A DNA stretch of 64,000 nt from Jeotgalibacillus malaysiensis (lineage in GTDB: Bacteria > Bacillota > Bacilli > Bacillales > Jeotgalibacillaceae): positions 1,534,501 through 1,598,500 of the forward strand of contig CP009416.1 in the NCBI GenBank assembly GCA_000818095.1. Direction: 5' to 3'. Positions 1-64,000 of this stretch are shown here, piece after piece. Numbering within the stretch: position 1 is the first letter of the stretch; each line of letters begins with the position of its first letter. The position numbers and the translations under genes were made by a program. The notes below the pieces were generated by a model. It saw only the letters and a list, made by a program, of their open reading frames with translations. It had not been told where the DNA came from and searched no databases.

Positions 1-122
1 AACGAAGCGTAAGGCGGCGACTCCGGCAGGAGAAGCCGGACAGGTGAGACCCCGCAGGCGAAGCTGAGGAGGCTCACCGCCGGCCCTGCGGAAAGCGTCC
101 GCCTGAAGCGCAGTGAAACGGT
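1..122. repeat. GC-rich structured intergenic repeat (Bacillales dispersed repeat type)
   Basis: This stretch is much richer in G+C than its surroundings and has no open frame. It resembles a roughly 100-bp repeat that I recall scattered between genes in many Bacillales genomes, with cores GGCGGCGACTCC, GACCCCGCAGG and GCGGAAAGCGTCCGCCTG. Complementary arms are visible: AGGCGG (12-17) with CCGCCT (99-104), TCCGGC (22-27) with GCCGGA (35-40), GGTGAG (43-48) with CTCACC (73-78), and CCGCAGG (52-58) with CCTGCGG (85-91). The last two pairings cross, so they are alternatives or a pseudoknot. The window may cut its left end. Its function is unknown to me. Confidence 0.7.
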
Positions 123-127
123 TACTC

Positions 128-157
128 AACCTGCAACTTGGTGGTCGCAGGTTTTTA
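128..157 (+). terminator. Rho-independent terminator upstream of fapR
   Basis: The 7-bp stem AACCTGC (128-134) / GCAGGTT (147-153) has a 12-nt loop and is followed by a T-rich run. It probably ends the operon to the left, which in B. subtilis finishes with recG; that gene lies outside the window. Confidence 0.7.
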
Positions 158-195
158 TTAATTTTTCTAACAAAACCCTGACCCGTCAATATCCT

Positions 196-224
196 TTGCA
201 AAAAGGACTATTTATTTATATACT
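196..224 (+). promoter_or_regulatory. SigA-type promoter of fapR-plsX-fabD-fabG
   Basis: TTGCAA (196-201) and TATACT (219-224) are separated by exactly 17 bp. The FapR operator begins 5 bp after the -10 box, so bound repressor would cover the transcription start. Confidence 0.8.
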
Positions 225-228
225 ACTA

Positions 229-245
229 TTAGTACCAAGTGTTAG
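229..245. promoter_or_regulatory. FapR operator
   Basis: The sequence TTAGTACCAAGTGTTAG carries the TTAGTACC half-site typical of FapR boxes, followed by a degenerate inverted half. It lies directly after the -10 box of the fapR promoter, which fits the known autoregulation of FapR and its relief by malonyl-CoA. Confidence 0.75.
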
Positions 246-262
246 TATCGGACGGTGAAGAA

Positions 263-835
263 ATGAAAAGGACAAAAAAAGAGCGTCAATCAGAGTTGAC
301 GAATAAAATTGATGAAAATCCCTTTGTGACAGATGACGAACTTGCTAGATTTTTTGGCGTCAGCGTACAGACAATCAGGCTTGACCGGATGGAGCTATCC
401 ATCCCGGAGCTTAGAGAGCGCATCAAACACGTGGCTGAACAGACATTTGAAGATGAAGTAAGATCTCTTCCGATCGATGAAGTAATTGGAGAGATCATTG
501 ACGTGGAACTCGATGACCATGCCATTTCTATTTTGGATGTACAAAAAGAACACGTATTCCAGCGCAATAATATTGCCAGAGGGCACCACTTGTTTGCGCA
601 GGCGAACTCACTCGCAGTTGCGCTGATTGATGATGATCTTGCACTCACTGCAAAGGCTTCGATTGAATTCTGTAAGCCCGTTCACTCAGGTGATCGGGTC
701 GTCTCAAAAGCCAGAGCTGTAAAAAATGATGGCCGGAGAACAATAGTGGAAGTCAAATCCTCGGTAGGAAAAGAAGTTGTATTTGAGGGTGAATTTGAGA
801 TGTACCGTTCATCTGCTGAAAAGGAGGAAGATTAA
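263..835 (+). CDS. fapR: FapR, malonyl-CoA-responsive repressor of fatty acid and phospholipid synthesis
   Basis: FapR represses fatty acid and phospholipid genes and releases DNA when it binds malonyl-CoA or malonyl-ACP. The 190-residue product has an N-terminal helix-turn-helix (about 21-45, containing [12 protein letters not shown]) and the linker [12 protein letters not shown] hot-dog-fold effector domain follows (about 75-185) with the conserved [14 protein letters not shown] chose ATG 263 because MKRTKKER matches the family N-terminus; a GTG in frame at 239 would lie inside the operator. It is the first gene of an operon with plsX, fabD and fabG and has its own operator upstream. Identification rests on near-continuous similarity to B. 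subtilis FapR. Confidence 0.96.
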
Positions 836-836
836 A

Positions 837-1817
837 TTGATTATTGCGGTAGATGCAATGGGTGGCGATCATGCACCTGGAGAAATTGTGAAGGGTGCAG
901 TGAAAGCTGCTGCAGAGAACCCGTCACTGACAATCAAACTGTATGGGGATGAAAAGCAGATTCAGCCTTTACTGAATCAACAGAAAAATATCGAAGTAAT
1001 ACATACAGATGAGGTGATTCTATCAACAGATGAGCCTGTCAGAGCTGTAAGAAGAAAGAAGAATGCTTCAATGGTTTTGATGGCGCAAGCTGTGAAGGAT
1101 CAGGAGGCTGATGCGTGCGTATCAGCAGGTAACACTGGGGCATTAATGGCTGCAGGATTATTTGTAGTCGGCAGAATAAAAGGAATTGACCGTCCTGCGC
1201 TATCACCGACTCTCCCGACAATTGACGGGCAGGGCTTTGTGATGCTTGATCTTGGCGCAAATGCAGACGCTAAACCTGAACATATTCTGCAATATGCAGT
1301 CATGGGAAGTATTTATGCAGAACAGGTACGAGGCATTAAGAACCCAACAGTTGGTCTGCTGAACATCGGTACTGAAGAAGGTAAAGGTAATGAACTGACA
1401 AAGCAGGCGTATGCATTACTTGAGCAATCGGGTCTGAACTTTGTTGGAAATGTAGAATCGCGTGATTTGCTGAATGGTGTAAGCGATGTTGTTGTTACGG
1501 ACGGCTTTACCGGCAATATGGTACTAAAAACAATTGAAGGAACCGCTCAGGCTCTTTTTGGCATGCTGAAAGAGACATTCACCTCCTCACTAAAAACAAA
1601 GCTTGCTGCCGGTCTTGTAAAGAGTGACCTGAGAGCACTTAAAGGAAAGCTTGATTATACTGAATACGGCGGAGCAGGACTGTTTGGATTAAACGCACCT
1701 GTCATTAAGGCGCACGGCTCTTCAAATGAGACCGCTGTGTACAATGCAATTAAACAGGCACATACAATGGCTGAGAACGATGTCAGCGGTAAAATTTCCG
1801 CATCACTAAATCAATAA
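837..1817 (+). CDS. plsX: PlsX, acyl-ACP:phosphate acyltransferase
   Basis: PlsX converts acyl-ACP and phosphate to acyl-phosphate, the donor used by PlsY in the first acylation of glycerol-3-phosphate at the membrane. The start is a TTG at 837, one base after the fapR stop and 9 nt after AAGGAGG (821-827). This gives a 326-residue protein with DAMGGDHAP at residues 6-14, as in the family. An upstream in-frame ATG at 777 would add residues read from the end of fapR and is not credible. Internal motifs [17 protein letters not shown] and [12 protein letters not shown] are typical PlsX segments. Translation is probably coupled to fapR. Confidence 0.96.
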
Positions 1818-1833
1818 AGAGAGGTTATTTCTG

Positions 1834-2775
1834 ATGGCGAAAATAGCAGTATTATTCCCAGGGCAAGGTGCACAGTCAGTCGGGATGGGACAGGAAATCG
1901 CACAAAGTTATGAATCAGCAAAAGAGATATTTCAGGAGGCATCATCTATTTTAGGTGAGGAATTTGTCAGCCTGATGCGGGAGGGACCCCAGGAAGAACT
2001 GACGAAGACAACAAATGCGCAGCCTGCTCTTCTGACGGCTAGTGTTGCTATATTAAGTGTGTTAAAGGAAAAGGAAATTCATATGGATTATGTTGCCGGA
2101 CACAGCTTAGGAGAGTATTCAGCACTTGTAGCAGCTGAGTCACTTTCATTTTCTGATGCGCTGAAAACAGTCAGAAAGCGCGGTGAACTAATGGAAGAGG
2201 CGGTGCCAAACGGTGAAGGTGCTATGTCAGCAGTACTTGGCATGGATCGTGATGCACTTAAAAGCGTGACGGATGAAGTCTCTGAATCGGGGGACCCGGT
2301 TCAGCTTGCAAACCTGAACTGCCCAGGACAGATTGTAATTTCCGGTACAGCAAATGGTGTTGAAAGAGCTTCAGAACTCGCAAAAGAGCGCGGTGCCAAA
2401 AGATGTCTTCCGTTAAATGTGAGCGGACCGTTTCACTCATCACTGATGAAACCTGCAGCTGATAAATTCGAGCGTGAACTAAAGAATATCTCAATTTCAG
2501 ATGCATCTATTCCTGTAATTGCGAATGTAACAGCAGATGCTGTTTTTGAAGCGGACAAAATCGAAAAACTGCTTGTGACACAGCTTTACTCACCAGTTCT
2601 CTGGGAGGATACAGTTGAAAAACTCATTGACCTTGGTGTAGATACATTTATAGAAGCAGGGCCTGGTAAAGTGCTATCCGGTCTTGTAAAGAAAATAAAC
2701 CGCAGAGCCAAAGTATATCCGGTCTATGATCAGGAAACGCTTGATCAGGCAATGCTTAAGCTTGGAGGAGAGTAA
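1834..2775 (+). CDS. fabD: FabD, malonyl-CoA:ACP transacylase
   Basis: FabD moves malonyl groups from CoA to acyl carrier protein, supplying extender units for fatty acid synthesis in the cytosol. The 313-residue protein begins with the family signature [12 protein letters not shown]. It has the nucleophile elbow GHSLGEYS with Ser91, and the later GPFHSSLM segment that supplies the catalytic histidine. Length is normal. It lies between plsX and fabG in the FapR-controlled operon, with only one base between its stop and the fabG start. Confidence 0.97.
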
Positions 2776-2776
2776 T

Positions 2777-3520
2777 ATGAAGTTACAGGGGAAAACAGCC
2801 GTAGTGACAGGTGCGTCGCGCGGAATTGGACGTTCGATTGCCATCGAACTTGCTAAAAATGGTGCGAACGTAGTTGTAAATTTCAGTGGAAATGAAGAAA
2901 AAGCGAAGGAAACAGCTAAAGAAGTTGAAGCTGCAGGTGCCAAGGCGCTTGTATTTAAAGCGGATGTGTCAAATGCCGATGATGTTCAGGCAATGCTGAA
3001 AGAGACAATCAGTACATTTGGCAGTATCGATATTTTAGTGAATAATGCTGGAATTACAAAAGATAATCTGCTGATGAGAATGAAGGAAAATGATTGGGAT
3101 CAGGTCATGGATATTAACCTGAAAAGCGTCTTTTTAACGACAAAGGCTGCTGCCCGCCCGATGATGAAACAGCGTAAAGGGAAAATTATTAACGTATCCT
3201 CGATCGTCGGCGTTATGGGTAACGCCGGACAGGCTAACTACGTTGCTTCAAAAGCAGGCGTAATTGGACTGACTAAAACATCTGCTAAAGAACTTGCTCC
3301 GCGGGGCATTAATGTAAATGCTGTTGCGCCGGGCTTTATAGAAACTGATATGACTGGAGAGCTTGCAGAAGATGTGCAGGCTTCAATGAAACAAATGATT
3401 CCGCTTGAGCGTTTTGGTCAGCCTGAAGATATCGCAAAAGCCGTTGTCTTTTTAGCATCAGATGACGCAGATTATATTACAGGTCAGACGATTCATATTG
3501 ATGGTGGAATGGTGATGTAA
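2777..3520 (+). CDS. fabG: FabG, 3-oxoacyl-ACP reductase
   Basis: FabG is the NADPH-dependent reductase that performs the first reduction in each elongation cycle. It is a classical short-chain dehydrogenase of 247 residues, with the cofactor motif TGASRGIG (11-18), the NNAG motif near 89-92 and the catalytic Ser142, Tyr155 and Lys159. I chose ATG 2777, preceded by GGAGGAG, because [13 protein letters not shown] is the normal start. The preceding stop is one base away, so translation is probably coupled to fabD. Confidence 0.97.
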
Positions 3521-3528
3521 AAAGCCTG

Positions 3529-3557
3529 TTTTAATCAGCGCTGTTTTACACTATAAT
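3529..3557 (+). promoter_or_regulatory. Possible acpP promoter
   Basis: A perfect TATAAT (3552-3557) lies 22 bp before the acpP start, in the 59-bp gap after fabG. The corresponding -35 position (TTTTAA) is weak. An internal promoter here would allow extra ACP synthesis, which is plausible for such an abundant protein. Confidence 0.45.
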
Positions 3558-3579
3558 ACTTGAAGGGAGGTGAACGAAC

Positions 3580-3813
3580 ATGGCAGAAGTATTAGACCGC
3601 GTAACGAAAATCATCGTTGACCGATTAGGTGTTGATGAATCTGAAGTTAAGCTTGAAGCTTCTTTCAAGGAAGACCTTGGTGCTGATTCACTTGATGTAG
3701 TAGAATTAGTGATGGAGCTTGAAGATGAATTTGATATGGAAATTTCTGATGAAGATGCAGAAAAGATTGGTACAGTTGGAGATGCAGTGAGTTACATAGA
3801 AAGCAAAATGTAA
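3580..3813 (+). CDS. acpP: Acyl carrier protein
   Basis: ACP carries growing acyl chains on a 4'-phosphopantetheine arm during fatty acid and lipid synthesis. The 77-residue acidic protein has the attachment motif [10 protein letters not shown] with Ser37 as the modified residue. The start follows an ideal GGGAGGTGA. A strong terminator follows the gene, so the lipid operon ends here. Confidence 0.98.
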
Positions 3814-3838
3814 TCAGCCGGCACGAACCATTCTACAC

Positions 3839-3869
3839 GCTTGGCATGATTCCTTCATGCCAAGCTTTT
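3839..3869 (+). terminator. Terminator after acpP
   Basis: A perfect 11-bp stem, GCTTGGCATGA (3839-3849) / TCATGCCAAGC (3855-3865), with a 5-nt loop is followed by TTTT. Confidence 0.85.
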
Positions 3870-3965
3870 GTATTTAAAAAGCACAGCTTTTGAATGGTAT
3901 CCGGATCATACTGCAGAATGAATAAGTGAAATGAAAATGAATATGAATGGCAAGGTGAAGTCGGA

Positions 3966-4712
3966 GTGGGTAAATATAAAAGAGAGCAGTATTCAAAAGG
4001 ATTAGAGCAGAAATTTAAAGAGTTTCAGGAGAAGCATCAAATCCAGTTTCAAAATCAAAAGTTAATCATGACGGCATTTACTCATTCATCCTATGTGAAT
4101 GAGCACCGTAAAAAGCCTTATGAAGATAACGAAAGACTTGAATTTCTTGGCGATGCAGTACTTGAACTATCAGTTTCTCATTATTTATTTAGTAAGTACC
4201 CTTCTATGAGTGAAGGTGAAATGACAAAATTACGTGCAGCCATCGTATGCGAACCTTCATTGGTCATTTTTGCGAACGAAATGGACTTTGGTAATTTAAT
4301 TCTGCTTGGTAAAGGGGAAGAACAAACCGGAGGCAGAATGCGGCCAGCATTACTAGCAGACGTGTTTGAAGCCTTTATAGGTGCGCTATATCTTGATCAG
4401 GGAATGGAGCCTGTGAGGCAGATCCTTGAAAAAGTTGTTTTCCCTAAAGTAGATACCGGTGCTTTTTCGCATGTGATGGATTATAAGAGTCAGCTTCAGG
4501 AGTTTATTCAGCGTAACCATTCAGGAACGCTTCAATATGAAATTCTAAAGGAAAAAGGACCTGCTCATAACCGTGAATTCATCTCAAGAGTGATGCTTGG
4601 GGATGAGGAGCTTGGAACAGGAACAGGACGTTCCAAAAAAGAGGCAGAGCAGCATGCAGCTGAGCAGGCGCTTGTCTACTTAAAAAAGTCAGGAAGCCGG
4701 GAGAATAAATAA
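3966..4712 (+). CDS. rnc: Ribonuclease III
   Basis: RNase III cleaves double-stranded RNA in rRNA maturation, small cytoplasmic RNA processing and antisense decay. The 248-residue protein has the signature [10 protein letters not shown] (56-65). The expected metal ligands are Glu59, Asp63, Asp132 and Glu135, with the spacing seen in the family. A C-terminal double-stranded RNA binding domain covers about 175-245. The start is a GTG at 3966 after AAGGTGA; no ATG is available. The stop overlaps the smc start by one base, so the two are translationally coupled. Confidence 0.96.
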
Positions 4713-7700
4713 TGTATGTAAAACAGCTTGAAGTGCTCGGCTTTAAATCATTTGCCGAGAAAGTGCAAATTGACTTTGTTCCAGGTGTTACAGCGGTTGT
4801 CGGACCTAATGGGAGCGGGAAAAGCAATATTACTGAAGCGATCAGATGGGTGCTTGGTGAACAGTCTGCAAAATCACTGCGGGGAGGAAAAATGGAAGAT
4901 GTTATTTTCTCCGGAAGTGATTCAAGAAAACAGCTGAACTTTGCTGAAGTATCTCTCGTACTTGATAATACGGATGGCGCACTGCCGCTTGATTATGCAG
5001 AAGTCAGTGTGACGCGCCGCGTATTTCGTTCAGGGGATAGCGAATATCTGTTGAACGGTGTTTCATGCAGACTGAAGGATATAACTGAGCTGTTCATTGA
5101 TTCAGGTCTTGGTAAAGAGGCCTTCTCGATTATCGGTCAGGGAAGAGTAGATCAGATTCTGAACAGTAAACCTGAGGATAGACGAGTCATCCTTGAGGAA
5201 GCAGCAGGCGTATTAAAATATAAAGGCCGCAGAAAAAAAGCCGATCAGCGACTGGATGAAACGCAGGAAAATCTCTATCGCGTACAGGATATTCTTCACG
5301 AATTAAGCGCACAGGTTGAGCCGCTGAAACAGCAGGCTTCTTTGGCGCGTGAATATCTTGAATATAAAGACGATCTGAAAAAAACAGAATCCGGACTGCT
5401 TGCATATGAAGCGGAAGAAATGACTGCCAATTGGGAGTCAAAAAAAGAAGAGCTTGAGCGGGTCAAAGAACATGAAGAAAAACTTAGACTGCAGCTTGAT
5501 GAAGATGATGAAGCCCTGAACGTTAAGCAAAAAGAGCGGTCAGTCTGCGAAAAAAATATTGAAGAACTGCAGTCTGCACTGCTGACCGTTACAAAAGAGG
5601 CAGAGCAGCTTGAAGGACGCCGTCAGGTCTTAATCGAAAGACAAAAAAATGCTGATCAGAATGAAGACCAGCTGAAGCAAAAGGTCAGTGACTTAGAAAG
5701 CCAGCTTCTTAAAGTAACTGAAAGAATTAGTCAAAGAGGACAGATTGCCCAGGACGTCAAACATGAAATTTCCCTGATTAAAAATCAGATTTCCGAAACA
5801 GAGCAGGTACTCGGTACATCAGCTGATCAAATTGAACAACAGCTTGAAAAAGCAAAGAATGATTATTTCGAGACGCTCAATCAAAAAACGACTGTGCAAA
5901 ATGAGCTGAACTATCTCGAACAGCAGCGTGACCAGGAGCATAAAAGAGCTGAAAAACTGACTGGTACAAATGCAAGGTATATCGAAGAACGTGAAGTATG
6001 GAATAAAAAACATCAGCAGCTGTCTGCTTCTAACGCTGACATTACTGCTGAGCTGAGTGTGACTGCTGAAGCATACAAAAAAGCGGTAAAAGACAGAGAC
6101 AATGTGCGTACAGAACTTACTGATCTTGAATCAAAGCTCTATAAAGCCTATCAGTTTGTCAGTGAAGCCAAATCCAGAAAATCAATACTCGAATCTATGG
6201 AAGATGAATTTTCTGGTTTTTACCAGGGTGTAAAAGAGGTTCTTAAAAACCGTGGAGGCAAGCTCAGCGGGATTGAAGGAGCAGTTGCTGAACTGATCGA
6301 TGTGCGCAAGGAGTATGAAACAGCTGTTGAAACTGCGCTGGGTGCATCTATGCAAAGTGTTGTCACTCGAAATGAAGCAGATGCAAGACAGGCGATTCAG
6401 TTTTTAAAGCAAAGCCGTGCAGGCCGAGCTACTTTTCTGCCAATGTCAGTAATCAAGTCAAGAACACTGCCAGATTCACTGCTTGGCAGAGCTTCAGAGC
6501 ATGAAGATTTTATTAGCGCTGCTTCAGACCTTGTCGAGTTTGACGGTCAGTACAGGCAGGTGATTGAGAACCTTCTCGGATCTGTCATTGTTGTAAAATC
6601 ATTAAAAGGAGCAAACGAGCTCGCAAAAATTTTGCAATACAGATACCGCTTAGTAACGCTTGATGGCGATATTGTAAATCCTGGAGGGTCTATGAGCGGT
6701 GGCTCGCAGGCAAAGAAGACATCGTCAATCTTCTCGAGGAAAAATGAGCTTGATCAGCTCAGCAGCCAGATTCCAACTTATGAAGAAACTGCAGTGAAGC
6801 TCGAGCAAAAAGTTCAAAGTCTGAAAAGTCAGGCGGCTGACTGTGAGCGTGAAATGGATATACACAGAGCAAAAGGAGAACAGCTCCGCGTAAAAGAAGC
6901 GGAGCTAAAAGCGGATCTGCGGGAAGTGGAAACAGCGATCAGACAGGCAGATGAGCAGCTGAAGCTGTATGATCTTGAAATGGCTGAATTCACTCATTCA
7001 AAAGGTTCATTTGAAGATAAGGCTCTTAGCTTACATGAACAATCGCAGAAGGCTGAGAAACAGCTGACGGAACTTGATCTGATGATAAAAAATCTTACTC
7101 AGCAGAAAGAAACCCAGCAGTCTTCCAGAGACGAAATGGTCGAGATCAGATCAGGTCTCCAGGCTAAGCTGGCTGTGCTTGAGGAAAAAGCTTCACAGAT
7201 CAGACGGGAACTAAAAGAGTCTGAACAGTTAAAAGCTGAGATAACGGAAAAACGTGACCTTGCTGTTGAAGATCTCAGGTGGCTGACAGAAGAAATGTCA
7301 TCAGGTGAAGGTCAGGCTGACCAGCTTAACAGTCAGATTGATGCGAAGCAGGATGAAAGTATCCGACTGTCTAAAAAGCTGAATGAAATCAAACTCAAGC
7401 GTGAAGCACTTGAGGAAGAATTGCAGCAGTTGACTGCCTCCTATAAGGAATCAAGCAGAATTCATCATGGTCTGCTTGAGCAGATCAATGAATTAAAACT
7501 TCAGTCCGGCAAGCTGTCTTCTGATATAGACTACAGGCTGAACAAACTGCAGGAAGAATATGAACTGTCTTTCCGTGCGGCTAAGGAAGAATATCCTCTT
7601 CAGCTTGATCCTGATGAAGCCAGATCCAAAGTGAAGCTTATTAAACTCTCAATATCAGAGCTTGGACATGTTAATATTGGGGCAATTGAGGAGTATGACC

Positions 7701-8272
7701 GCGTGTCTGAAAGATATGAATTCCTGCTCGATCAGCAAAATGATCTGCAGGAAGCAAAAGATAATCTGCTTTCAGTCATTAAGGACATGGATGCTGAAAT
7801 GTCACGCAGATTCAGTGAAACGTTTTATCAGGTGAAAGACCACTTCTCAAGCGTATTTCAAAAGCTCTTCGGGGGCGGGCACGCTGAGCTGAAGCTCACA
7901 AACCCTGATGACATGCTCACAACCGGAATTGATATTGTAGCGCAGCCTCCGGGGAAAAAGCTTCAGAACCTGAGTCTGTTATCCGGTGGAGAACGAGCTC
8001 TGACTGCGATAGCATTACTATTCTCGATTCTTCATGTAAGGCCTGTTCCATTTTGTATTCTTGATGAGGTTGAAGCTGCACTGGATGAAGCGAATGTACA
8101 GCGTTTCAGTGATTATCTTCACCAGTTCAGTGAGCAGTCACAGTTTATTGTCATTACACATCGTAAAGGAACGATGGAAGGTGCTGATGTACTCTATGGT
8201 GTTACAATGCAGGAGTCAGGCGTATCAAAACTTGTCTCAGTGAAGCTTGAAGAACAAACAAATTTGAATTAA
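4712..8272 (+). CDS. smc: SMC chromosome-organisation ATPase
   Basis: SMC, with ScpA and ScpB (not in this window), forms the bacterial condensin that extrudes and separates newly replicated origins. The 1186-residue protein has Walker A GPNGSGKSN at 31-39, long coiled coils (about 170-500 and 680-1020), and a hinge at about 500-680 ending in a glycine-rich VNPGGSMSGG. The ABC signature LSGGERALTA lies near 1090 and the Walker B ILDEVEAALDEAN near 1114-1128. Length equals the B. subtilis protein. The ATG overlaps the rnc stop, and ftsY follows after 12 bp. Confidence 0.98.
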   Translation: MYVKQLEVLGFKSFAEKVQIDFVPGVTAVVGPNGSGKSNITEAIRWVLGEQSAKSLRGGKMEDVIFSGSDSRKQLNFAEVSLVLDNTDGALPLDYAEVSVTRRVFRSGDSEYLLNGVSCRLKDITELFIDSGLGKEAFSIIGQGRVDQILNSKPEDRRVILEEAAGVLKYKGRRKKADQRLDETQENLYRVQDILHELSAQVEPLKQQASLAREYLEYKDDLKKTESGLLAYEAEEMTANWESKKEELERVKEHEEKLRLQLDEDDEALNVKQKERSVCEKNIEELQSALLTVTKEAEQLEGRRQVLIERQKNADQNEDQLKQKVSDLESQLLKVTERISQRGQIAQDVKHEISLIKNQISETEQVLGTSADQIEQQLEKAKNDYFETLNQKTTVQNELNYLEQQRDQEHKRAEKLTGTNARYIEEREVWNKKHQQLSASNADITAELSVTAEAYKKAVKDRDNVRTELTDLESKLYKAYQFVSEAKSRKSILESMEDEFSGFYQGVKEVLKNRGGKLSGIEGAVAELIDVRKEYETAVETALGASMQSVVTRNEADARQAIQFLKQSRAGRATFLPMSVIKSRTLPDSLLGRASEHEDFISAASDLVEFDGQYRQVIENLLGSVIVVKSLKGANELAKILQYRYRLVTLDGDIVNPGGSMSGGSQAKKTSSIFSRKNELDQLSSQIPTYEETAVKLEQKVQSLKSQAADCEREMDIHRAKGEQLRVKEAELKADLREVETAIRQADEQLKLYDLEMAEFTHSKGSFEDKALSLHEQSQKAEKQLTELDLMIKNLTQQKETQQSSRDEMVEIRSGLQAKLAVLEEKASQIRRELKESEQLKAEITEKRDLAVEDLRWLTEEMSSGEGQADQLNSQIDAKQDESIRLSKKLNEIKLKREALEEELQQLTASYKESSRIHHGLLEQINELKLQSGKLSSDIDYRLNKLQEEYELSFRAAKEEYPLQLDPDEARSKVKLIKLSISELGHVNIGAIEEYDRVSERYEFLLDQQNDLQEAKDNLLSVIKDMDAEMSRRFSETFYQVKDHFSSVFQKLFGGGHAELKLTNPDDMLTTGIDIVAQPPGKKLQNLSLLSGGERALTAIALLFSILHVRPVPFCILDEVEAALDEANVQRFSDYLHQFSEQSQFIVITHRKGTMEGADVLYGVTMQESGVSKLVSVKLEEQTNLN

Positions 8273-8284
8273 AGGGGAAGCGGC

Positions 8285-9289
8285 ATGAGTTTTTTTAAGA
8301 AATTAAAAGAAAAATTTACAACGCAGGATACTGCTACAGATAAATATAAGGACGGTTTGTCTAAGACGCGTAACAGCTTTACATCGCGGCTGAATGACCT
8401 TGTAGCCAGCTACAGAACAGTGGACGAAGATTTCTTCGAAGAGCTTGAAGAAATCATGATCCAGGCGGATGTCGGTTTTGACACAGTGATGGAGCTTGTT
8501 GAAGAGCTGAAAATGGAAGTGAAGCGTCAGAACATTAAAGATACAGAAGGAATCCGCAGCGTGATTTCACAAAAGCTTGTTGAAATTTATTATGACGGTG
8601 AAGAGCCTGATGAGCTGCTGAATATGCAGGAAGACGAGCTTACTATTATTTTATTTGTCGGAGTTAACGGTGTCGGGAAAACGACAACGATCGGAAAGCT
8701 TGCACATCAGTTCAAGTCAGAAGATAAAAAAGTTGTTCTTGCTGCAGGAGATACATTCCGTGCAGGTGCGATTGAGCAGCTTGAAGTATGGGGAGACCGT
8801 GTTGGTGTTGATGTAATCAAGCATAGCGAAGGATCTGACCCTGCTGCTGTCATGTATGATGCCGTTCATTCTGCACGCGCAAAAAAAGCGGACGTATTAA
8901 TTTGTGACACAGCAGGACGCCTGCAAAACAAAGTCAATCTGATGAAAGAACTTGAAAAGGTCAAGCGCGTCATTGAGCGTGAGATTCCCGGTGCACCTCA
9001 TGAAGTGCTATTAGCGCTTGATGCAACAACGGGCCAGAATGCTATGACACAGGCAAAGATCTTTAAAGAAGCAACAAATGTATCCGGAATCGTGTTAACC
9101 AAGCTTGACGGTACAGCTAAAGGCGGAATCGTCCTGGCGATTAAAAAAGAGCTTGGCATTCCGGTCAAGTTTGTGGGGCTTGGTGAAAAAATGGATGACC
9201 TTCAGCCGTTTAACGCCGAAAAATACGTATATGGACTTTTCTCAGATCTTGTAGATAAAGAAGAACTGATTGATGAAGAGGAAGAGTGA
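8285..9289 (+). CDS. ftsY: FtsY, signal recognition particle receptor
   Basis: FtsY is the membrane-associated GTPase that docks the SRP-ribosome complex at the Sec translocon. The 334-residue protein has a short N-terminal region with a basic, membrane-attracted start (FFKKLKEKF) and an N helical domain. The G domain has GVNGVGKTTT near 126-135, DTAGR near 211 and the guanine-specificity TKLDGTAKGG near 275. It lacks the long acidic extension of enterobacterial FtsY, as is normal in Bacillales. It follows smc closely and probably shares its transcript. Confidence 0.97.
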   Translation: MSFFKKLKEKFTTQDTATDKYKDGLSKTRNSFTSRLNDLVASYRTVDEDFFEELEEIMIQADVGFDTVMELVEELKMEVKRQNIKDTEGIRSVISQKLVEIYYDGEEPDELLNMQEDELTIILFVGVNGVGKTTTIGKLAHQFKSEDKKVVLAAGDTFRAGAIEQLEVWGDRVGVDVIKHSEGSDPAAVMYDAVHSARAKKADVLICDTAGRLQNKVNLMKELEKVKRVIEREIPGAPHEVLLALDATTGQNAMTQAKIFKEATNVSGIVLTKLDGTAKGGIVLAIKKELGIPVKFVGLGEKMDDLQPFNAEKYVYGLFSDLVDKEELIDEEEE

Positions 9290-9301
9290 GGACCTTTCGG
9301 G

Positions 9302-9330
9302 TTGACACAATACAGCTAAATCTGTATGAT
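9302..9330 (+). promoter_or_regulatory. SigA-type promoter of ylxM-ffh
   Basis: TTGACA (9302-9307) and TATGAT (9325-9330) are spaced by exactly 17 bp in the 82-bp gap between ftsY and ylxM. This is one of the best consensus promoters in the window. Confidence 0.8.
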
Positions 9331-9371
9331 TTCTGTGTAAAGGCTTTTCACTTAACAAAGGGGGATATGTG

Positions 9372-9692
9372 ATGCTCGAAAAAACAACAAGAGTGAACTT
9401 TCTCTATGATTTTTATCAGATGTTGTTGACGCCTAAACAGCGGAGCTACATGTCTCTATATTATCTTGACGATTACTCGCTGGGTGAAATTGCTGAAGAG
9501 TATGATGTCAGCCGCCAGGCGGTCTATGACAATATCAGAAGAACTGAAGCAATGCTTGAAGAGTATGAATCTAAACTATTGTTATTTCAAAAGTTCCAGG
9601 AGCGCACAAAGGTAATAGGAGAATTGAAGGCTGCGGCAGATCAGCAGCCGAATCTTCTGGCTATTATTAAATCGCTTGAGGAATTGGAATAG
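9372..9692 (+). CDS. ylxM: YlxM/p13-like helix-turn-helix protein, SRP-associated
   Basis: This 106-residue protein belongs to the YlxM/p13 family, whose members are encoded next to ffh and have been linked to SRP function in Gram-positive bacteria. It has a sigma-factor region-4-like helix-turn-helix (about 36-60, [20 protein letters not shown]) and a leucine-rich C-terminal helix. ATG 9372 is preferred over the adjacent GTG 9369 because it is 7 nt after AAAGGGGG and gives the family start MLEKTTRVN. It has its own promoter and lies 14 bp before ffh. Confidence 0.92.
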
Positions 9693-9706
9693 GAGGCTTT
9701 GCATTT

Positions 9707-11056
9707 ATGGCATTTGAAGGATTAGCCGAACGTCTGCAGGGTTCCATCCAGAAGATCCGCGGAAAAGGCAAGGTTAGCGAAGCTGATGTAAAAGAAATGA
9801 TGCGCGAGGTACGTCTTGCGCTGTTAGAAGCTGACGTTAACTTTAAAGTAGTAAAAAGCTTCGTCAAGCAGGTCAGTGAGCGCGCTGTCGGCCAGGAAGT
9901 CATGCAGAGTCTGACACCGGGCCAGCAGGTTATAAAAGTGGTTAAAGAAGAGCTGACAGAACTGATGGGCGGAGAACAGAGTCAGATCGCTGTCGCAAAA
10001 AAGCCGCCGACTGTCATCATGATGGTTGGTCTGCAGGGTGCCGGTAAAACGACGACTGCAGGTAAGCTTGCGAGCCTGCTGCGTAAAAAGCATAACCGGA
10101 AGCCGCTTTTAGTCGCAGCGGACATTTACCGTCCTGCAGCAATTAAGCAGCTTGAAACGATCGGAAAGCAGCTCAGTCTGCCTGTTTTTTCTATGGGAGA
10201 CCAGGTAAGTCCTGTTGAGATTGCAAGAGCCGGCATTGAAAAAGCAAAAGAGGAACATCATGATTATGTGCTGATCGATACAGCAGGTCGTCTTCATGTG
10301 GATGAAGAGCTGATGGATGAGCTGAAGCAGATAAAAGAACTGTCTACGCCTGATGAAATCTTCCTTGTTGTTGATTCAATGACGGGTCAGGATGCTGTAA
10401 CGGTCGCGCAGAACTTTGACGATGCGCTGGGCGTTACAGGTGTCGTTTTAACAAAGCTTGATGGCGATACGCGAGGCGGGGCGGCCCTTTCTATCCGTTC
10501 AGTTACAGGTAAGCCGATTAAGTTTGCCGGTATGGGTGAGAAAATGGATGCGCTTGAACCGTTCCATCCTGAAAGAATGGCATCGAGAATTCTCGGTATG
10601 GGAGATATGCTATCCCTGATTGAAAAAGCTCAGACAAATGTGGATGAAGATAAAGCGAAGGAAATGGAACAAAAGCTTCGTACAGCATCATTTACATTAG
10701 ATGATTTTCTAGAGCAGCTCGGTCAGGTGAAGCAGATGGGTCCACTTGATGAATTGCTCAAAATGATCCCAGGCGCCAACAAGATGAAGGGGCTTGATAA
10801 CATCGATGTAGATGGTAAACAGCTCGGACATGTTGAGGCAATTATTCAGTCTATGACGGCAAAAGAAAAAGAGCAGCCTGAAATTATTAATGCAAGCAGA
10901 AGAAAAAGAATCGCGCGGGGAAGCGGCAGACCGATCCAGGAAATTAATCGTCTGTTGAAGCAGTTTGAAGAAATGAAAAAAATGATGAAGCAGATGACTA
11001 ATGCCCAGGGTAAGGGTAAAAAACGTGGCGGATTCAACTTCCCATTCATGCAATAA
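9707..11056 (+). CDS. ffh: Ffh, signal recognition particle protein (SRP54)
   Basis: Ffh binds the SRP RNA and nascent signal peptides and pairs with FtsY through matching GTPase domains. The 449-residue protein has an N domain (1-90) and a G domain with GLQGAGKTTT near 107-116, DTAGRLHVDEELM near 190 and TKLDGDTRGG near 249. A methionine-rich M domain (about 300-430) includes the RNA-binding SGRPIQEINRLLKQF region. The tail ends in glycine and basic residues. The SRP RNA gene itself is not in the window. Confidence 0.98.
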   Translation: MAFEGLAERLQGSIQKIRGKGKVSEADVKEMMREVRLALLEADVNFKVVKSFVKQVSERAVGQEVMQSLTPGQQVIKVVKEELTELMGGEQSQIAVAKKPPTVIMMVGLQGAGKTTTAGKLASLLRKKHNRKPLLVAADIYRPAAIKQLETIGKQLSLPVFSMGDQVSPVEIARAGIEKAKEEHHDYVLIDTAGRLHVDEELMDELKQIKELSTPDEIFLVVDSMTGQDAVTVAQNFDDALGVTGVVLTKLDGDTRGGAALSIRSVTGKPIKFAGMGEKMDALEPFHPERMASRILGMGDMLSLIEKAQTNVDEDKAKEMEQKLRTASFTLDDFLEQLGQVKQMGPLDELLKMIPGANKMKGLDNIDVDGKQLGHVEAIIQSMTAKEKEQPEIINASRRKRIARGSGRPIQEINRLLKQFEEMKKMMKQMTNAQGKGKKRGGFNFPFMQ

Positions 11057-11098
11057 CCGCATTTTTTAAGAAAAAATTAGTGTGTTAAGAAAAAAGAC

Positions 11099-11127
11099 TT
11101 TACAAAGGCATAATCACTTGGTATTAT
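11099..11127 (+). promoter_or_regulatory. Promoter of rpsP
   Basis: TTTACA (11099-11104) and TATTAT (11122-11127) are separated by 17 bp in the 107-bp gap after ffh. No clear hairpin terminator precedes it, so some readthrough from ffh is possible. Confidence 0.65.
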
Positions 11128-11163
11128 ACTATCTTGTGTGAAACTATTCGGAGGTGCAATAAC

Positions 11164-11436
11164 ATGGCAGTAAAAATTCGTTTAAAGCGTATGGGAGCTA
11201 ACAAGTCTCCTTTCTATCGTATTGTAGTAGCAGATTCTCGTTCACCACGTGATGGACGTTTCATCGAAACAGTAGGAACTTACAACCCGGTTGCAAACCC
11301 TGCTGTTGTAGATATTAATGAAGAAGCGGTCCTTAAGTGGATGGGCAATGGCGCTAAGCCATCTGACACAGTACGTAACCTTCTTTCTAACGAAGGCATT
11401 ATGGAGAAATTCCATAACTCTAAGAGCGGTAAATAA
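11164..11436 (+). CDS. rpsP: 30S ribosomal protein S16
   Basis: S16 is a primary binding protein of the small ribosomal subunit. The 90-residue basic protein begins [26 protein letters not shown] in typical S16 fashion. I chose ATG 11164, 7-9 nt after CGGAGGTG; an in-frame start 30 bp upstream would add a non-conserved peptide. It heads the operon that continues with khpA, ylqD, rimM, trmD and probably rplS. Confidence 0.98.
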
Positions 11437-11441
11437 GAGTC

Positions 11442-11675
11442 GTGAAAGAGCTTATCGAAACGATTGTCAAGCCTCTCGTTGATCACCCTGAAGCTGTAAG
11501 AATCGAGACGCAGGAAACTGACAGAACGATTACTTTTAAGCTTTCCGTCCATCCGGACGATATGGGTAAAGTCATTGGCAAACAAGGCAGAGTTGCGAAA
11601 GCTATACGAACTGTTTCTTTTGCTGGTGAAAGCCAGCAGAAGAAAAAGACCGTAATTGAAATAGTTGATAAGTAA
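11442..11675 (+). CDS. khpA: KhpA, KH-domain RNA-binding protein (YlqC)
   Basis: KhpA is a small RNA-binding protein that pairs with KhpB (Jag) in other Firmicutes and has been tied to cell division and cell length control. The 77-residue product is a single KH domain with the GxxG loop GKQG at 46-49. It starts at GTG 11442, five bases after the rpsP stop, so it is co-translated with S16. A terminator-like hairpin begins within its stop codon. Confidence 0.93.
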   Translation: MKELIETIVKPLVDHPEAVRIETQETDRTITFKLSVHPDDMGKVIGKQGRVAKAIRTVSFAGESQQKKKTVIEIVDK

Positions 11676-11700
11676 AAGGGAGGCCAATGTCCTCCCTTTT
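11674..11700 (+). terminator. Terminator-like hairpin after khpA
   Basis: The perfect 10-bp stem AAAAGGGAGG (11674-11683) / CCTCCCTTTT (11691-11700) has a 7-nt loop. The last T is followed by GCTG rather than more T, so termination is likely to be partial. It may reduce expression of ylqD-rimM-trmD relative to rpsP. Confidence 0.6.
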
Positions 11701-11733
11701 GCTGTATCAAGAAATTAAAAAGGGGTGCAGATC

Positions 11734-12126
11734 ATGCAAGTAACTCAAAAGGTCGTTGTGAAGGAAATTATGACGAATTCTTCTAAGAAGCGTCTGAAGG
11801 ATTCTCTTACACAAAAATCTGAGCGTGCGCAAAAAGAAATTGAACAGCTGATCTTTCAGCAGAAGAAGCTCGAAAAGCAGTTTGAACAATCTTCAGATGC
11901 TGTGAAAAACCGGATTAATCAGGAAATCAATAAAAGAAAACAATTAATGGCCCAGACAGAAGCTCAGCAGAAAACAATTGATGAGATGCCGATGGGAACT
12001 GAATATACATTAAGAGAAACAGATATGCTTGTAGAGCTTGATCAGGGAAGCATCTGGCATCCGGATCAGAAGCCTGTTATCGTACTTGAAGACGGTATGG
12101 TTAAAGAGATCCGTCAGGGGTGGTAA
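11734..12126 (+). CDS. ylqD: YlqD family protein of unknown function
   Basis: This 130-residue protein matches the YlqD family found between rpsP and rimM in Bacillales; its function is not known to me. It is mostly a charged coiled coil (about 15-90, rich in Lys, Glu and Gln), followed by a short C-terminal segment with [22 protein letters not shown] that may form a small beta domain. There is no signal peptide or membrane span. I chose ATG 11734, 6 nt after AAGGGGTG. Its position suggests a ribosome-linked role, but that is inference. Confidence 0.88.
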
Positions 12127-12128
12127 CG

Positions 12129-12638
12129 ATGGAATGGTTTGACGTGGGCAAAATCGTAAACACCCATGGTATCAAAGGTGAAGTCAGAGTAATTTCAAGT
12201 ACTGATTTCCCTGAAGAAAGATATCAAAAAGGCAGTACGCTTTATCTGTTTCAATCAGGTAAAGAACCGCTTGAACTGACCGTTTCCGGCTACAGAAGAC
12301 ATAAAAACTTTGATCTGCTGACGTTTGAAGGCTATGACAATGTTAACCTTGTAGAGGCATTCAGAGACGCTCAGCTTAAGGTATCAGCCGATCAGCAGAA
12401 CGAGCTTGATGAAGATGAGTATTATTACCATGAAATTATTGGCTGTGAGGTATTCTCTGAAGAAGGTAAGCGTATCGGTCTCATCACCGAGATTCTCTCA
12501 CCTGGCGCTAACGATGTATGGGTGATCAAGCCTGAGAGCGGTAAAGATGTACTCATTCCATATATTGAATCAGTCGTAAAAGATGTGAATGTAGCGGACA
12601 AAAAGGTTATTATTCATGCAATGGAAGGTCTGCTGTAA
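12129..12638 (+). CDS. rimM: RimM, 16S rRNA maturation factor
   Basis: RimM binds S19 and helps mature the 3' domain of 16S rRNA in the 30S subunit head. The 169-residue protein begins with the conserved [19 protein letters not shown] and has the PRC-barrel region EIIGCEVF...GLITEIL followed by PGANDVWVI and DVLIPYI. ATG 12129 is preferred to GTG 12120 because the GTG falls inside the Shine-Dalgarno sequence AGGGGTGG. Its stop overlaps the trmD start by one base. Confidence 0.96.
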
Positions 12639-13375
12639 TGAAAATTGATATTCTATCCTTATTCCCGGCGATGTTTGAGGGAGTTTTTGGGGAATCAATT
12701 TTGAAAAAAGCAGGAGAAAAAGGTGCAGTCACTTTTAATGTTACTGATTTTCGCCAGTTTTCGAACAATAAGCATAACTCAGTTGATGATTATCCTTACG
12801 GAGGCGGAGCCGGCATGGTTCTCAAACCTGAACCGATTTTCCGAGCTGTTCATCACCTGACTGAGCACACAGCTTCTAAACCCCGCATTATTCTAATGTG
12901 TCCTCAGGGTGAGAGGTTTACTCAGAAAAAAGCAGAAGAGCTTTCAAAAGAGGAGCACCTGATTTTTATTTGCGGTCACTATGAAGGCTATGATGAACGG
13001 ATCAGAGAACATCTCATCACAGATGAAATTTCAATTGGAGACTTTGTACTGACTGGCGGAGAACTTGGGGCGATGGTTGTGACTGACAGTGTTGTCAGGC
13101 TGCTTCCTGAGGTGCTTGGGAATGATGAGTCCGCGGTGAAGGATTCATTTTCAAGCGGTATGTTAGAACATCCCCATTATACAAGACCGGCAGCATATGA
13201 AGGAATGATGGTTCCGGATATTCTTTTATCTGGCAATCATGCAAAAATTGAAGAGTGGAGAATGAAAGAATCTCTCCGCAGAACCTATATGAGACGACCT
13301 GATTTGCTTGATCAAATTGAACTGAGCGATCAGCAGCGCAATTGGCTGAAAGAATTTAAAAATAACATTGAATAG
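12638..13375 (+). CDS. trmD: TrmD, tRNA (guanine-37-N1) methyltransferase
   Basis: TrmD methylates G37 next to the anticodon using S-adenosylmethionine and so prevents frameshifting. The 245-residue protein has a SPOUT-type trefoil knot around 85-150, with the conserved [10 protein letters not shown] and [15 protein letters not shown] segments, and the family start [12 protein letters not shown]. It is co-translated with rimM through an overlapping TAATG. The rplS promoter begins within its last codons. Confidence 0.97.
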
Positions 13376-13396
13376 CCTGTTTCTATGTGGTATTAT
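13368..13396 (+). promoter_or_regulatory. Promoter of rplS
   Basis: TTGAAT (13368-13373), overlapping the end of trmD, is followed at 17 bp by TATTAT (13391-13396). This predicts a transcript start near 13403 and an approximately 85-nt leader. Confidence 0.65.
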
Positions 13397-13402
13397 AGTT
13401 TT

Positions 13403-13488
13403 TGTGCTTAGTTCACATAAGTGGATAAGCCTTGAACACAATGTTCCGCTGCAAAAGAAGCAAGAGCATTTGTTGGAAGGAGTTGAAA
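13403..13488 (+). ncRNA. Candidate L19 leader RNA
   Basis: The leader between the rplS promoter and start codon is highly structured. One hairpin is GCTTA (13406-13410) / TAAGC (13426-13430) with an inner CAC/GTG. A second is GAACA (13434-13438) / TGTTC (13442-13446). The alternative pairing TTCC (13444-13447) / GGAA (13475-13478) would hide the rplS Shine-Dalgarno. Firmicute rplS genes are known to carry an L19-binding autoregulatory leader, and this fits by position; I could not align it to the published model. Confidence 0.45.
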
Positions 13489-13836
13489 ATGATGCATAAC
13501 CTAATTCAGGAAATTACTAAAGAACAGCTTCGTTCTGATCTTCCTACATTCAAGCCTGGTGATACTGTAAAAGTACACGTTAAGGTTGTTGAGGGAACTC
13601 GTGAACGTATTCAGGTGTTTGAAGGTGTTGTAATTAAGCGCCGCGGTGGTGGTGTAAGTGAAACTTTCACAGTACGTAAGATTTCTTACGGCGTTGGAGT
13701 TGAACGTACATTCCCTGTAAACACACCTAAAATTGCGAAACTTGAAGTTGTGCGTCGCGGTAAAGTTCGTCGTGCGAAACTTTACTACCTGCGTAACCTA
13801 CGCGGTAAAGCGGCTAGAATTAAAGAAATTCGTTAA
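13489..13836 (+). CDS. rplS: 50S ribosomal protein L19
   Basis: L19 sits at the interface of the large and small ribosomal subunits. The 115-residue basic protein shows [21 protein letters not shown] and [17 protein letters not shown], as in all L19 proteins. ATG 13489 lies 6 nt after GGAAGGAG; a second ATG follows immediately at 13492 and cannot be excluded. An upstream in-frame start at 13432 would read through the leader and is rejected. Confidence 0.97.
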
Positions 13837-13840
13837 TTGT

Positions 13841-13868
13841 AAAAAAAGAGCCTGCGGGCTCTTTTTTT
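13841..13868 (+). terminator. Terminator after rplS
   Basis: A 12-bp stem, AAAAAAAGAGCC (13841-13852) / GGCTCTTTTTTT (13857-13868), encloses a TGCG tetraloop with a long T-run. It could work in both directions. Confidence 0.9.
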
Positions 13869-13902
13869 ATGTTCAGCTGTCTGAATAGACAGGGCTGTTC
13901 TA

Positions 13903-13911
13903 TGTTACAAT
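13903..13911 (+). promoter_or_regulatory. Extended -10 promoter candidate for lepB
   Basis: TGTTACAAT (13903-13911) is a TGn-extended -10 element located after the rplS terminator and 33 bp before the lepB start. The -35 region is poor, which is usual for extended -10 promoters. Confidence 0.45.
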
Positions 13912-13943
13912 ATGTTCATCTGATCCGGACTGGGGGCATTGGG

Positions 13944-14477
13944 ATGGAGATTAGAAATGAATGGTGGGAGTGGGCAAAAACGCTGCTTGCGGCAGTTATT
14001 ATTGCAGGTGTAATCCGATTATTTTTCTTTTCACCGGTTGTCGTTGACGGCAGTTCGATGGTGCCGACACTTCAGGATGGTGACCGGATGATTGTAAATA
14101 AATTTCAGTATAAAGTAACGGCACCGGAGCGTTTTGATATTGTTGTTTTTCACGTTTCAGATAAAGAGGACTATATAAAAAGAGTGATCGGCCTTCCAGG
14201 TGAATCGGTCGCATTTACAGATGACCAATTATACATAGACGGTGAACCGGTGATTGAAGAATTTCGCGGAACTGATACATTTACCGAGGATTTTAACCTG
14301 TATGATTTAACTGGCTATGAAGAGGTTCCTGAAGGGCATCTTTTTGTGATGGGGGATAATCGTCAGTATAGTAAAGACAGCCGTCATATAGGTCCGGTAC
14401 CGATTGAAGAGGTTGTCGGTGAAACCCCTTTGATCTACTGGCCATTTGAAGATATAACAGTGTTTAATAAGGAGTGA
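13944..14477 (+). CDS. lepB: Type I signal peptidase
   Basis: This serine-lysine protease removes signal peptides from secreted proteins at the outer face of the membrane. The 177-residue protein has one N-terminal membrane span (about 12-30), the nucleophile motif GSSMVPT with Ser38, and the general base Lys79 in [11 protein letters not shown]. The [14 protein letters not shown] box lies near 145. It is a Gram-positive SipS-type enzyme by length and single span. ATG 13944 follows GGGGGC; a longer frame from 13869 is unlikely. B. subtilis lacks a signal peptidase gene at this site; several other Bacillaceae have one, as I recall. Confidence 0.94.
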
Positions 14478-14481
14478 TAAG

Positions 14482-15342
14482 ATGAGTATACAGTGGTTCC
14501 CGGGACATATGGCGAAAGCAAGAAGACAAGTAACTGAGAAACTAAAGCTTGTAGATATTGTATTTGAACTTGTAGATGCGAGAATCCCGCTTTCGTCCAG
14601 AAATCCGATGATTGAAGAAATCATTGGACAAAAACCGAGACTGATATTAATAAATAAATCCGATATGGCAGATCCGAACAAAACAAAAGAATGGATTCGC
14701 TACTTTGAAAATAAAGGTGTACCGGCAGTTGCCATCAATTCTGATAAAGGCTCTGGTCTGCAGCAGATACAAAAAGAAACAATGAATATATTGAGTGAAA
14801 AATGGGAGCGCATGCGTTCAAGAGGTATCAGACCGCGAGCTGTCAGAGCGATGATCGTTGGGATCCCGAATGTAGGGAAATCAACGCTGATTAACCGTCT
14901 GGCTAAGAAAAACATTGCCCAGACAGGCAACCGGCCCGGTGTAACAAAAGCCCAGCAGTGGATTAAAGCAGGTAAAGAGATGGAACTGCTTGATACGCCT
15001 GGTATCCTCTGGCCGAAGTTTGAAGATCCTGAAGTCGGTTACAGACTTGCACTGACTGGTGCAATTAAAGATAATATTTTAAATCTCCAGGATATCGCCT
15101 TATTTGCATTACGTTTCCTTGAAACGTATTATCCTGACCGCTTAAAAGAAAGATACAGCATGGATGAAATTCCGCAGGATCCTGCAGCATTATTTGATCA
15201 TATCGGGCGTAAACGGGGCTGTCTGATGGCTGGCGGTGAAATTGACTACGACAAAACAGCTGATATTATCGTCAGAGACGTCAGAAACGTTCAATTTGGT
15301 CCCCTGACATTTGATCTTGAACATCTTGATACAGAAGAATGA
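14482..15342 (+). CDS. rbgA: RbgA (YlqF), 50S ribosome assembly GTPase
   Basis: RbgA is required for a late step of large-subunit assembly in B. subtilis. The 286-residue protein is a circularly permuted GTPase: the G4 motif NKSD (58-61) comes before G1 GIPNVGKST (127-135) and G3 DTPG (171-174). A C-terminal helical RNA-binding domain (about 190-286) follows. The N-terminal WFPGHMAKA is typical. It starts 4 bp after lepB and probably shares its transcript. Confidence 0.97.
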
Positions 15343-15347
15343 GACAG

Positions 15348-15382
15348 AGGACTTCCGCATGAGTGGAAGTCTTTAATTTTTT
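15348..15382 (+). terminator. Terminator after rbgA
   Basis: GACTTCC (15350-15356) pairs with GGAAGTC (15365-15371) across an 8-nt loop, and TTTAATTTTTT follows. Confidence 0.8.
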
Positions 15383-15416
15383 GTGTAACTAACCGATATA
15401 AAGGACAGGTGAAATC

Positions 15417-16172
15417 ATGCGTACAATCAGCCAGATAAAGGAGATGCTTCAATCTCCTGATAAAGAACTGATACAAGCACTAAAAAAAGATGAAAGAAAA
15501 GGAGTGCAGCGGCTCCTTAAGTCCCATGAAAGTAAAATGCTTAAAGAAAAAGAACTGTTAAAACAGTTTAATGACATGCAAGCCTTTGAGCGGTCAGCTT
15601 TTGCTGCCGGGTATCAGCTAATTGCAGGTACGGATGAAGCCGGCAGAGGGCCACTTGCAGGACCTGTAGTGGCAGCGGCAGTCATCCTGCCTGAAGGCTT
15701 CTACCTGCCGGGGCTCAATGACTCAAAAAAGCTGAGCGAGAAAAAAAGAGAAAGCTTTTTTATGAAAATCATGGATCAGGCAAATGTGGGAGTCGGCATC
15801 ATTGAAGCAGAGGAAATAGACAGAATCAATATTTTAAATGCCTCAAAAAAAGCAATGATCGAAGCAATTGAACAATTAAACCCTGAACCGGATTATATAC
15901 TTGCAGACGCCGTTACGCTTGATATTAAAACAGCCCAGGAGTCAATTATTAAAGGTGACGCAAAAAGCGTCAGCATTGCAGCAGCCTCAGTAATTGCTAA
16001 AGTGACGCGTGACAGGCTGATGAAAGAGGCTGCTGAAAAATATCCGGGTTACGGCCTCGAAAAAAATGCGGGTTACGGTACAAAGGAGCATATTGGGGCG
16101 ATTAAGCGACTGGGGCTAACAGATGAGCACAGGCGGTCATTCGAACCGATTAAGTCTATGATTCATTCATAA
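15417..16172 (+). CDS. rnhB: Ribonuclease HII
   Basis: RNase HII cuts RNA in RNA-DNA hybrids and at single ribonucleotides in DNA. The 251-residue protein has an N-terminal extension of about 65 residues, as in Bacillus RNase HII. It then shows the metal-binding start of the catalytic domain, GTDEAGRGPLAGPV with Asp73 and Glu74, and a further conserved Asp164 in ILADAVTLD. ATG 15417 follows AGGTGA. The gene is 14 bp before ylqG. Confidence 0.96.
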   Translation: MRTISQIKEMLQSPDKELIQALKKDERKGVQRLLKSHESKMLKEKELLKQFNDMQAFERSAFAAGYQLIAGTDEAGRGPLAGPVVAAAVILPEGFYLPGLNDSKKLSEKKRESFFMKIMDQANVGVGIIEAEEIDRINILNASKKAMIEAIEQLNPEPDYILADAVTLDIKTAQESIIKGDAKSVSIAAASVIAKVTRDRLMKEAAEKYPGYGLEKNAGYGTKEHIGAIKRLGLTDEHRRSFEPIKSMIHS

Positions 16173-16186
16173 TAGGGGGTGGCACA

Positions 16187-17875
16187 GTGTCATCATTCAT
16201 TTCAGGTCAGTACCGGCAGGCAAATTCTCTTCCGCCTGAAAGACAGTTCACGCTGAAAGCTGGTCAAATTTTGCACGGTAAAGTATTAAAACAACTTGGA
16301 CATCAGCAGGTCGAGATACAGTTTGGCGGAAGAACACTTACAGCAGTTACTTCCGGAGGAATAAATGAAGGGGAATCAAGGTGGTTTCAGGTAGAAAGCA
16401 CCGGGAATCCTCCAGTGATTAAACCAGTCAGAAGTGACGGGTCGGGTAAGCCTGATATGCAGCAGATTTTGCAAAATGCCGGACTTGCAGGTAATAAAGA
16501 AGTAAGGGAACTGTTATCATCCATGATTCGCCTTCAGCAGCCTGTTACATCAGAGAAACTGACTGAAGCAGCTGCACTACTCAATAAATCAGCAGATAAA
16601 GCAGAAGGGCTTTCTGTGATCAAATGGATGGTCTCAAGGGATCTGCCGCTAAAAGATACGCTTTTTCAGCCTATTCTTTCAGCTAACAGAGGTCTTGCCG
16701 AGCCGATGAACGGATTACTTCAGCAGCTGCAAAGCCAATTGAAAACCTCAGGAGAACTCCCATTAAAACAAATGCTTCAGACTTTACAGGATCCCTACTC
16801 AAAGGTTACACAGGACCTTGCAATTCAAAAAGTTTTTGAGCGGCTGACAGGAGGAACCGCTGTCGAAAAAAATGAGGCGTTCAATGCATTAAAGCAAATG
16901 CAGATCTTACCAAAAGAAGCGACCTTATCCAATTGGTCAAACGGGTTAATAAGCGGTCACACCACTAAGGGGATTGAACAGTTAATCAAATCACTCGCAG
17001 CACTTCCACAAAATCAGACCGTCCAGCAGCAGATCAGCGAACTTCAAATCGCTTTAAAAGGATTACAGCCGGGTGCATCACAACAGGCTGCTGAAGCTGT
17101 TATTAAAGGTCAGCAGCTGCTTTCTAGTATTAGTCCTCAATCACACCTTTTAAGCTTGCAGGCGCTTCAAATACAGCAGTCTAACACTGTAAGGCCCCAG
17201 GTCTTTATGCAGGCATTGGGTGAAGTGCAGCAATTAATTGGTCAGCACACAAACTCTGTATCGCTTCAGTTGATGATAAAAGAAATTGTTCAGAAGATGG
17301 GAAGCGATTTTGAAGCGCGTTTATTAAACACAACAAATCCTGCTTCAGCTGCTTTAAATATCAAAGCTCAGCTTCAGGCACTTATTGATACAGCAGGAAC
17401 GCCTCTACAGACAAGAGATACTGCAGAACAGCTTATAAACAGGCTTAATGGTATGCAGCTTTTATCAGCTGATAACGGACCACAGCAGCAAATACTGATG
17501 CAGTTTCCGCTTCAATTAGGAGAAACCAATACAGATGTTATGATGAAAATGAATGGCCGTAAAAAAAGTGATGGTTCACTTGACCCGGATCATGTAAGAG
17601 TGTTGTTTTATCTCACACTTGGCACTTTAAAAGAAAGCATTATTGATATGAATGTACAAAACCGGATTGTCTCGCTCGATATTTATAATGAACATGAACA
17701 TCTTGAACAGATAGCTAAGCCGTTCATTCCTGCTCTGCAAACAGCGCTGGATCAGACAGGATATACTTTTTCATCTGTTAAATTTCACAGTACTAAAGAC
17801 GTAGATCCCCCGATACTAAATCCTGCAGAGGATGCGCTATCATCTGCTTATCATAAGGTGGATATTAAAATATGA
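16187..17875 (+). CDS. ylqG: YlqG, FliK-like protein of unknown function
   Basis: This 562-residue protein corresponds to the YlqG family located between rnhB and ylqH in Bacillales; its role is not established. It is rich in Gln and Leu, with no signal peptide or membrane span. A long helical and low-complexity middle (about 90-430) precedes a compact C-terminal domain (about 471-545), where VRVLFYLTLGTLKESIIDMN and later PFIPALQTALDQTGY resemble the hook-length-control domain of FliK in layout. The start is a GTG at 16187 after AGGGGGTGG. It overlaps ylqH by 4 bp. The FliK resemblance is my inference from reading both sequences in this window. Confidence 0.75.
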   Translation: MSSFISGQYRQANSLPPERQFTLKAGQILHGKVLKQLGHQQVEIQFGGRTLTAVTSGGINEGESRWFQVESTGNPPVIKPVRSDGSGKPDMQQILQNAGLAGNKEVRELLSSMIRLQQPVTSEKLTEAAALLNKSADKAEGLSVIKWMVSRDLPLKDTLFQPILSANRGLAEPMNGLLQQLQSQLKTSGELPLKQMLQTLQDPYSKVTQDLAIQKVFERLTGGTAVEKNEAFNALKQMQILPKEATLSNWSNGLISGHTTKGIEQLIKSLAALPQNQTVQQQISELQIALKGLQPGASQQAAEAVIKGQQLLSSISPQSHLLSLQALQIQQSNTVRPQVFMQALGEVQQLIGQHTNSVSLQLMIKEIVQKMGSDFEARLLNTTNPASAALNIKAQLQALIDTAGTPLQTRDTAEQLINRLNGMQLLSADNGPQQQILMQFPLQLGETNTDVMMKMNGRKKSDGSLDPDHVRVLFYLTLGTLKESIIDMNVQNRIVSLDIYNEHEHLEQIAKPFIPALQTALDQTGYTFSSVKFHSTKDVDPPILNPAEDALSSAYHKVDIKI

Positions 17876-18141
17876 AACAGCATAAAAGACTTGAAGCCGT
17901 AGCTTTGTCTTATCAATCAGAAACTGAAACGGCGCCTGTAGTCAAAGCAAAAGGTAAAGGGAAAATTGCCGAATCCATTATAGAAAAAGCAAAAGCCAAT
18001 GATGTACCGATCCAGCAGGATGAATCACTTGTTGAGCTCCTTAGTCAGCTGGAATTAAACGAGACGATTCCTGATGAATTGTATCAGGCAGTGGCAGAGG
18101 TATTTGCTTTTATCTACCGGGTGGATCAGCATAAAAAATAA
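17872..18141 (+). CDS. ylqH: YlqH, free-standing FlhB C-terminal-domain homologue
   Basis: This 89-residue protein aligns along its length with the end of the window's own FlhB (about residues 290-359). Shared features are the VVxAKGxG...I...A..NDVP region, a short gap, then IPxELYQAVAEVFAFIYRV against IPEEFFKAVAEILAYVYRI. It lacks membrane spans and the self-cleaving NPTH motif. Related stand-alone proteins (FlhX in Helicobacter) can replace the FlhB C-terminal half. It overlaps ylqG by 4 bp, so the two are made together. Function here is unknown. Confidence 0.85.
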   Translation: MKQHKRLEAVALSYQSETETAPVVKAKGKGKIAESIIEKAKANDVPIQQDESLVELLSQLELNETIPDELYQAVAEVFAFIYRVDQHKK

Positions 18142-18187
18142 GAGTATTCAGACAATGATCGTTTTTTCACAATATCTCCTCAAATAG

Positions 18188-18216
18188 TAGACATCACCCT
18201 TTTCATTCTATACAAT
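18188..18216 (+). promoter_or_regulatory. Promoter of sucCD
   Basis: TAGACA (18188-18193) and TACAAT (18211-18216) are separated by 17 bp, 46 bp before the sucC start. Confidence 0.6.
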
Positions 18217-18261
18217 GAAAGCGCAGTCTATTTTCAAAAGAGTTTGATAGGAGGATGGAAC

Positions 18262-19422
18262 ATGAATATCCATGAGTATCAGGGTAAGGAACTCCTTAGA
18301 AAATATGGAGTAACTGTACCGCGCGGTTATGTGGCTTTCACGCCAAAAGAAGCTGTAGAAGCAGCAAAAGAACTCGGATCAGCAGTAACAGTCGTTAAAG
18401 CACAGATCCATGCGGGTGGCCGCGGTAAAGCTGGCGGTGTTAAAATCGCAAAAAGTCTTGATGAAGTGCGTACATATGCAAAAGAATTACTTGGAAAAAC
18501 ACTTGTGACTCATCAGACAGGTCCTGAAGGTAAGGAAATTAAGCGCTTACTTATTGAAGAGGGCTGTGACATCAAAAAAGAATATTACATTGGGCTTGTA
18601 CTTGACCGTGCAACGTCACGTATTACTTTGATGGCATCTGAAGAAGGCGGAACAGAAATTGAAGAGGTTGCAGAAGCAACTCCTGAAAAAATCTTCCGTG
18701 AAACGATTGATCCGGTTGTAGGCCTGACAGCATTCCAGGCACGCCGAATTGCATTTAACATTAACATTCCTAAAGAAATGGTAAATAAAGCTGTACGCTT
18801 TATGCTTGGACTTTACAAAATGTTCGTTGAAAAAGATTGTTCAATTGCAGAGATCAACCCGCTTGTTACGACTGGAGACGGTAATGTAATGGCGCTGGAT
18901 GCAAAATTGAACTTCGATGCAAATGCATTATACCGTCAAAAAGATGTAATGGAATTCCGTGACCTTGATGAAGAGGATCCAAAGGAAATTGAAGCATCTA
19001 AATATGACCTGAGCTATATTTCACTTGATGGAAATATCGGCTGTATGGTTAATGGTGCGGGCCTTGCAATGGCTACGATGGATATTATCAAGCATTACGG
19101 CGGAGATCCGGCTAACTTCCTTGATGTTGGGGGCGGCGCAACTGCTGAGAAAGTGACTGAAGCATTCAAAATCATCCTTTCAGATGAGAATGTAAAAGGA
19201 ATTTTCGTCAACATTTTCGGCGGAATTATGAAGTGCGATATTATTGCTGAAGGTGTTGTAGAAGCAGCAAAGCAGGTTGGACTTAAAGTACCGCTTGTTG
19301 TTCGTCTTGAAGGAACAAACGTAGAACTAGGTAAGAAAATTCTAAATGAGTCAGATCTTGATATCGTAGCAGCAGGCACAATGGCTGATGGTGCTCAAAA
19401 GATCGTTGAACTTGTAGGCTGA
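18262..19422 (+). CDS. sucC: Succinyl-CoA synthetase beta subunit
   Basis: With SucD this enzyme converts succinyl-CoA to succinate and makes a nucleoside triphosphate in the TCA cycle. The 386-residue protein begins [17 protein letters not shown] and contains the ATP-grasp fold ([15 protein letters not shown] near 46). The C-terminal ligase domain has [11 protein letters not shown] and [13 protein letters not shown] chose ATG 18262, 7 nt after ATAGGAGG, rather than an in-frame start at 18244 that lies upstream of the binding site. sucD follows after 18 bp. Confidence 0.98.
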
Positions 19423-19440
19423 GAAAGGCAGGGAGCATAA

Positions 19441-20343
19441 ATGAGTGTTTTTATTGATAAGAATACAAAAGTATTAGTTCAGGGAATCACAGGCTCTACG
19501 GCCCTATTCCATACAAAGCAGATGCTTGAATACGGTACTCAGATCGTAGCTGGGGTAACGCCTGGTAAGGGAGGCACTGAAGCTGAAGGTGTTCCTGTAT
19601 TTAATACTGTAGAAGAAGCTGTAAAAGCAACTGGTGCGAATGTTTCAGTTATTTATGTACCGGCACCGTTTGCTGCTGATGCAATTCTTGAATGTGTAGA
19701 TGCGGATCTTGATATGGCAATCTGTATTACTGAGCATATTCCTGTAGTTGATATGGTGAAAGTTAAGCGTTACATGGAAGGTAAAAAGACACGCCTTGTA
19801 GGTCCTAACTGCCCAGGTGTGATCACACCTGATGAGTGTAAAATCGGCATCATGCCTGGATATATTCACACTAAAGGGCACGTTGGCGTAGTTTCGCGTT
19901 CAGGCACATTAACGTACGAAGCGGTTCACCAGCTTTCTCAGGAAGGAATCGGACAATCAACAGCTGTAGGTATCGGTGGAGACCCTGTTAACGGAACGAA
20001 CTTCATCGATGCACTTGAAGCATTTAACAATGACCCTGAAACTGAAGCTGTCATCATGATTGGTGAAATCGGTGGTACTGCTGAAGAAGAAGCTGCAGAA
20101 TGGGTCAAAGCAAATATGAAAAAGCCTGTAGTTGGTTTCATTGGCGGGGCAACAGCACCTCCAGGAAAACGTATGGGTCACGCGGGTGCAATTATCTCTG
20201 GTGGTAAAGGTACTGCTGAAGAAAAGATCCGCGTTATGAATGAGTGTGGCATCGCAGTAGCAGAAACACCATCTGTAATGGGAGAAACACTAATCAAAGT
20301 ACTAAAAGAAAAAGGTTTATACGATAAGTGTAAAACGCACTAA
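19441..20343 (+). CDS. sucD: Succinyl-CoA synthetase alpha subunit
   Basis: SucD binds CoA and carries the phosphohistidine intermediate. The 300-residue protein has the CoA-binding start [17 protein letters not shown] and [15 protein letters not shown], and ends with the active-site region [13 protein letters not shown], whose His is the phosphorylated residue (GHAGA). Gene order sucC-sucD and the terminator after it show a two-gene operon. Confidence 0.98.
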
Positions 20344-20354
20344 TCAGCTATAAT

Positions 20355-20383
20355 GAGCTGTCTGTTTTCAGGCAGCTCTTTTT
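20355..20383 (+). terminator. Terminator after sucD
   Basis: A 10-bp stem with one G-T pair, GAGCTGTCTG (20355-20364) / CAGGCAGCTC (20369-20378), has a TTTT loop and a TTTTT run. Confidence 0.85.
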
Positions 20384-20418
20384 CATATTTATCGATTAAA
20401 ATTAAAAGGAGAGAAAAG

Positions 20419-21282
20419 ATGACAAATCAATTAAATCAGAAACTGCTCTATTTGCACTATATGAACGTTTTAACAAATAAACAGCTTCTACTATGGCTGC
20501 AGGCGGATCCGGGCCTTGAACGGCCTCTGAACAACCCTCCACACTCAGTTAAACTCACACCGCAACAAAACTTCAAGCTTAATTCCTACACTTCATCTGC
20601 AACATTCCAAGAAGTCACCTCTCACATGTCATCTGCTCAAACATCATTTATCACGATTTTTCATGAACTCTATCCAGACCGTTTACTGCGTATTTATGAC
20701 CCGCCTGTTGTATTGTATACAAAAGGTAATACTGAACACCTGGCTGAACCGAATCAGCTGGCGATCATCGGCTCGAGGAAAGCTGGGCATTATACAAAAA
20801 AGGTTTTACAATCTATGATGCCTGACTTACTGAATGCCGGGGTAGGGATTGTCAGCGGTATGGCAAAAGGTGCAGACGGTATTGCACACGAACTCGCACT
20901 GAATGGGAAGACAGTCGGTGTTACAGGAAGCGGCTTTCACTATCATTATCCTGCTTGTCATCATCTGTTATATGAGAAAATGGAGCAATCCCAGCTGCTG
21001 ATTACAGAATATCCCCCGTATGTAAAACCACAAAAGCATCATTTTCCTATGCGTAACAGAATCATCGCCGGTTGTTCAAAGGGTCTTTTAATTACACAGG
21101 CTGAAGCGAAAAGCGGAACAATGATTACTGTAGACAGAGCGCTTGAAGAAGGCCGGGATGTTTTTGCTGTACCGGGTCCGGTTGGAGATCCGTTAAGTGC
21201 AGGTACTAATCTATTAATTGCCCAGGGTGCAGCGTGCGTTGTTGGTGCCGGGGATATATTAAATGAATGGTCTCTTACATGA
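20419..21282 (+). CDS. dprA: DprA (Smf), DNA processing protein
   Basis: DprA protects incoming single-stranded DNA and loads RecA during natural transformation. The 287-residue protein has a short N-terminal helical region. A Rossmann-like core has IIGSRKAG near 137, SGMAKGADGIAHELAL near 170, PMRNRIIAG and SGTMITVDRALEEGRDVFAVPG. ATG 20419 lies 5 nt after AAAAGGAGAG; the longer frame from 20353 begins inside the sucD terminator and is rejected. Presence of DprA suggests competence genes elsewhere but does not prove competence. Confidence 0.95.
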   Translation: MTNQLNQKLLYLHYMNVLTNKQLLLWLQADPGLERPLNNPPHSVKLTPQQNFKLNSYTSSATFQEVTSHMSSAQTSFITIFHELYPDRLLRIYDPPVVLYTKGNTEHLAEPNQLAIIGSRKAGHYTKKVLQSMMPDLLNAGVGIVSGMAKGADGIAHELALNGKTVGVTGSGFHYHYPACHHLLYEKMEQSQLLITEYPPYVKPQKHHFPMRNRIIAGCSKGLLITQAEAKSGTMITVDRALEEGRDVFAVPGPVGDPLSAGTNLLIAQGAACVVGAGDILNEWSLT

Positions 21283-21641
21283 TAAGAGCTAATAGCGAAT
21301 CAGTGAAATCTCTTTATTGAAAGCCAGTGGAACAGACTATGAGTCAGGACTTTTGAAAAGAAAAAAGTTGCATTTTAAAAAAATATGGTTTACATTGTGT
21401 CTCAGACCGTAAAATGCACATAAGAAGAGATTTTTTCAATCTCCTGAGCTGTAACCGTTATCAAAATGACTACAGCAGGCATTTCGGTAAAGAGGCTTCA
21501 AAACCTTTTTAATTATAAATTTAATGAACCAAACAGCGATTTTGTGTGAGAAAAATGATTAAAAAATAATTGACAAATGGAAAAAGTTGCACATATAGTT
21601 ACGCATAAGAAGGTTAAGCAGACCTCCAGGGAGGATTAAGA
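21283..21641 (+). other. 359-bp intergenic region between dprA and topA with inverted repeats
   Basis: No credible coding frame is visible. Structured elements are the inverted repeat TGCATTTTA (21369-21377) / TAAAATGCA (21410-21418), GAGATT (21427-21432) / AATCTC (21438-21443), and GCTGTA (21448-21453) / TACAGC (21471-21476). A terminator-like AAAGAGG...CCTTTTT lies near 21490-21512. The topA promoter is at the right end. The region could hold a small RNA or a topA regulatory site; nothing here proves either. Confidence 0.5.
21570..21599 (+). promoter_or_regulatory. Promoter of topA
   Basis: TTGACA (21570-21575) is followed at 18 bp by TATAGT (21594-21599). The topA start lies 42 bp further on. 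Confidence 0.7.
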
Positions 21642-23720
21642 ATGGCAGATTTTTTAGTAATTGTTGAATCACCCGCCAAAGCAAAGACAATTGAGCGGTA
21701 TTTAGGAAAAAAGTATAAAGTAAAAGCATCTATGGGACATGTAAGAGACCTCCCGAAAAGCCAGATGGGTGTAGATGTTGAAAAAGAATTCGAGCCGAAG
21801 TACATTACAATCAGAGGTAAAGGCCCTGTATTGAAAGAACTGAAAACAGCAGCTAAAAAAGCGAAACGTGTCTTTCTGGCGGCTGACCCCGACAGAGAAG
21901 GGGAAGCGATTGCCTGGCATTTGGCACATAGTCTCGACCTTGATCTGGATTCGGAATGCCGGGTTGTATTTAATGAAATCACGAAGGATGCGATTAAGGA
22001 GTCCTTTAAGCATCCCCGTAAAATTGATATGGACCGTGTAGATGCACAGCAGGCAAGACGGATATTAGATAGACTTGTTGGTTATAATATCAGCCCGATT
22101 CTATGGAAAAAAGTTAAGAAAGGTCTGAGTGCCGGCAGAGTTCAATCAGTTGCTGTCCGCCTTATCATCGACCGCGAAAATGAAATTAAAAACTTTCAAC
22201 CTGAAGAATACTGGACAATTGATGGACAGTTCAAAAAAGGCAGCAAAGATTTCCAGGCATCTTTTTACGGATTAAATGGTAAAAAGAAAAAGCTTGAAAA
22301 TGAAGAAGATGTAAAAGAAGTTTTAAATCAGATGAAGGACAAAAAGTTTGAAGTTCAAAATGTAACTAAAAAAGAACGCAAACGAAATCCTGCGCCATCA
22401 TTTATTACATCATCCCTTCAGCAGGAAGCCGCAAGAAAATTAAATTTCAGAGCAAGAAAAACAATGATGCTTGCACAACAGCTATATGAAGGAATCGACC
22501 TTGGTAAAAAAGAAGGCACGGTTGGTCTGATTACGTACATGCGAACAGATTCAACACGTGTATCTGATGTAGCAAAAGCTGAAGCGGCTAATATTATTGA
22601 AGAGCAATACGGCAAAGAGTTTCTCACATCGGAGAAGCCAAAATCTGCAAAGAAAAGTAATGCACAGGACGCCCACGAAGCAATCCGTCCGACAAGCGCC
22701 CTGCGTACACCGCTTTCTGTGAAGCAATATCTGAGCAGAGATCAGTACAGACTATATAAATTAATCTGGGAGCGCTTTGTTGCAAGCCGTATGGCACCTG
22801 CAGTGATGGATACAATGAGTGTTGATCTGATGAATGGTGATGTTCAGTTCAGAGCCAGCGGATCAAAAGTAAAGTTTGCAGGTTTTATGAAAGTCTATAT
22901 TGAAGGCAGCGATGACAAATCAGATGATAATGAAAACTATCTGCCTGATTTAAAAGAAGGGGAGACAGTATCTTCAGAAGATATTGAACCGAAACAGCAC
23001 TTTACTCAGCCGCCTCCAAGATACACCGAGGCAAGACTGGTAAAAACGCTTGAGGAGCTGGGGATAGGAAGACCTTCTACCTATGCGCCGACACTTGATA
23101 CAATTCAAAAGCGGGGCTATGTATCCCTTGATAACAAGCGATTCGTTCCGACTGAGCTCGGTGAAATCGTACTTGAACTGATCGTCGAGTTTTTCCCTGA
23201 AATTATTGATGTAGAATTTACAGCAAAAATGGAGAAAGAACTTGATGATGTAGAAGAAGGTCAGATACAATGGGTAAAGATCATTGATGAGTTTTATAAA
23301 GACTTTGAAGGACATCTTGAAAAGGCCGAACAGGAAATGGAAAAGGTCGAGATCAAAGATGAGTACGCCGGTGAAGACTGCGAAGAGTGCGGAAATGCAA
23401 TGGTCATTAAAATGGGCCGATATGGGCGTTTTATGGCCTGCAGCAATTTCCCTGATTGCAGAAACACTAAGCCGATCGTAAAAGAAATCGGTGTAAAGTG
23501 CCCAACCTGTAAGGAAGGGAACGTCATTGAGCGTAAAAGTAAGAAAAACCGTATATTCTACGGATGCGACCGCTATCCGGAGTGTGAGTATCTCTCATGG
23601 GATAAGCCGGTTGACAGACAATGTCCAAAGTGTGACACGACATTAATTGAGAAGAAACTTAAAAAGGGCAATCAGATTCAATGTCCGAATTGTGACTATA
23701 AAGAAGAACATCAGGTATAA
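21642..23720 (+). CDS. topA: DNA topoisomerase I
   Basis: TopA relaxes negative supercoils by single-strand passage. The 692-residue protein has the Toprim domain ([19 protein letters not shown] at the N-terminus, [14 protein letters not shown] near 87) and the active-site Tyr299 in [11 protein letters not shown]-terminal tail has three four-cysteine zinc ribbons (starting near [16 protein letters not shown] and CPKCDTTL). Length matches B. subtilis TopA. It has a near-consensus promoter and a strong terminator, so it is probably monocistronic. Confidence 0.98.
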
Positions 23721-23727
23721 CAAAGGT

Positions 23728-23757
23728 CCTGGCGGGTTTTTCCGCCAGGCTCTTTCT
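23728..23757 (+). terminator. Terminator after topA
   Basis: An 8-bp GC-rich stem, CCTGGCGG (23728-23735) / CCGCCAGG (23742-23749), is followed by CTCTTTCTT. Confidence 0.8.
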
Positions 23758-23785
23758 TGTGATTTTCAGAATGGAGGAAGTAATC

Positions 23786-25090
23786 ATGACACAAAGCGTT
23801 AATGTAATCGGGGCAGGCCTTGCAGGAAGTGAAGCGGCCTGGCAAATAGCTGAACGAGGCATTCAGGTAAACCTTTACGAAATGAGACCTGTAAGGCAGA
23901 CACCAGCCCACCATACGGACAAGTTTGCAGAGCTTGTCTGCAGTAATTCACTTCGTGCGAACAGTCTGACAAATGCAGTCGGAGTTCTGAAAGAGGAAAT
24001 GCGTACACTCGACTCAGTCATCATATCAGCTGCTGATGCAAGCTCAGTGCCTGCAGGTGGTGCACTTGCGGTAGACCGTCATGAATTTGCCGGTTATGTC
24101 ACTGAGAAGGTCAAAAACCATCCGAATGTAACTGTTTATTCAGAAGAGATCACAGAGATCCCTGAAGGCCCTACAATTATTGCAACAGGTCCTTTAACAA
24201 CTGAAGGATTAGCGAAAAGCATTAAACAGATCACTGGTGAAGAATATCTTTACTTTTACGATGCAGCTGCACCGATTCTTGAAAAAGACAGTATTGATAT
24301 GGATAAAGTCTATCTTAAATCCCGTTATGATAAAGGTGAGGCGGCATATCTTAACTGTCCGATGACTGAAGAGGAGTTCAATCGTTTTTATGATGCTTTA
24401 ATTGAAGCAGAGGTTGTGCCGTTGAAGGAATTTGAAAAAGAGATTTATTTTGAAGGCTGTATGCCGGTAGAGGTAATGGCTGCGAGAGGCAGAAAGACGC
24501 TTCTTTTTGGACCAATGAAGCCGGTTGGTCTTGAAGATCCTAAAACAGGGAAGCGGCCTTATGCTGTCGTTCAGTTAAGACAGGATGATGCAGCGGGAAC
24601 GCTTTATAATATTGTAGGCTTCCAGACTCACCTGAAGTGGGGACCTCAAAAGGAAGTTGTTCGAATGATTCCAGGTCTAGAAAATGCTGAGATTGTCAGA
24701 TATGGTGTGATGCATCGTAATACATTCATCAATTCACCAAGCGTACTTAAATCAACGTACCAGCTAAAAGAAAGAGAAGATCTTTTCTTTGCAGGGCAAA
24801 TGACTGGTGTTGAAGGGTATGTGGAGTCAGCAGCAAGCGGACTGGTTGCAGGAATTAATGCTGCACGTCTGGTGAAAGGTGAAGAACCGCTGTTGTTCCC
24901 GGCTGAAACAGCGATGGGCAGCATGGCGCGTTATATCACTCAGGCTGACACGAAAAACTTCCAGCCGATGAATGCCAACTTTGGCTTATTCCCAGACCTT
25001 GGAGAAAGAATCAAGAATAAGAAGGAACGTGCTGAGAAACACGCTGAGCGCGCAATCGAAACAATTCAGAACTTTGTGAAAAAAGTGTAA
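23786..25090 (+). CDS. trmFO: TrmFO (Gid), folate-dependent tRNA (uracil-54-C5) methyltransferase
   Basis: TrmFO makes ribothymidine at position 54 of tRNA using methylenetetrahydrofolate and FADH2. The 434-residue flavoprotein has the FAD motif [11 protein letters not shown] near 9-19, the conserved Cys52 in [12 protein letters not shown] and Cys225 in EGCMPVE. The C-terminal [17 protein letters not shown] also fits. ATG 23786 follows GGAGGAAG. A strong hairpin separates it from xerC. Confidence 0.97.
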
Positions 25091-25099
25091 TATTAATTG

Positions 25100-25138
25100 C
25101 AAAAGCCTCTAAATCATGATAAGATTTAGAGGCTTTTG
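25100..25138 (+). terminator. 16-bp perfect hairpin between trmFO and xerC
   Basis: CAAAAGCCTCTAAATC (25100-25115) and GATTTAGAGGCTTTTG (25123-25138) pair perfectly around a 7-nt loop. The downstream arm ends in TTTTG with no longer T-run. Only two bases separate it from the xerC Shine-Dalgarno, so termination here would remove xerC unless readthrough occurs. Confidence 0.8.
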
Positions 25139-25150
25139 TGAGGTGAAAAA

Positions 25151-26047
25151 ATGATTCAATATTCTGATGAAGCCAAACATTCTTTTATTCAATTTTTACA
25201 GACTGAAAAGAATTATTCTTCATTAACAGTAGAACATTATATACATGATCTTGATCATTTTTTTGAATTCCTGATTCGGGAAGGTGTCGGGCATCTGAAT
25301 GAAACGGATGATCTGCTCGCGAGGGGTTACCTCGTCAGTCTACATGAACAATCTTATTCGCGTGCGTCAGTATCGCGAAAGATTTCGAGCCTGAAAACGT
25401 TTTTCAGCTATTTAAATAGAGAGAACCCGGAATTTATTAATCCGATGTCCTACGTGATCCATCCAAAAAAAGAAGGCAGGCTGCCTCATTTTTTTTATGA
25501 GAATGAAATGGAGCAGCTTTTTTTAGCATGCAATGGAGATGACCTGTTATCTAAAAGGAACAAAGCGTTACTTGAATTACTGTATGCCACGGGTATCCGT
25601 GTGTCTGAATGCACAGGCATTCAATTAAAGGATCTGGACCTTACGATCGGGACAGTCCTGATCAAAGGTAAAGGCAGTAAAGAAAGATATGTTCCATTCG
25701 GTCATTTTGCTGAAAAAGCATTGCGGGAATATATAGATCACGCCAGAAAAGATCTCATAAAAGATCAGCACAGCTTTTTATTTGTAAATCATAGAGGGAG
25801 CCCGCTCACACCAAGAGGGGTCCGGCATATTTTAACGAAGCTTTTAGAGCAGACAGCCTTAACTCATTCTATTCATCCGCATATGCTAAGACATACATTT
25901 GCTACACATATGCTTAACAGCGGAGCGGATCTCAGAACTGTTCAGGAACTGCTTGGACATGCGCATCTATCGTCCACACAGTTATATACGCATGTCACAA
26001 AAGAACATTTAAAAAATACTTATCAATCATTTCATCCGAGAGCCTAA
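25151..26047 (+). CDS. xerC: XerC (CodV) tyrosine recombinase
   Basis: XerC acts with XerD at dif to resolve chromosome dimers. The 298-residue tyrosine recombinase has an N-terminal SAM-like binding domain (1-95). The catalytic domain has Arg150 (ATGIRVSE), Lys in IKGKGSKER near 174, His244 and Arg247 (HPHMLRHTFATH), His270 and Tyr279. All catalytic residues are present. In B. subtilis the gene heads the codV-clpQ-clpY-codY operon and the arrangement is the same here. Confidence 0.95.
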   Translation: MIQYSDEAKHSFIQFLQTEKNYSSLTVEHYIHDLDHFFEFLIREGVGHLNETDDLLARGYLVSLHEQSYSRASVSRKISSLKTFFSYLNRENPEFINPMSYVIHPKKEGRLPHFFYENEMEQLFLACNGDDLLSKRNKALLELLYATGIRVSECTGIQLKDLDLTIGTVLIKGKGSKERYVPFGHFAEKALREYIDHARKDLIKDQHSFLFVNHRGSPLTPRGVRHILTKLLEQTALTHSIHPHMLRHTFATHMLNSGADLRTVQELLGHAHLSSTQLYTHVTKEHLKNTYQSFHPRA

Positions 26048-26066
26048 ATAAGAGAGAAGGGTGTTT

Positions 26067-26609
26067 ATGGAACAATTTCACGCAACAACGATCTTTGCAA
26101 TTAAACATAAAGACGGTGCAGCAATGGCTGGTGATGGCCAGGTGACAGTTGGGAATGCAGTAATCATGAAGAATACTGCAAAGAAGGTAAGGAGAATTTT
26201 CAATGGTCAGGTAGTTGCCGGATTTGCGGGTTCAGTGGCAGATGCATTTACATTGTTCGAAATGTTTGAAGGTAAACTTCAGGAATATAACGGTAATCTG
26301 CAAAGAGCAGCAGTGGAAGTAGCCAAGCAGTGGCGAAGTGATAAAGTACTCAGACGTCTTGAGGCGCTGCTGATCGTCATGAATAAAGACGGTCTTCTGC
26401 TAATCTCGGGCACTGGTGAAGTCATTGAGCCTGATGATGGAATCCTTGCAATAGGATCAGGCGGCAATTATGCACTTTCAGCAGGCCGGGCATTAAAGCA
26501 GCATGCCGGAGAGCATATGACTGCCAGAGAAATTGCGAGTGCATCATTACAGACTGCTGCTGACATTTGTGTTTACACGAATCATAATATCATCGTTGAA
26601 GAGCTTTAA
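26067..26609 (+). CDS. hslV: HslV (ClpQ) peptidase of the HslUV protease
   Basis: HslV is the proteasome-like peptidase chamber driven by HslU. The 180-residue protein has GDGQVTVGN and [14 protein letters not shown] as in the family. It starts [11 protein letters not shown], so the canonical Thr-Thr pair lies at residues 7-8 behind a short prosequence. B. subtilis ClpQ starts MSSFHATT and was reported to use an N-terminal serine; no serine is present here. ATG 26067 is preferred over GTG 26061, which overlaps the AGAAGGGTG binding site. hslU follows after 12 bp. Confidence 0.96.
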
Positions 26610-26621
26610 GGAGGCGGTCAG

Positions 26622-28034
26622 ATGAGACAATCAACAGAGTTGACACCTAAGCAGATTGTTGAAAAGCTTGACCAGTACATTGTAGGTCAGCGTGAAGCAA
26701 AAAGAGCGGTTGCTGTAGCACTTAGGAATCGCTATAGAAGAAACCTGCTTGATGAATCTATGAAAAATGAAGTCATCCCTAAAAATATTCTAATGATGGG
26801 TCCTACAGGAGTAGGTAAGACAGAAATTGCCAGAAGAATTGCAAAACTTGTCGGTGCCCCGTTTATTAAAGTGGAAGCGACAAAGTTTACTGAAGTTGGT
26901 TATGTCGGACGTGATGTAGAATCGATGGTCCGCGATCTGATGGAAACGGCAGTACGAATTGTCAAAGAAGAAAAAATGGAATCAGTGCAGAGTAAAGCGC
27001 AGGAGAACGCGAATAAAAGGCTTGTTAAGCTGATTGTTCCTTCTGCAAAAAAGTCACAGAACTTTAAAAACCCTTTTGAAATGATGTTCGGAGGAAATGA
27101 TCAGAATCAGGAAGCGCAGTCTGATCAGCAGGAAGATGAATCTTCCCTGAAAGAGAAGCGGACAGAAATCGCCAGAAAGCTCGAAGCGGGTGAGCTTGAA
27201 GAACGCATTGTGACAGTGGAGGTTGATGAGAATCAATCAGCTTCTATGTATGACATGCTCCAGGGATCCGGCATGGAACAAATGGGTATGAATTTTCAGG
27301 ATGCCCTGAGCAACCTGATGCCTAAAAAGAAGAAAAAACGCAAGCTGTCGGTAAAGGATGCCCGTAAGGTACTCACTCATGACGAAGCACAGAAGCTGAT
27401 CGATATGGATGAAGTATCTCAGGAAGCACTATACCGCGCAGAGCAGACAGGTATCATTTTTATCGATGAAATTGATAAGATTGCATCAAAGTCATCAGGC
27501 TCAAGTTCTCAGGACGTATCAAGAGAAGGTGTACAGCGTGATATCCTGCCGATCGTAGAAGGCTCCACTGTTAACACCAAGTACGGTCCTGTTAAAACAG
27601 ACCACGTACTGTTTGTAGCTGCTGGTGCTTTCCATACAGCAAAGCCATCAGATTTAATTCCTGAGCTTCAGGGACGTTTCCCGATCCGTGTAGAGCTTCA
27701 AAAGCTTGCGGTTGAGGACTTTGTAAGAATTCTTGTTGAACCGGACCATGCTCTACTGAAGCAATATACAGCATTAATGGCGACTGAAGGAATAGAAGTA
27801 GACTTTACTGAAGATGCTGTAAGGAGACTTGCTGAGATTGCGTATCAGGTCAATCAGGAAACTGATAATATTGGAGCAAGAAGACTTCATACAATTATGG
27901 AGAAACTGCTTGAAGATCTATCATTTGAAGCGTCTGATATTGCGCTTGGGACAATATCAATTACACCTGCCTATGTTGATGAAAAGCTCGGTAAAATTGC
28001 AGGAAACAGGGATTTAAGTGAGTTTATTTTATAA
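26622..28034 (+). CDS. hslU: HslU (ClpY) unfoldase ATPase
   Basis: HslU is the AAA+ ring that unfolds substrates and feeds them to HslV. The 470-residue protein has Walker [10 protein letters not shown] near 65-73, the acidic and basic insertion (I) domain at about 115-245, and Walker [13 protein letters not shown] near 282. The sensor region [14 protein letters not shown] and the C-terminal DLSEFIL tail, which inserts between HslV subunits, are also present. It is directly linked to hslV. Confidence 0.97.
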
Positions 28035-28104
28035 ATGTTTTGAGATTTTTGATTCAGGGAATCATGATAAGAAAAAATAGATAATCGCAGGAGGAATTCA
28101 GGAT

Positions 28105-28881
28105 ATGAATTTACTAGGAAAAACAAGAGAGATTAACTCAATGCTGCAACAGTCAGCAGGGAAACCGGTTAACTTCAAAGAAATGGGAGAAACACTAAGC
28201 GGAGTAATTGAAGCGAATGTATTTATTTTAAGCAGAAAGGGTAAACTGTTAGGATTTGCTGTAAACCAGCAGATTGAAAATGAGCGTATGAAGCAAATGT
28301 TAGAAGACCGACAGTTCCCGGAACAGTATACGAAAAACCTGTTTAACATTACAGAAACTTCACCAAACCTTGACATCGATAGTGAATACACAGCATTCCC
28401 TGTTGAAAATAAAGACCTTTTTGCTAAAGGACTTACAACAATTGTGCCAATCATCGGTGGGGGAGACCGTCTTGGTACACTCATTCTTGCGCGCGTAGAG
28501 CAAACATTTGAAGATGATGATCTGATTCTTGGTGAATACGGCGCAACAGTTGTAGGTATGGAGATTCTTCGTGAAAAGGCTGATGAGATTGAAGAGGAAG
28601 CAAGAAGTAAAGCTGTTGTTCAGATGGCGATCAGCTCACTATCTTATAGTGAACTTGAAGCAATTGAACATATTTTCGAAGAACTGGATGGAAAAGAAGG
28701 ATTACTTGTCGCTTCTAAAATCGCAGACCGCGTAGGGATTACACGTTCAGTGATTGTTAATGCACTTAGAAAGCTTGAAAGTGCTGGTGTGATTGAATCA
28801 CGTTCACTTGGAATGAAGGGTACTTATATTAAAGTATTGAATGATAAATTCCTATTTGAACTTGAAAACTTAAAAAAATAA
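28105..28881 (+). CDS. codY: CodY, GTP and branched-chain-amino-acid sensing repressor
   Basis: CodY represses stationary-phase, nitrogen, competence and motility genes when GTP and branched-chain amino acids are plentiful. The 258-residue protein has an N-terminal GAF effector domain (about 1-155), a helical linker and a C-terminal winged helix-turn-helix (about 200-255, [29 protein letters not shown]). ATG 28105 follows GCAGGAGGAATT. The fla/che operon starts 460 bp downstream and is a known CodY target in B. subtilis. Confidence 0.98.
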
Positions 28882-28888
28882 CCATTTC

Positions 28889-28916
28889 AAAGCCGGTATA
28901 ATAACCGGCTTTTTTT
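28889..28916 (+). terminator. Terminator after codY
   Basis: AAAGCCGGT (28889-28897) / ACCGGCTTT (28904-28912) forms a 9-bp stem with a 6-nt loop and a run of T. Confidence 0.88.
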
Positions 28917-28964
28917 AATTCTTTTACATAAAGGTGGTAGAAAAATTTACATAACTTTAAGTCA

Positions 28965-28993
28965 AAAAAGACAGCGGACTCCGCTGTCTTTTT
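28965..28993. terminator. Second, bidirectional terminator downstream of codY
   Basis: The 13-bp stem AAAAAGACAGCGG (28965-28977) / CCGCTGTCTTTTT (28981-28993) has an ACT loop and T-runs on both strands. It lies 50 bp after the codY terminator and insulates the fla/che promoter region. No minus-strand gene reads toward it. Confidence 0.8.
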
Positions 28994-29190
28994 ATATGAT
29001 TCAATCATTTTTTAAATGTGTCTAATATGTGAACGTGCTGAATAGTATCAGATAATCATAATTGGATGATCATGGATGTATCATTTCAATAAAATGACGA
29101 CGAAAATCGCTCTGTAATAGTCATTCCATAATTTGTAGAGACTCAATTTAATTCGGGTATTCTCGACACTAAACTGATATAAAAGTATTG

Positions 29191-29205
29191 AATTTACAAA
29201 ATATA
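29191..29205. promoter_or_regulatory. Candidate CodY box upstream of fla/che
   Basis: AATTTACAAAATATA matches 11 of 15 positions of the CodY consensus AATTTTCWGAAAATT. It is about 35 bp upstream of the candidate fla/che -35 box. CodY control of this operon is known in B. subtilis, but AT-rich DNA makes chance matches common. Confidence 0.35.
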
Positions 29206-29238
29206 TCTTTAGACCTATAAAACTTTAGGCAGAAAGTA

Positions 29239-29267
29239 TAGACTATAAATGGTCCTACCATTAAAAT
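29239..29267 (+). promoter_or_regulatory. Candidate SigA promoter of fla/che operon
   Basis: TAGACT (29239-29244) and TAAAAT (29262-29267) are spaced by 17 bp, 74 bp before flgB. It is the best SigA-like pair I found in the gap, but the -35 box is weak. Confidence 0.4.
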
Positions 29268-29285
29268 GATGTATAAGTGATTTTT

Positions 29286-29320
29286 TATATCGACTGTTTT
29301 TTGGTGAATAAGTCGATATA
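29286..29320 (+). promoter_or_regulatory. Stem-loop in the fla/che leader before flgB
   Basis: TATATCGACT (29286-29295) and AGTCGATATA (29311-29320) form a perfect 10-bp stem with a 15-nt loop, ending about 10 nt before the flgB Shine-Dalgarno (GAGGTG). There is no T-run, so it is not a terminator. It could be an operator or an mRNA stabilising or translation-control structure. Confidence 0.5.
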
Positions 29321-29340
29321 TAAGGAAATGAGGTGTTTTG

Positions 29341-29730
29341 ATGAATTTATTTTCAGGCACAATTAGTTCCCTTGAAAGAGGACTTGATTATTCAGCAGTT
29401 AAGCAAAAAGTCATTGCAAATAACGTGGCTAATGTTGATACACCAGGTTATAAGTCTAAAGATGTAAGCTTTGAAGCAATGTTACAGGATGAAATAAACT
29501 TGTCATCTACTGCCGCTGATCCGAGACATTTCGACCTTTCTAATGTCGGGAGTAATGGCGTTTCAATTACCCAGCGACCGTATAGTATTCGCGAAAATGG
29601 AAACGGCGTGGATATGGATAAAGAAATGGCTGATCTTGCAACGAATCAGATCTACTATAACTCGCTTATTGAGAGAATTAGCGGAAAATTCGGTTCGCTC
29701 AACAGTGTGATTAAAGGAGGAGGGCAGTAA
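29341..29730 (+). CDS. flgB: FlgB, flagellar basal-body rod protein
   Basis: FlgB is a proximal rod subunit exported through the flagellar type III system. The 129-residue protein has the rod/hook N-terminal signature KVIANNVANVDTPGYKSKDV (near 24-43) and a C-terminal amphipathic helix. ATG 29341 follows GAGGTG. It is the first gene of the 34-gene fla/che operon and overlaps flgC by one base. Confidence 0.96.
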   Translation: MNLFSGTISSLERGLDYSAVKQKVIANNVANVDTPGYKSKDVSFEAMLQDEINLSSTAADPRHFDLSNVGSNGVSITQRPYSIRENGNGVDMDKEMADLATNQIYYNSLIERISGKFGSLNSVIKGGGQ

Positions 29731-30188
29731 TGACAATGTTTCATTCAATGAATACGACAGCCTCGGCTTTAACTGCACAGCGTCTTAGAATGGATGTAAT
29801 TTCCTCTAATATGGCAAATGTTGATACGACGAGAGCAACACTTGAAAACGGTGAATGGCAGCCTTATAAAAGAAAATCGGTTGTATTAAAACCACAGGGT
29901 GAGAACTTCTCTTCATTTTTAAATACAGCAATGAATAAACCTTCCAATGCAGGACAGGGAGTAACAGTCTCAAGAATTATTGAGGATAATGACACACCTG
30001 GTGAACTGCTTTATGATCCTGAGCATCCGGATGCGAATGCAGAAGGATATGTAGAGATGCCAAATGTAGATCCGCTCAGAGAAATGGTTGACCTTATGTC
30101 TGCCACCCGTTCATATGAAGGTAACGTAACGGTATTTAATGCCAACAAGTCAATGATGATGCAAGCCCTGCAGATTGGGCGATCATAA
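29730..30188 (+). CDS. flgC: FlgC, flagellar basal-body rod protein
   Basis: FlgC is another rod subunit. The 152-residue protein has the N-terminal SALTAQRLRMDVISSNMANVD rod signature and the C-terminal YVEMPNVDPLREMVDLMSATRSYE segment shared by rod and hook proteins. It overlaps flgB by one base and fliE follows 22 bp later. Confidence 0.97.
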   Translation: MTMFHSMNTTASALTAQRLRMDVISSNMANVDTTRATLENGEWQPYKRKSVVLKPQGENFSSFLNTAMNKPSNAGQGVTVSRIIEDNDTPGELLYDPEHPDANAEGYVEMPNVDPLREMVDLMSATRSYEGNVTVFNANKSMMMQALQIGRS

Positions 30189-30210
30189 TATCCGAAGGGA
30201 AGATAGCTAA

Positions 30211-30522
30211 GTGGCCATACAACAGATTAATACGGCAGGGCTGAATCTTTTAAGTCCGTCAACTGAACAACATTCAACAAAAATTTCGCCATACAACGCT
30301 CAGCAGAATTTCGCTGCGATGCTAAAAGATTCTATTAATGAAGTAAATGCGGCACAAATTGAAAGTGATAAAATGACAAACCGTATGATCAACGGTGAGA
30401 ATGTAGAACTTCATGACGTCATGATCGCTTCCCAAAAAGCATCTGTATCCCTGAACCTGACAATGGAAATGAGAAACAAAGCTGTAGAAGCGTATCAGGA
30501 AATTATGAGGATGCCAGTTTAA
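30211..30522 (+). CDS. fliE: FliE, MS-ring/rod junction protein
   Basis: FliE joins the MS ring to the rod and is the first exported substrate. The 103-residue protein ends in the conserved ENVELHDVMIASQKASVSLNLTMEMRNKAVEAYQEIMRMPV region. The start is a GTG at 30211 after GAAGGGAAG. It lies between flgC and fliF as in B. subtilis. Confidence 0.95.
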   Translation: MAIQQINTAGLNLLSPSTEQHSTKISPYNAQQNFAAMLKDSINEVNAAQIESDKMTNRMINGENVELHDVMIASQKASVSLNLTMEMRNKAVEAYQEIMRMPV

Positions 30523-30555
30523 TTTAATTTTCAAATGGGAGACCGGAGGATTGTC

Positions 30556-32145
30556 ATGAACGAAAGATTTAATCAGATGTTTACAAACGTAAAGACTTTC
30601 GCCGGCACAAGATCTAAAAAACAATGGGGGCTCTTCGGCGGTATTGCATTATTAGTCATCATATTAATTGTTCTACTGACTTTTTTTACAACGAGACAGA
30701 CGATGGTGCCCCTATATAGTAATTTGACGCCTTCAGAGACAGGGATGATCAAAGAAACACTTGATGGCAGAGGGATCCCTTCTGAAATTACTGAAGGTGG
30801 AACTGCGATTCTTGTACCTGATGTGCAGGCTGAAACATTAATGGTCGAGCTTGCTGCTGAGGGTATTCCCAACACAGGGAATATTGATTATTCGTTTTTT
30901 AGTGAAAATGCCGGTTTTGGTATGACTGATAATGAATTTAAAGTCATGCATGTAGATGCAATGCAGACGGAGATTGCGACTTTATTAAAAGGGATCGACG
31001 GTGTGCAGGATGCGAGGGTGATGATTACGATTCCTGAGCAGGGCGTATTCTTAAATGATAACCCGGAACAGTCTTCAGCATCTGTCGTGCTGAATACACA
31101 GCCGGGTTATCAATTTGATGAAGGGCAGGTTCAATCACTTTACCATCTGGTATCGAAGAGTGTTCCTGATCTGCCTACTGAGAATATCGTCATTATGAAT
31201 CAATTCTTTGAGTACTTTGATATGCAAAATCAAAATTCTTCTTTAGCAGGAGCAAACCTGACTGATCAAATGGCAGTTAAGCAGACGATTGAAAGAGATC
31301 TACAGCGGCAGGTGCAGATGCTGCTTGGCACACTTGTCGGTCAGAATAAAGTGGTTGTCAGTGTATCAACCGATATTGATTTTGATCAGGAAAATCGGGA
31401 AGTCAATGAAGTAACACCTGTCGATGAAGAAAATATGGAAGGTATTGAAGTTAGTGCCAGAAGGATTACTGAGACCTTCGAAGGTACAGATGAAGCGGGT
31501 GGCGTGCCTGAAGGACAGGATCCTGCTGATAACCTGACAGGATTTGTTGAAGGGTCAAATGGCTCTGGTGATTACGAACGTGAAGAAGAAACTGTCAACT
31601 ATGAAGTAAACAGAATCAGAAGAGAAATCGTTGAGAGCCCGTACCGGATCCGTGATATCGGTTTCCAGGTCATGGTAGAGCCTCCTGAAGCGGACAATCC
31701 GGCTTCGCTTCCGGCGCAGAGCATTGCTGATATTGAAAATATGCTTGAAACCATTATCAGTACATCAATTGATGCTGATGTGGCTGCAGAAATGACGCCT
31801 GAGGAAATCGCAGACAAAGTTGTCGTATCTGCCCAGACATTCAATGGAAGAGCAGATTTTGATCAGGCTGAGACTTCTCCTGCAATTCCGTTATGGGCAT
31901 ACATTGTCGTTGGAGTTATGCTGCTTGTCATTATTGGATTAATATTCTTTATTGTAAGGTCCAGAAGACAGGCTGTTGAAGAAGAAGAATTCTTTGTTGA
32001 GGCAGAGGAACCGATCGATGTGCCTGATGTAAATCATGAAAAAGAAACAGAAGGAACAATGAAAAGAAAGCAGCTTGAGAAGATGGCGAAAGAAAAACCA
32101 GAAGAATTTGCGAAGCTTCTCAGGTCCTGGATTGCAGATGAATAG
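30556..32145 (+). CDS. fliF: FliF, MS-ring protein
   Basis: FliF forms the membrane ring that houses the export gate and carries the rotor. The 529-residue protein has one transmembrane segment near 23-45, ring-building motifs with the YscJ-like region (PLYSNLTPSETGMIKETL), and a periplasmic acidic loop. A second membrane span lies near 440-465, before a cytoplasmic tail that binds FliG. ATG 30556 follows CCGGAGGA; an in-frame ATG at 30535 is upstream of that site. Confidence 0.96.
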   Translation: MNERFNQMFTNVKTFAGTRSKKQWGLFGGIALLVIILIVLLTFFTTRQTMVPLYSNLTPSETGMIKETLDGRGIPSEITEGGTAILVPDVQAETLMVELAAEGIPNTGNIDYSFFSENAGFGMTDNEFKVMHVDAMQTEIATLLKGIDGVQDARVMITIPEQGVFLNDNPEQSSASVVLNTQPGYQFDEGQVQSLYHLVSKSVPDLPTENIVIMNQFFEYFDMQNQNSSLAGANLTDQMAVKQTIERDLQRQVQMLLGTLVGQNKVVVSVSTDIDFDQENREVNEVTPVDEENMEGIEVSARRITETFEGTDEAGGVPEGQDPADNLTGFVEGSNGSGDYEREEETVNYEVNRIRREIVESPYRIRDIGFQVMVEPPEADNPASLPAQSIADIENMLETIISTSIDADVAAEMTPEEIADKVVVSAQTFNGRADFDQAETSPAIPLWAYIVVGVMLLVIIGLIFFIVRSRRQAVEEEEFFVEAEEPIDVPDVNHEKETEGTMKRKQLEKMAKEKPEEFAKLLRSWIADE

Positions 32146-32156
32146 GAGTGTTATAG

Positions 32157-33170
32157 GTGGCTAGAAGAGAAAAAGAATTAAGCGGGAAGCAAAAGGCTGC
32201 AATATTGCTCATCTCACTTGGGCCTGACGTAGCATCTTCTGTTTATAAGCATCTGGATGAGGAGGAAATAGAGCGTCTGACACTTGAGATCTCAGGTGTG
32301 AAGAAAGTTGAATCTGAAGTAAAGGAAGAAATTCTTGAAGAGTTTCATCACATTGCACTTGCCCAGGATTATATTTCACAGGGTGGAATTGGTTATGCAA
32401 AATCAGTGCTTGAAAAAGCATTGGGAGCTGAACAGGCAAACGCAGTGATTAATCGCCTTACTTCTTCGCTTCAGGTCAGACCGTTCGATTTTGCAAAACG
32501 TGCTGATCCAATGCAGATCTTTAATTTTATTCAAAATGAACATCCACAAACGATCGCACTTATTCTTTCTTATTTAAATCCACAGCAGGCAGGCCAGATT
32601 TTATCGAGTCTCCCGCAGGATGTTCAGGCAGATATTGCGAAAAGAATCGCCGTAATGGACAGTACAAGTCCTGAAGTGATCAGTGAAATCGAATCAGTAC
32701 TTGAACGCAAGCTTTCAAGTACTGTTCAGCAGGATCACACAGAAACCGGCGGAATCGAATCCGTCGTTGAAGTCTTAAACGGTGTCGACAGAGCTACTGA
32801 GAAAACGATTCTGGATTCACTTGAAATTCAGGATCCGGAGCTGGCTGAAGAGATTAAAAAGAGAATGTTTGTATTTGAGGACATTGTTACACTTGATAAT
32901 CGTTCAATCCAGCGTGTCATCAGGGATTGTGAAAATGAGGATCTTCTGCTTGCAATGAAAGTTTCAGCGGACGATGTGAAAAACGTATTATTTAAAAACA
33001 TGTCACAGCGAATGGCTGAAAACTTTAAAGAAGAAATGGAATATATGGGTCCTGTCAGATTGCGTGACGTTGAAGAAGCTCAGAGCAGAATTGTTGCTGT
33101 GATCAGAAGACTTGAAGAAGCAGGGGAAATCATTGTAGCGCGCGGCGGAGGAGATGATGTAATTGTCTAG
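32157..33170 (+). CDS. fliG: FliG, rotor switch protein
   Basis: FliG couples stator force to the rotor and connects FliF to FliM. The 337-residue protein has KQKAAILLISLGPDVASSVYKHL at the N-terminus, the EHPQTIALILSYL middle segment and a charged C-terminal torque domain (MFVFEDIVTLDNRSIQRVIRD). It starts at GTG 32157. The end overlaps fliH by 8 bp. Confidence 0.97.
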   Translation: MARREKELSGKQKAAILLISLGPDVASSVYKHLDEEEIERLTLEISGVKKVESEVKEEILEEFHHIALAQDYISQGGIGYAKSVLEKALGAEQANAVINRLTSSLQVRPFDFAKRADPMQIFNFIQNEHPQTIALILSYLNPQQAGQILSSLPQDVQADIAKRIAVMDSTSPEVISEIESVLERKLSSTVQQDHTETGGIESVVEVLNGVDRATEKTILDSLEIQDPELAEEIKKRMFVFEDIVTLDNRSIQRVIRDCENEDLLLAMKVSADDVKNVLFKNMSQRMAENFKEEMEYMGPVRLRDVEEAQSRIVAVIRRLEEAGEIIVARGGGDDVIV

Positions 33171-33936
33171 AGTGATTAAATCGGGCTTTATCGGTAATGC
33201 CGAATCCGCGGGTAAAGCGATTCCATTCAGACAGATTATACAGAGTGCCAATCATTCAGATGACAGCCTTTCTTGGACTGTTGAGCAGGCCAGACATGAA
33301 TCTGACCGCCTGATGGTTGATGCCAACGAGCAGGCAAAAAAACTGCTTGAGGACGCACAGCGCGAGACGGAAAAACTGCTTCAGCAGATTGATGAAAAGA
33401 AAAATCACTGGATCAGTGAAAAAGAAGAGCTGCAGAAAAAGGCTTATGAAGAAGCATTTGCTCAAGGGTACGAAGAAGGGAGAAATAAGGGTTTTCAGGA
33501 TGTGTCACATCTGATTACGGAAGCACAGGAGATAGTCGGATCCTCAAAAGCAACGCTGCAGTCACACATTGAAGAAAATGAAATGGTGATTTTAGAGATC
33601 GCGATGAGAGCTGCTGAAAAGATCATGTCTCAACAGCTTGAAGAAGCGCCTGAAAAGTATCTTCCGATTGTAAAAAAAGGAATAAAAGAAGCCAGGGAAA
33701 TGAAAGAAATCAAAATCTATATTGCTGTTCAGCAGTTCACTTTTCTGCAAAGCGAGCGTGAAGAGCTTCTAGCGATCTTTCCAACAGATGTCAGACTGTA
33801 TATCTATCCTGAAGAAGAGCTCGAACCTTATCAGTGTTTTATTGAAACAGCAAACGGCAGAATCGATATCAGTATCGATACGCAGCTGACAGAGCTAAAA
33901 GCTGGTTTGGCTGAGATTTTAAGGAGTTCAACATGA
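33163..33936 (+). CDS. fliH: FliH, export ATPase regulator
   Basis: FliH binds the FliI ATPase and tethers it to the export gate and C-ring. The 257-residue protein has a long charged helical region (about 40-130, rich in Glu, Lys and Gln, including the KLLEDAQRETEKLLQQ repeats) and a C-terminal domain with ISIDTQLTELKAGLAEIL. The start is TTG 33163 after GGCGGAGGAGA, inside the end of fliG. It overlaps fliI by 4 bp. Confidence 0.93.
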   Translation: MSRVIKSGFIGNAESAGKAIPFRQIIQSANHSDDSLSWTVEQARHESDRLMVDANEQAKKLLEDAQRETEKLLQQIDEKKNHWISEKEELQKKAYEEAFAQGYEEGRNKGFQDVSHLITEAQEIVGSSKATLQSHIEENEMVILEIAMRAAEKIMSQQLEEAPEKYLPIVKKGIKEAREMKEIKIYIAVQQFTFLQSEREELLAIFPTDVRLYIYPEEELEPYQCFIETANGRIDISIDTQLTELKAGLAEILRSST

Positions 33937-35261
33937 GAGCTGCAGAATTAATTCAGCATATCCAGTCTATTAAAACTGTCCGTCATTTTGGAAAAGTTAA
34001 AAGGGTCATTGGACTAATGATTGAATCTCAGGGTCCGGAAAGCTCAATTGGAGAAGTATGTTACATACATGTTCATTCGAGTTCACGAAAACAGACGGTT
34101 CAAATCAAAGCTGAAGTAGTAGGTTTTAAGGATGAAATGGTTGTATTGATGCCGTTTACTCACGTTCAGGATATTGCTCCAGGCAGTATTGTGGAAGCCA
34201 GCGGAGCACCTCTTGAGATTCGGGTGGGAGAAGCATTGATTGGCAGGATTGTTGATCCACTTGGTCAGCCGATTGATGATAGTGTGCTGCCTGCAGGTAT
34301 GAAGCAAGTTCCGACCGAAAAGGAACCGCCCAATCCGCTTTCTAGACCGCCTATAAATGAGGTTATGGAGGTCGGAGTGAAAGCGATCGACGGCATGCTT
34401 ACCGTAGGGAAAGGGCAAAGGATCGGTATCTTTGCGGGAAGTGGAGTCGGAAAGAGTACGCTTCTCGGGATGATTGCAAGAAATACAGAAGCTGACTTAA
34501 ACGTGATTGCGCTCATTGGTGAGCGAGGGCGTGAAGTCAGGGAATTTATTGAACGCGATCTTGGTCCTGAAGGTGTGAAAAAAAGCATCATTATCGCAGC
34601 GACATCAGACCAGCCGGCCCTGATGAGGATCAAAGGTGCCCTTACTGCTACTGCCATAGCAGAATACTTCCGAGACAAAGGACTAAATGTCATGCTTATG
34701 ATGGACTCTGTAACCCGTGTTGCAATGGCGCAGAGAGAAATTGGACTTGCAGTAGGAGAACCGCCGGCTACAAAAGGTTATACACCATCAGTCTTCGGTT
34801 TACTGCCAAAGCTGCTTGAGCGGACTGGGACGAATGAAAATGGAAGTATTACTGCATTTTACACAGTATTGGTGGATGGGGATGATATGAATGAGCCGAT
34901 CGCTGATACTGTGCGCGGTATACTAGACGGTCATATTGTTCTTGATAGATCAATAGCCAACAAAGGACATTATCCGGCCATTAATGTACTGAAGAGCGTC
35001 AGCCGGCTGATGAACCACCTTGCTGATCAGCCTCATTTAAAAGCAGCTGAAAAAATGAGAGAACTGATGAGTACGTATGAACAGGCTGAGGATCTGATAA
35101 ATATCGGAGCCTATAAAAGAGGATCGTCTGCTGATATTGATCAGGCAATTCAATATCAGCCAATGATCAAGCAGTTTTTAAAGCAACCGACAGATGTAAA
35201 AGTGCCTTTAGCTGAAAGCGCTAGACTGCTTGTTCAGCTATCTGAAAAGGGTGAGGGATAA
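33933..35261 (+). CDS. fliI: FliI, flagellar export ATPase
   Basis: FliI is the F1-beta-like ATPase that prepares substrates for export. The 442-residue protein has Walker A AGSGVGKST (near 168), the GERGREVREFIE motif, and SVTRVAMAQREIGLAVGEPPATKGY as in type III ATPases. It overlaps fliH by 4 bp and fliJ follows after 2 bp, consistent with the FliH-FliI-FliJ complex. Confidence 0.97.
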   Translation: MRAAELIQHIQSIKTVRHFGKVKRVIGLMIESQGPESSIGEVCYIHVHSSSRKQTVQIKAEVVGFKDEMVVLMPFTHVQDIAPGSIVEASGAPLEIRVGEALIGRIVDPLGQPIDDSVLPAGMKQVPTEKEPPNPLSRPPINEVMEVGVKAIDGMLTVGKGQRIGIFAGSGVGKSTLLGMIARNTEADLNVIALIGERGREVREFIERDLGPEGVKKSIIIAATSDQPALMRIKGALTATAIAEYFRDKGLNVMLMMDSVTRVAMAQREIGLAVGEPPATKGYTPSVFGLLPKLLERTGTNENGSITAFYTVLVDGDDMNEPIADTVRGILDGHIVLDRSIANKGHYPAINVLKSVSRLMNHLADQPHLKAAEKMRELMSTYEQAEDLINIGAYKRGSSADIDQAIQYQPMIKQFLKQPTDVKVPLAESARLLVQLSEKGEG

Positions 35262-35263
35262 TA

Positions 35264-35710
35264 ATGGCTTATCAATATCGATTTGAACGCGTGCTGACAG
35301 TTAAAGAGCGGGAACAAAAAGAAGCAGAAGACCGTTACAGGGATTCGGTTGATTCCTTTGAAAAAATGGCGCAAAAACTATATGAGCTATTAAAAAAGAA
35401 GGAATTGATGGAAGACTCTCAGGCAGATCAGATGAAAACCGGAATACCGGTTCAGCTACTGAGACATGGTCAGCAGTTTTTAACCAATATTGAAAAAAGC
35501 ATCTCTTATCAGCAGAAGCTGGTCATGGACGCCCGAACGAATATGCAGCGTCACGAGCACCGTCTGATGGAACGGAATATTGAAGTGAAAAAATATGAAA
35601 AAATACGTGAACATGATAAAAAGCGGTATGCTGCAGAACAGGAGCAGGCTGACAGAGAGCAGATGAATGAGTTGTCGATTGCGCAATTTATGAACCGCAG
35701 AAACAGGTGA
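35264..35710 (+). CDS. fliJ: FliJ, export chaperone/ATPase stalk
   Basis: FliJ is the gamma-like coiled coil inserted in the FliI ring. The 148-residue protein is almost fully helical and charged, beginning AYQYRFERVLTVKEREQKEAE as in Bacillales FliJ. Its identity rests on this start, its composition and its place after fliI. Confidence 0.92.
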   Translation: MAYQYRFERVLTVKEREQKEAEDRYRDSVDSFEKMAQKLYELLKKKELMEDSQADQMKTGIPVQLLRHGQQFLTNIEKSISYQQKLVMDARTNMQRHEHRLMERNIEVKKYEKIREHDKKRYAAEQEQADREQMNELSIAQFMNRRNR

Positions 35711-35715
35711 TACAA

Positions 35716-36318
35716 ATGAAGCAGCAAAAGAAGTCAATCCCGAATGAGGCGGAAGAAGAAAAGTCACCCGGTAAATTACAGGTATTTTTTCTGCTGATTT
35801 TTGTACCAGTGCTCTTCTTGATTTTCGTTGCGCTGATCGTGACAGCTATTCTGGATATTAACTTAGTTGAAAAAGCAGAAGAAATCGGTATAGATGTGCC
35901 TTTTCTTGGTGAAGAGTCAGAACCCGGTGAAACGCCGGTAAATCCTGAAGAAAGAATTACCAGTCTGCAGGCTCAAATTGAAGAAAAAGATGTTTATATC
36001 TCTCAGATTGAACAGGAAATGGTCAGTCTTGAGGATGAGAACGACCTGTTAATAGAAGATCAGGAGAGATTGCAGGCGGAAATTGAGCGCCTGCAGACTG
36101 AAAGGGATGCAGCGGGAAGAGAGTTTGCAGAAATTGTATCTGTTTATGAGGATATGAAAGGGAAAGAGGCGGCGCCGATCATTATGGACTTAAGTGATGA
36201 GGAGGCAATCCGATTATTATCTAACCTTTCAGCTGAGATGGTCGCAGAAATTTTTGCGAGCATGCCGCCAGCAGATGCTGCACGCTATACAGAGTTAATC
36301 TCGACGCGCTCACAATAA
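35716..36318 (+). CDS. ylxF: YlxF, membrane coiled-coil protein with MgtE-N/MotE-like domain
   Basis: This 200-residue protein corresponds to ylxF, always between fliJ and fliK in Bacillales; its exact role is not known to me. It has an N-terminal cytoplasmic tail, one membrane span (about 21-45), an extracytoplasmic coiled coil (about 77-135) and a C-terminal domain with IIMDLSDEEAIRLLSNLSAEMVAEI...MPPADAARYTELI. The C-terminal domain resembles the MgtE-N fold also found in MotE, a stator chaperone of other bacteria. ATG 35716 follows AGGTGA, which overlaps the fliJ stop. A stator or rod-related function is inference. Confidence 0.85.
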   Translation: MKQQKKSIPNEAEEEKSPGKLQVFFLLIFVPVLFLIFVALIVTAILDINLVEKAEEIGIDVPFLGEESEPGETPVNPEERITSLQAQIEEKDVYISQIEQEMVSLEDENDLLIEDQERLQAEIERLQTERDAAGREFAEIVSVYEDMKGKEAAPIIMDLSDEEAIRLLSNLSAEMVAEIFASMPPADAARYTELISTRSQ

Positions 36319-36351
36319 GAACACGTTAATTGAAAGGAGGTGAAAGAAGAA

Positions 36352-37578
36352 TTGATCGGACAAATTACGATGCAGGCGATACAGCCGTCCCAGCAGCTTG
36401 GAAGCGTCAGGGAGAGTAGTGGATCGAAAAATTTATTTGGTGCAATGCTTCTGCAGGCTGGAGGATCAGACTTTCAGATAAATGAAGCTGAACTTAGCGA
36501 AATTGAAGTGCTGATGGAACAGCTGTTAACTGCAGTTGAATCTGAAGACTTTTCATCGTTTTTAAAAGCAGCAGGAGAAGCAGATCCTGCAGTTAAACAG
36601 ATGTTTCTTCTGTTTGATGAAAAAGAATTGATGAACTTAACGGTGCCGGAGCTATTGCTCGCTGCTGGTGTAGGCGAAGAAATCGTTGAAAAAGCAGTCA
36701 ATGAAAATATATCTGATCCTGCATTATTGCTGCAGCAGATATTGACTGGTGAAGCAGAAGATCAGCCTGACCAACTGCAGCTTCAGACGACACTGGCGGA
36801 AATTCAACAGATAGCTAAAAGTGAACAAGTGATCAAAAGTGATCAGCAACCCAGGCAGCTGATTGTGCATGAAGATCTTGCGAAGCTGGTTTTATTATCA
36901 AAAGGACTCTCAATACTTGATCAAAAAAAGACCGGAAGCACTGAGAAGAATTACCTGCTGCAAAATGTGTCTGAAGTGATGGAAACCATCCAGACAATTT
37001 TTAAAAACGCAGTACGGGATCTTGAAGCTCCAAAGCAGGTTGAAAACTCAAAGCAGCATGTACTGCCTGAAGTGATAAAAAGTGAGCAGGGCATACTGAA
37101 CCTGCAGTCATTACAGCTTCAATCCGGACCGGTGAAATGGTCACTTCAACAGCCATTAAGGCAGGCCGATCCGTCACAGCAGCTGATGGAACAGTTCCAG
37201 CAGGTCATGCAAAAAGCGGGATTTGGCAAGGTAAATGGAACTGAAAAGCTGATGATCCGACTTCAGCCGGAACATCTTGGAACACTGAAGATAGAGCTGC
37301 TGCAAAAAGACGGAATGATGACAGCGAGAATTGTCGCTTCAACAGCCGTTGCAAAAGAAATGATCGACTCGCAGTTGAATCAGTTAAGGCAATCATTTAA
37401 CACTCAGAACCTTCAGGTGGACAAGATAGAGGTTGCCCAGGCAGAAACGACTGAGAACAGGTTGAATAAAGAGAGTGACAGTCAGTCGCGCGAACAGAGA
37501 GAGCATCAGCAATCACATGACCAGGAAGACAATGAAGAACAATCATTCCAAGACATATTCCTGAATATTGAGGTGTAA
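36352..37578 (+). CDS. fliK: FliK, hook-length control protein
   Basis: FliK measures hook length and switches export from hook to filament subunits by contacting FlhB. The 408-residue Gln- and Glu-rich protein is poorly conserved except for the C-terminal domain near 290-370, with LMIRLQPEHLGTLKIELLQKDGMMTARI...AKEMIDSQLNQLRQSF. I chose TTG 36352 because the GTG at 36340 lies inside the Shine-Dalgarno AAAGGAGGTGA. The tail is very hydrophilic (SDSQSREQREHQQSHDQEDN). Confidence 0.92.
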   Translation: MIGQITMQAIQPSQQLGSVRESSGSKNLFGAMLLQAGGSDFQINEAELSEIEVLMEQLLTAVESEDFSSFLKAAGEADPAVKQMFLLFDEKELMNLTVPELLLAAGVGEEIVEKAVNENISDPALLLQQILTGEAEDQPDQLQLQTTLAEIQQIAKSEQVIKSDQQPRQLIVHEDLAKLVLLSKGLSILDQKKTGSTEKNYLLQNVSEVMETIQTIFKNAVRDLEAPKQVENSKQHVLPEVIKSEQGILNLQSLQLQSGPVKWSLQQPLRQADPSQQLMEQFQQVMQKAGFGKVNGTEKLMIRLQPEHLGTLKIELLQKDGMMTARIVASTAVAKEMIDSQLNQLRQSFNTQNLQVDKIEVAQAETTENRLNKESDSQSREQREHQQSHDQEDNEEQSFQDIFLNIEV

Positions 37579-37581
37579 CAA

Positions 37582-38211
37582 TTGAATCCAACCAGTATTA
37601 ATGAAAGCTTATACCTCTCATCGCTTGAAAAGAAAAAGCTTGAGCCTAAAGATCAGTCGATGGGAAAAGACCAGTTCCTAAAATTATTAATTGCACAGCT
37701 ACAGAATCAGGACCCTACTCAGCCGATGGAGGATAAAGAATTTATCTCGCAAATGGCTAACTTCTCAAGTCTTGAACAAATGACAAACATGGCAAACTCA
37801 TTTGAAAAGTTTGCAACGATGCAGGAGCAGACAGCATTAATCCAATATAACGAGTTTGTTGGAAAAGAAGTGAAGTGGGACAAAATGGAGACAGTTGATG
37901 GAGAGCAGGTTGCAACAGATGGAAAAGGTATTGTTGAAACCGTGAAATTCAAAGGAGGTTCCGTTGAATTCACACTTGAAGACGGAACAACACTCACACC
38001 CGGTAACATCTCTGAGGTAAATAAGGGTGAATTACAAGACTCTCTACAGCAGGCGAGTATGATGATTGGTAAGAAAGTCAGCTGGATGAAGGATGAGAAA
38101 GAAATTGAGAGTACAGTCGTTTCAGTGTCAAGAAAAGATGGGGCAATCTGGCTGCATACTGCCAATCAGCAGCGTATAACAGCGGATGATCTCATAAAAA
38201 TCGCACAGTAA
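37582..38211 (+). CDS. flgD: FlgD, hook cap/assembly protein
   Basis: FlgD forms the cap under which hook subunits assemble. The 209-residue protein has the conserved N-terminal MGKDQFLKLLIAQLQNQDPTQPMEDKEFISQMANFSSLEQM, followed by beta-rich domains. It starts with TTG 37582 after GAGGTG, three bases past the fliK stop. Confidence 0.96.
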   Translation: MNPTSINESLYLSSLEKKKLEPKDQSMGKDQFLKLLIAQLQNQDPTQPMEDKEFISQMANFSSLEQMTNMANSFEKFATMQEQTALIQYNEFVGKEVKWDKMETVDGEQVATDGKGIVETVKFKGGSVEFTLEDGTTLTPGNISEVNKGELQDSLQQASMMIGKKVSWMKDEKEIESTVVSVSRKDGAIWLHTANQQRITADDLIKIAQ

Positions 38212-38225
38212 AGGATTGAACATGC

Positions 38226-38588
38226 ATGGAGCATATCCGATTTAACCCGATTCACACACCACCGGCTGCTCCAGTAAAAAAACAACCGAAGCAATCCGGT
38301 TTTGCTGATAAGCTTCAGCAGGTGCTTGGAGAAGAACTGAAATTCAGCAGACATGCCAATGAAAGGCTTGCGTCAAGAAATATTAATATTACGCCTGACC
38401 AGTGGCAAAGGGTATCAGCTAAAGTCAGTGAAGCAGATCAAAAGGGTGTGAAAGATTCACTTGTATTGCTTGATCAGGCAGCGCTGATAGTCAGTATTCA
38501 AAACAGGACAGTGGTAACAGCGATAGAGAAAAAGGATTTTAATGATCAGATTTTTACAGGCATTGATGGAACTATCATTTTAGAATAG
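38226..38588 (+). CDS. TIGR02530-type flagellar protein between flgD and flgE
   Basis: This 120-residue protein matches a small family repeatedly found between flgD and flgE in Firmicutes and Clostridia (I recall it as TIGR02530); its function is unknown. The conserved part is FSRHANERLASRNINITPDQWQRVSAKVSEADQKGVKDSLVLLDQAALIVSIQNRTVVTAI. It has no signal peptide or membrane span. The basic-to-neutral N-terminus (about 1-35) is Pro-rich and likely disordered, as in exported flagellar proteins or their chaperones. A hook-assembly role is inferred only from position. Confidence 0.88.
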   Translation: MEHIRFNPIHTPPAAPVKKQPKQSGFADKLQQVLGEELKFSRHANERLASRNINITPDQWQRVSAKVSEADQKGVKDSLVLLDQAALIVSIQNRTVVTAIEKKDFNDQIFTGIDGTIILE

Positions 38589-38657
38589 GTGGACCTTACA
38601 AAGGAGCCTAAGAGCCAGCTGACCGACAGAAGCGGCTCATGAAAGGGGAAAAAAACA

Positions 38658-39893
38658 ATGATTCGTTCAATGTATTCAGGTATTGCAGGACTTAAAAACT
38701 TTCAGACAAAGCTTGATGTAATCGGTAATAACATCGCAAACGTTAACACATTCGGTTTCAAAAAAGGCCGTGTGACATTCCAGGAAGCAATGAACCAGAC
38801 AATCCAGGGTGCTTCTGCAGCACAGGAGGGACGTGGAGGAAGAAACGCGCTTCAGGTTGGACTTGGATCTGTAACTGCAACAATTGACAGCGTACAGACG
38901 CAGGCCTCACTTCAGACAACAGGACGCTCTCTAGACCTTGCGATTAATGGAGATGGATTCTTTGTTGTATCAGCGCCTGGTGGTCAGGATCTTTATACAC
39001 GTGGAGGAAACTTCTACCTCGATGAGAGCGGGCTGCTTGTTACTGGTGAGGGGTATAGAGTTCAGCAGTTTGTGGATGGCGTTCAGCAGGACATTGTTGT
39101 GAATAGTAGTGGTGTTATACCTGCACAGGTGACTGATGCAATAACACTTTCAGGAAACTTAGCTTCGAATGTAGTAGTTAGTAATGATAACCCGTTTGTC
39201 AGAACTCAGCAGATGAAAGTGGTAGATGACCAGGGAACTGAGCATACAGTAGAAGTTAAAATGGAAAAAATAGTCGGAAACGATAATGAGTGGGATATAA
39301 CTTTTACAAATCACGCGCTTGAAGATATTGATGGCGTTGATAAGTTTGTCAATGGAACTTTATCTTTTGATGCAGATGGAGAGCCAACATTTGACTTAGA
39401 CCCTGTAAATTTACCGGTAAGTGTGAATGCAGCGGGGGATGGATATAATGCATACAACATTGAAAACCTGAATCTTGACAACCTTACAAACAACCCTGGA
39501 GAAGTCTCAGCACAAATGGCTTCTAACGGTAACCTCGAAGGCACACTTGAAAGCTTCAGTGTATCAGCAGGCGGAGAGATTAATGCAGTTTATTCAAACG
39601 GACAGGTTCGTGAAATGGCGACATTATCAATTGCACGATTTAATAATCCGTCCGGCCTTGTGAAAGTAGGAAACAATGTATTCCAGGAATCTGTTAACTC
39701 AGGTGTTGCAAATATCGGTACAACTGCTGATTCAGGCGGTACGATTTCTTCAGGCGCGCTTGAAATGTCCAACGTTGACCTGTCAGAAGAATTCACTGAA
39801 ATGATTACAGCGCAGCGTGGATTCCAGGCTAACACAAGAATCATTACAACGTCTGATCAAATTTTAGAAGAGCTAGTTAATCTGAAGCGATAA
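38658..39893 (+). CDS. flgE: FlgE, flagellar hook protein
   Basis: FlgE builds the hook. The 411-residue protein has the N-terminal SGIAGLKNFQTKLDVIGNNIANVNTFGFKK and the C-terminal SNVDLSEEFTEMITAQRGFQANTRIITTSDQILEELVNLKR signatures. The middle (about 140-310) is a hook-type insertion domain; B. subtilis FlgE is only 264 residues as I recall, so this hook subunit has a larger outer domain. ATG 38658 follows GAAAGGGG. Confidence 0.95.
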   Translation: MIRSMYSGIAGLKNFQTKLDVIGNNIANVNTFGFKKGRVTFQEAMNQTIQGASAAQEGRGGRNALQVGLGSVTATIDSVQTQASLQTTGRSLDLAINGDGFFVVSAPGGQDLYTRGGNFYLDESGLLVTGEGYRVQQFVDGVQQDIVVNSSGVIPAQVTDAITLSGNLASNVVVSNDNPFVRTQQMKVVDDQGTEHTVEVKMEKIVGNDNEWDITFTNHALEDIDGVDKFVNGTLSFDADGEPTFDLDPVNLPVSVNAAGDGYNAYNIENLNLDNLTNNPGEVSAQMASNGNLEGTLESFSVSAGGEINAVYSNGQVREMATLSIARFNNPSGLVKVGNNVFQESVNSGVANIGTTADSGGTISSGALEMSNVDLSEEFTEMITAQRGFQANTRIITTSDQILEELVNLKR

Positions 39894-39900
39894 TCCGGTG

Positions 39901-39943
39901 AGGGGGTGACGGCGTCTTCAGTCAGATGAAGACGCCGGCTTTT
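39901..39943 (+). promoter_or_regulatory. Hairpin-spaced ribosome binding site of swrD
   Basis: The only strong Shine-Dalgarno before swrD is AGGGGGTGA (39901-39909), 34 nt from ATG 39944. Between them lies a perfect 10-bp hairpin, GGCGTCTTCA (39911-39920) / TGAAGACGCC (39927-39936), with a 6-nt loop. Folding it leaves an effective spacing of 8 nt, close to ideal. Phage T4 gene 38 is a known case of such a stem bringing a distant site near its start codon. Confidence 0.55.
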
Positions 39944-40165
39944 ATGATTCAGTTAAAGAGATTAAATGGAAAAGAGTTCATGATTAATGCAATTTATATT
40001 GAAACAGTAGAAGCATTTCCTGACACAACGATTACATTAACGAATGGAAAGAAGTACATAGTGAAAGATTCCATGAGCGATGTAAAAGGAAAGATCACTG
40101 AATTTTACCGTGCAATTCATGTGTTGAACATGACGCACCTTAAGGAGGAAACAGATGAGGAGTAA
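39944..40165 (+). CDS. swrD: SwrD (FlbD family), flagellar power factor
   Basis: SwrD increases stator-driven torque and is needed for swarming in B. subtilis. The 73-residue protein begins MIQLKRLNGKEFMINAIYIETVEAFPDTTITLTNGKKYIVKDS in family fashion. I chose ATG 39944; an in-frame ATG at 39926 would add six residues, lies inside the leader hairpin and is 16 nt from the binding site. The gene overlaps fliL by 11 bp. Confidence 0.93.
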   Translation: MIQLKRLNGKEFMINAIYIETVEAFPDTTITLTNGKKYIVKDSMSDVKGKITEFYRAIHVLNMTHLKEETDEE

Positions 40166-40592
40166 AAATAAATTACTGATTACCATGCTCGTCATTCTTG
40201 TATCCATTACGCTGGTTGGCGTGATTGTACTGGTTGTTTCAAACCAGCTTGCTGAAGGCGGGGAAAAAGAAGAGGTGAGATTATCAGCTGCTGAGATTGT
40301 AGAAGCGACAGTGGAAGTACCTGAAGTAACAACGAATATAGGCAGTAATAATTTTGCAAGAGTTTCTATGTCAATTCAGACAGATAGTAAAAAAGCAGCA
40401 GAAGAATTAACACAGCTCGAATTTCAGGTGAAAGATATCCTGATTGATGAACTGCTTGAAATGAACAAATCAGATCTTGAAGGAAGTGCAGGGAAAGATG
40501 CGCTTGAAGAGATTGTAGCAGACAGAGTGAATGAATTACTTCAAGAAGGCGAAGTCATTCAGGTTTATACGACATCAATTGTCGTTCAATAG
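40155..40592 (+). CDS. fliL: FliL, flagellar basal-body-associated protein
   Basis: FliL is a single-pass membrane protein that surrounds and stabilises stator units. The 145-residue protein has an N-terminal membrane span (about 8-30) and an extracytoplasmic domain ending VNELLQEGEVIQVYTTSIVVQ. Identity is supported by position between swrD and fliM and by this C-terminal segment. Confidence 0.94.
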   Translation: MRSKNKLLITMLVILVSITLVGVIVLVVSNQLAEGGEKEEVRLSAAEIVEATVEVPEVTTNIGSNNFARVSMSIQTDSKKAAEELTQLEFQVKDILIDELLEMNKSDLEGSAGKDALEEIVADRVNELLQEGEVIQVYTTSIVVQ

Positions 40593-40624
40593 TGAAAGAA
40601 GCAGATGGACGGAGGTGAACTTAA

Positions 40625-41623
40625 GTGGCTGGAGATATTCTCTCGCAAAATGAAATTGATGCACTACTATCAGCCATATCAACTGGTGAAATGTCAGCGG
40701 AAGAGATTAAAAAAGAAGAGCAGGAAAAGAAGGTTAAAGTTTACGACTTCAAACGGGCGCTAAGGTTTTCAAAGGATCAGATCAGGAGTATTTCAAGAAT
40801 CCATGAAAACTTTGCCAGACTGCTCACAACATTTTTCTCTGCCCAGCTCCGGACATATGTTCAAATAAATGTAGCATCCGTAGATCAGATCCCGTATGAA
40901 GAATTTATACGGTCTGTTCCGAAAATGACGATTTTGAATGTGTATGAGGTTCCGCCGCTTGACGGTAAGATTCTGATGGAGATCAATCCTAACGTAGCTT
41001 ATGCGATGATGGACAGGGTATTGGGTGGTCATGGTTCAAGTGTCAGTAAGATTGATAACTTAACAGAAATTGAAACAAAGATTATGTCCACCCTTTTTGA
41101 GCGGGCATTTGATAACTTACGTGAAGCGTGGGGCAATGTTGCTGACATTGACCCGATTCTTACAGATTTTGAAGTGAACCCTCAATTTCTACAGGTGATT
41201 TCACCTAATGAAACAGTTGTAGTAATTTCATTGAACACAGTTGTAGGTGAGACGACAGGGATGATGAATATCTGTCTCCCCCATGTTGTGCTTGAACCGA
41301 TTATGCCGAACCTGTCGATCAAACACTGGATGCAGTCGCAAAAAAAAGAATTAAAGCCTGAAGAACAGCTTCAGCTTGAAAAGCGTGTAAAGAAAGCCGA
41401 TCTGCCAATATCAGCGGAACTCGGTTCTTCTATGTTAGCGATTGAAGAGTTTTTGATGCTCGAAATCGGCGATGTGCTTGAATTAAATCATCGATACGAT
41501 GAACCAGTTGTACTGAAGATTGGTGACATACCAAAATTCATCGCACAGCCTGGACAGCTCGGTAAAAAAATCGGCGTTCAGATTATTGAAGAAGTGAAAG
41601 GAGGAGAGGACGATGATGAGTGA
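40625..41623 (+). CDS. fliM: FliM, switch protein
   Basis: FliM receives phospho-CheY and sets the direction of rotation. The 332-residue protein has the N-terminal CheY-binding peptide LSQNEIDALLSA (near 5-16), the CheC-like middle domain and a SpoA (FliN-like) C-terminal domain. The start is GTG 40625 after GGAGGTGA. It overlaps fliY by 11 bp. Confidence 0.97.
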   Translation: MAGDILSQNEIDALLSAISTGEMSAEEIKKEEQEKKVKVYDFKRALRFSKDQIRSISRIHENFARLLTTFFSAQLRTYVQINVASVDQIPYEEFIRSVPKMTILNVYEVPPLDGKILMEINPNVAYAMMDRVLGGHGSSVSKIDNLTEIETKIMSTLFERAFDNLREAWGNVADIDPILTDFEVNPQFLQVISPNETVVVISLNTVVGETTGMMNICLPHVVLEPIMPNLSIKHWMQSQKKELKPEEQLQLEKRVKKADLPISAELGSSMLAIEEFLMLEIGDVLELNHRYDEPVVLKIGDIPKFIAQPGQLGKKIGVQIIEEVKGGEDDDE

Positions 41624-42782
41624 TGATATGCTCTCCCAGGATGAAATTGATGCATTGCTAAAAGGAACTGCAGATGAAGAACCGGAAGAAAAGAAGCCGG
41701 AACCGTCCGAGACGCTGGATGAGGTGGCAATTGATGCGTTAGGAGAGATCGGCAATATTTCATTTGGCAGCTCTGCAACCGCTCTGTCTACACTATTAAA
41801 TCAAAAGGTGGATATTACAACACCTACAGTAAAAGTTGTAAAAACAAAAGAAATTTCTGACTCATTTCCTCATCCTTCAGTAGCGATCAACGTTCACTAT
41901 ACTGAAGGCTTAAAAGGGAATAACCTTTTAGTCATTAAACAGGCAGATGCTGCTGTTATTGCAGATTTGATGCTTGGAGGGGACGGGACAAGTCCTTCCG
42001 GTGACCTCGGGGAGATTCAGCTGAGTGCTGTACAGGAAGCTATGAATCAGATGATGGGTTCTGCATCAACATCAATGTCTACTATTTTCGGTGTGAAGGT
42101 GGATATTTCACCGCCAAGTATTGATCTGATGGACCTTGAAAATCAAGAGGGTATGGGAAACCTCCCTGAAGAAGATGAAGTAATCCAGATTTCATTTAAC
42201 TTAAAAATCGGCTCATTGATTGATTCCAATATCATGCAGCTAATCCCGCTTGAGTTTGGACAGTCGTTAGTGAATCAACTGATGGGTGGAAGTCAGACTG
42301 AAGCCATCAATGAAACGGCAGCTGCAGCTCCTATAGCTGAAAGACCGGCTGAAGTTGAAGAGAGAGAAGTACCTCAAAGAACAGAAGTGCCTAATCAGCA
42401 GGAAACAGATGTTCATTCTGAAGGCGTTCAGCTGAATAGAGAGCGAGCACTCTCAAAAGCAGTTGATGTTCAGCCTGCACAGTTTTCACAGTTTGAAAGC
42501 CCTGGGTTAAGTGCAGGGGAATCAAGAAATCTTAACCTTCTACTCGATATTCCACTTCAGGTAACTGTAGAACTTGGCAGAACAAAGCGTTCAGTACAGG
42601 AGATCCTTGAACTGACTTCAGGTTCCATCATTGAATTGGATAAACTTGCTGGTGAGCCGGTGGATATTCTGGTTAATAACAGACTCATTGCAAAAGGTGA
42701 AGTTGTAGTAATTGAAGAAAACTTTGGAGTAAGACTGACGGACATTGTTAGTCAGTCAGACCGATTAAATAAATTACGCTAA
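41613..42782 (+). CDS. fliY: FliY, switch protein and CheY-P phosphatase
   Basis: FliY combines a FliN-type C-ring domain with a CheC-like phosphatase that dephosphorylates CheY-P at the switch. The 389-residue protein begins with a CheY-binding LSQDEIDALLKG. It carries two phosphatase-type helices (EIGNISFGSSATALSTLLNQ near 45, and EIQLSAVQEAMNQMMGS), and ends with a SpoA domain (LGRTKRSVQEILELTSGSIIELDKLAGEPVDI). A low-complexity linker of about 70 residues (near 230-300) joins the halves. ATG 41613 and 41616 are both possible. Confidence 0.96.
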   Translation: MMSDDMLSQDEIDALLKGTADEEPEEKKPEPSETLDEVAIDALGEIGNISFGSSATALSTLLNQKVDITTPTVKVVKTKEISDSFPHPSVAINVHYTEGLKGNNLLVIKQADAAVIADLMLGGDGTSPSGDLGEIQLSAVQEAMNQMMGSASTSMSTIFGVKVDISPPSIDLMDLENQEGMGNLPEEDEVIQISFNLKIGSLIDSNIMQLIPLEFGQSLVNQLMGGSQTEAINETAAAAPIAERPAEVEEREVPQRTEVPNQQETDVHSEGVQLNRERALSKAVDVQPAQFSQFESPGLSAGESRNLNLLLDIPLQVTVELGRTKRSVQEILELTSGSIIELDKLAGEPVDILVNNRLIAKGEVVVIEENFGVRLTDIVSQSDRLNKLR

Positions 42783-42803
42783 ATATAGCTGGGGGTTTTG
42801 AAT

Positions 42804-43166
42804 ATGGCGAAGAAAATTTTGATAGTTGATGACGCGGCATTCATGCGCATGATGATTAAAGATATTTTAACAAAAAACGGTTTTGAGGTAGTGGGAGAAG
42901 CAGCAGACGGCGCACAGGCAGTTGAGAAGTATAAAGAGACTTCACCTGACCTTGTGACAATGGATATTACGATGCCTGAAATGGATGGTATCACGGCTCT
43001 TAAGGAAATTAAAAAAATTGATGGCGCTGCAAAAGTCATCATGTGCTCAGCGATGGGACAGCAGGCTATGGTAATTGACGCAATTCAGGCTGGTGCGAAA
43101 GATTTTATTGTTAAGCCGTTCCAGGCAGACCGTGTGATTGAGGCAATCTCTAAAGCGATAGGTTGA
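42804..43166 (+). CDS. cheY: CheY, chemotaxis response regulator
   Basis: CheY carries the phosphoryl signal from CheA to the FliM/FliY switch. The 120-residue single receiver domain has Asp9, Asp10, the phosphoacceptor Asp54 in LVTMDITMPEMDG, and Lys near 104 (FIVKPF). ATG 42804 follows GGGGG; an in-frame ATG at 42798 overlaps the spacer. It sits between fliY and fliO as in B. subtilis. Confidence 0.97.
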   Translation: MAKKILIVDDAAFMRMMIKDILTKNGFEVVGEAADGAQAVEKYKETSPDLVTMDITMPEMDGITALKEIKKIDGAAKVIMCSAMGQQAMVIDAIQAGAKDFIVKPFQADRVIEAISKAIG

Positions 43167-43172
43167 TGAAAA

Positions 43173-43811
43173 ATGATGTATAAGTTGTTTGTTGTTCTTC
43201 TCCTGATGACTGCTGTCACAGGGGGAGAGCAGGTTTTATTCGCAAGTCCCGGTAATGTATCAGATTGTATGGGTGACAATCCATCTGAAGAATGTGCTGA
43301 GCAGGATATACCCGCAATCAGTGATTCAGGTGAACCATCCGGTATCAATTTCTGGACCTTTGTCAGGTTAATTGGTGCCTTGGCATTTGTAGTGATTCTT
43401 TTATATGCACTATTAAAATTCGTTAATAGTAAAACAAAAAACTTTCAGCAGAGCAGGCTGATTAAAAATATGGGCGGTACCACTCTTGGCGGGAACCGAT
43501 CAGTTCAGATTGTTAAAATTGCTGACAGCTATTATATTCTCGGTGTCGGAGAAGACGTCAACCTGATAAAAGAAATCAACACACCTGAAGAAATGGAAGA
43601 GCTTGAAGAGTATTTTGATCAGGGGGAAAGCCTGCAGCAAAGTCCTGTATCTGGATGGATTAATAAGCTGAAAGAACGTCAATCAGGAACTGTCAGTAAT
43701 GATGGTCAGTCATTTGGCAGCCTGTTTAAAGATCAGCTGAAAGAACATCAGGCTGAACGAATGAAAATGTTCGAAAAAGCAAAGGGCAAGGAGCGTAATA
43801 AAGATGGATGA
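43173..43811 (+). CDS. fliO: FliO (FliZ), flagellar export gate assembly protein
   Basis: FliO helps assemble the FliP ring of the export gate. The 212-residue protein has an N-terminal signal peptide (about 1-24), a short extracytoplasmic segment with two Cys, and a membrane span near 60-82. The cytoplasmic core has SVQIVKIADSYYILGVGEDVNLIKEI, and the tail is basic and charged. It overlaps fliP by 8 bp. ATG 43176 is an alternative start. Confidence 0.92.
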   Translation: MMYKLFVVLLLMTAVTGGEQVLFASPGNVSDCMGDNPSEECAEQDIPAISDSGEPSGINFWTFVRLIGALAFVVILLYALLKFVNSKTKNFQQSRLIKNMGGTTLGGNRSVQIVKIADSYYILGVGEDVNLIKEINTPEEMEELEEYFDQGESLQQSPVSGWINKLKERQSGTVSNDGQSFGSLFKDQLKEHQAERMKMFEKAKGKERNKDG

Positions 43812-44469
43812 ATTCATACAGTTTTTTAATGACAGTCCGCCGGATGATGTAGCAACCTCTGTCAGGCTGCTGCTGCTGTTAACGGTATTGTCACTTGCAC
43901 CGGGAATTTTAATCCTGATGACGTCTTTTACGCGAATTGTCATCGTTTTATCGTTTGTCAGAACTTCCCTTGCCACGCAACAGATGCCGCCTAACCAGGT
44001 TATTGTCGGTCTGGCGCTGTTTTTAACATTCTTTATCATGGCACCCGTGCTTAGTGAAGTAAATGATAGGGCGCTGACACCTTTATTTAATGAAGAAATA
44101 GATTTGGAGACCGCATATGAAGAAGCTTCAGTGCCGTTCAAGGAATTTATGAGCCAGCATACCAGGCAAAAGGATCTTGAGTTATTTTTAAGCTACACAG
44201 AAGCAGAAAGGCCTGAAACGATTCAGGATATTCCATTAACAGTGATGGTTCCTGCCTTTGCACTGAGTGAGATCAAGACAGCCTTTCAAATGGGCTTTAT
44301 GGTGTTTATTCCTTTTCTGGTGATCGATATGGTTGTCGCTTCTATCCTGATGTCTATGGGGATGATGATGCTTCCGCCAGTCATGATTTCGTTACCTTTT
44401 AAAATCCTGCTGTTTATTTTAGTAGACGGCTGGTATCTCGTCATGCAGTCACTGCTGCAGAGCTTTTAG
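43804..44469 (+). CDS. fliP: FliP, export gate protein
   Basis: FliP forms the core of the export gate with FliQ and FliR. The 221-residue protein has four membrane segments, the conserved LTSFTRIVIVLSFVRTSLATQQMPPNQVIVGLALFLTFF and the C-terminal GMMMLPPVMISLPFKILLFILVDGW. There is no strong N-terminal signal peptide beyond the first span. Confidence 0.97.
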   Translation: MDEFIQFFNDSPPDDVATSVRLLLLLTVLSLAPGILILMTSFTRIVIVLSFVRTSLATQQMPPNQVIVGLALFLTFFIMAPVLSEVNDRALTPLFNEEIDLETAYEEASVPFKEFMSQHTRQKDLELFLSYTEAERPETIQDIPLTVMVPAFALSEIKTAFQMGFMVFIPFLVIDMVVASILMSMGMMMLPPVMISLPFKILLFILVDGWYLVMQSLLQSF

Positions 44470-44483
44470 GTGGGTGAATACAG

Positions 44484-44753
44484 ATGAATGGAGAAATGGT
44501 TATTGCAATCGCAGAACGCGGCGTATGGATCACGCTGATCATCAGTCTGCCGTTAATGCTTGTTGCGTTAATTGTCGGTTTACTGGTCAGTATATTCCAG
44601 GCTACCACGCAGATTCAGGAGCAGACGCTCGCATTTATTCCAAAAATCATTGCAGTAATGGTAGCGCTGATCTTTTTTGGACCATGGATGCTGACTCAGC
44701 TCGTCAGCTACGCTTCAGATATTTTTACGAATCTTACTAGGTATATCGGTTAG
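44484..44753 (+). CDS. fliQ: FliQ, export gate protein
   Basis: FliQ is the small two-span subunit of the export gate. The 89-residue protein matches its family, including PLMLVALIVGLLVSIFQATTQIQEQTLAFIPKIIAV. A longer frame starting at 44474 in another phase is a shadow of this gene. Confidence 0.97.
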   Translation: MNGEMVIAIAERGVWITLIISLPLMLVALIVGLLVSIFQATTQIQEQTLAFIPKIIAVMVALIFFGPWMLTQLVSYASDIFTNLTRYIG

Positions 44754-44755
44754 TT

Positions 44756-45532
44756 ATGGAAGAATTGTACCCCAGACTGACAATTTTATTACTGATTATC
44801 GTCAGGATTTCTGCTTTCTTTGTGACAATGCCATTATTTTCACATAGAACGATTCCTGCCACTCACAGAATCGGCATTGCAATTATGCTTTCATGGATGA
44901 TGTATTATACGCTCGATGCTGAACCGTTTGAGATAAATGGTGAATATATTTTCCTTATTTTAAAAGAGGCTGCCGTGGGATTGTTTCTTGGACTTATTGC
45001 TTATATTATTCTTTCTGCTATCCAGATCGGCGGTAACTTTATCGACTTTCAGATGGGTTTTGCCATGGCGAATGTCATTGATCCACAGACCGGCGCACAA
45101 AGTCCACTTATTGGTCAGTATTTATATACACTTGCGATATTACTGCTGCTGGCTACAAACGGACATCATCTGATCTTAGACGGAATCTTTTTCAGCTATC
45201 AATATATCCCGATTGACCAGGTAACGCTCGGTTTTGGAGACCCGATGACTGCTGAATTAATCATTAAGGCTTTTGCGGCAACTTTTGTCATTGCTTTTCA
45301 AATGGCTGCGCCTGTTGTAGCTACATTATTTCTGGTTGATATTGCGCTTGGTATTGTAGCAAGAACCTCTCCACAGTTTAATATTTTCGTCATTGGTTTT
45401 CCAATTAAAATCACTGTCGCTTTTATTGTATTGATCGTACTAATGGGCGTGACATTTCAGGTGATTCAACGGTTATTTGATTTAATATTTGTTGTAATGC
45501 GCGATTTGATGATCACGCTTGGAGGCGGTTAA
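44756..45532 (+). CDS. fliR: FliR, export gate protein
   Basis: FliR completes the FliPQR gate. The 258-residue protein has about six membrane segments and the conserved GFAMANVIDPQTGAQSPLIGQ and FNIFVIGFPIKI motifs. ATG 44756 is two bases past the fliQ stop; flhB follows without a gap. Confidence 0.96.
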   Translation: MEELYPRLTILLLIIVRISAFFVTMPLFSHRTIPATHRIGIAIMLSWMMYYTLDAEPFEINGEYIFLILKEAAVGLFLGLIAYIILSAIQIGGNFIDFQMGFAMANVIDPQTGAQSPLIGQYLYTLAILLLLATNGHHLILDGIFFSYQYIPIDQVTLGFGDPMTAELIIKAFAATFVIAFQMAAPVVATLFLVDIALGIVARTSPQFNIFVIGFPIKITVAFIVLIVLMGVTFQVIQRLFDLIFVVMRDLMITLGGG

Positions 45533-46612
45533 ATGAGATTGAGATTGGATCTTCAGTATTTCGCAGGCGAAAAAACTGAAAAAGCCACTCCTAAAAAAAG
45601 ACTGGATTCACGTAAAAAAGGGGAAGTTGCAAAAAGTCAGGATATTAATACTGCATTTATTCTTTTCAGTGTATTTCTGTTTTTATTCTTTGCAGGAAGC
45701 TGGTTTGAAGAAAGAATGCTGAATCTTGTTGCAGTCCCTTTAATGGATTATATTAAGCGTCCTGTAACGTCTGACACGCTTATACTCGTGTATGGTGAAA
45801 TGCTGACGGAGGTTGCATGGATTGTGCTGCCGATTATGGCAGTTGCAGCGCTTGGTGGGATTGTCGGGAATTATCTGCAGATTGGTTTCTTAATCTCTGC
45901 AGACCCTCTGAAGCCTAAGCTTTCAAAGCTTGATCCGATTAAAGGATTAAAGAGAATTTTTTCAGCCAGAGCACTCGTTGAACTGGCAAAATCAGTGCTG
46001 AAGATCTCACTCGTTGGAATGACAACGTTCCTTGTACTGTGGTTCAGTATTGAAGATGTGTTAGAACTTTCATTACTGCCCGTAACATCCACCCTTCAGG
46101 TGGCAGGCAGCCTGACTGTTCAGATGGGTCTGTTCGCTTCAGGACTGCTTATCATACTGGCAGTGCTTGATTATCTTTATCAGAAATATGATTTTGAAAA
46201 AAATATAAGGATGTCAAAACAGGACCTTAAAGATGAATATAAGAACACGGAAGGTGACCCGCTGATCAAATCAAAAATTAAGCAGCGGCAAAGGGAGATG
46301 GCAATGAAACGGATGATGTCTGAAGTGCCGGATGCCGATGTTGTCATTACAAACCCGACTCACTATGCCATCGTTCTGAAATATAAAGATGGGGAATTTG
46401 ATGCGCCGGTTGTTGTTGCTAAAGGTGTTGATTTCCTCGCACAAAAAATTAAAACCATTGCAAAAGAGAATGACGTCATTGCAGTAGAAAACAGACCGCT
46501 TGCCAGAGCATTATACGATCAGGCAGAAATTGGTGATCCGATACCAGAGGAGTTTTTTAAAGCAGTCGCGGAGATTCTTGCTTATGTCTACAGAATAAAA
46601 AATAAAGTGTAA
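45533..46612 (+). CDS. flhB: FlhB, export switch protein
   Basis: FlhB switches export from rod/hook to filament substrates after self-cleavage. The 359-residue protein starts RLRLDLQYFAGEKTEKATPKKRLDSRKKGEVAKS. It has four membrane segments (about 30-215) and a cytoplasmic domain with the autocleavage motif NPTH at 274-277. Its last 70 residues are homologous to the separate ylqH product in this window. Confidence 0.97.
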   Translation: MRLRLDLQYFAGEKTEKATPKKRLDSRKKGEVAKSQDINTAFILFSVFLFLFFAGSWFEERMLNLVAVPLMDYIKRPVTSDTLILVYGEMLTEVAWIVLPIMAVAALGGIVGNYLQIGFLISADPLKPKLSKLDPIKGLKRIFSARALVELAKSVLKISLVGMTTFLVLWFSIEDVLELSLLPVTSTLQVAGSLTVQMGLFASGLLIILAVLDYLYQKYDFEKNIRMSKQDLKDEYKNTEGDPLIKSKIKQRQREMAMKRMMSEVPDADVVITNPTHYAIVLKYKDGEFDAPVVVAKGVDFLAQKIKTIAKENDVIAVENRPLARALYDQAEIGDPIPEEFFKAVAEILAYVYRIKNKV

Positions 46613-46631
46613 TGCTTGAAAGGGGACCAGC

Positions 46632-48665
46632 ATGAAAGGAAAAGATTTAGCTATACTCGCCAGTGTCATACTGATTATTGCCATGTTGGTTATCCCGCTT
46701 CCATCATGGATGCTGAGTGTATTAATTATTATTAATATCACACTTGGCCTGATTGTATTACTGACATCAATGAATATGAAAGAACCGCTGGAATTTGCTA
46801 TTTTTCCTTCGTTAATTTTGCTATTAACGTTATTCAGGCTGGGTCTGAACATTTCAACGACAAGAGCAATCCTGAGCAGAGGAGAAGCGGGTGGCGTTGT
46901 AGAGACGTTCGGTACATTTGTAACTGGTGGAAACATTCTGGTTGGTATGGTTGTCTTTATCATCCTGATTATTATCCAGTTTATTGTAATCACTAAAGGT
47001 GCTGAACGAGTATCTGAGGTAGCTGCACGGTTCACACTTGATGCGATGCCAGGTAAGCAGATGAGTATTGATGCTGACTTGAATGCAGGTATGATTTCTG
47101 AAGTGGAAGCGAGAGAACGCCGTGAAAAAGTAGGCAGGGAAGCCGACTTTTATGGTGCAATGGATGGTGCGACAAAGTTCGTTAAAGGGGACGCAATCGC
47201 CGGGATCATTATCGTATTGATTAACTTAACATTTGGTATGATTATCGGAATTGTACAGATGGGGATGTCACTCGCTGACTCTGCCAATCAATTCTCACTA
47301 TTAACTGTAGGTGATGGGATTGTATCTCAAATTCCTGCGCTGTTAATTTCAACTGCAACCGGGATTGTTGTGACGAGGGCTGCTTCAGATGGAAATTTGG
47401 GACAGGATATTACTTCTCAGCTGTTCTCATTTGGTCCGATTATGTATGTGGCCGGGGCTACAATCGCACTGCTCGGCATCTTTACACCGATCAGTAACTT
47501 TCTTACACTGCCCATTGCGCTAATTCTCGTTATTGGCGGATATATGTTATCAAAAGCTAAAAAACTTGAGGCAGAAGAATTTACTGAGACAGAAGAAGAT
47601 ACTGCGGCGGATGAAATGAAGAGCCCTGAAAGTGTGGTCAGCCTATTAAATGTTGATCAGATTGAATTTGAGTTTGGTTATGGGCTGATTCCGCTTGCAG
47701 ATGCGAATCAGGGTGGGGATCTGCTAGACCGGATCGTCATGATCAGAAGGCAGCTCGCACTCGAACTGGGTCTTGTCATTCCTGTTGTTAGAATACGGGA
47801 TAATATTCAGCTTCAGCCGAATGAATACCGTCTCAAAATTAAAGGGAATGAAGTAGCTAAAGGCGAACTGCTGCTTGACCATTATCTTGCAATGAGCCCT
47901 GGAGATGATGATTCTATTGAAGGTATTGAGACAATTGAGCCGTCATTTGGTCTCCCTGCAAAATGGATCGATGAATCCGTAAAAGATCAGGCAGAAATGC
48001 TCGGCTATACAGTAGTTGATCCGCCTTCAGTCGTTTCTACTCATATTACTGAAATGATTAAAGGTCATGCACATGAATTGCTTGGCCGTCAGGAAACAAA
48101 GCAGCTTGTAGACCATCTGCAGGAATCATACCCAATTCTTGTGGAAGAAGTAACGCCTTCTCCACTTAGTGTGGGTGACGTGCAGAAGGTGCTTTCAAAG
48201 CTGCTGAGGGAAAATGTATCAATCCGTAATCTTCCTATTATCTTTGAGACGCTCGCAGATTACGCGCGTATGACCTCTGACACGGATGTACTTGCAGAAT
48301 ACGTCAGGCAGTCTCTAGCAAAACAGATTACAAGTCAATTTGCAGATCCCGGAGATACACTGAGAGTTATTACATTATCCGGCAGAGTTGAGAAAATGAC
48401 TGCAGATAATGTTCAGCAGACAGAACACGGGAATTATTTATCTCTTGATCCAAATGATTCTCAGCGCATTCTTGAAGCGATGGCACAGCAGATTGAGCAG
48501 CTGTCGATGACTGAACAGACACCAATTGTTCTATGTTCACCTGCTGTCAGAATGTATATCCGTCAATTAACAGAACGGTATTTCCCGCAAATACCGATTT
48601 TATCTTACAACGAACTAGAAGCGAATGTTGAAGTACAAAGCGTCGGGGTGGTGAATATAGATTGA
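46632..48665 (+). CDS. flhA: FlhA, export gate protein
   Basis: FlhA is the large membrane component of the export apparatus; its cytoplasmic ring docks chaperone-substrate complexes. The 677-residue protein has about eight N-terminal membrane segments (to about 310). The FHIPEP region includes ERVSEVAARFTLDAMPGKQMSIDADLNAG, and the C-terminal cytoplasmic domain covers about 345-677. Its stop overlaps the flhF start by 4 bp. Confidence 0.98.
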   Translation: MKGKDLAILASVILIIAMLVIPLPSWMLSVLIIINITLGLIVLLTSMNMKEPLEFAIFPSLILLLTLFRLGLNISTTRAILSRGEAGGVVETFGTFVTGGNILVGMVVFIILIIIQFIVITKGAERVSEVAARFTLDAMPGKQMSIDADLNAGMISEVEARERREKVGREADFYGAMDGATKFVKGDAIAGIIIVLINLTFGMIIGIVQMGMSLADSANQFSLLTVGDGIVSQIPALLISTATGIVVTRAASDGNLGQDITSQLFSFGPIMYVAGATIALLGIFTPISNFLTLPIALILVIGGYMLSKAKKLEAEEFTETEEDTAADEMKSPESVVSLLNVDQIEFEFGYGLIPLADANQGGDLLDRIVMIRRQLALELGLVIPVVRIRDNIQLQPNEYRLKIKGNEVAKGELLLDHYLAMSPGDDDSIEGIETIEPSFGLPAKWIDESVKDQAEMLGYTVVDPPSVVSTHITEMIKGHAHELLGRQETKQLVDHLQESYPILVEEVTPSPLSVGDVQKVLSKLLRENVSIRNLPIIFETLADYARMTSDTDVLAEYVRQSLAKQITSQFADPGDTLRVITLSGRVEKMTADNVQQTEHGNYLSLDPNDSQRILEAMAQQIEQLSMTEQTPIVLCSPAVRMYIRQLTERYFPQIPILSYNELEANVEVQSVGVVNID

Positions 48666-49771
48666 AGATGAAAAAAATTACGGCTCCAACAATGCCAGAA
48701 GCAATGAAAAAAGTGCGTAAAGAGCTCGGAAACGATGCTGTCATTATGAACTCTAAAGTCATTTATACAGGCGGTTTTCTCGGACTTTTTAAAACTAAGC
48801 AAATCGAAGTCGTAGCAGGTGTTGATTCTGCGCTGTATCAGACTGAAGAGATGACAGCTGCAGCAAAGATTCAACCGGAAACAAAATCGCCCGTAGAAAA
48901 AAATGATCACAAACTGGAAAGTGAAATTAAAGAATTAAAACAGATGGTCTCAGCACTTTCAGCACAGCAGACCGGATTTCAGGATTTTCCATCGCCGATC
49001 CGGTTAATGCTGAAAAAACTTCAGGATCAGGATTTTAAAGAAAGCTGGATCCTTGAAACAGGTAATCACCTGCATAAGAAATGGGAAAATCAATCTGATG
49101 ATGCAGAAATAATGAACTGGACAGAAGCGCATATTCATTCTTCATTAAAACCGCTGGCTCACGGTGGGATTGACGCTTCAAAAAAGTATATATGCTTAAT
49201 AGGACCTACTGGTGTTGGTAAAACAACAACCATTGCGAAGGTAGCTGCAAAACTGGTGATGGAAGATAAGAAAAAAATCGCTTTTATTACATCTGATACC
49301 TACAGAATTGGTGCAATTGAACAGCTGAAAACTTATGCTGAACTGCTGAATGTACCTGTTGAAGTCATCTATAACCGTCAGGATTTTCAGGCTGCAGCTG
49401 ATAAACTCAGTGATTATGACCATATATTGATCGATACAGCGGGAAGAAATTACCGCGAGCTTCAATATGTTGAAGATCTAATGAATACGATTGATTTTCA
49501 ATCAGATATGCAGGCATTTTTAGTTCTATCCATGACATCTAAATTTAAGGAAATGAAAGCGATTTATGACCGCTTTAAAGAAATGAAATTAGACGGACTT
49601 ATTTTTACAAAGTGCGATGAAAGTATAACGGTTGGTCCTGCATTTCATATGATGCTTGAGAGTCAGACAGGTGTTGCCTATTTGACACACGGTCAGGCTG
49701 TTCCGGAAGATATCAGAGAGGGTTCATTAAAAGAAATAAGAGACATGATGATCAGAGGTGTAAAAAGCTAA
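48662..49771 (+). CDS. flhF: FlhF, SRP-type GTPase for flagellar placement
   Basis: FlhF is the third SRP-family GTPase and sets flagellar position and number with FlhG. The 369-residue protein has a basic B domain (1-70), an N domain, and a G domain with [15 protein letters not shown] (near 179), DTAGRNYRELQ and FTKCDES. I chose TTG 48662, 7 nt after GGTGGTGA, because MKMKKITAPT matches the B. subtilis N-terminus better than ATG 48668. It overlaps flhG by one base. Confidence 0.95.
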   Translation: MKMKKITAPTMPEAMKKVRKELGNDAVIMNSKVIYTGGFLGLFKTKQIEVVAGVDSALYQTEEMTAAAKIQPETKSPVEKNDHKLESEIKELKQMVSALSAQQTGFQDFPSPIRLMLKKLQDQDFKESWILETGNHLHKKWENQSDDAEIMNWTEAHIHSSLKPLAHGGIDASKKYICLIGPTGVGKTTTIAKVAAKLVMEDKKKIAFITSDTYRIGAIEQLKTYAELLNVPVEVIYNRQDFQAAADKLSDYDHILIDTAGRNYRELQYVEDLMNTIDFQSDMQAFLVLSMTSKFKEMKAIYDRFKEMKLDGLIFTKCDESITVGPAFHMMLESQTGVAYLTHGQAVPEDIREGSLKEIRDMMIRGVKS

Positions 49772-50628
49772 TGGACCAGGCTGAAACTTTAAGGCAGAGA
49801 ATGCTCAATATAAACAAGCCGCATGCAAAAGCAATTGCTGTAGTCAGCGGAAAGGGTGGCGTTGGGAAGTCTAACTTCTCAATTAATTTCGCATCCGAAC
49901 TCTCAGCCAAAGGGCACAAAGTATTACTGATGGACATGGATATTGGAATGGGGAACGTTCATATTTTACTTGGCGCCTCATCAGATCAGAACATTCTTCA
50001 CTATCTTGAAGGAGATGGTGATATAGAAGATGTGATCGTTCAGATCGAAGGAGGCTTTTCTTATATCTCCGGTGGTTCGGGACTTAATAAGATGGTGGAA
50101 TGGAAAGACCTTGAAATTAAACGGTTAATGGATGGCTTTCATATTCTTCAGCAGAGTTACGACTACCTGATATTTGATATGGGCGCAGGTGCTTCTGAAA
50201 ATGGACTTGAACTGATCATGTCAGCTGATGAAGTGATCGTCATTACAACAGGTGAACCGACTTCCATTATGGATGCCTACTCTATGATGAAGTTTATACA
50301 TATGCGTGATCAGGAGAAAGCTTTTGCACTTCTTTGTAACCGCGTGATGAATCCTGAAGAAGGTAAAATTGCACTGAACAGATTATCATCAGCCATGAAT
50401 AAATTTCTTGATAAAAAAGTACGTATACTCGGAAGTCTTCCGGAAGATCCTTACGTAAGAAGATCAGTGATCAGTCAGACGCCATTTACTAAGCTGTATC
50501 CGGATTCACCTGCATCTAAAACGCTTAAAAATATGGTACAGGCATACATTGCGCAGGATCATGAAGAAATACATGCTGTAAAACCCCGCTTTACAGAGCG
50601 GCTGTCTGCATTATTCCGGAGAAAGTGA
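49771..50628 (+). CDS. flhG: FlhG (YlxH), MinD-like ATPase controlling flagellar number
   Basis: FlhG is a ParA/MinD-type ATPase that stimulates the FlhF GTPase and affects C-ring assembly. The 285-residue protein starts with the activator helix motif DQAETLRQRM (2-11). It has the deviant Walker A GKGGVGKSNFSINFA (near 29) and the conserved MDMDIGMGNVHILLG. A C-terminal amphipathic helix (RFTERLSALFRRK) is probably the membrane-targeting sequence. Confidence 0.96.
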   Translation: MDQAETLRQRMLNINKPHAKAIAVVSGKGGVGKSNFSINFASELSAKGHKVLLMDMDIGMGNVHILLGASSDQNILHYLEGDGDIEDVIVQIEGGFSYISGGSGLNKMVEWKDLEIKRLMDGFHILQQSYDYLIFDMGAGASENGLELIMSADEVIVITTGEPTSIMDAYSMMKFIHMRDQEKAFALLCNRVMNPEEGKIALNRLSSAMNKFLDKKVRILGSLPEDPYVRRSVISQTPFTKLYPDSPASKTLKNMVQAYIAQDHEEIHAVKPRFTERLSALFRRK

Positions 50629-50637
50629 GGGTGTGCC

Positions 50638-51708
50638 ATGCGAACTCGTATAATTAAAGTGCTTGTTGTTGATGACTCTGCATTTATGAGAAAGCTTGTT
50701 CAGGAGTTTTTATCAGAACACAGTCAGATTGCTGTTGTAGGAACTGCCCGCAATGGTGAAGATGCACTTGCAAAAATCCGACTGCTTAAACCTGATGTTG
50801 TGACAATGGATGTTGAAATGCCAGTCATGACAGGTCTAGAAGCCTTAAAGAAAATAATGAAAGAACATCCACTGCCGGTTATTATGTTATCCAGTACAAC
50901 TACACAGGGAGCTGAAAACGCTCTTTTAGCCATGGATTACGGAGCAGTGGATTTTATTGTGAAACCTTCCGGGACTATTTCACTAGACCTCCATCTGGTG
51001 AAAGAAGAACTGATCCAAAAAGTTTTGCATGCTGCAGAAGCCACTCTCCGCCCAAATTTAATAAAACCTAAGGTAAAAAATCTATATAATAGTAAAAAAG
51101 AACCTGAAATAACCGATAGTAAATATGGTGGGTATGATCAACAAGTAATATTAATCGGTACATCAACCGGCGGACCAAGAGCACTTCAGGAGGTCATATC
51201 AAAGCTCCCTGGAGATCTTAAGGCTCCGGTAATCATTGTTCAGCATATGCCGCCAGGATTTACGAAGTCACTTTCACAAAGGCTCGATCAGCTTTCTGCT
51301 TTGACAGTTAAAGAAGCTGAAGAAGGCGATATCTGTCTGAACGGGCATGCATATGTGGCTCCGGGGGACTTTCATGTGAATCTGAATGTAAATAGACAGC
51401 TGACAATTTCATTAAGCAAAGAGCCGCCTGTTAGTGGACACAGACCCTCAGTTGACTATTTATTTGATTCTGCATCGCGTTTGAAAGGAATTAAAAAAAT
51501 TGCAGTGATTATGACGGGGATGGGAGCTGACGGATCTAAGGGTCTTATCCGGCTGAGTCAGACGGGTTCTGTAGTTTCAATTGCAGAATCAAAAGAGACC
51601 TGCGTTGTCTATGGAATGCCAAAAGCAGCTGTTGCAACTGGCCTCGTTACATATACAGAGCCATTAAATGAAATTGCAAATAGAATTGTTAAATTAGCAG
51701 AGGGGTGA
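50638..51708 (+). CDS. cheB: CheB, receptor methylesterase
   Basis: CheB removes methyl groups from chemoreceptors when phosphorylated by CheA, giving adaptation. The 356-residue protein has a receiver domain (1-120) with Asp58 as phosphoacceptor and a methylesterase domain with GTSTGGPRALQE, QHMPPGFT and MGADGSKGL. ATG 50638 follows AGTGAGGGTG. It lies between flhG and cheA. Confidence 0.96.
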   Translation: MRTRIIKVLVVDDSAFMRKLVQEFLSEHSQIAVVGTARNGEDALAKIRLLKPDVVTMDVEMPVMTGLEALKKIMKEHPLPVIMLSSTTTQGAENALLAMDYGAVDFIVKPSGTISLDLHLVKEELIQKVLHAAEATLRPNLIKPKVKNLYNSKKEPEITDSKYGGYDQQVILIGTSTGGPRALQEVISKLPGDLKAPVIIVQHMPPGFTKSLSQRLDQLSALTVKEAEEGDICLNGHAYVAPGDFHVNLNVNRQLTISLSKEPPVSGHRPSVDYLFDSASRLKGIKKIAVIMTGMGADGSKGLIRLSQTGSVVSIAESKETCVVYGMPKAAVATGLVTYTEPLNEIANRIVKLAEG

Positions 51709-51714
51709 AGTTAT

Positions 51715-53679
51715 ATGGAGATGAACCAATACTTAGAAGTTTTTATTGAGGAAAGTAAAGATCATTTACAAAATTGCAATACTCAAATGCTTGAGCTTGA
51801 AAAAAACCCTTCAGATCTCAGGATTGTAAATGAAATTTTCAGATCGGCCCATACGTTAAAAGGGATGTCTGCAACGATGGGGTATGAGGATCTTGCAAAC
51901 CTCACGCACCATATGGAGAATATTCTCGATGATATCAGAAATGAAAAGCTCGGGGTGACAACAGCTGTGATGGATGCGCTGTTTTCAGCCGTTGATGACC
52001 TCGAAGAAATGATAGCGTCAATTGCTTCAGGTGGAGATGGAAAGAAAGATGTCAGCCATTCACTGTCACTGCTTGAAAGTATTGTTTCTGGTGAGCAGTC
52101 CAAGCCAGCTGCTGAACCTTCTCAAAACGTTCATTATGATGAGTTTGAACGGACTGTTATTCTGCAGTCAATTGAACAGGGATATCAGGCGCTTGAGCTG
52201 ACTATCAGCCTGAGAGATGATTGTCTTTTAAAAGCTGCCAGGGTATTTATGGTGTTTGAAGTGCTTGAAAAGTCAGGTGAAGTCATCAAATCCACTCCCT
52301 CAGTAGATCAGCTTGAAGAAGAGAATTTTGATCAGCAATTTTGTGTGACGATTGCAACAAAAGAACAGGCTGATTTTATTGAGAAAAGCGTTATGAAAGT
52401 ATCTGAAGTTGAATCTGTTTCAATCAAGTCAGTCAGCCCTGATCAGGAAGAAAAGCCTTCAGATGCAGCATCTGAAGCAGCAGTCACAATTGAAGAAGCG
52501 TCTGAAGAACCGAAAGAAGCGCTAAAAACGGTTTCTAATAAGACCATTCGCGTGAATATAGACAGATTGGATATTCTGATGAATCTTTTCGAAGAACTGG
52601 TTATTGACAGAGGCCGACTTGAGCAGATTTCAAAAGAGCTGAATCACGGTGAATTAAATGAGACTGTTGAACGGATGTCCAGGATTTCCGGAGATCTTCA
52701 GTCGATTATCCTCACAATGAGAATGGTCCCTGTAGAAACAGTATTTAACCGTTTCCCAAGAATGATTCGTCAGCTGGCAAGAGATTTGAATAAACAGATC
52801 GACCTTAAAATCAGCGGCCAGGATACTGAGCTTGATCGTACGGTAATTGACGAGATCGGTGACCCGCTCGTTCACCTTTTGAGGAATGCGATTGATCACG
52901 GCGTTGAATCACCTGCAATCAGGAAAGAAAAAGGCAAACCTGAAACCGGCACGATTCAGCTGAGAGCCTACCACAGTGGAAATCACGTTTTTATTGAAAT
53001 TGAAGATGATGGAGCGGGGATCAGTAAGGGAAAGGTGCTGAATAAAGCTCTTGCTAAAGGCATTGTTACGAAAGAGCAGGCAGATTCACTCACTGACTCA
53101 CAGATCTATGAGCTGATTATGGCTTCAGGTTTCTCTACTGCAGAAACCATTTCTGATATTTCCGGCCGCGGCGTTGGGCTTGATGTTGTAAAAACAACGA
53201 TTGAATCACTCGGTGGCTCTATTACAATCCATTCTTCAGAAGGTCAGGGTTCGATGTTTTCAGTCCAGCTGCCACTTACTTTATCGATTATTTCCGTGAT
53301 GCTTGTTGAAGTGGAAGATGAAAAGTTTGCCATTCCTCTATCTTCGATTATAGAAACTGCAATTGTTAAAAATGAGGATATTCTTCACGCACATAACCAG
53401 CGGGTCATTGACTTCAGAGGAAAAGTAGTACCACTAGTATTTCTGGATGAAGTATTTGATGTTTATAAAGATGCTGAGGATGAGGTCCATTCCGTTATAA
53501 TTGTACGTAAAGGTGATAAAATGGCCGGTCTCGTTGTAGACTCCTTTATCGGACAGCAGGAAGTCGTATTAAAATCACTTGGAGATTACCTCGGTGATGT
53601 ATTTGCCATCTCTGGTGCTACGATCCTCGGTGATGGCCAGGTGGCGCTTATAGTAGATTGTAACGCACTGATTCAATAA
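51715..53679 (+). CDS. cheA: CheA, chemotaxis histidine kinase
   Basis: CheA autophosphorylates in response to chemoreceptors and passes phosphate to CheY and CheB. The 654-residue protein has an Hpt P1 domain with His46 in SAHTLKGM and a P2 region (about 140-240). The P3 dimerisation domain (about 280-345) is followed by P4 with HLLRNAIDHGVE, DDGAG and GRGVGLDVVK. A CheW-like P5 domain (about 520-650) ends the protein. ATG 51715 follows GAGGGGTGA. Confidence 0.98.
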   Translation: MEMNQYLEVFIEESKDHLQNCNTQMLELEKNPSDLRIVNEIFRSAHTLKGMSATMGYEDLANLTHHMENILDDIRNEKLGVTTAVMDALFSAVDDLEEMIASIASGGDGKKDVSHSLSLLESIVSGEQSKPAAEPSQNVHYDEFERTVILQSIEQGYQALELTISLRDDCLLKAARVFMVFEVLEKSGEVIKSTPSVDQLEEENFDQQFCVTIATKEQADFIEKSVMKVSEVESVSIKSVSPDQEEKPSDAASEAAVTIEEASEEPKEALKTVSNKTIRVNIDRLDILMNLFEELVIDRGRLEQISKELNHGELNETVERMSRISGDLQSIILTMRMVPVETVFNRFPRMIRQLARDLNKQIDLKISGQDTELDRTVIDEIGDPLVHLLRNAIDHGVESPAIRKEKGKPETGTIQLRAYHSGNHVFIEIEDDGAGISKGKVLNKALAKGIVTKEQADSLTDSQIYELIMASGFSTAETISDISGRGVGLDVVKTTIESLGGSITIHSSEGQGSMFSVQLPLTLSIISVMLVEVEDEKFAIPLSSIIETAIVKNEDILHAHNQRVIDFRGKVVPLVFLDEVFDVYKDAEDEVHSVIIVRKGDKMAGLVVDSFIGQQEVVLKSLGDYLGDVFAISGATILGDGQVALIVDCNALIQ

Positions 53680-53708
53680 AAAACCAAAGCTGAGAGGAGC
53701 GCTTAATT

Positions 53709-54149
53709 GTGTCAAATCAGGATAACGAATTAAAGGTCATTGTATTTCAGCTGATGAATAAGGAGTATGCGGTTCCTGTTGAGAATGTACAATCAATTGA
53801 AAAAGTAATGCATATTACCAGAGTGCCTGGCGTACCGTCTTATGTGAAGGGTGTCATTAATCTGAGGGGAGTCGTCACGCCGATTATTGATCTTAGAAAT
53901 CGCTTTTCACTCGAAGATGCTGCTGAAAGTGAGCATACGAGAATTATCATTATTACACTTGACGGTCTGGAAGTAGGTCTGATTGTGGATTCTGCAAATG
54001 ATGTACTTGATCTTTCCAGAGAATCAATTGAACCTCAGCCTCAGGTGGTGGGTAGCATAGAAACAGATTTTATCAGTGGGGTAGCTAAAATAGACAGAAG
54101 ATTACTCATACTTTTACAGCTTGATAAAGTCCTGGAGAATGCTGCATGA
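53709..54149 (+). CDS. cheW: CheW, chemotaxis coupling protein
   Basis: CheW links CheA to chemoreceptors in the polar arrays. The 146-residue protein is a single SH3-like CheW domain with YAVPVENVQSIEKVM and GVPSYVKGVINLRGVVTPIIDLR. The start is GTG 53709. It overlaps cheC by 4 bp. Confidence 0.97.
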   Translation: MSNQDNELKVIVFQLMNKEYAVPVENVQSIEKVMHITRVPGVPSYVKGVINLRGVVTPIIDLRNRFSLEDAAESEHTRIIIITLDGLEVGLIVDSANDVLDLSRESIEPQPQVVGSIETDFISGVAKIDRRLLILLQLDKVLENAA

Positions 54150-54769
54150 GCTACGATGAAGAAATCACTGAATACCAGCTTGATATATTAAAAGAGATTG
54201 GCAATATTGGAGCAGGAAATGCCGCTACTGCACTTTCTTCACTACTTGGAAATAAGGTTGATATGGCAGTGCCTCATGTGAAGGTCGTGTCATTTGATGA
54301 GATGATGGATATCGCAGGAGGGCCTGAAAATGTAGTCGTCAGCGTGTTTTTGAGAATAGAAGGGGAAATGACAGGTAGTATGTTTTTTATTCTTTCGACT
54401 GCTCAGGCGGAAAGCTTTATCAGGACATTGACGAAGAATCCCTTATTCAATTTTGAAGATATAAGTGAATCTGAAATCGGTCTCTCTGCACTACAGGAAA
54501 TGGGTAATATTTTATCAGGCTCATATTTGTCTTCTTTATCAGACTTTACCCATTTGAATTTGTATCCGACCGTACCTGCGATCGCTATTGATATGGCAGG
54601 GGCAATTATCAGCTTTGGACTGGTGGAATTGTCACAGGCAGGAGACAAAGTAATCGTAATTGATACAGAACTGACTGACGAAGGAAAGTTTAGTGAAAAC
54701 GGACAATTTTTCCTGTTACCGGATCCTGAGTCATTTAAGGTGCTGTTTCGATCTTTAGGAGTAGATTGA
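54146..54769 (+). CDS. cheC: CheC, CheY-P phosphatase
   Basis: CheC dephosphorylates CheY-P and binds CheD. The 207-residue protein has the two phosphatase helices, [23 protein letters not shown] (near 14) and [21 protein letters not shown] (near 112), each with the Glu-x2-Asn pair. It is followed directly by cheD. Confidence 0.97.
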
Positions 54770-54770
54770 T

Positions 54771-55259
54771 GTGTTAAGAACAGGTAGTACAATCAAGGTC
54801 GGTATTGCTGATGCTAAAATCACTTCAGCGCCGGATACGATCAGAACATCAGGTCTTGGTTCCTGTGTTGGCGTGGTACTATATGATGAGCGTACACGAC
54901 TTGCAGGTCTGGTCCATATCATGCTTCCGGATTCTTCCCTTGCAAGATCTGGTGAGATCAATCCCGCAAAGTTTGCTGATACGGGTATTCCATACTTAAT
55001 CAGGCTGATGAACTGCTCCCCAGGCAGATTAAAAGCTAAGATTGCTGGCGGGGCACAGATGTTTCAGTTTTCAGGTCAAAAAGATACGATGAGAATTGGA
55101 CCGCGTAATGTTGAAGCAGTGAAAAGCATATTAAGCAGTCTTCGTATTAACATCGTCAGTGAAGATACTGGCGGAAGCAGCGGAAGAACAATTGAGTTTG
55201 ATCCATCTGCGGGTATGCTGTCGATCCGGACAGTTAATCTTGGTGAAAAAGTCATTTAA
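54771..55259 (+). CDS. cheD: CheD, receptor glutamine deamidase
   Basis: CheD deamidates chemoreceptor glutamines and interacts with CheC. The 162-residue protein has the catalytic cysteine in [14 protein letters not shown] (near 30), followed by the conserved His in [10 protein letters not shown] and the Thr region downstream. The start is GTG 54771 after TTAGGAG. A terminator separates it from sigD. Confidence 0.96.
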
Positions 55260-55289
55260 GAAGCGTTTCCTAAAAGTTCATCATTAAAC

Positions 55290-55323
55290 AAAGAGCCTGC
55301 TGATTATATGCAGCTCTTTTTTT
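55290..55323 (+). terminator. Terminator-like hairpin between cheD and sigD
   Basis: AAAGAG (55290-55295) pairs with CTCTTT (55314-55319), and CTGC (55297-55300) with GCAG (55310-55313) with one bulged C. The loop is 9 nt and a T-run extends to 55323. It would reduce readthrough from the fla/che operon into sigD. Confidence 0.8.
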
Positions 55324-55331
55324 ATTTGCAA

Positions 55332-55360
55332 AACACAAAAGCTCCTCCTTTTGATATAAT
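55332..55360 (+). promoter_or_regulatory. Extended -10 promoter candidate for sigD
   Basis: TGATATAAT (55352-55360) is a perfect -10 box with the TGn extension. AACACA lies 17 bp upstream as a weak -35. A second TATAAT (55371-55376) follows. The pair lies directly after the terminator and 80 bp before sigD. Confidence 0.6.
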
Positions 55361-55440
55361 AATAAACATATATAATCACTCTAAAGGTTTATTTGATATT
55401 TCAGTTAATGCAGAGCTGATCAGAAAGGAGGCACCATGTC

Positions 55441-56211
55441 ATGGAAGAATCAAAAGATCAGGAAAAGTACTACTGGCAGATGTGGACTGCCTCCAGGGAT
55501 TCCCATGCTGGAGATATGCTCGTACAGAGATACATGCCGCTCGTACAGTATCATGTTCAGAGAATCAGTGCCGGTCTTCCGAGGAATGTTTCACGTGATG
55601 ATATTAAAAGTCTCGGTCTGATGGGTCTCCTTGATGCACTGCAGAAATTTGATCCTGACAGAGATTTAAAGTTTGATACATACGCTTCTTTCAGAGTGCG
55701 CGGGGCGATTATTGATGGGCTGAGAAAAGAAGACTGGATGCCCCGGTCAGCAAGAGAAAAAGCTAAAAAAGTAGATGCTGTTATTGAAGAGCTGGAACAG
55801 AAATCGCTCAGACACGTGGAAGCACATGAGGTTGCGGCTGCTTTAGATATGCCTGTGGATGAAGTCTATCAGATCACTCAGGAGCATCTCTTTGCGAATG
55901 TCCTGTCAATGGATGATCAGTCCAATGATCATGATGACGGGGAAGCGACCGCTTTTACACTTAAAGACCACCATGCGAAGATGCCTGAGGATCAGCTGAT
56001 AAAAGATGAACTTCATCAGGATCTGGCATCAGTTATTTCCCAGCTGAACGAAAAGGAGCAGCTGGTGCTCAGTCTGTTTTACACAGAGGAATTAACGCTT
56101 ACTGAAATTGGGGAAGTCATGAATTTATCAACTTCCCGCATCTCTCAGATTCATTCGAAATGTCTGTTTAAGCTTCGCAAACTCCTGGCTTCAGAATACA
56201 GTCAGGCATAA
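55441..56211 (+). CDS. sigD: SigD, flagellar sigma factor (sigma-28)
   Basis: SigD transcribes late flagellar, chemotaxis and autolysin genes. The 256-residue protein has region 2 (DIKSLGLMGLLDALQKFDPDRDLKFDTYASFRVRGAIIDGLRKEDW), region 3 and region 4 with LTLTEIGEVMNLSTSRISQIHSKCLFKLRKLL. ATG 55441 follows AAAGGAGGCACC. Unlike B. subtilis, where cheD and sigD are close, a 181-bp gap with terminator and promoter precedes it. Confidence 0.98.
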   Translation: MEESKDQEKYYWQMWTASRDSHAGDMLVQRYMPLVQYHVQRISAGLPRNVSRDDIKSLGLMGLLDALQKFDPDRDLKFDTYASFRVRGAIIDGLRKEDWMPRSAREKAKKVDAVIEELEQKSLRHVEAHEVAAALDMPVDEVYQITQEHLFANVLSMDDQSNDHDDGEATAFTLKDHHAKMPEDQLIKDELHQDLASVISQLNEKEQLVLSLFYTEELTLTEIGEVMNLSTSRISQIHSKCLFKLRKLLASEYSQA

Positions 56212-56224
56212 AGGAGAAGATCAG

Positions 56225-56524
56225 ATGAGTATGAAGCTTGTTGAATTACAGGTGGCTATTCCTAAAACAGTAGACGCTGGTAAACTTGCAGAACAGCACC
56301 AGCAGCAAAATGCGATTAACCAGAGTCAGATGGCAGCCCTTGCTGAAAAAGAGCGTCTGAAGAAGCTGGAGACGGTTAACCGGTTTGGGGAAAGCGAGAA
56401 AACCAGTAACAAACGCAAAAATGAACACCACGCGAAAGCTGAGAACAAACAGTCTGAAAAGCACAACCTGCCGTCCGGGGAAGCACATCCCTTTAAAGGC
56501 AGAAGAGTGGATTATTCAGGCTGA
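56225..56524 (+). CDS. Small conserved-looking hydrophilic protein between sigD and swrB
   Basis: I do not recognise a function for this 99-residue protein. It is very hydrophilic: residues 1-20 (MKLVELQVAIPKTVDAGKLA) look folded or amphipathic, the middle is rich in Gln, Lys, Glu and Asn, and the end is HPFKGRRVDYSG. I recall similar small proteins with a HPYKGxxIDxxG-like end next to flagellar genes in other Bacillaceae, but cannot cite a family. B. subtilis has nothing between sigD and swrB. ATG 56225 follows AAAGGAGAAG, and swrB starts 12 bp downstream. Confidence 0.8.
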   Translation: MSMKLVELQVAIPKTVDAGKLAEQHQQQNAINQSQMAALAEKERLKKLETVNRFGESEKTSNKRKNEHHAKAENKQSEKHNLPSGEAHPFKGRRVDYSG

Positions 56525-56536
56525 CAAGGAGTTAAT

Positions 56537-56980
56537 ATGGTTATATTTCTGCTTATCTTATCTATTATATTTAACATTGCAGCTTTTTTATCTATCTACC
56601 TGTTATTTCTAAGGCAGAACAGGCTGATCAATAAAGAAGTCGAGCACGAAAAGACATTAAATGAAATTGAACAGACCTTCACGGGTTATCTGCTTGAAAT
56701 GAAAGAAGAAAATGAGCAGTTTTTAAAACAGTTTGAAAAAATCAGTAATGCTGAGCAGGAGACTGATAAAACGCCATCTCCTGAACCCGTTGTTTCATTA
56801 AAGACCGCAAGAAACCTGGCAACAGCTGCTTATAAAAAACCTGAGAAGAAAAAAACGGCTTCCACTCGGGATCAGGCTAAGCAAATGGTGGATGAGGGTT
56901 ACACAATTGAAGAAGTTGCCAAAGAACTGAAAAAAGGTAAAACTGAAGTAGAATTAATGCTGAAATTTAATCAGTCATAA
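56537..56980 (+). CDS. swrB: SwrB (YlxL), flagellar export-activating membrane protein
   Basis: SwrB promotes FliF/FliP maturation and activates flagellar type III export in B. subtilis, raising SigD activity. The 147-residue protein has an N-terminal membrane span (about 2-24), a coiled coil (about 30-75), a Pro/Lys linker and a C-terminal helix-turn-helix-like segment, RDQAKQMVDEGYTIEEVAKEL. Identity is from topology, this C-terminal segment and the position after sigD. It ends the fla/che operon. Confidence 0.9.
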   Translation: MVIFLLILSIIFNIAAFLSIYLLFLRQNRLINKEVEHEKTLNEIEQTFTGYLLEMKEENEQFLKQFEKISNAEQETDKTPSPEPVVSLKTARNLATAAYKKPEKKKTASTRDQAKQMVDEGYTIEEVAKELKKGKTEVELMLKFNQS

Positions 56981-56988
56981 ACCTTGTA

Positions 56989-57024
56989 AAAGAGTCATCA
57001 ATAACCACTTGATGACTTTTTTTT
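56989..57024 (+). terminator. Terminator after swrB
   Basis: AGTCATCAA (56993-57001) / TTGATGACT (57009-57017) forms a 9-bp stem with a 7-nt loop, with A-rich and T-rich flanks. The downstream arm also supplies the -35 box of the rpsB promoter. Confidence 0.85.
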
Positions 57025-57037
57025 TATGTGGTATAGT
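57009..57037 (+). promoter_or_regulatory. Promoter of rpsB, overlapping the swrB terminator
   Basis: TTGATG (57009-57014), which is the 3' arm of the terminator stem, is spaced 17 bp from TATAGT (57032-57037). This predicts a transcript start near 57044. Confidence 0.65.
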
Positions 57038-57043
57038 AGTTAA

Positions 57044-57159
57044 CGGTGTTAATACACACGCTTCGTGATTAGGCGGATGGTGCTGCTTACAAGATAAGCA
57101 GTTTCCGACCTGTAAATGACCGGAGCGGAGGAGAATAACCACAAGGAGGAAATAACACT
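57044..57159 (+). ncRNA. Candidate structured leader of rpsB (S2 leader)
   Basis: The leader contains GTGT/ACAC around TAAT, CACG/CGTG around CTT, and the strong stem CTGCTTA (57083-57089) / TAAGCAG (57095-57101) with a CAAGA loop. CGG/CCG outer pairs (57074-57076, 57106-57108) flank it. The length and structure suggest autoregulation by S2, as reported for rpsB leaders in some bacteria; the match is by position only. Confidence 0.4.
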
Positions 57160-57876
57160 ATGTCAGTAATTTCAATGAAACAATTGCTAGAAGCAGGTGT
57201 TCACTTCGGCCACCAGACACGCCGCTGGAACCCAAAAATGAAGAAGTATATTTTCACGGAGCGTAACGGAATCTACATCATCGACCTTCAAAAGACGGTT
57301 AAAAAAGTAGAAGAAGCTTACAAGTTCGTGAAAGAAGTTGCAGCTGACGGAGGAGAAGTTCTTTTCGTTGGTACTAAAAAGCAGGCTCAGGAGTCTGTTA
57401 AAGATGAAGCGGAACGTGCAGGCATGCACTTCATCAACCAGCGCTGGTTAGGTGGAACGCTAACAAACTTTGACACAATCCAGCTTCGCATTAACCGTCT
57501 TAAGAAAATCGAAAAGATGGAAGAAGACGGTACGTTTGAAGTACTTCCTAAGAAAGAAGTAGTTCAGCTTAAAAAAGAATATGAGCGTCTTGTTAAATTC
57601 CTGGGCGGAATCAGAGACATGAAGAAGCTTCCAGATGCTTTATTCATCATCGATCCTCGTAAAGAGCGCATCGCTGTTGCTGAAGCTCGTAAGCTGAATA
57701 TTCCAATCGTTGGAATCGTTGATACAAACTGTGATCCTGACGAAATCGACTACGTAATCCCTGCAAATGATGACGCGATCCGCGCCGTTAAACTTCTGAC
57801 TTCAAAAATGGCTGACGCTATTCTTGAATCTAAGCAGGTTGAAGAAGAGGAAGAAGAAGCAGTAGCTGCTGAGTAA
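57160..57876 (+). CDS. rpsB: 30S ribosomal protein S2
   Basis: S2 is needed for binding of S1 and for mRNA engagement on the 30S subunit. The 238-residue protein begins [31 protein letters not shown] as in all bacterial S2 and ends in an acidic tail ([11 protein letters not shown]). The start follows AAGGAGG. Confidence 0.98.
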
Positions 57877-57883
57877 TAATTTT

Positions 57884-57922
57884 AAAAGGTGATAAGCGGG
57901 AAAATCCCTTATCACCTTTTTT
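57884..57922 (+). terminator. Hairpin between rpsB and tsf
   Basis: AAAAGGTGATAAG (57884-57896) / CTTATCACCTTTT (57908-57920) forms a perfect 13-bp stem with an 11-nt loop and a T-run. Since tsf has no clear promoter of its own, this is probably a partial terminator that sets the S2 to EF-Ts ratio. Confidence 0.8.
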
Positions 57923-57966
57923 AAAGGATAAAAATGAAATTTGAACAGATATAAGGAGGAATTTTC

Positions 57967-58848
57967 ATGGCTATTACAGCTCAAATGGTTAAAGAACTTC
58001 GTGAAAAAACTGGTGCAGGTATGATGGACTGCAAAAAAGCACTTCAGGAAACAAATGGAGATATGGATCAGGCAATCGACTTCCTTCGTGAAAAAGGAAT
58101 TGCGAAAGCTGCGAAGAAAGCAGACCGTATCGCTGCTGAAGGTCTTACATTCATTAAGAGCAATGGAAATGACGCAGTTATTCTTGAGCTTAACTCAGAA
58201 ACTGACTTTGTTGCGAAAAACGAAGGTTTCCAGACGCTTGGTAACGAATTAGCAGATCACCTTCTTGCTACAAAGCCTGAGTCTGTTGACGCGGCGCTTG
58301 AAACAGAAATGAGCAACGGTCAGAAAGTAGGAGACTACATTACTGCTAACGTTGGTAAGATTGGTGAAAAGATCAGCCTTCGCCGTTTTGCTGTACGCAC
58401 TAAGGAAGATAACGCTGCATTCGGCGAATACCTTCACATGGGCGGAAGAATCGGTGTTCTTTCAGTAGTTGAAGGTACAAGTGATGAGCAGGTAGCAAAA
58501 GATGTAGCGATGCACGCTGCAGCACTTAACCCTAAATTCATCTCTCGTGACCAGGTTTCTCAGGAGGAAGCTGACAGAGAGCGTGAAATTCTTACAAAGC
58601 AGGCACTAGAAGAAGGCAAGCCTGAAAATATCGTTGCTAAAATGGTAGAAGGCCGCCTGAACAAATACTTTGAGGAAATCTGCATTGTTGATCAGCCATT
58701 CGTTAAGAATCCTGATCAGAAAGTAAAAGAATTCCTTGCTTCTAACAGCGCTCAGCTGACTGACTTCGTTCGTTATGAAGTTGGAGAAGGTATTGAAAAG
58801 CGCCAGGACAACTTCGCTGATGAAGTAATGAGCCAGGTGAAAAAATAA
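57967..58848 (+). CDS. tsf: Elongation factor Ts
   Basis: EF-Ts exchanges GDP for GTP on EF-Tu. The 293-residue protein has the N-terminal UBA-like helix region [20 protein letters not shown], the conserved [13 protein letters not shown] (near 79) and MHAAALNP. The start follows TAAGGAGGA. The gene order rpsB-tsf-pyrH-frr is typical of most bacteria. Confidence 0.98.
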
Positions 58849-58869
58849 TCGTTGATTAAAACGACTTGC

Positions 58870-58896
58870 GGGGACACTTTGTGTTCCCTCTTTTTT
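58870..58896 (+). terminator. Terminator after tsf
   Basis: GGGGACAC (58870-58877) / GTGTTCCC (58881-58888) forms an 8-bp stem with one G-T pair, followed by TCTTTTTT. Confidence 0.75.
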
Positions 58897-58925
58897 GGAA
58901 AAAATGAACCATACGGGAGGACTCT

Positions 58926-59651
58926 ATGAGTAAATCAAGATACAATCGAGTGGTATTGAAACTAAGCGGTGAAGCACTTGCAGGAGAAGCAGGGTTTGGG
59001 ATTCATCCTCCGATTATAAAGTCAGTAGCTGAACAGATTAAAGAACTTTCTGATCTTGGTGTTGAAGTAGCTGTTGTTGTAGGCGGCGGTAACATCTGGC
59101 GCGGAAAGATCGGCAGTGAAATGGGAATGGACAGAGCGTCTGCTGATTATATGGGCATGCTTGCAACAGTGATGAATTCACTTGCACTGCAGGACAGTCT
59201 TGAAAATGTCGGTGTACAGACACGTGTACAGACTTCAATTGAAATGCGTCAGGTTGCTGAACCTTACATCAGAAGAAAAGCCATTCGACATCTTGAAAAG
59301 AAGCGTGTCGTGATTTTTGCAGCAGGTACAGGTAATCCTTACTTCTCTACAGACACAACCGCTGCACTGAGAGCTGCTGAAATTGAAGCTGAAGTTATTT
59401 TAATGGCTAAGAACAACGTGGATGGCGTCTATTCTGCTGACCCTAAAGTTGATACAGAAGCAGTTAAGTATGACGAACTGTCATTTTTAGATGTCTTAAA
59501 AGACGGTCTGGCAGTAATGGATTCAACAGCTTCATCCTTATGTATGGACAACGATATCCCGCTCATAGTATTCTCAATTATGGAGAATGGAAATATTAAA
59601 CGTGCCGCACTTGGGGAACCAATCGGTACAGTTGTCAGGGGGAAAAAATAA
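58926..59651 (+). CDS. pyrH: Uridylate kinase
   Basis: PyrH phosphorylates UMP to UDP. The 241-residue amino-acid-kinase-fold protein has [17 protein letters not shown] at the N-terminus, [11 protein letters not shown] near 55 and the conserved [21 protein letters not shown]. It overlaps frr by one base. Confidence 0.98.
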
Positions 59652-60208
59652 TGGCTCAACAGACAATGAATGAAACAAAAGACAAAATGTCTAAAGCAAT
59701 TCAATCTTTCTCACGTGATCTAGCAAGTATCAGAGCAGGTCGTGCGAGTGCTTCTTTACTTGATAAAATTCAGGTGGAGTACTACGGTGCACCAACACCG
59801 CTTAATCAAGTAGCGTCTATCTCAGTTCCTGAAGCAAGGCTGCTTCAGATTACACCTTACGATAAGACTGCACTTGGTGACATTGAAAAGGCGATTCAAA
59901 AATCAGATCTTGGCTTGAATCCTTCTAATGACGGTTCACTGATCCGTATTACGATTCCGGCACTGACTGAAGAACGCCGCCGTGAGCTTGCTAAGCAGGT
60001 GAAAAAAGAAGCAGAAGAAGCAAAGGTAAACATCCGTAATATCCGTCGTGATGCAAACGATGACCTTAAAAAGCAGGAAAAAGCGGGAGATATCACTGAA
60101 GATGACCTGCGCGGCTACAGCGATGATGTTCAGAAGATGACTGATGAGCATATTGCAAAGATTGATGAGCTGGCAAAAGCTAAAGAACAGGAAATCCTTG
60201 AGGTTTGA
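59651..60208 (+). CDS. frr: Ribosome recycling factor
   Basis: RRF, with EF-G, splits post-termination ribosomes. The 185-residue protein has the family motifs [33 protein letters not shown] and the C-terminal helices [17 protein letters not shown]. The start is shared with the pyrH stop (TAATG). Confidence 0.98.
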
Positions 60209-60221
60209 TCAAATTTTATTA

Positions 60222-60254
60222 GAAAACCCTCTACAGTGTAGGGGGTTTTCTTTG
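60222..60254 (+). terminator. Terminator after frr
   Basis: GAAAACCCTCTAC (60222-60234) pairs with GTAGGGGGTTTTC (60238-60250) with one G-T, followed by TTT. It separates frr from uppS. Confidence 0.8.
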
Positions 60255-60299
60255 TTAATGCCCCTTTTCAAAACAAGGCAACATTTTCAAGTATATATT

Positions 60300-60308
60300 T
60301 GATATGAT
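60300..60308 (+). promoter_or_regulatory. Extended -10 promoter candidate for uppS
   Basis: TGATATGAT (60300-60308) is a TGn-extended -10 element after the frr terminator and 44 bp before uppS. No good -35 box is present. Confidence 0.4.
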
Positions 60309-60351
60309 AGGACTAGCATAAAATATGCAATTACCTGATGGGGGAAGTACA

Positions 60352-61146
60352 ATGCTCGAAAAAATGAAAAGATGGACATCCCTGAAAGAACCGGAGTCCC
60401 TTTCTCAACGAATAGATGATTGTAAACATTATAAAATTCCGGATCATATCGCGATTATTATGGATGGTAACGGGAGATGGGCGAACAAAAGAGCCCTGCC
60501 GCGCGTTGCCGGTCATCATGAAGGTATGAAAACGGTAAAGCCGATCACGAGGCTTGCAAATGAACTTGGTGTAAAAGCACTCACGCTATATGCTTTTTCG
60601 ACTGAGAACTGGGTCAGACCTAAAATGGAAGTTGAATTTCTGATGAAGCTTCCTGAAGAGTTTCTCGGGACGTTTCTGCCGGAGCTGATTGAGGAAAATG
60701 TTCAGGTGCAAATGATGGGTGACAGAGAACAGGTTCCCGCACATACACTTAGAGCAGTGGACCAGGCAATTGAAAAAACGGCCCATAATGATGGACTTGT
60801 ATTAAATTTCGCATTGAATTACGGCAGCCGCAACGAAATTCTTTCTGCTGTTAAATCCATTGCAGAAGATGTGAAGAGCGGTAAGGTAGATGCAGATGAG
60901 ATCACAGATGATGTGTTTGATACGTATCTGATGACACCTCATCTCGGAGACCCGGACCTGCTGATCAGAACAAGCGGAGAAATCAGATTAAGTAACTTTA
61001 TGCTGTGGCAGCTTGCTTACACAGAGTTTTGGTTTACAGATGTATTATGGCCTGACTTTAAAGAAGAACATCTGATTGAGGCGATTGAAGGCTTTCAGAA
61101 GCGTTCAAGAAGATATGGCGGGCTGAAAAGCGAGGATTTGACATGA
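60352..61146 (+). CDS. uppS: Undecaprenyl diphosphate synthase
   Basis: UppS makes undecaprenyl diphosphate, the lipid carrier of peptidoglycan and teichoic acid precursors. The 264-residue cis-prenyltransferase has the signature HIAIIMDGNGRWANKR with the catalytic Asp, ALTLYAFSTENW and DLLIRTSGEIRLSNFMLWQLAY. ATG 60352 lies 5 nt after GGGGGAAG; an in-frame start at 60325 is upstream of it. It overlaps cdsA by 4 bp. Confidence 0.97.
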   Translation: MLEKMKRWTSLKEPESLSQRIDDCKHYKIPDHIAIIMDGNGRWANKRALPRVAGHHEGMKTVKPITRLANELGVKALTLYAFSTENWVRPKMEVEFLMKLPEEFLGTFLPELIEENVQVQMMGDREQVPAHTLRAVDQAIEKTAHNDGLVLNFALNYGSRNEILSAVKSIAEDVKSGKVDADEITDDVFDTYLMTPHLGDPDLLIRTSGEIRLSNFMLWQLAYTEFWFTDVLWPDFKEEHLIEAIEGFQKRSRRYGGLKSEDLT

Positions 61147-61931
61147 AACAGAGAATTATCACTGGTGTACTCGCAGCAGCGCTATTTATACCGGTAGTCT
61201 GGGTTGGTGGATTGCTATTTGTGATCGGAACATACTTTATTGCAACAGTGGCATTATATGAAGTGCTAAGAATGCGCTCAATCCAGTTCCGATCAATCCC
61301 GGGTGCAATCTCTATGATTACACTCTGGATATTCCTGCTGCCTAACGAGTATTATGAATTACTTAATCAGCTTAATTATTCAAAAATCGAAACTGCATTG
61401 TTATCAGTGCTCCTGCTGCTTGTTTATACGGTATTAAAAAAAAACCGTTTTACATTTGATGACGCGGCATTTGCGGTTTTTGCAATGCTGTATGTAGGAA
61501 TCGGATTTTTCTATTTTATCGAGACAAGGGATGCAGATATTTTATGGGTTGTCTATGCGCTTATTATTATCTGGACAACTGACTCAGGAGCATATTTTAT
61601 TGGGAAATCAATGGGTAAAAGAAAACTCTGGCCGGATATTAGTCCAAACAAGACAGTTGAAGGCTTTATCGGCGGTATATTAAGTGCGCTAGTGGTGGTA
61701 GTGGTCTTTTACATGATCGCTCCGCTTGATGCGAATTTCTGGTACTTGCTGCCGGCAACTGTAGTTCTGTCTGCTTTTGGACAAATTGGTGACCTGGTAG
61801 AATCAGCGCTTAAAAGACATTACGGTGTGAAGGATTCAGGCAATATCCTTCCAGGTCATGGTGGTTTACTTGACCGTTTTGACAGTCTGTTATTTGTACT
61901 GCCGCTCATGCATATTCTGCAACTTATCTGA
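61143..61931 (+). CDS. cdsA: CDP-diacylglycerol synthase (phosphatidate cytidylyltransferase)
   Basis: CdsA activates phosphatidic acid with CTP for phospholipid synthesis at the membrane. The 262-residue protein has about eight membrane segments and the C-terminal signature SAFGQIGDLVESALKRHYGVKDSGNILPGHGGLLDRFDSLLF. It is coupled to uppS. Confidence 0.97.
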   Translation: MKQRIITGVLAAALFIPVVWVGGLLFVIGTYFIATVALYEVLRMRSIQFRSIPGAISMITLWIFLLPNEYYELLNQLNYSKIETALLSVLLLLVYTVLKKNRFTFDDAAFAVFAMLYVGIGFFYFIETRDADILWVVYALIIIWTTDSGAYFIGKSMGKRKLWPDISPNKTVEGFIGGILSALVVVVVFYMIAPLDANFWYLLPATVVLSAFGQIGDLVESALKRHYGVKDSGNILPGHGGLLDRFDSLLFVLPLMHILQLI

Positions 61932-61950
61932 TAAAGGAGCTTAATGATTT

Positions 61951-63102
61951 ATGAAAAAGATTTCATTACTGGGAGCTTCGGGATCGATTGGACTCCAGAC
62001 GCTTGATGTATTACGTGCCCACAAGGATTCATTTGAACTTGTCGCTTTTTCTGTGGGGCGTAATATTGATCAGGCCAGAAAAATTATTCAGGAATTTAAT
62101 CCTTCACTTGTTTCTGTCCAATCAAAAGAGGATGCAGACATTTTGTCAGGAGAATACATAGGAAAAACAGTGATCATGCACGGTGCTGAAGGACTTGTCG
62201 AAGTAGCTGTTCATCCTGAAGCAGATCTGCTTGTGAATGCCGTACTTGGCAGTGTTGGTCTTGAACCTACATTGAAGGCCATTCAAGCAGGTAAGACGAT
62301 TGCAATTGCCAATAAAGAAACACTTGTTACTGCAGGTCACCTTGTGATGGAAGCTGCACAAAAGCATAACGTATCGATTCTGCCTGTAGACAGTGAGCAT
62401 TCAGCTATTTATCAGGCATTACAGGGAGAACAGCACAAAAATATAGAAAGGCTGGTCATTACAGCATCCGGTGGCAGCTTTAGGGATCTGTCCCGCTCAG
62501 AGCTCGATGGTGTAACAGTAAAGGACGCCCTCAATCATCCGAACTGGTCAATGGGCGCAAAAATTACGATTGACTCAGCAAGCATGATGAATAAAGGGCT
62601 TGAAGTCATTGAGGCAAAATGGCTGTTTGATTTGCCTTATGACAAAATTGATGTCCTGCAACACCGTGAAAGTATTATTCATTCAATGGTGGAATTCCAT
62701 GACAGCTCAGTGATGGCTCAGCTTGGAACACCTGATATGAGAGTGCCAATCCAGTATGCGCTCACTTATCCCGACCGATTTGTTCATAAAACAGACCGCA
62801 GACTGAGATTAGAGGAAATTGGGAAGCTTCACTTTGAAAAAATGGATCTCGAACGCTTCAGGTGTCTCGATTTCGCTTATCAGGCCGGAAGAACAGGCGG
62901 TACCATGCCAACTGTATTAAATGCAGCAAATGAAGCAGCAGTTGCACTGTTTTTGAATGAGCAGATCAGCTTTTTAGCGATTGAATCTGTAATTGAAAAA
63001 GCGATGTCATCCCATCAGACTGTCCTGAATCCTGATCTTGAAACGATTACAGCGATTGATCAGGAAACACGTTCAAAAATTCTTGCGGAATTTAAACGCT
63101 GA
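61951..63102 (+). CDS. dxr: 1-deoxy-D-xylulose-5-phosphate reductoisomerase
   Basis: Dxr makes 2-C-methyl-D-erythritol-4-phosphate, the committed step of the MEP pathway that feeds UppS. The 383-residue protein has the NADPH motif [16 protein letters not shown] and the metal-binding [13 protein letters not shown] (Asp and Glu near 148-150). ASGGSFRD and the [19 protein letters not shown] segment are also present. Confidence 0.97.
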
Positions 63103-63126
63103 TTGTACACCCGTATTTTTGGAACG

Positions 63127-63135
63127 TGCTACAAT
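63127..63135 (+). promoter_or_regulatory. Extended -10 promoter candidate for rseP
   Basis: TGCTACAAT (63127-63135) is a TGn-extended -10 box, 50 bp before the rseP start. A small GTCTGT/ACAGAC hairpin with a TGAT loop (63144-63159) follows in the predicted leader. Confidence 0.4.
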
Positions 63136-63185
63136 AGGTTAAAGTCTGTTGATACAGACACAACTATGTTAAAGGTGGTATGACG

Positions 63186-64000
63186 ATGAACTCAGTCATC
63201 GCATTTATAGTCATTTTCGGTGCGCTCGTATTTTTCCATGAGCTTGGACACTTTGTCTTTGCGAAAAGAGCGGGGATCCTGTGCCGTGAATTTGCAATTG
63301 GGATGGGACCGAAAGTACTTGCTTTCAAAAAAAATGAAACACAGTATACCCTCCGCCTGCTGCCCATCGGCGGATATGTAAGAATGGCCGGTGAAGATGC
63401 AGAATTAATGGAATTAAAGCCGGGCTTCAGAGCAGGTCTGATTCTTGGCCAGGATGAAAAGGTAGAAAAAGTAGTACTCAATAATAAAGATCGTTATCCT
63501 GATCTTCGAGTGATCGAAGTAGCTGAAGCAGAGCTTGAGAAAGAACTTTATATTAAAGGATATGAAGAAGGCGAAGATACGCTTCAGCGATTTGAGCTTT
63601 CTGAAAAAGCGGTCTTTATTGAAGATGGAGTAGAAACGCAGCTTGCCCCGTGGAACAGACAGTTTAATTCTAAGAAGCTGCACCAGAGATTTTTAACAAT
63701 TTTCGCTGGACCTGCAATGAATTTCGTTTTAGCCTTCATTGTGTTATCGATCATTGGGATGTCTGCTGGTATTCCTGTGGACCGCGCAGTTCTGGGTGAT
63801 ATCGTACCTGGTGACCCTGCTGATCAGGCGGGCCTTGAAAAAGGTGATGAAGTCACTGCGATCTCAGGCGAAGAGATTTCCACCTGGGCAGATCTGACAG
63901 GCATTGTCAGTGCTTCGCCAGGTGAGGAAATCACGATAGACGTTCAAAGAGGGGAAGAAACCTTATCTTTTGAGGTAACACCTGAAGAGAGAACATTTGA
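63186..64000 (+). CDS. rseP: RseP/RasP site-2 zinc metalloprotease (5' part, cut by window end)
   Basis: RasP cleaves membrane proteins such as the anti-sigma factor RsiW and remnant signal peptides within the membrane. The visible 271 residues include the zinc motif HELGH at about 18-22 in the first membrane span and GGYVRMAGEDAE near 60. A second membrane segment lies near 177-197, followed by the start of a PDZ domain (VDRAVLGDIVPGDPADQAGLEKGDEV). ATG 63186 follows AAAGGTGG. The downstream LDG active-site motif lies outside the window. Confidence 0.95.
   Translation, partial: MNSVIAFIVIFGALVFFHELGHFVFAKRAGILCREFAIGMGPKVLAFKKNETQYTLRLLPIGGYVRMAGEDAELMELKPGFRAGLILGQDEKVEKVVLNNKDRYPDLRVIEVAEAELEKELYIKGYEEGEDTLQRFELSEKAVFIEDGVETQLAPWNRQFNSKKLHQRFLTIFAGPAMNFVLAFIVLSIIGMSAGIPVDRAVLGDIVPGDPADQAGLEKGDEVTAISGEEISTWADLTGIVSASPGEEITIDVQRGEETLSFEVTPEERTF

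Follow-up and report, generated by a model that had tools for sequence, protein, structure and literature searches.

How FliK switches flagellar export through the cleaved C-terminal domain of FlhB (FlhB-CC) is a long-standing question. For Salmonella, a 2026 study argues that the C-terminal domain of FliK (FliK-C) acts on FlhB-CC, and proposes that ejection of FlhB-CC flips the switch and that the last five residues of FliK engage, destabilise and eject it (PMC13344023). FliK-C is described, in a section of another paper, as a folded core that binds FlhB-C, followed by a disordered tail (PMC6972891). Against this background, the ylqG-ylqH locus of Jeotgalibacillus malaysiensis raises the question of why a FliK-like and an FlhB-C-like protein should be encoded together, among housekeeping genes, in a genome that also has a true fliK and a full-length flhB. 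We analyzed a stretch of 64,000 nucleotides around this locus (the window) together with the genomes of relatives. Among the genomes sampled, most of those with the flagellar export gate have the pair and those without the gate lack it, and we tentatively favor the view that it is a putative auxiliary module for flagellar export specificity.

The gene order in the window is rplS-lepB-ylqF-rnhB-ylqG-ylqH-sucC-sucD-dprA-topA, and a long flagellar operon with fliK and flhB lies downstream; the names of neighbors other than fliK and flhB were read off the sequence, not taken from family searches. Both frames of the pair are intact (Table 1). The sequence-only reading had correctly described the overlap of the two genes, the long, Gln-rich YlqG and the presence of full FliK and FlhB, except that the fliK frame is listed from a GTG at 36340 rather than 36352. 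Its description of the pair as free-standing outside the flagellar operon holds for this copy, but not for a second pair found within a flagellar late-gene cluster, nor for similar pairs elsewhere, both described below.

Table 1. Features of the ylqG-ylqH locus and comparison genes, in window coordinates.
Feature	Position	Strand	Description
rnhB	15417..16172	+	direct upstream neighbor of ylqG
ylqG	16187..17875	+	open reading frame call; GTG start at 16187; 562 aa, 11.4% Gln; FliK-like
N-terminal five-stranded beta domain (predicted)	16268..16426	+	YlqG residues 28-80; secondary structure of the model
FliK-C / T3S4-like switch domain (predicted)	17483..17791	+	YlqG residues 433-535; fold matches; Flg_hook in relatives
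YlqG C-terminal tail, KVDIKI	17855..17872	+	family GVDIRI-like; conserved D four from the end
ATGA shared by ylqG stop and ylqH start	17872..17875	+	4-bp overlap, conserved
ylqH	17872..18141	+	ATG start at 17872; 89 aa; FlhB C-terminal domain standing alone
fliK, true hook-length protein (comparison)	36340..37578	+	Flg_hook E 6.3e-17; frame from GTG
flhB, full length (comparison)	45533..46612	+	PF01312 1-335, E 2e-132; NPTH present

The overlap is not due to chance. It recurs in 30/30 order-level loci and in 69 of the 72 loci that could be parsed from a set of 80 named loci, the others having spacings of -8 (n = 1) and -19 (n = 1) or, in L072, having been parsed without an upstream frame; the two sets overlap, with seven identical YlqG proteins in both. 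The eight named loci missed by the YlqH pattern are all from Sporosarcina, where tblastn detects both genes. The surrounding housekeeping neighborhood is likewise conserved, with rnhB in 75/80 and sucC in 74/80 loci. A terminator-like hairpin of 12 pairs (15347-15374) lies between ylqF and rnhB, in a scan that yields 5 sites vs 4.3 in shuffles, and rnhB-ylqG-ylqH probably form one transcription unit. A window scan with one exact sigma-D-like pattern found no site upstream of ylqG; its two occurrences, at 17794 (within ylqG) and 51093, compare with at least two in 5/100 shuffles. The housekeeping setting and the lack of an exact sigma-D-like site do not suggest late timing for this copy. A computed RNA-element candidate has been placed at ylqH/sucC in B. 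subtilis, in a passage of PMC4448311; the corresponding gap here is 18142-18243. Long open frames surround YlqH in L204, L205 and L206, the three loci inspected for a natural ylqG-ylqH fusion, and none of them is one.

YlqH matches PF01312 only over profile positions 262-335 of 335 (E 3.9e-20) and lacks the N-terminal membrane domain of FlhB, in agreement with its initial description as a soluble FlhB-C homolog. The TIGR00789 model matches it with E 1.3e-31 and 108.6 bits, below the curated cut-off of 117.35, and its best solved relatives are the FlhB-C chains 3b1s and 3b0z (profile E 2.9e-18). When aligned with 21 FlhB sequences, YlqH begins at about the autocleavage site, whose P, T and H are missing, and follows FlhB-CC along its length, with a one-residue gap at the position equivalent to 321. 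The expected lack of the cleavage motif was borne out: PTH occurs in 0/71 parsed YlqH and in 1/30 of the overlapping set (L027), there at the C-terminal end, away from where cleavage would occur. The residues given in PMC13344023 for the hydrophobic early-substrate pocket are A286, P287, A341 and L344. At these positions YlqH has A in 58/71, P in 71/71, A (A341 equivalent) in 71/71 and F instead of L in 71/71 sequences. By sequence, YlqH is a soluble equivalent of FlhB-CC that is made 'already cut' and retains most of the early-substrate pocket.

The FliK-like nature of YlqG, put forward in the sequence-only reading, is more remote; it shows in relatives and in structure but not in the window sequence taken singly. 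Searched with the single window sequence, Flg_hook gave no match at E<=10, nor was there any informative family match, whereas the YlqG C-termini of relatives, each searched alone, matched Flg_hook in 16/28 cases (best E 1.8e-5, with matches up to E 1 counted); every other family matched at most one of the 28. Genome-wide, YlqG loci mostly fall under the curated Flg_hook cut-off and exceed it at three (G023, G024, G015); matches at loose thresholds also appear in control genomes without flagella. An AlphaFold2 model of whole YlqG (67 sequences) reached pLDDT 82.1 and pTM 0.76, and a Foldseek search with it placed 5cuk at rank 23 and 2rrl at rank 34, with no match at E<=0.001. Modeled alone (72 sequences; pLDDT 82.6, pTM 0.67), the last 185 residues had as their top two PDB matches FliK-C (2rrl, E 0.030) and PscP (5cuk, E 0.036), both with probability 1.00. 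An hhalign comparison with 30 local FliKs was in register over 64 columns with a weak score of 19.1, equaled in 2/100 column shuffles, and when the YlqG profile was run against PDB sequences, no hit fell below E 0.16 and none was flagellar. On the strength of the domain model and the matches of relatives, the C-terminal domain of YlqG is predicted to be a remote FliK switch (T3S4) domain.

The N-terminal beta domain of YlqG is perhaps a small OB/NfeD-like barrel, the small OB-type chains 3wwv and 2exd being among the Foldseek matches, and much of its middle is modeled as helices of fair to good confidence. YlqG proteins span 275-712 aa, compared with 580-1081 aa for YlqG2 of the second pair and 368-577 aa for FliK. 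The gene lies between rnhB and sucC, not among hook genes, and the true fliK sits in the flagellar operon. Separately, we noted weak Flg_hook matches (E 0.03-0.3) in frames of ~806-842 aa in many genomes (e.g. G057:C3:281090, G040:C13:56634), perhaps by chance, and a YlqG ortholog of Bacillus velezensis (L259:2301-4004) that is annotated 'glycosyl transferase', apparently a misannotation, beside a YlqH annotated as FlhB-like. A ylqG P457Q change is listed, in part of PMC11523185, among the mutations of evolved B. subtilis clones that also carry other mutations.

After a variable linker, YlqG typically ends in G-V-D-hydrophobic-basic-I/V at its extreme C-terminus, and this conserved tail is new here. 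By a pattern composed after the tails had been inspected, its D is present in 71/71 YlqG and 17/17 YlqG2, and the preceding residues vary freely. In the overlapping set the D is kept in 29/30 (N in L021), and two sequences of that set end in A. The tail is also present in two second-copy loci without gene overlap (gaps +9 and +11), and so is not dictated by the overlap. Of three distant loci, L204 and L205 have a version of the tail and L206 (in G066) has none.

The coincidence of the gene border with the FlhB autocleavage site raises a further idea, namely that the YlqG tail may supply in trans the FlhB strand that precedes NPTH (ADVVI before TN|PTH), which would make YlqG-YlqH an FlhB-C split over two genes. 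If so, the pair would permanently fix a strand-exchanged arrangement, the one by which FliK extracts FlhB-CC, and the same swap would explain the ejection of FlhB-CC by FliK's last residues. We regard this as rather unlikely. In a comparison of the YlqG tail with the pre-NPTH strand, the D-on-D register came 2nd of 20 offsets (+1.85), the best (+2.31) falling on the next strand of FlhB, and for the YlqG2 tail it came 4th (-0.24).

The distribution of the pair ties it to flagella. Among 250 genomes of the class, PF01312 exceeds its cut-off (FlhB) in 182; of the 68 without FlhB, three give weak hits to PF01312 (1e-4 to 6e-4) that stay under the cut-off. With the YlqH profile (E<=1e-10), the 182 FlhB genomes show at least two FlhB-C matches in 163, one in 18 and none in 1, with three or more in 38 genomes; the figure of 163/182 comes from a manual count of the matches in each genome, and in some genomes the second match was counted without inspection. 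A search with a YlqG C-terminal profile (E<=0.001) detected YlqG in 138 genomes, every one of them belonging to the 163. That leaves 25 without a YlqG match, 20 of which come from a single family; L205 and L206 belong to these 25, and there the frames upstream of YlqH have weak Flg_hook matches (E 0.0003 and 0.005). The sequence-only reading had named retention of the pair in many species without flagellar genes, combined with no predicted YlqG-YlqH contact, as evidence against its proposal; neither the FlhB-C part at E<=1e-10 nor YlqG occurs in any of the 68 FlhB-less genomes. The co-occurrence of the extra FlhB-C with FlhB has a Fisher p of 3.5e-44, a value that ignores kinship, and in at least three families whose other members have the pair, some genomes (G101; G139; G103 and G146) lack both the pair and FlhB.

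The pair is nonetheless dispensable, being missing in 19/182 flagellated genomes. It is absent altogether from the flagellated G167, G187, G275 and G284 (one genus) and G084, G102, G117, G132 and G145 (family f71); such genomes are natural knock-outs, useful for comparing FliK, FlhB and FliS. Among 61 relatives' genomes, including that of the window, YlqG was matched in 54; of the other seven, two have no FlhB-C match at all and five are flagellated, with a ylq-locus YlqH in 0/5 and, in G003, the second pair only. A mirror-tree analysis (57/80 loci usable) gave a YlqG-YlqH partial correlation of 0.256, with 0/2000 permutations as high; the corresponding YlqG-YlqF value of 0.69 means that this correlation is not specific.

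The genome of the window encodes a third FlhB-C at C1:2642769, ylqH2, with a 4-bp overlap with ylqG2 (746 aa). This second pair stands in the order flgM-ylqG2-ylqH2-fliS-flagellin-yaaR-flgN-flgK-flgL-yviE-fliW, with names read off the sequence and FliS confirmed by its Pfam profile. Across 17 of the 20 genomes with a second copy (G006, G007 and G011 being left out), fliS and flagellin follow directly in 16/17 loci from 12 families, the window genome among them and G186 being the exception; yaaR is present in 15/17, and the 4-bp overlap in 15/17 ylqG2. G003 provides an 18th locus with the same gene order. That a second pair precedes FliS and flagellin is a new observation. FliS is present twice in 16/17 genomes that carry the second pair, and once in each of three genomes that lack it. 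YlqH2 has A in 8/18, P in 18/18, A in 18/18 and L in 16/18 at the pocket positions. In a tree of FlhB-CC, YlqH and YlqH2 (21, 33 and 18 rows), the YlqH2 and FlhB rows each fall on one side of a branch (100/100); YlqH is not a clade there, in a tree with long branches that come together, few columns and a bootstrap that had yet to settle. The tree is consistent with a single origin of the second pair. As further observations, in different families the second pair and the flagellin beside it are accompanied by a divergent second FliS (e.g. L035:6183-6635), and in L209 (G192:C3, 5847-8584) two YlqH2 flank a single ylqG2, the first without a detected FliK-like partner upstream.

Similar pairs in other phyla indicate that this architecture is broad. 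The search there covered plasmid records, of which 23 were found. A Clostridia record has the order ylqF-rnhB-FliK-like-FlhB-C-yraN-like with a gap of +3, its FliK-like frame scoring 29.4 vs the Flg_hook cut-off of 29.8. Cupriavidus megaplasmids (L257, L260, L262) carry fliD-fliS-fliT-FliK-like-FlhB-C with the 4-bp overlap in 3/3 examined of 4 found; the FliS, FliT, Flg_hook and FlhB-C assignments were verified with Pfam for L257 alone. In Pseudomonas L261, a 'FliK' and an 'EscU/YscU/HrcU family switch protein' lie near ccmA with a 4-bp overlap, both over the Pfam cut-off. The Cupriavidus and Pseudomonas pairs with the identical overlap are also new here, and the pair thus adjoins fliS in two phyla. 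The GVDxRI tail was absent from the Clostridia, Cupriavidus and Pseudomonas pairs examined.

YlqG and YlqH correspond to the FliK-C and FlhB-CC of the switch but have no membrane anchor, and they are most simply read as a complex of that type that would act on the flagellar gate. On our tentative proposal, YlqG would bind YlqH in the manner put forward for FliK-C and FlhB-CC, using its tail for part of the contact, and the complex would deliver YlqH to, or withhold it from, the export gate. There, YlqH would take or contest the seat of FlhB-CC, and a gate so modified would disfavor rod and hook substrates and favor or stabilize late (flagellin) export; the second pair may do likewise for its own FliS and flagellin. 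Because the YlqH pocket keeps P and A but has Phe for Leu, the gate piece is expected to be modified against rod and hook substrates, an argument limited to YlqH, since YlqH2 mostly keeps the Leu. That copy 2 goes with a second FliS and a flagellin points to flagellin-specific export control.

A rather unlikely alternative is that YlqH is a replacement for lost, trimmed or uncleaved FlhB-CC that restores early (rod and hook) export for the next round, with YlqG as its chaperone or loader. The lengthwise alignment of YlqH to FlhB-CC from near the cleavage site would fit this role, as would the precedent of FlhX of H. pylori, reportedly a 'spare' permitting export, which could mean that the effect runs in the opposite direction. 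The naming of flhX-fliK together outside the main flagellar cluster of Nitratiruptor, in a passage of PMC9321776, speaks for it as well. However, the invariant Leu-to-Phe change lies in the early-substrate pocket and copy 2 keeps the company of late, not early, genes, and together these lead us to favor a late-mode gate piece over an early-export spare.

We also consider it unlikely that the pair is a cytoplasmic decoy, which the sequence-only reading had offered alongside a second specificity module. In that role YlqH, with YlqG, would bind early substrates or FliK through its pocket and so buffer export or the switch while always staying out of the gate. A decoy would account for the P and A retained in every YlqH and YlqH2, the missing membrane part and the housekeeping neighborhood of the ylq copy, but not readily for the Phe found in all 71 YlqH, and it leaves unexplained both the FliK-like partner and why copy 2 goes with FliS and flagellin.

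That YlqG is a second ruler, exported like FliK to gauge a different length while YlqH serves it alone as switch partner, is very unlikely; much of its middle is predicted to be helical and not an open, flexible ruler, whereas the FliK-C fold and a size like or above that of FliK would be in keeping with it. By locus number, Cj0849c adjoins flhX (Cj0848c), of which we take it to be the FliK-like partner. The N-terminus of Cj0849c (first 108 bp) drove flagellar export of a reporter, as reported in part of PMC2764114, which also favors a ruler, and if Cj0849c is FliK-like, such partners may be secreted. Finally, re-use outside flagella in some housekeeping role near rnhB and sucC, which the sequence-only reading had entertained and which the conserved neighborhood might suggest, is highly improbable and was rejected, there being no carrier among the 68 FlhB-less genomes, while in several families where the pair is otherwise present the members without it also lack FlhB.

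Among the open-access papers listed by our searches, we found no functional study of the ylqG-ylqH pair; those naming ylqH do no more than list it, as among the type III secretion genes of Aliarcobacter in PMC9235176. Most flagellated Bacilli sampled have this natural, soluble FliK-C/FlhB-CC pair, some of them two, which offers a convenient target for structure determination and deletion. The auxiliary export module proposed here would also give a role to genes that so far have none or that are even labeled 'glycosyl transferase'.

Among known systems, the FliK switch domain (Flg_hook, PF02120) and the T3S4 domains of SctP and PscP resemble YlqG in predicted fold, in C-terminal position and in a poorly ordered tail with a conserved end. 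Unlike FliK, YlqG has no direct Pfam match (window copy), has a predicted N-terminal beta domain and is encoded away from hook genes, and it coexists with a true FliK. The Cupriavidus cluster shares with the Bacilli second pair its place beside fliS, its architecture and its overlap, but differs in phylum and in having no tail motif; the Pseudomonas L261 pair has the same FliK-like-then-FlhB-C-like order and 4-bp overlap in another neighborhood and without the tail. The nearest precedent for ylqG-ylqH is FlhX. Like YlqH, FlhX (TIGR00789, flhB_rel) is a lone FlhB C-terminal domain without membrane part or NPTH that occurs with flagella, although YlqH scores under the curated cut-off. FlhX is counted among export proteins in passages of PMC9321776, PMC10746217 and, for Leptospira, PMC4758666, and flagellated Actinobacteria without FlhX, mentioned in PMC10746217, are in line with an accessory role. 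The FlhX passages mention no FliK-like partner, except for the flhX-fliK of PMC9321776, whereas YlqH has YlqG.
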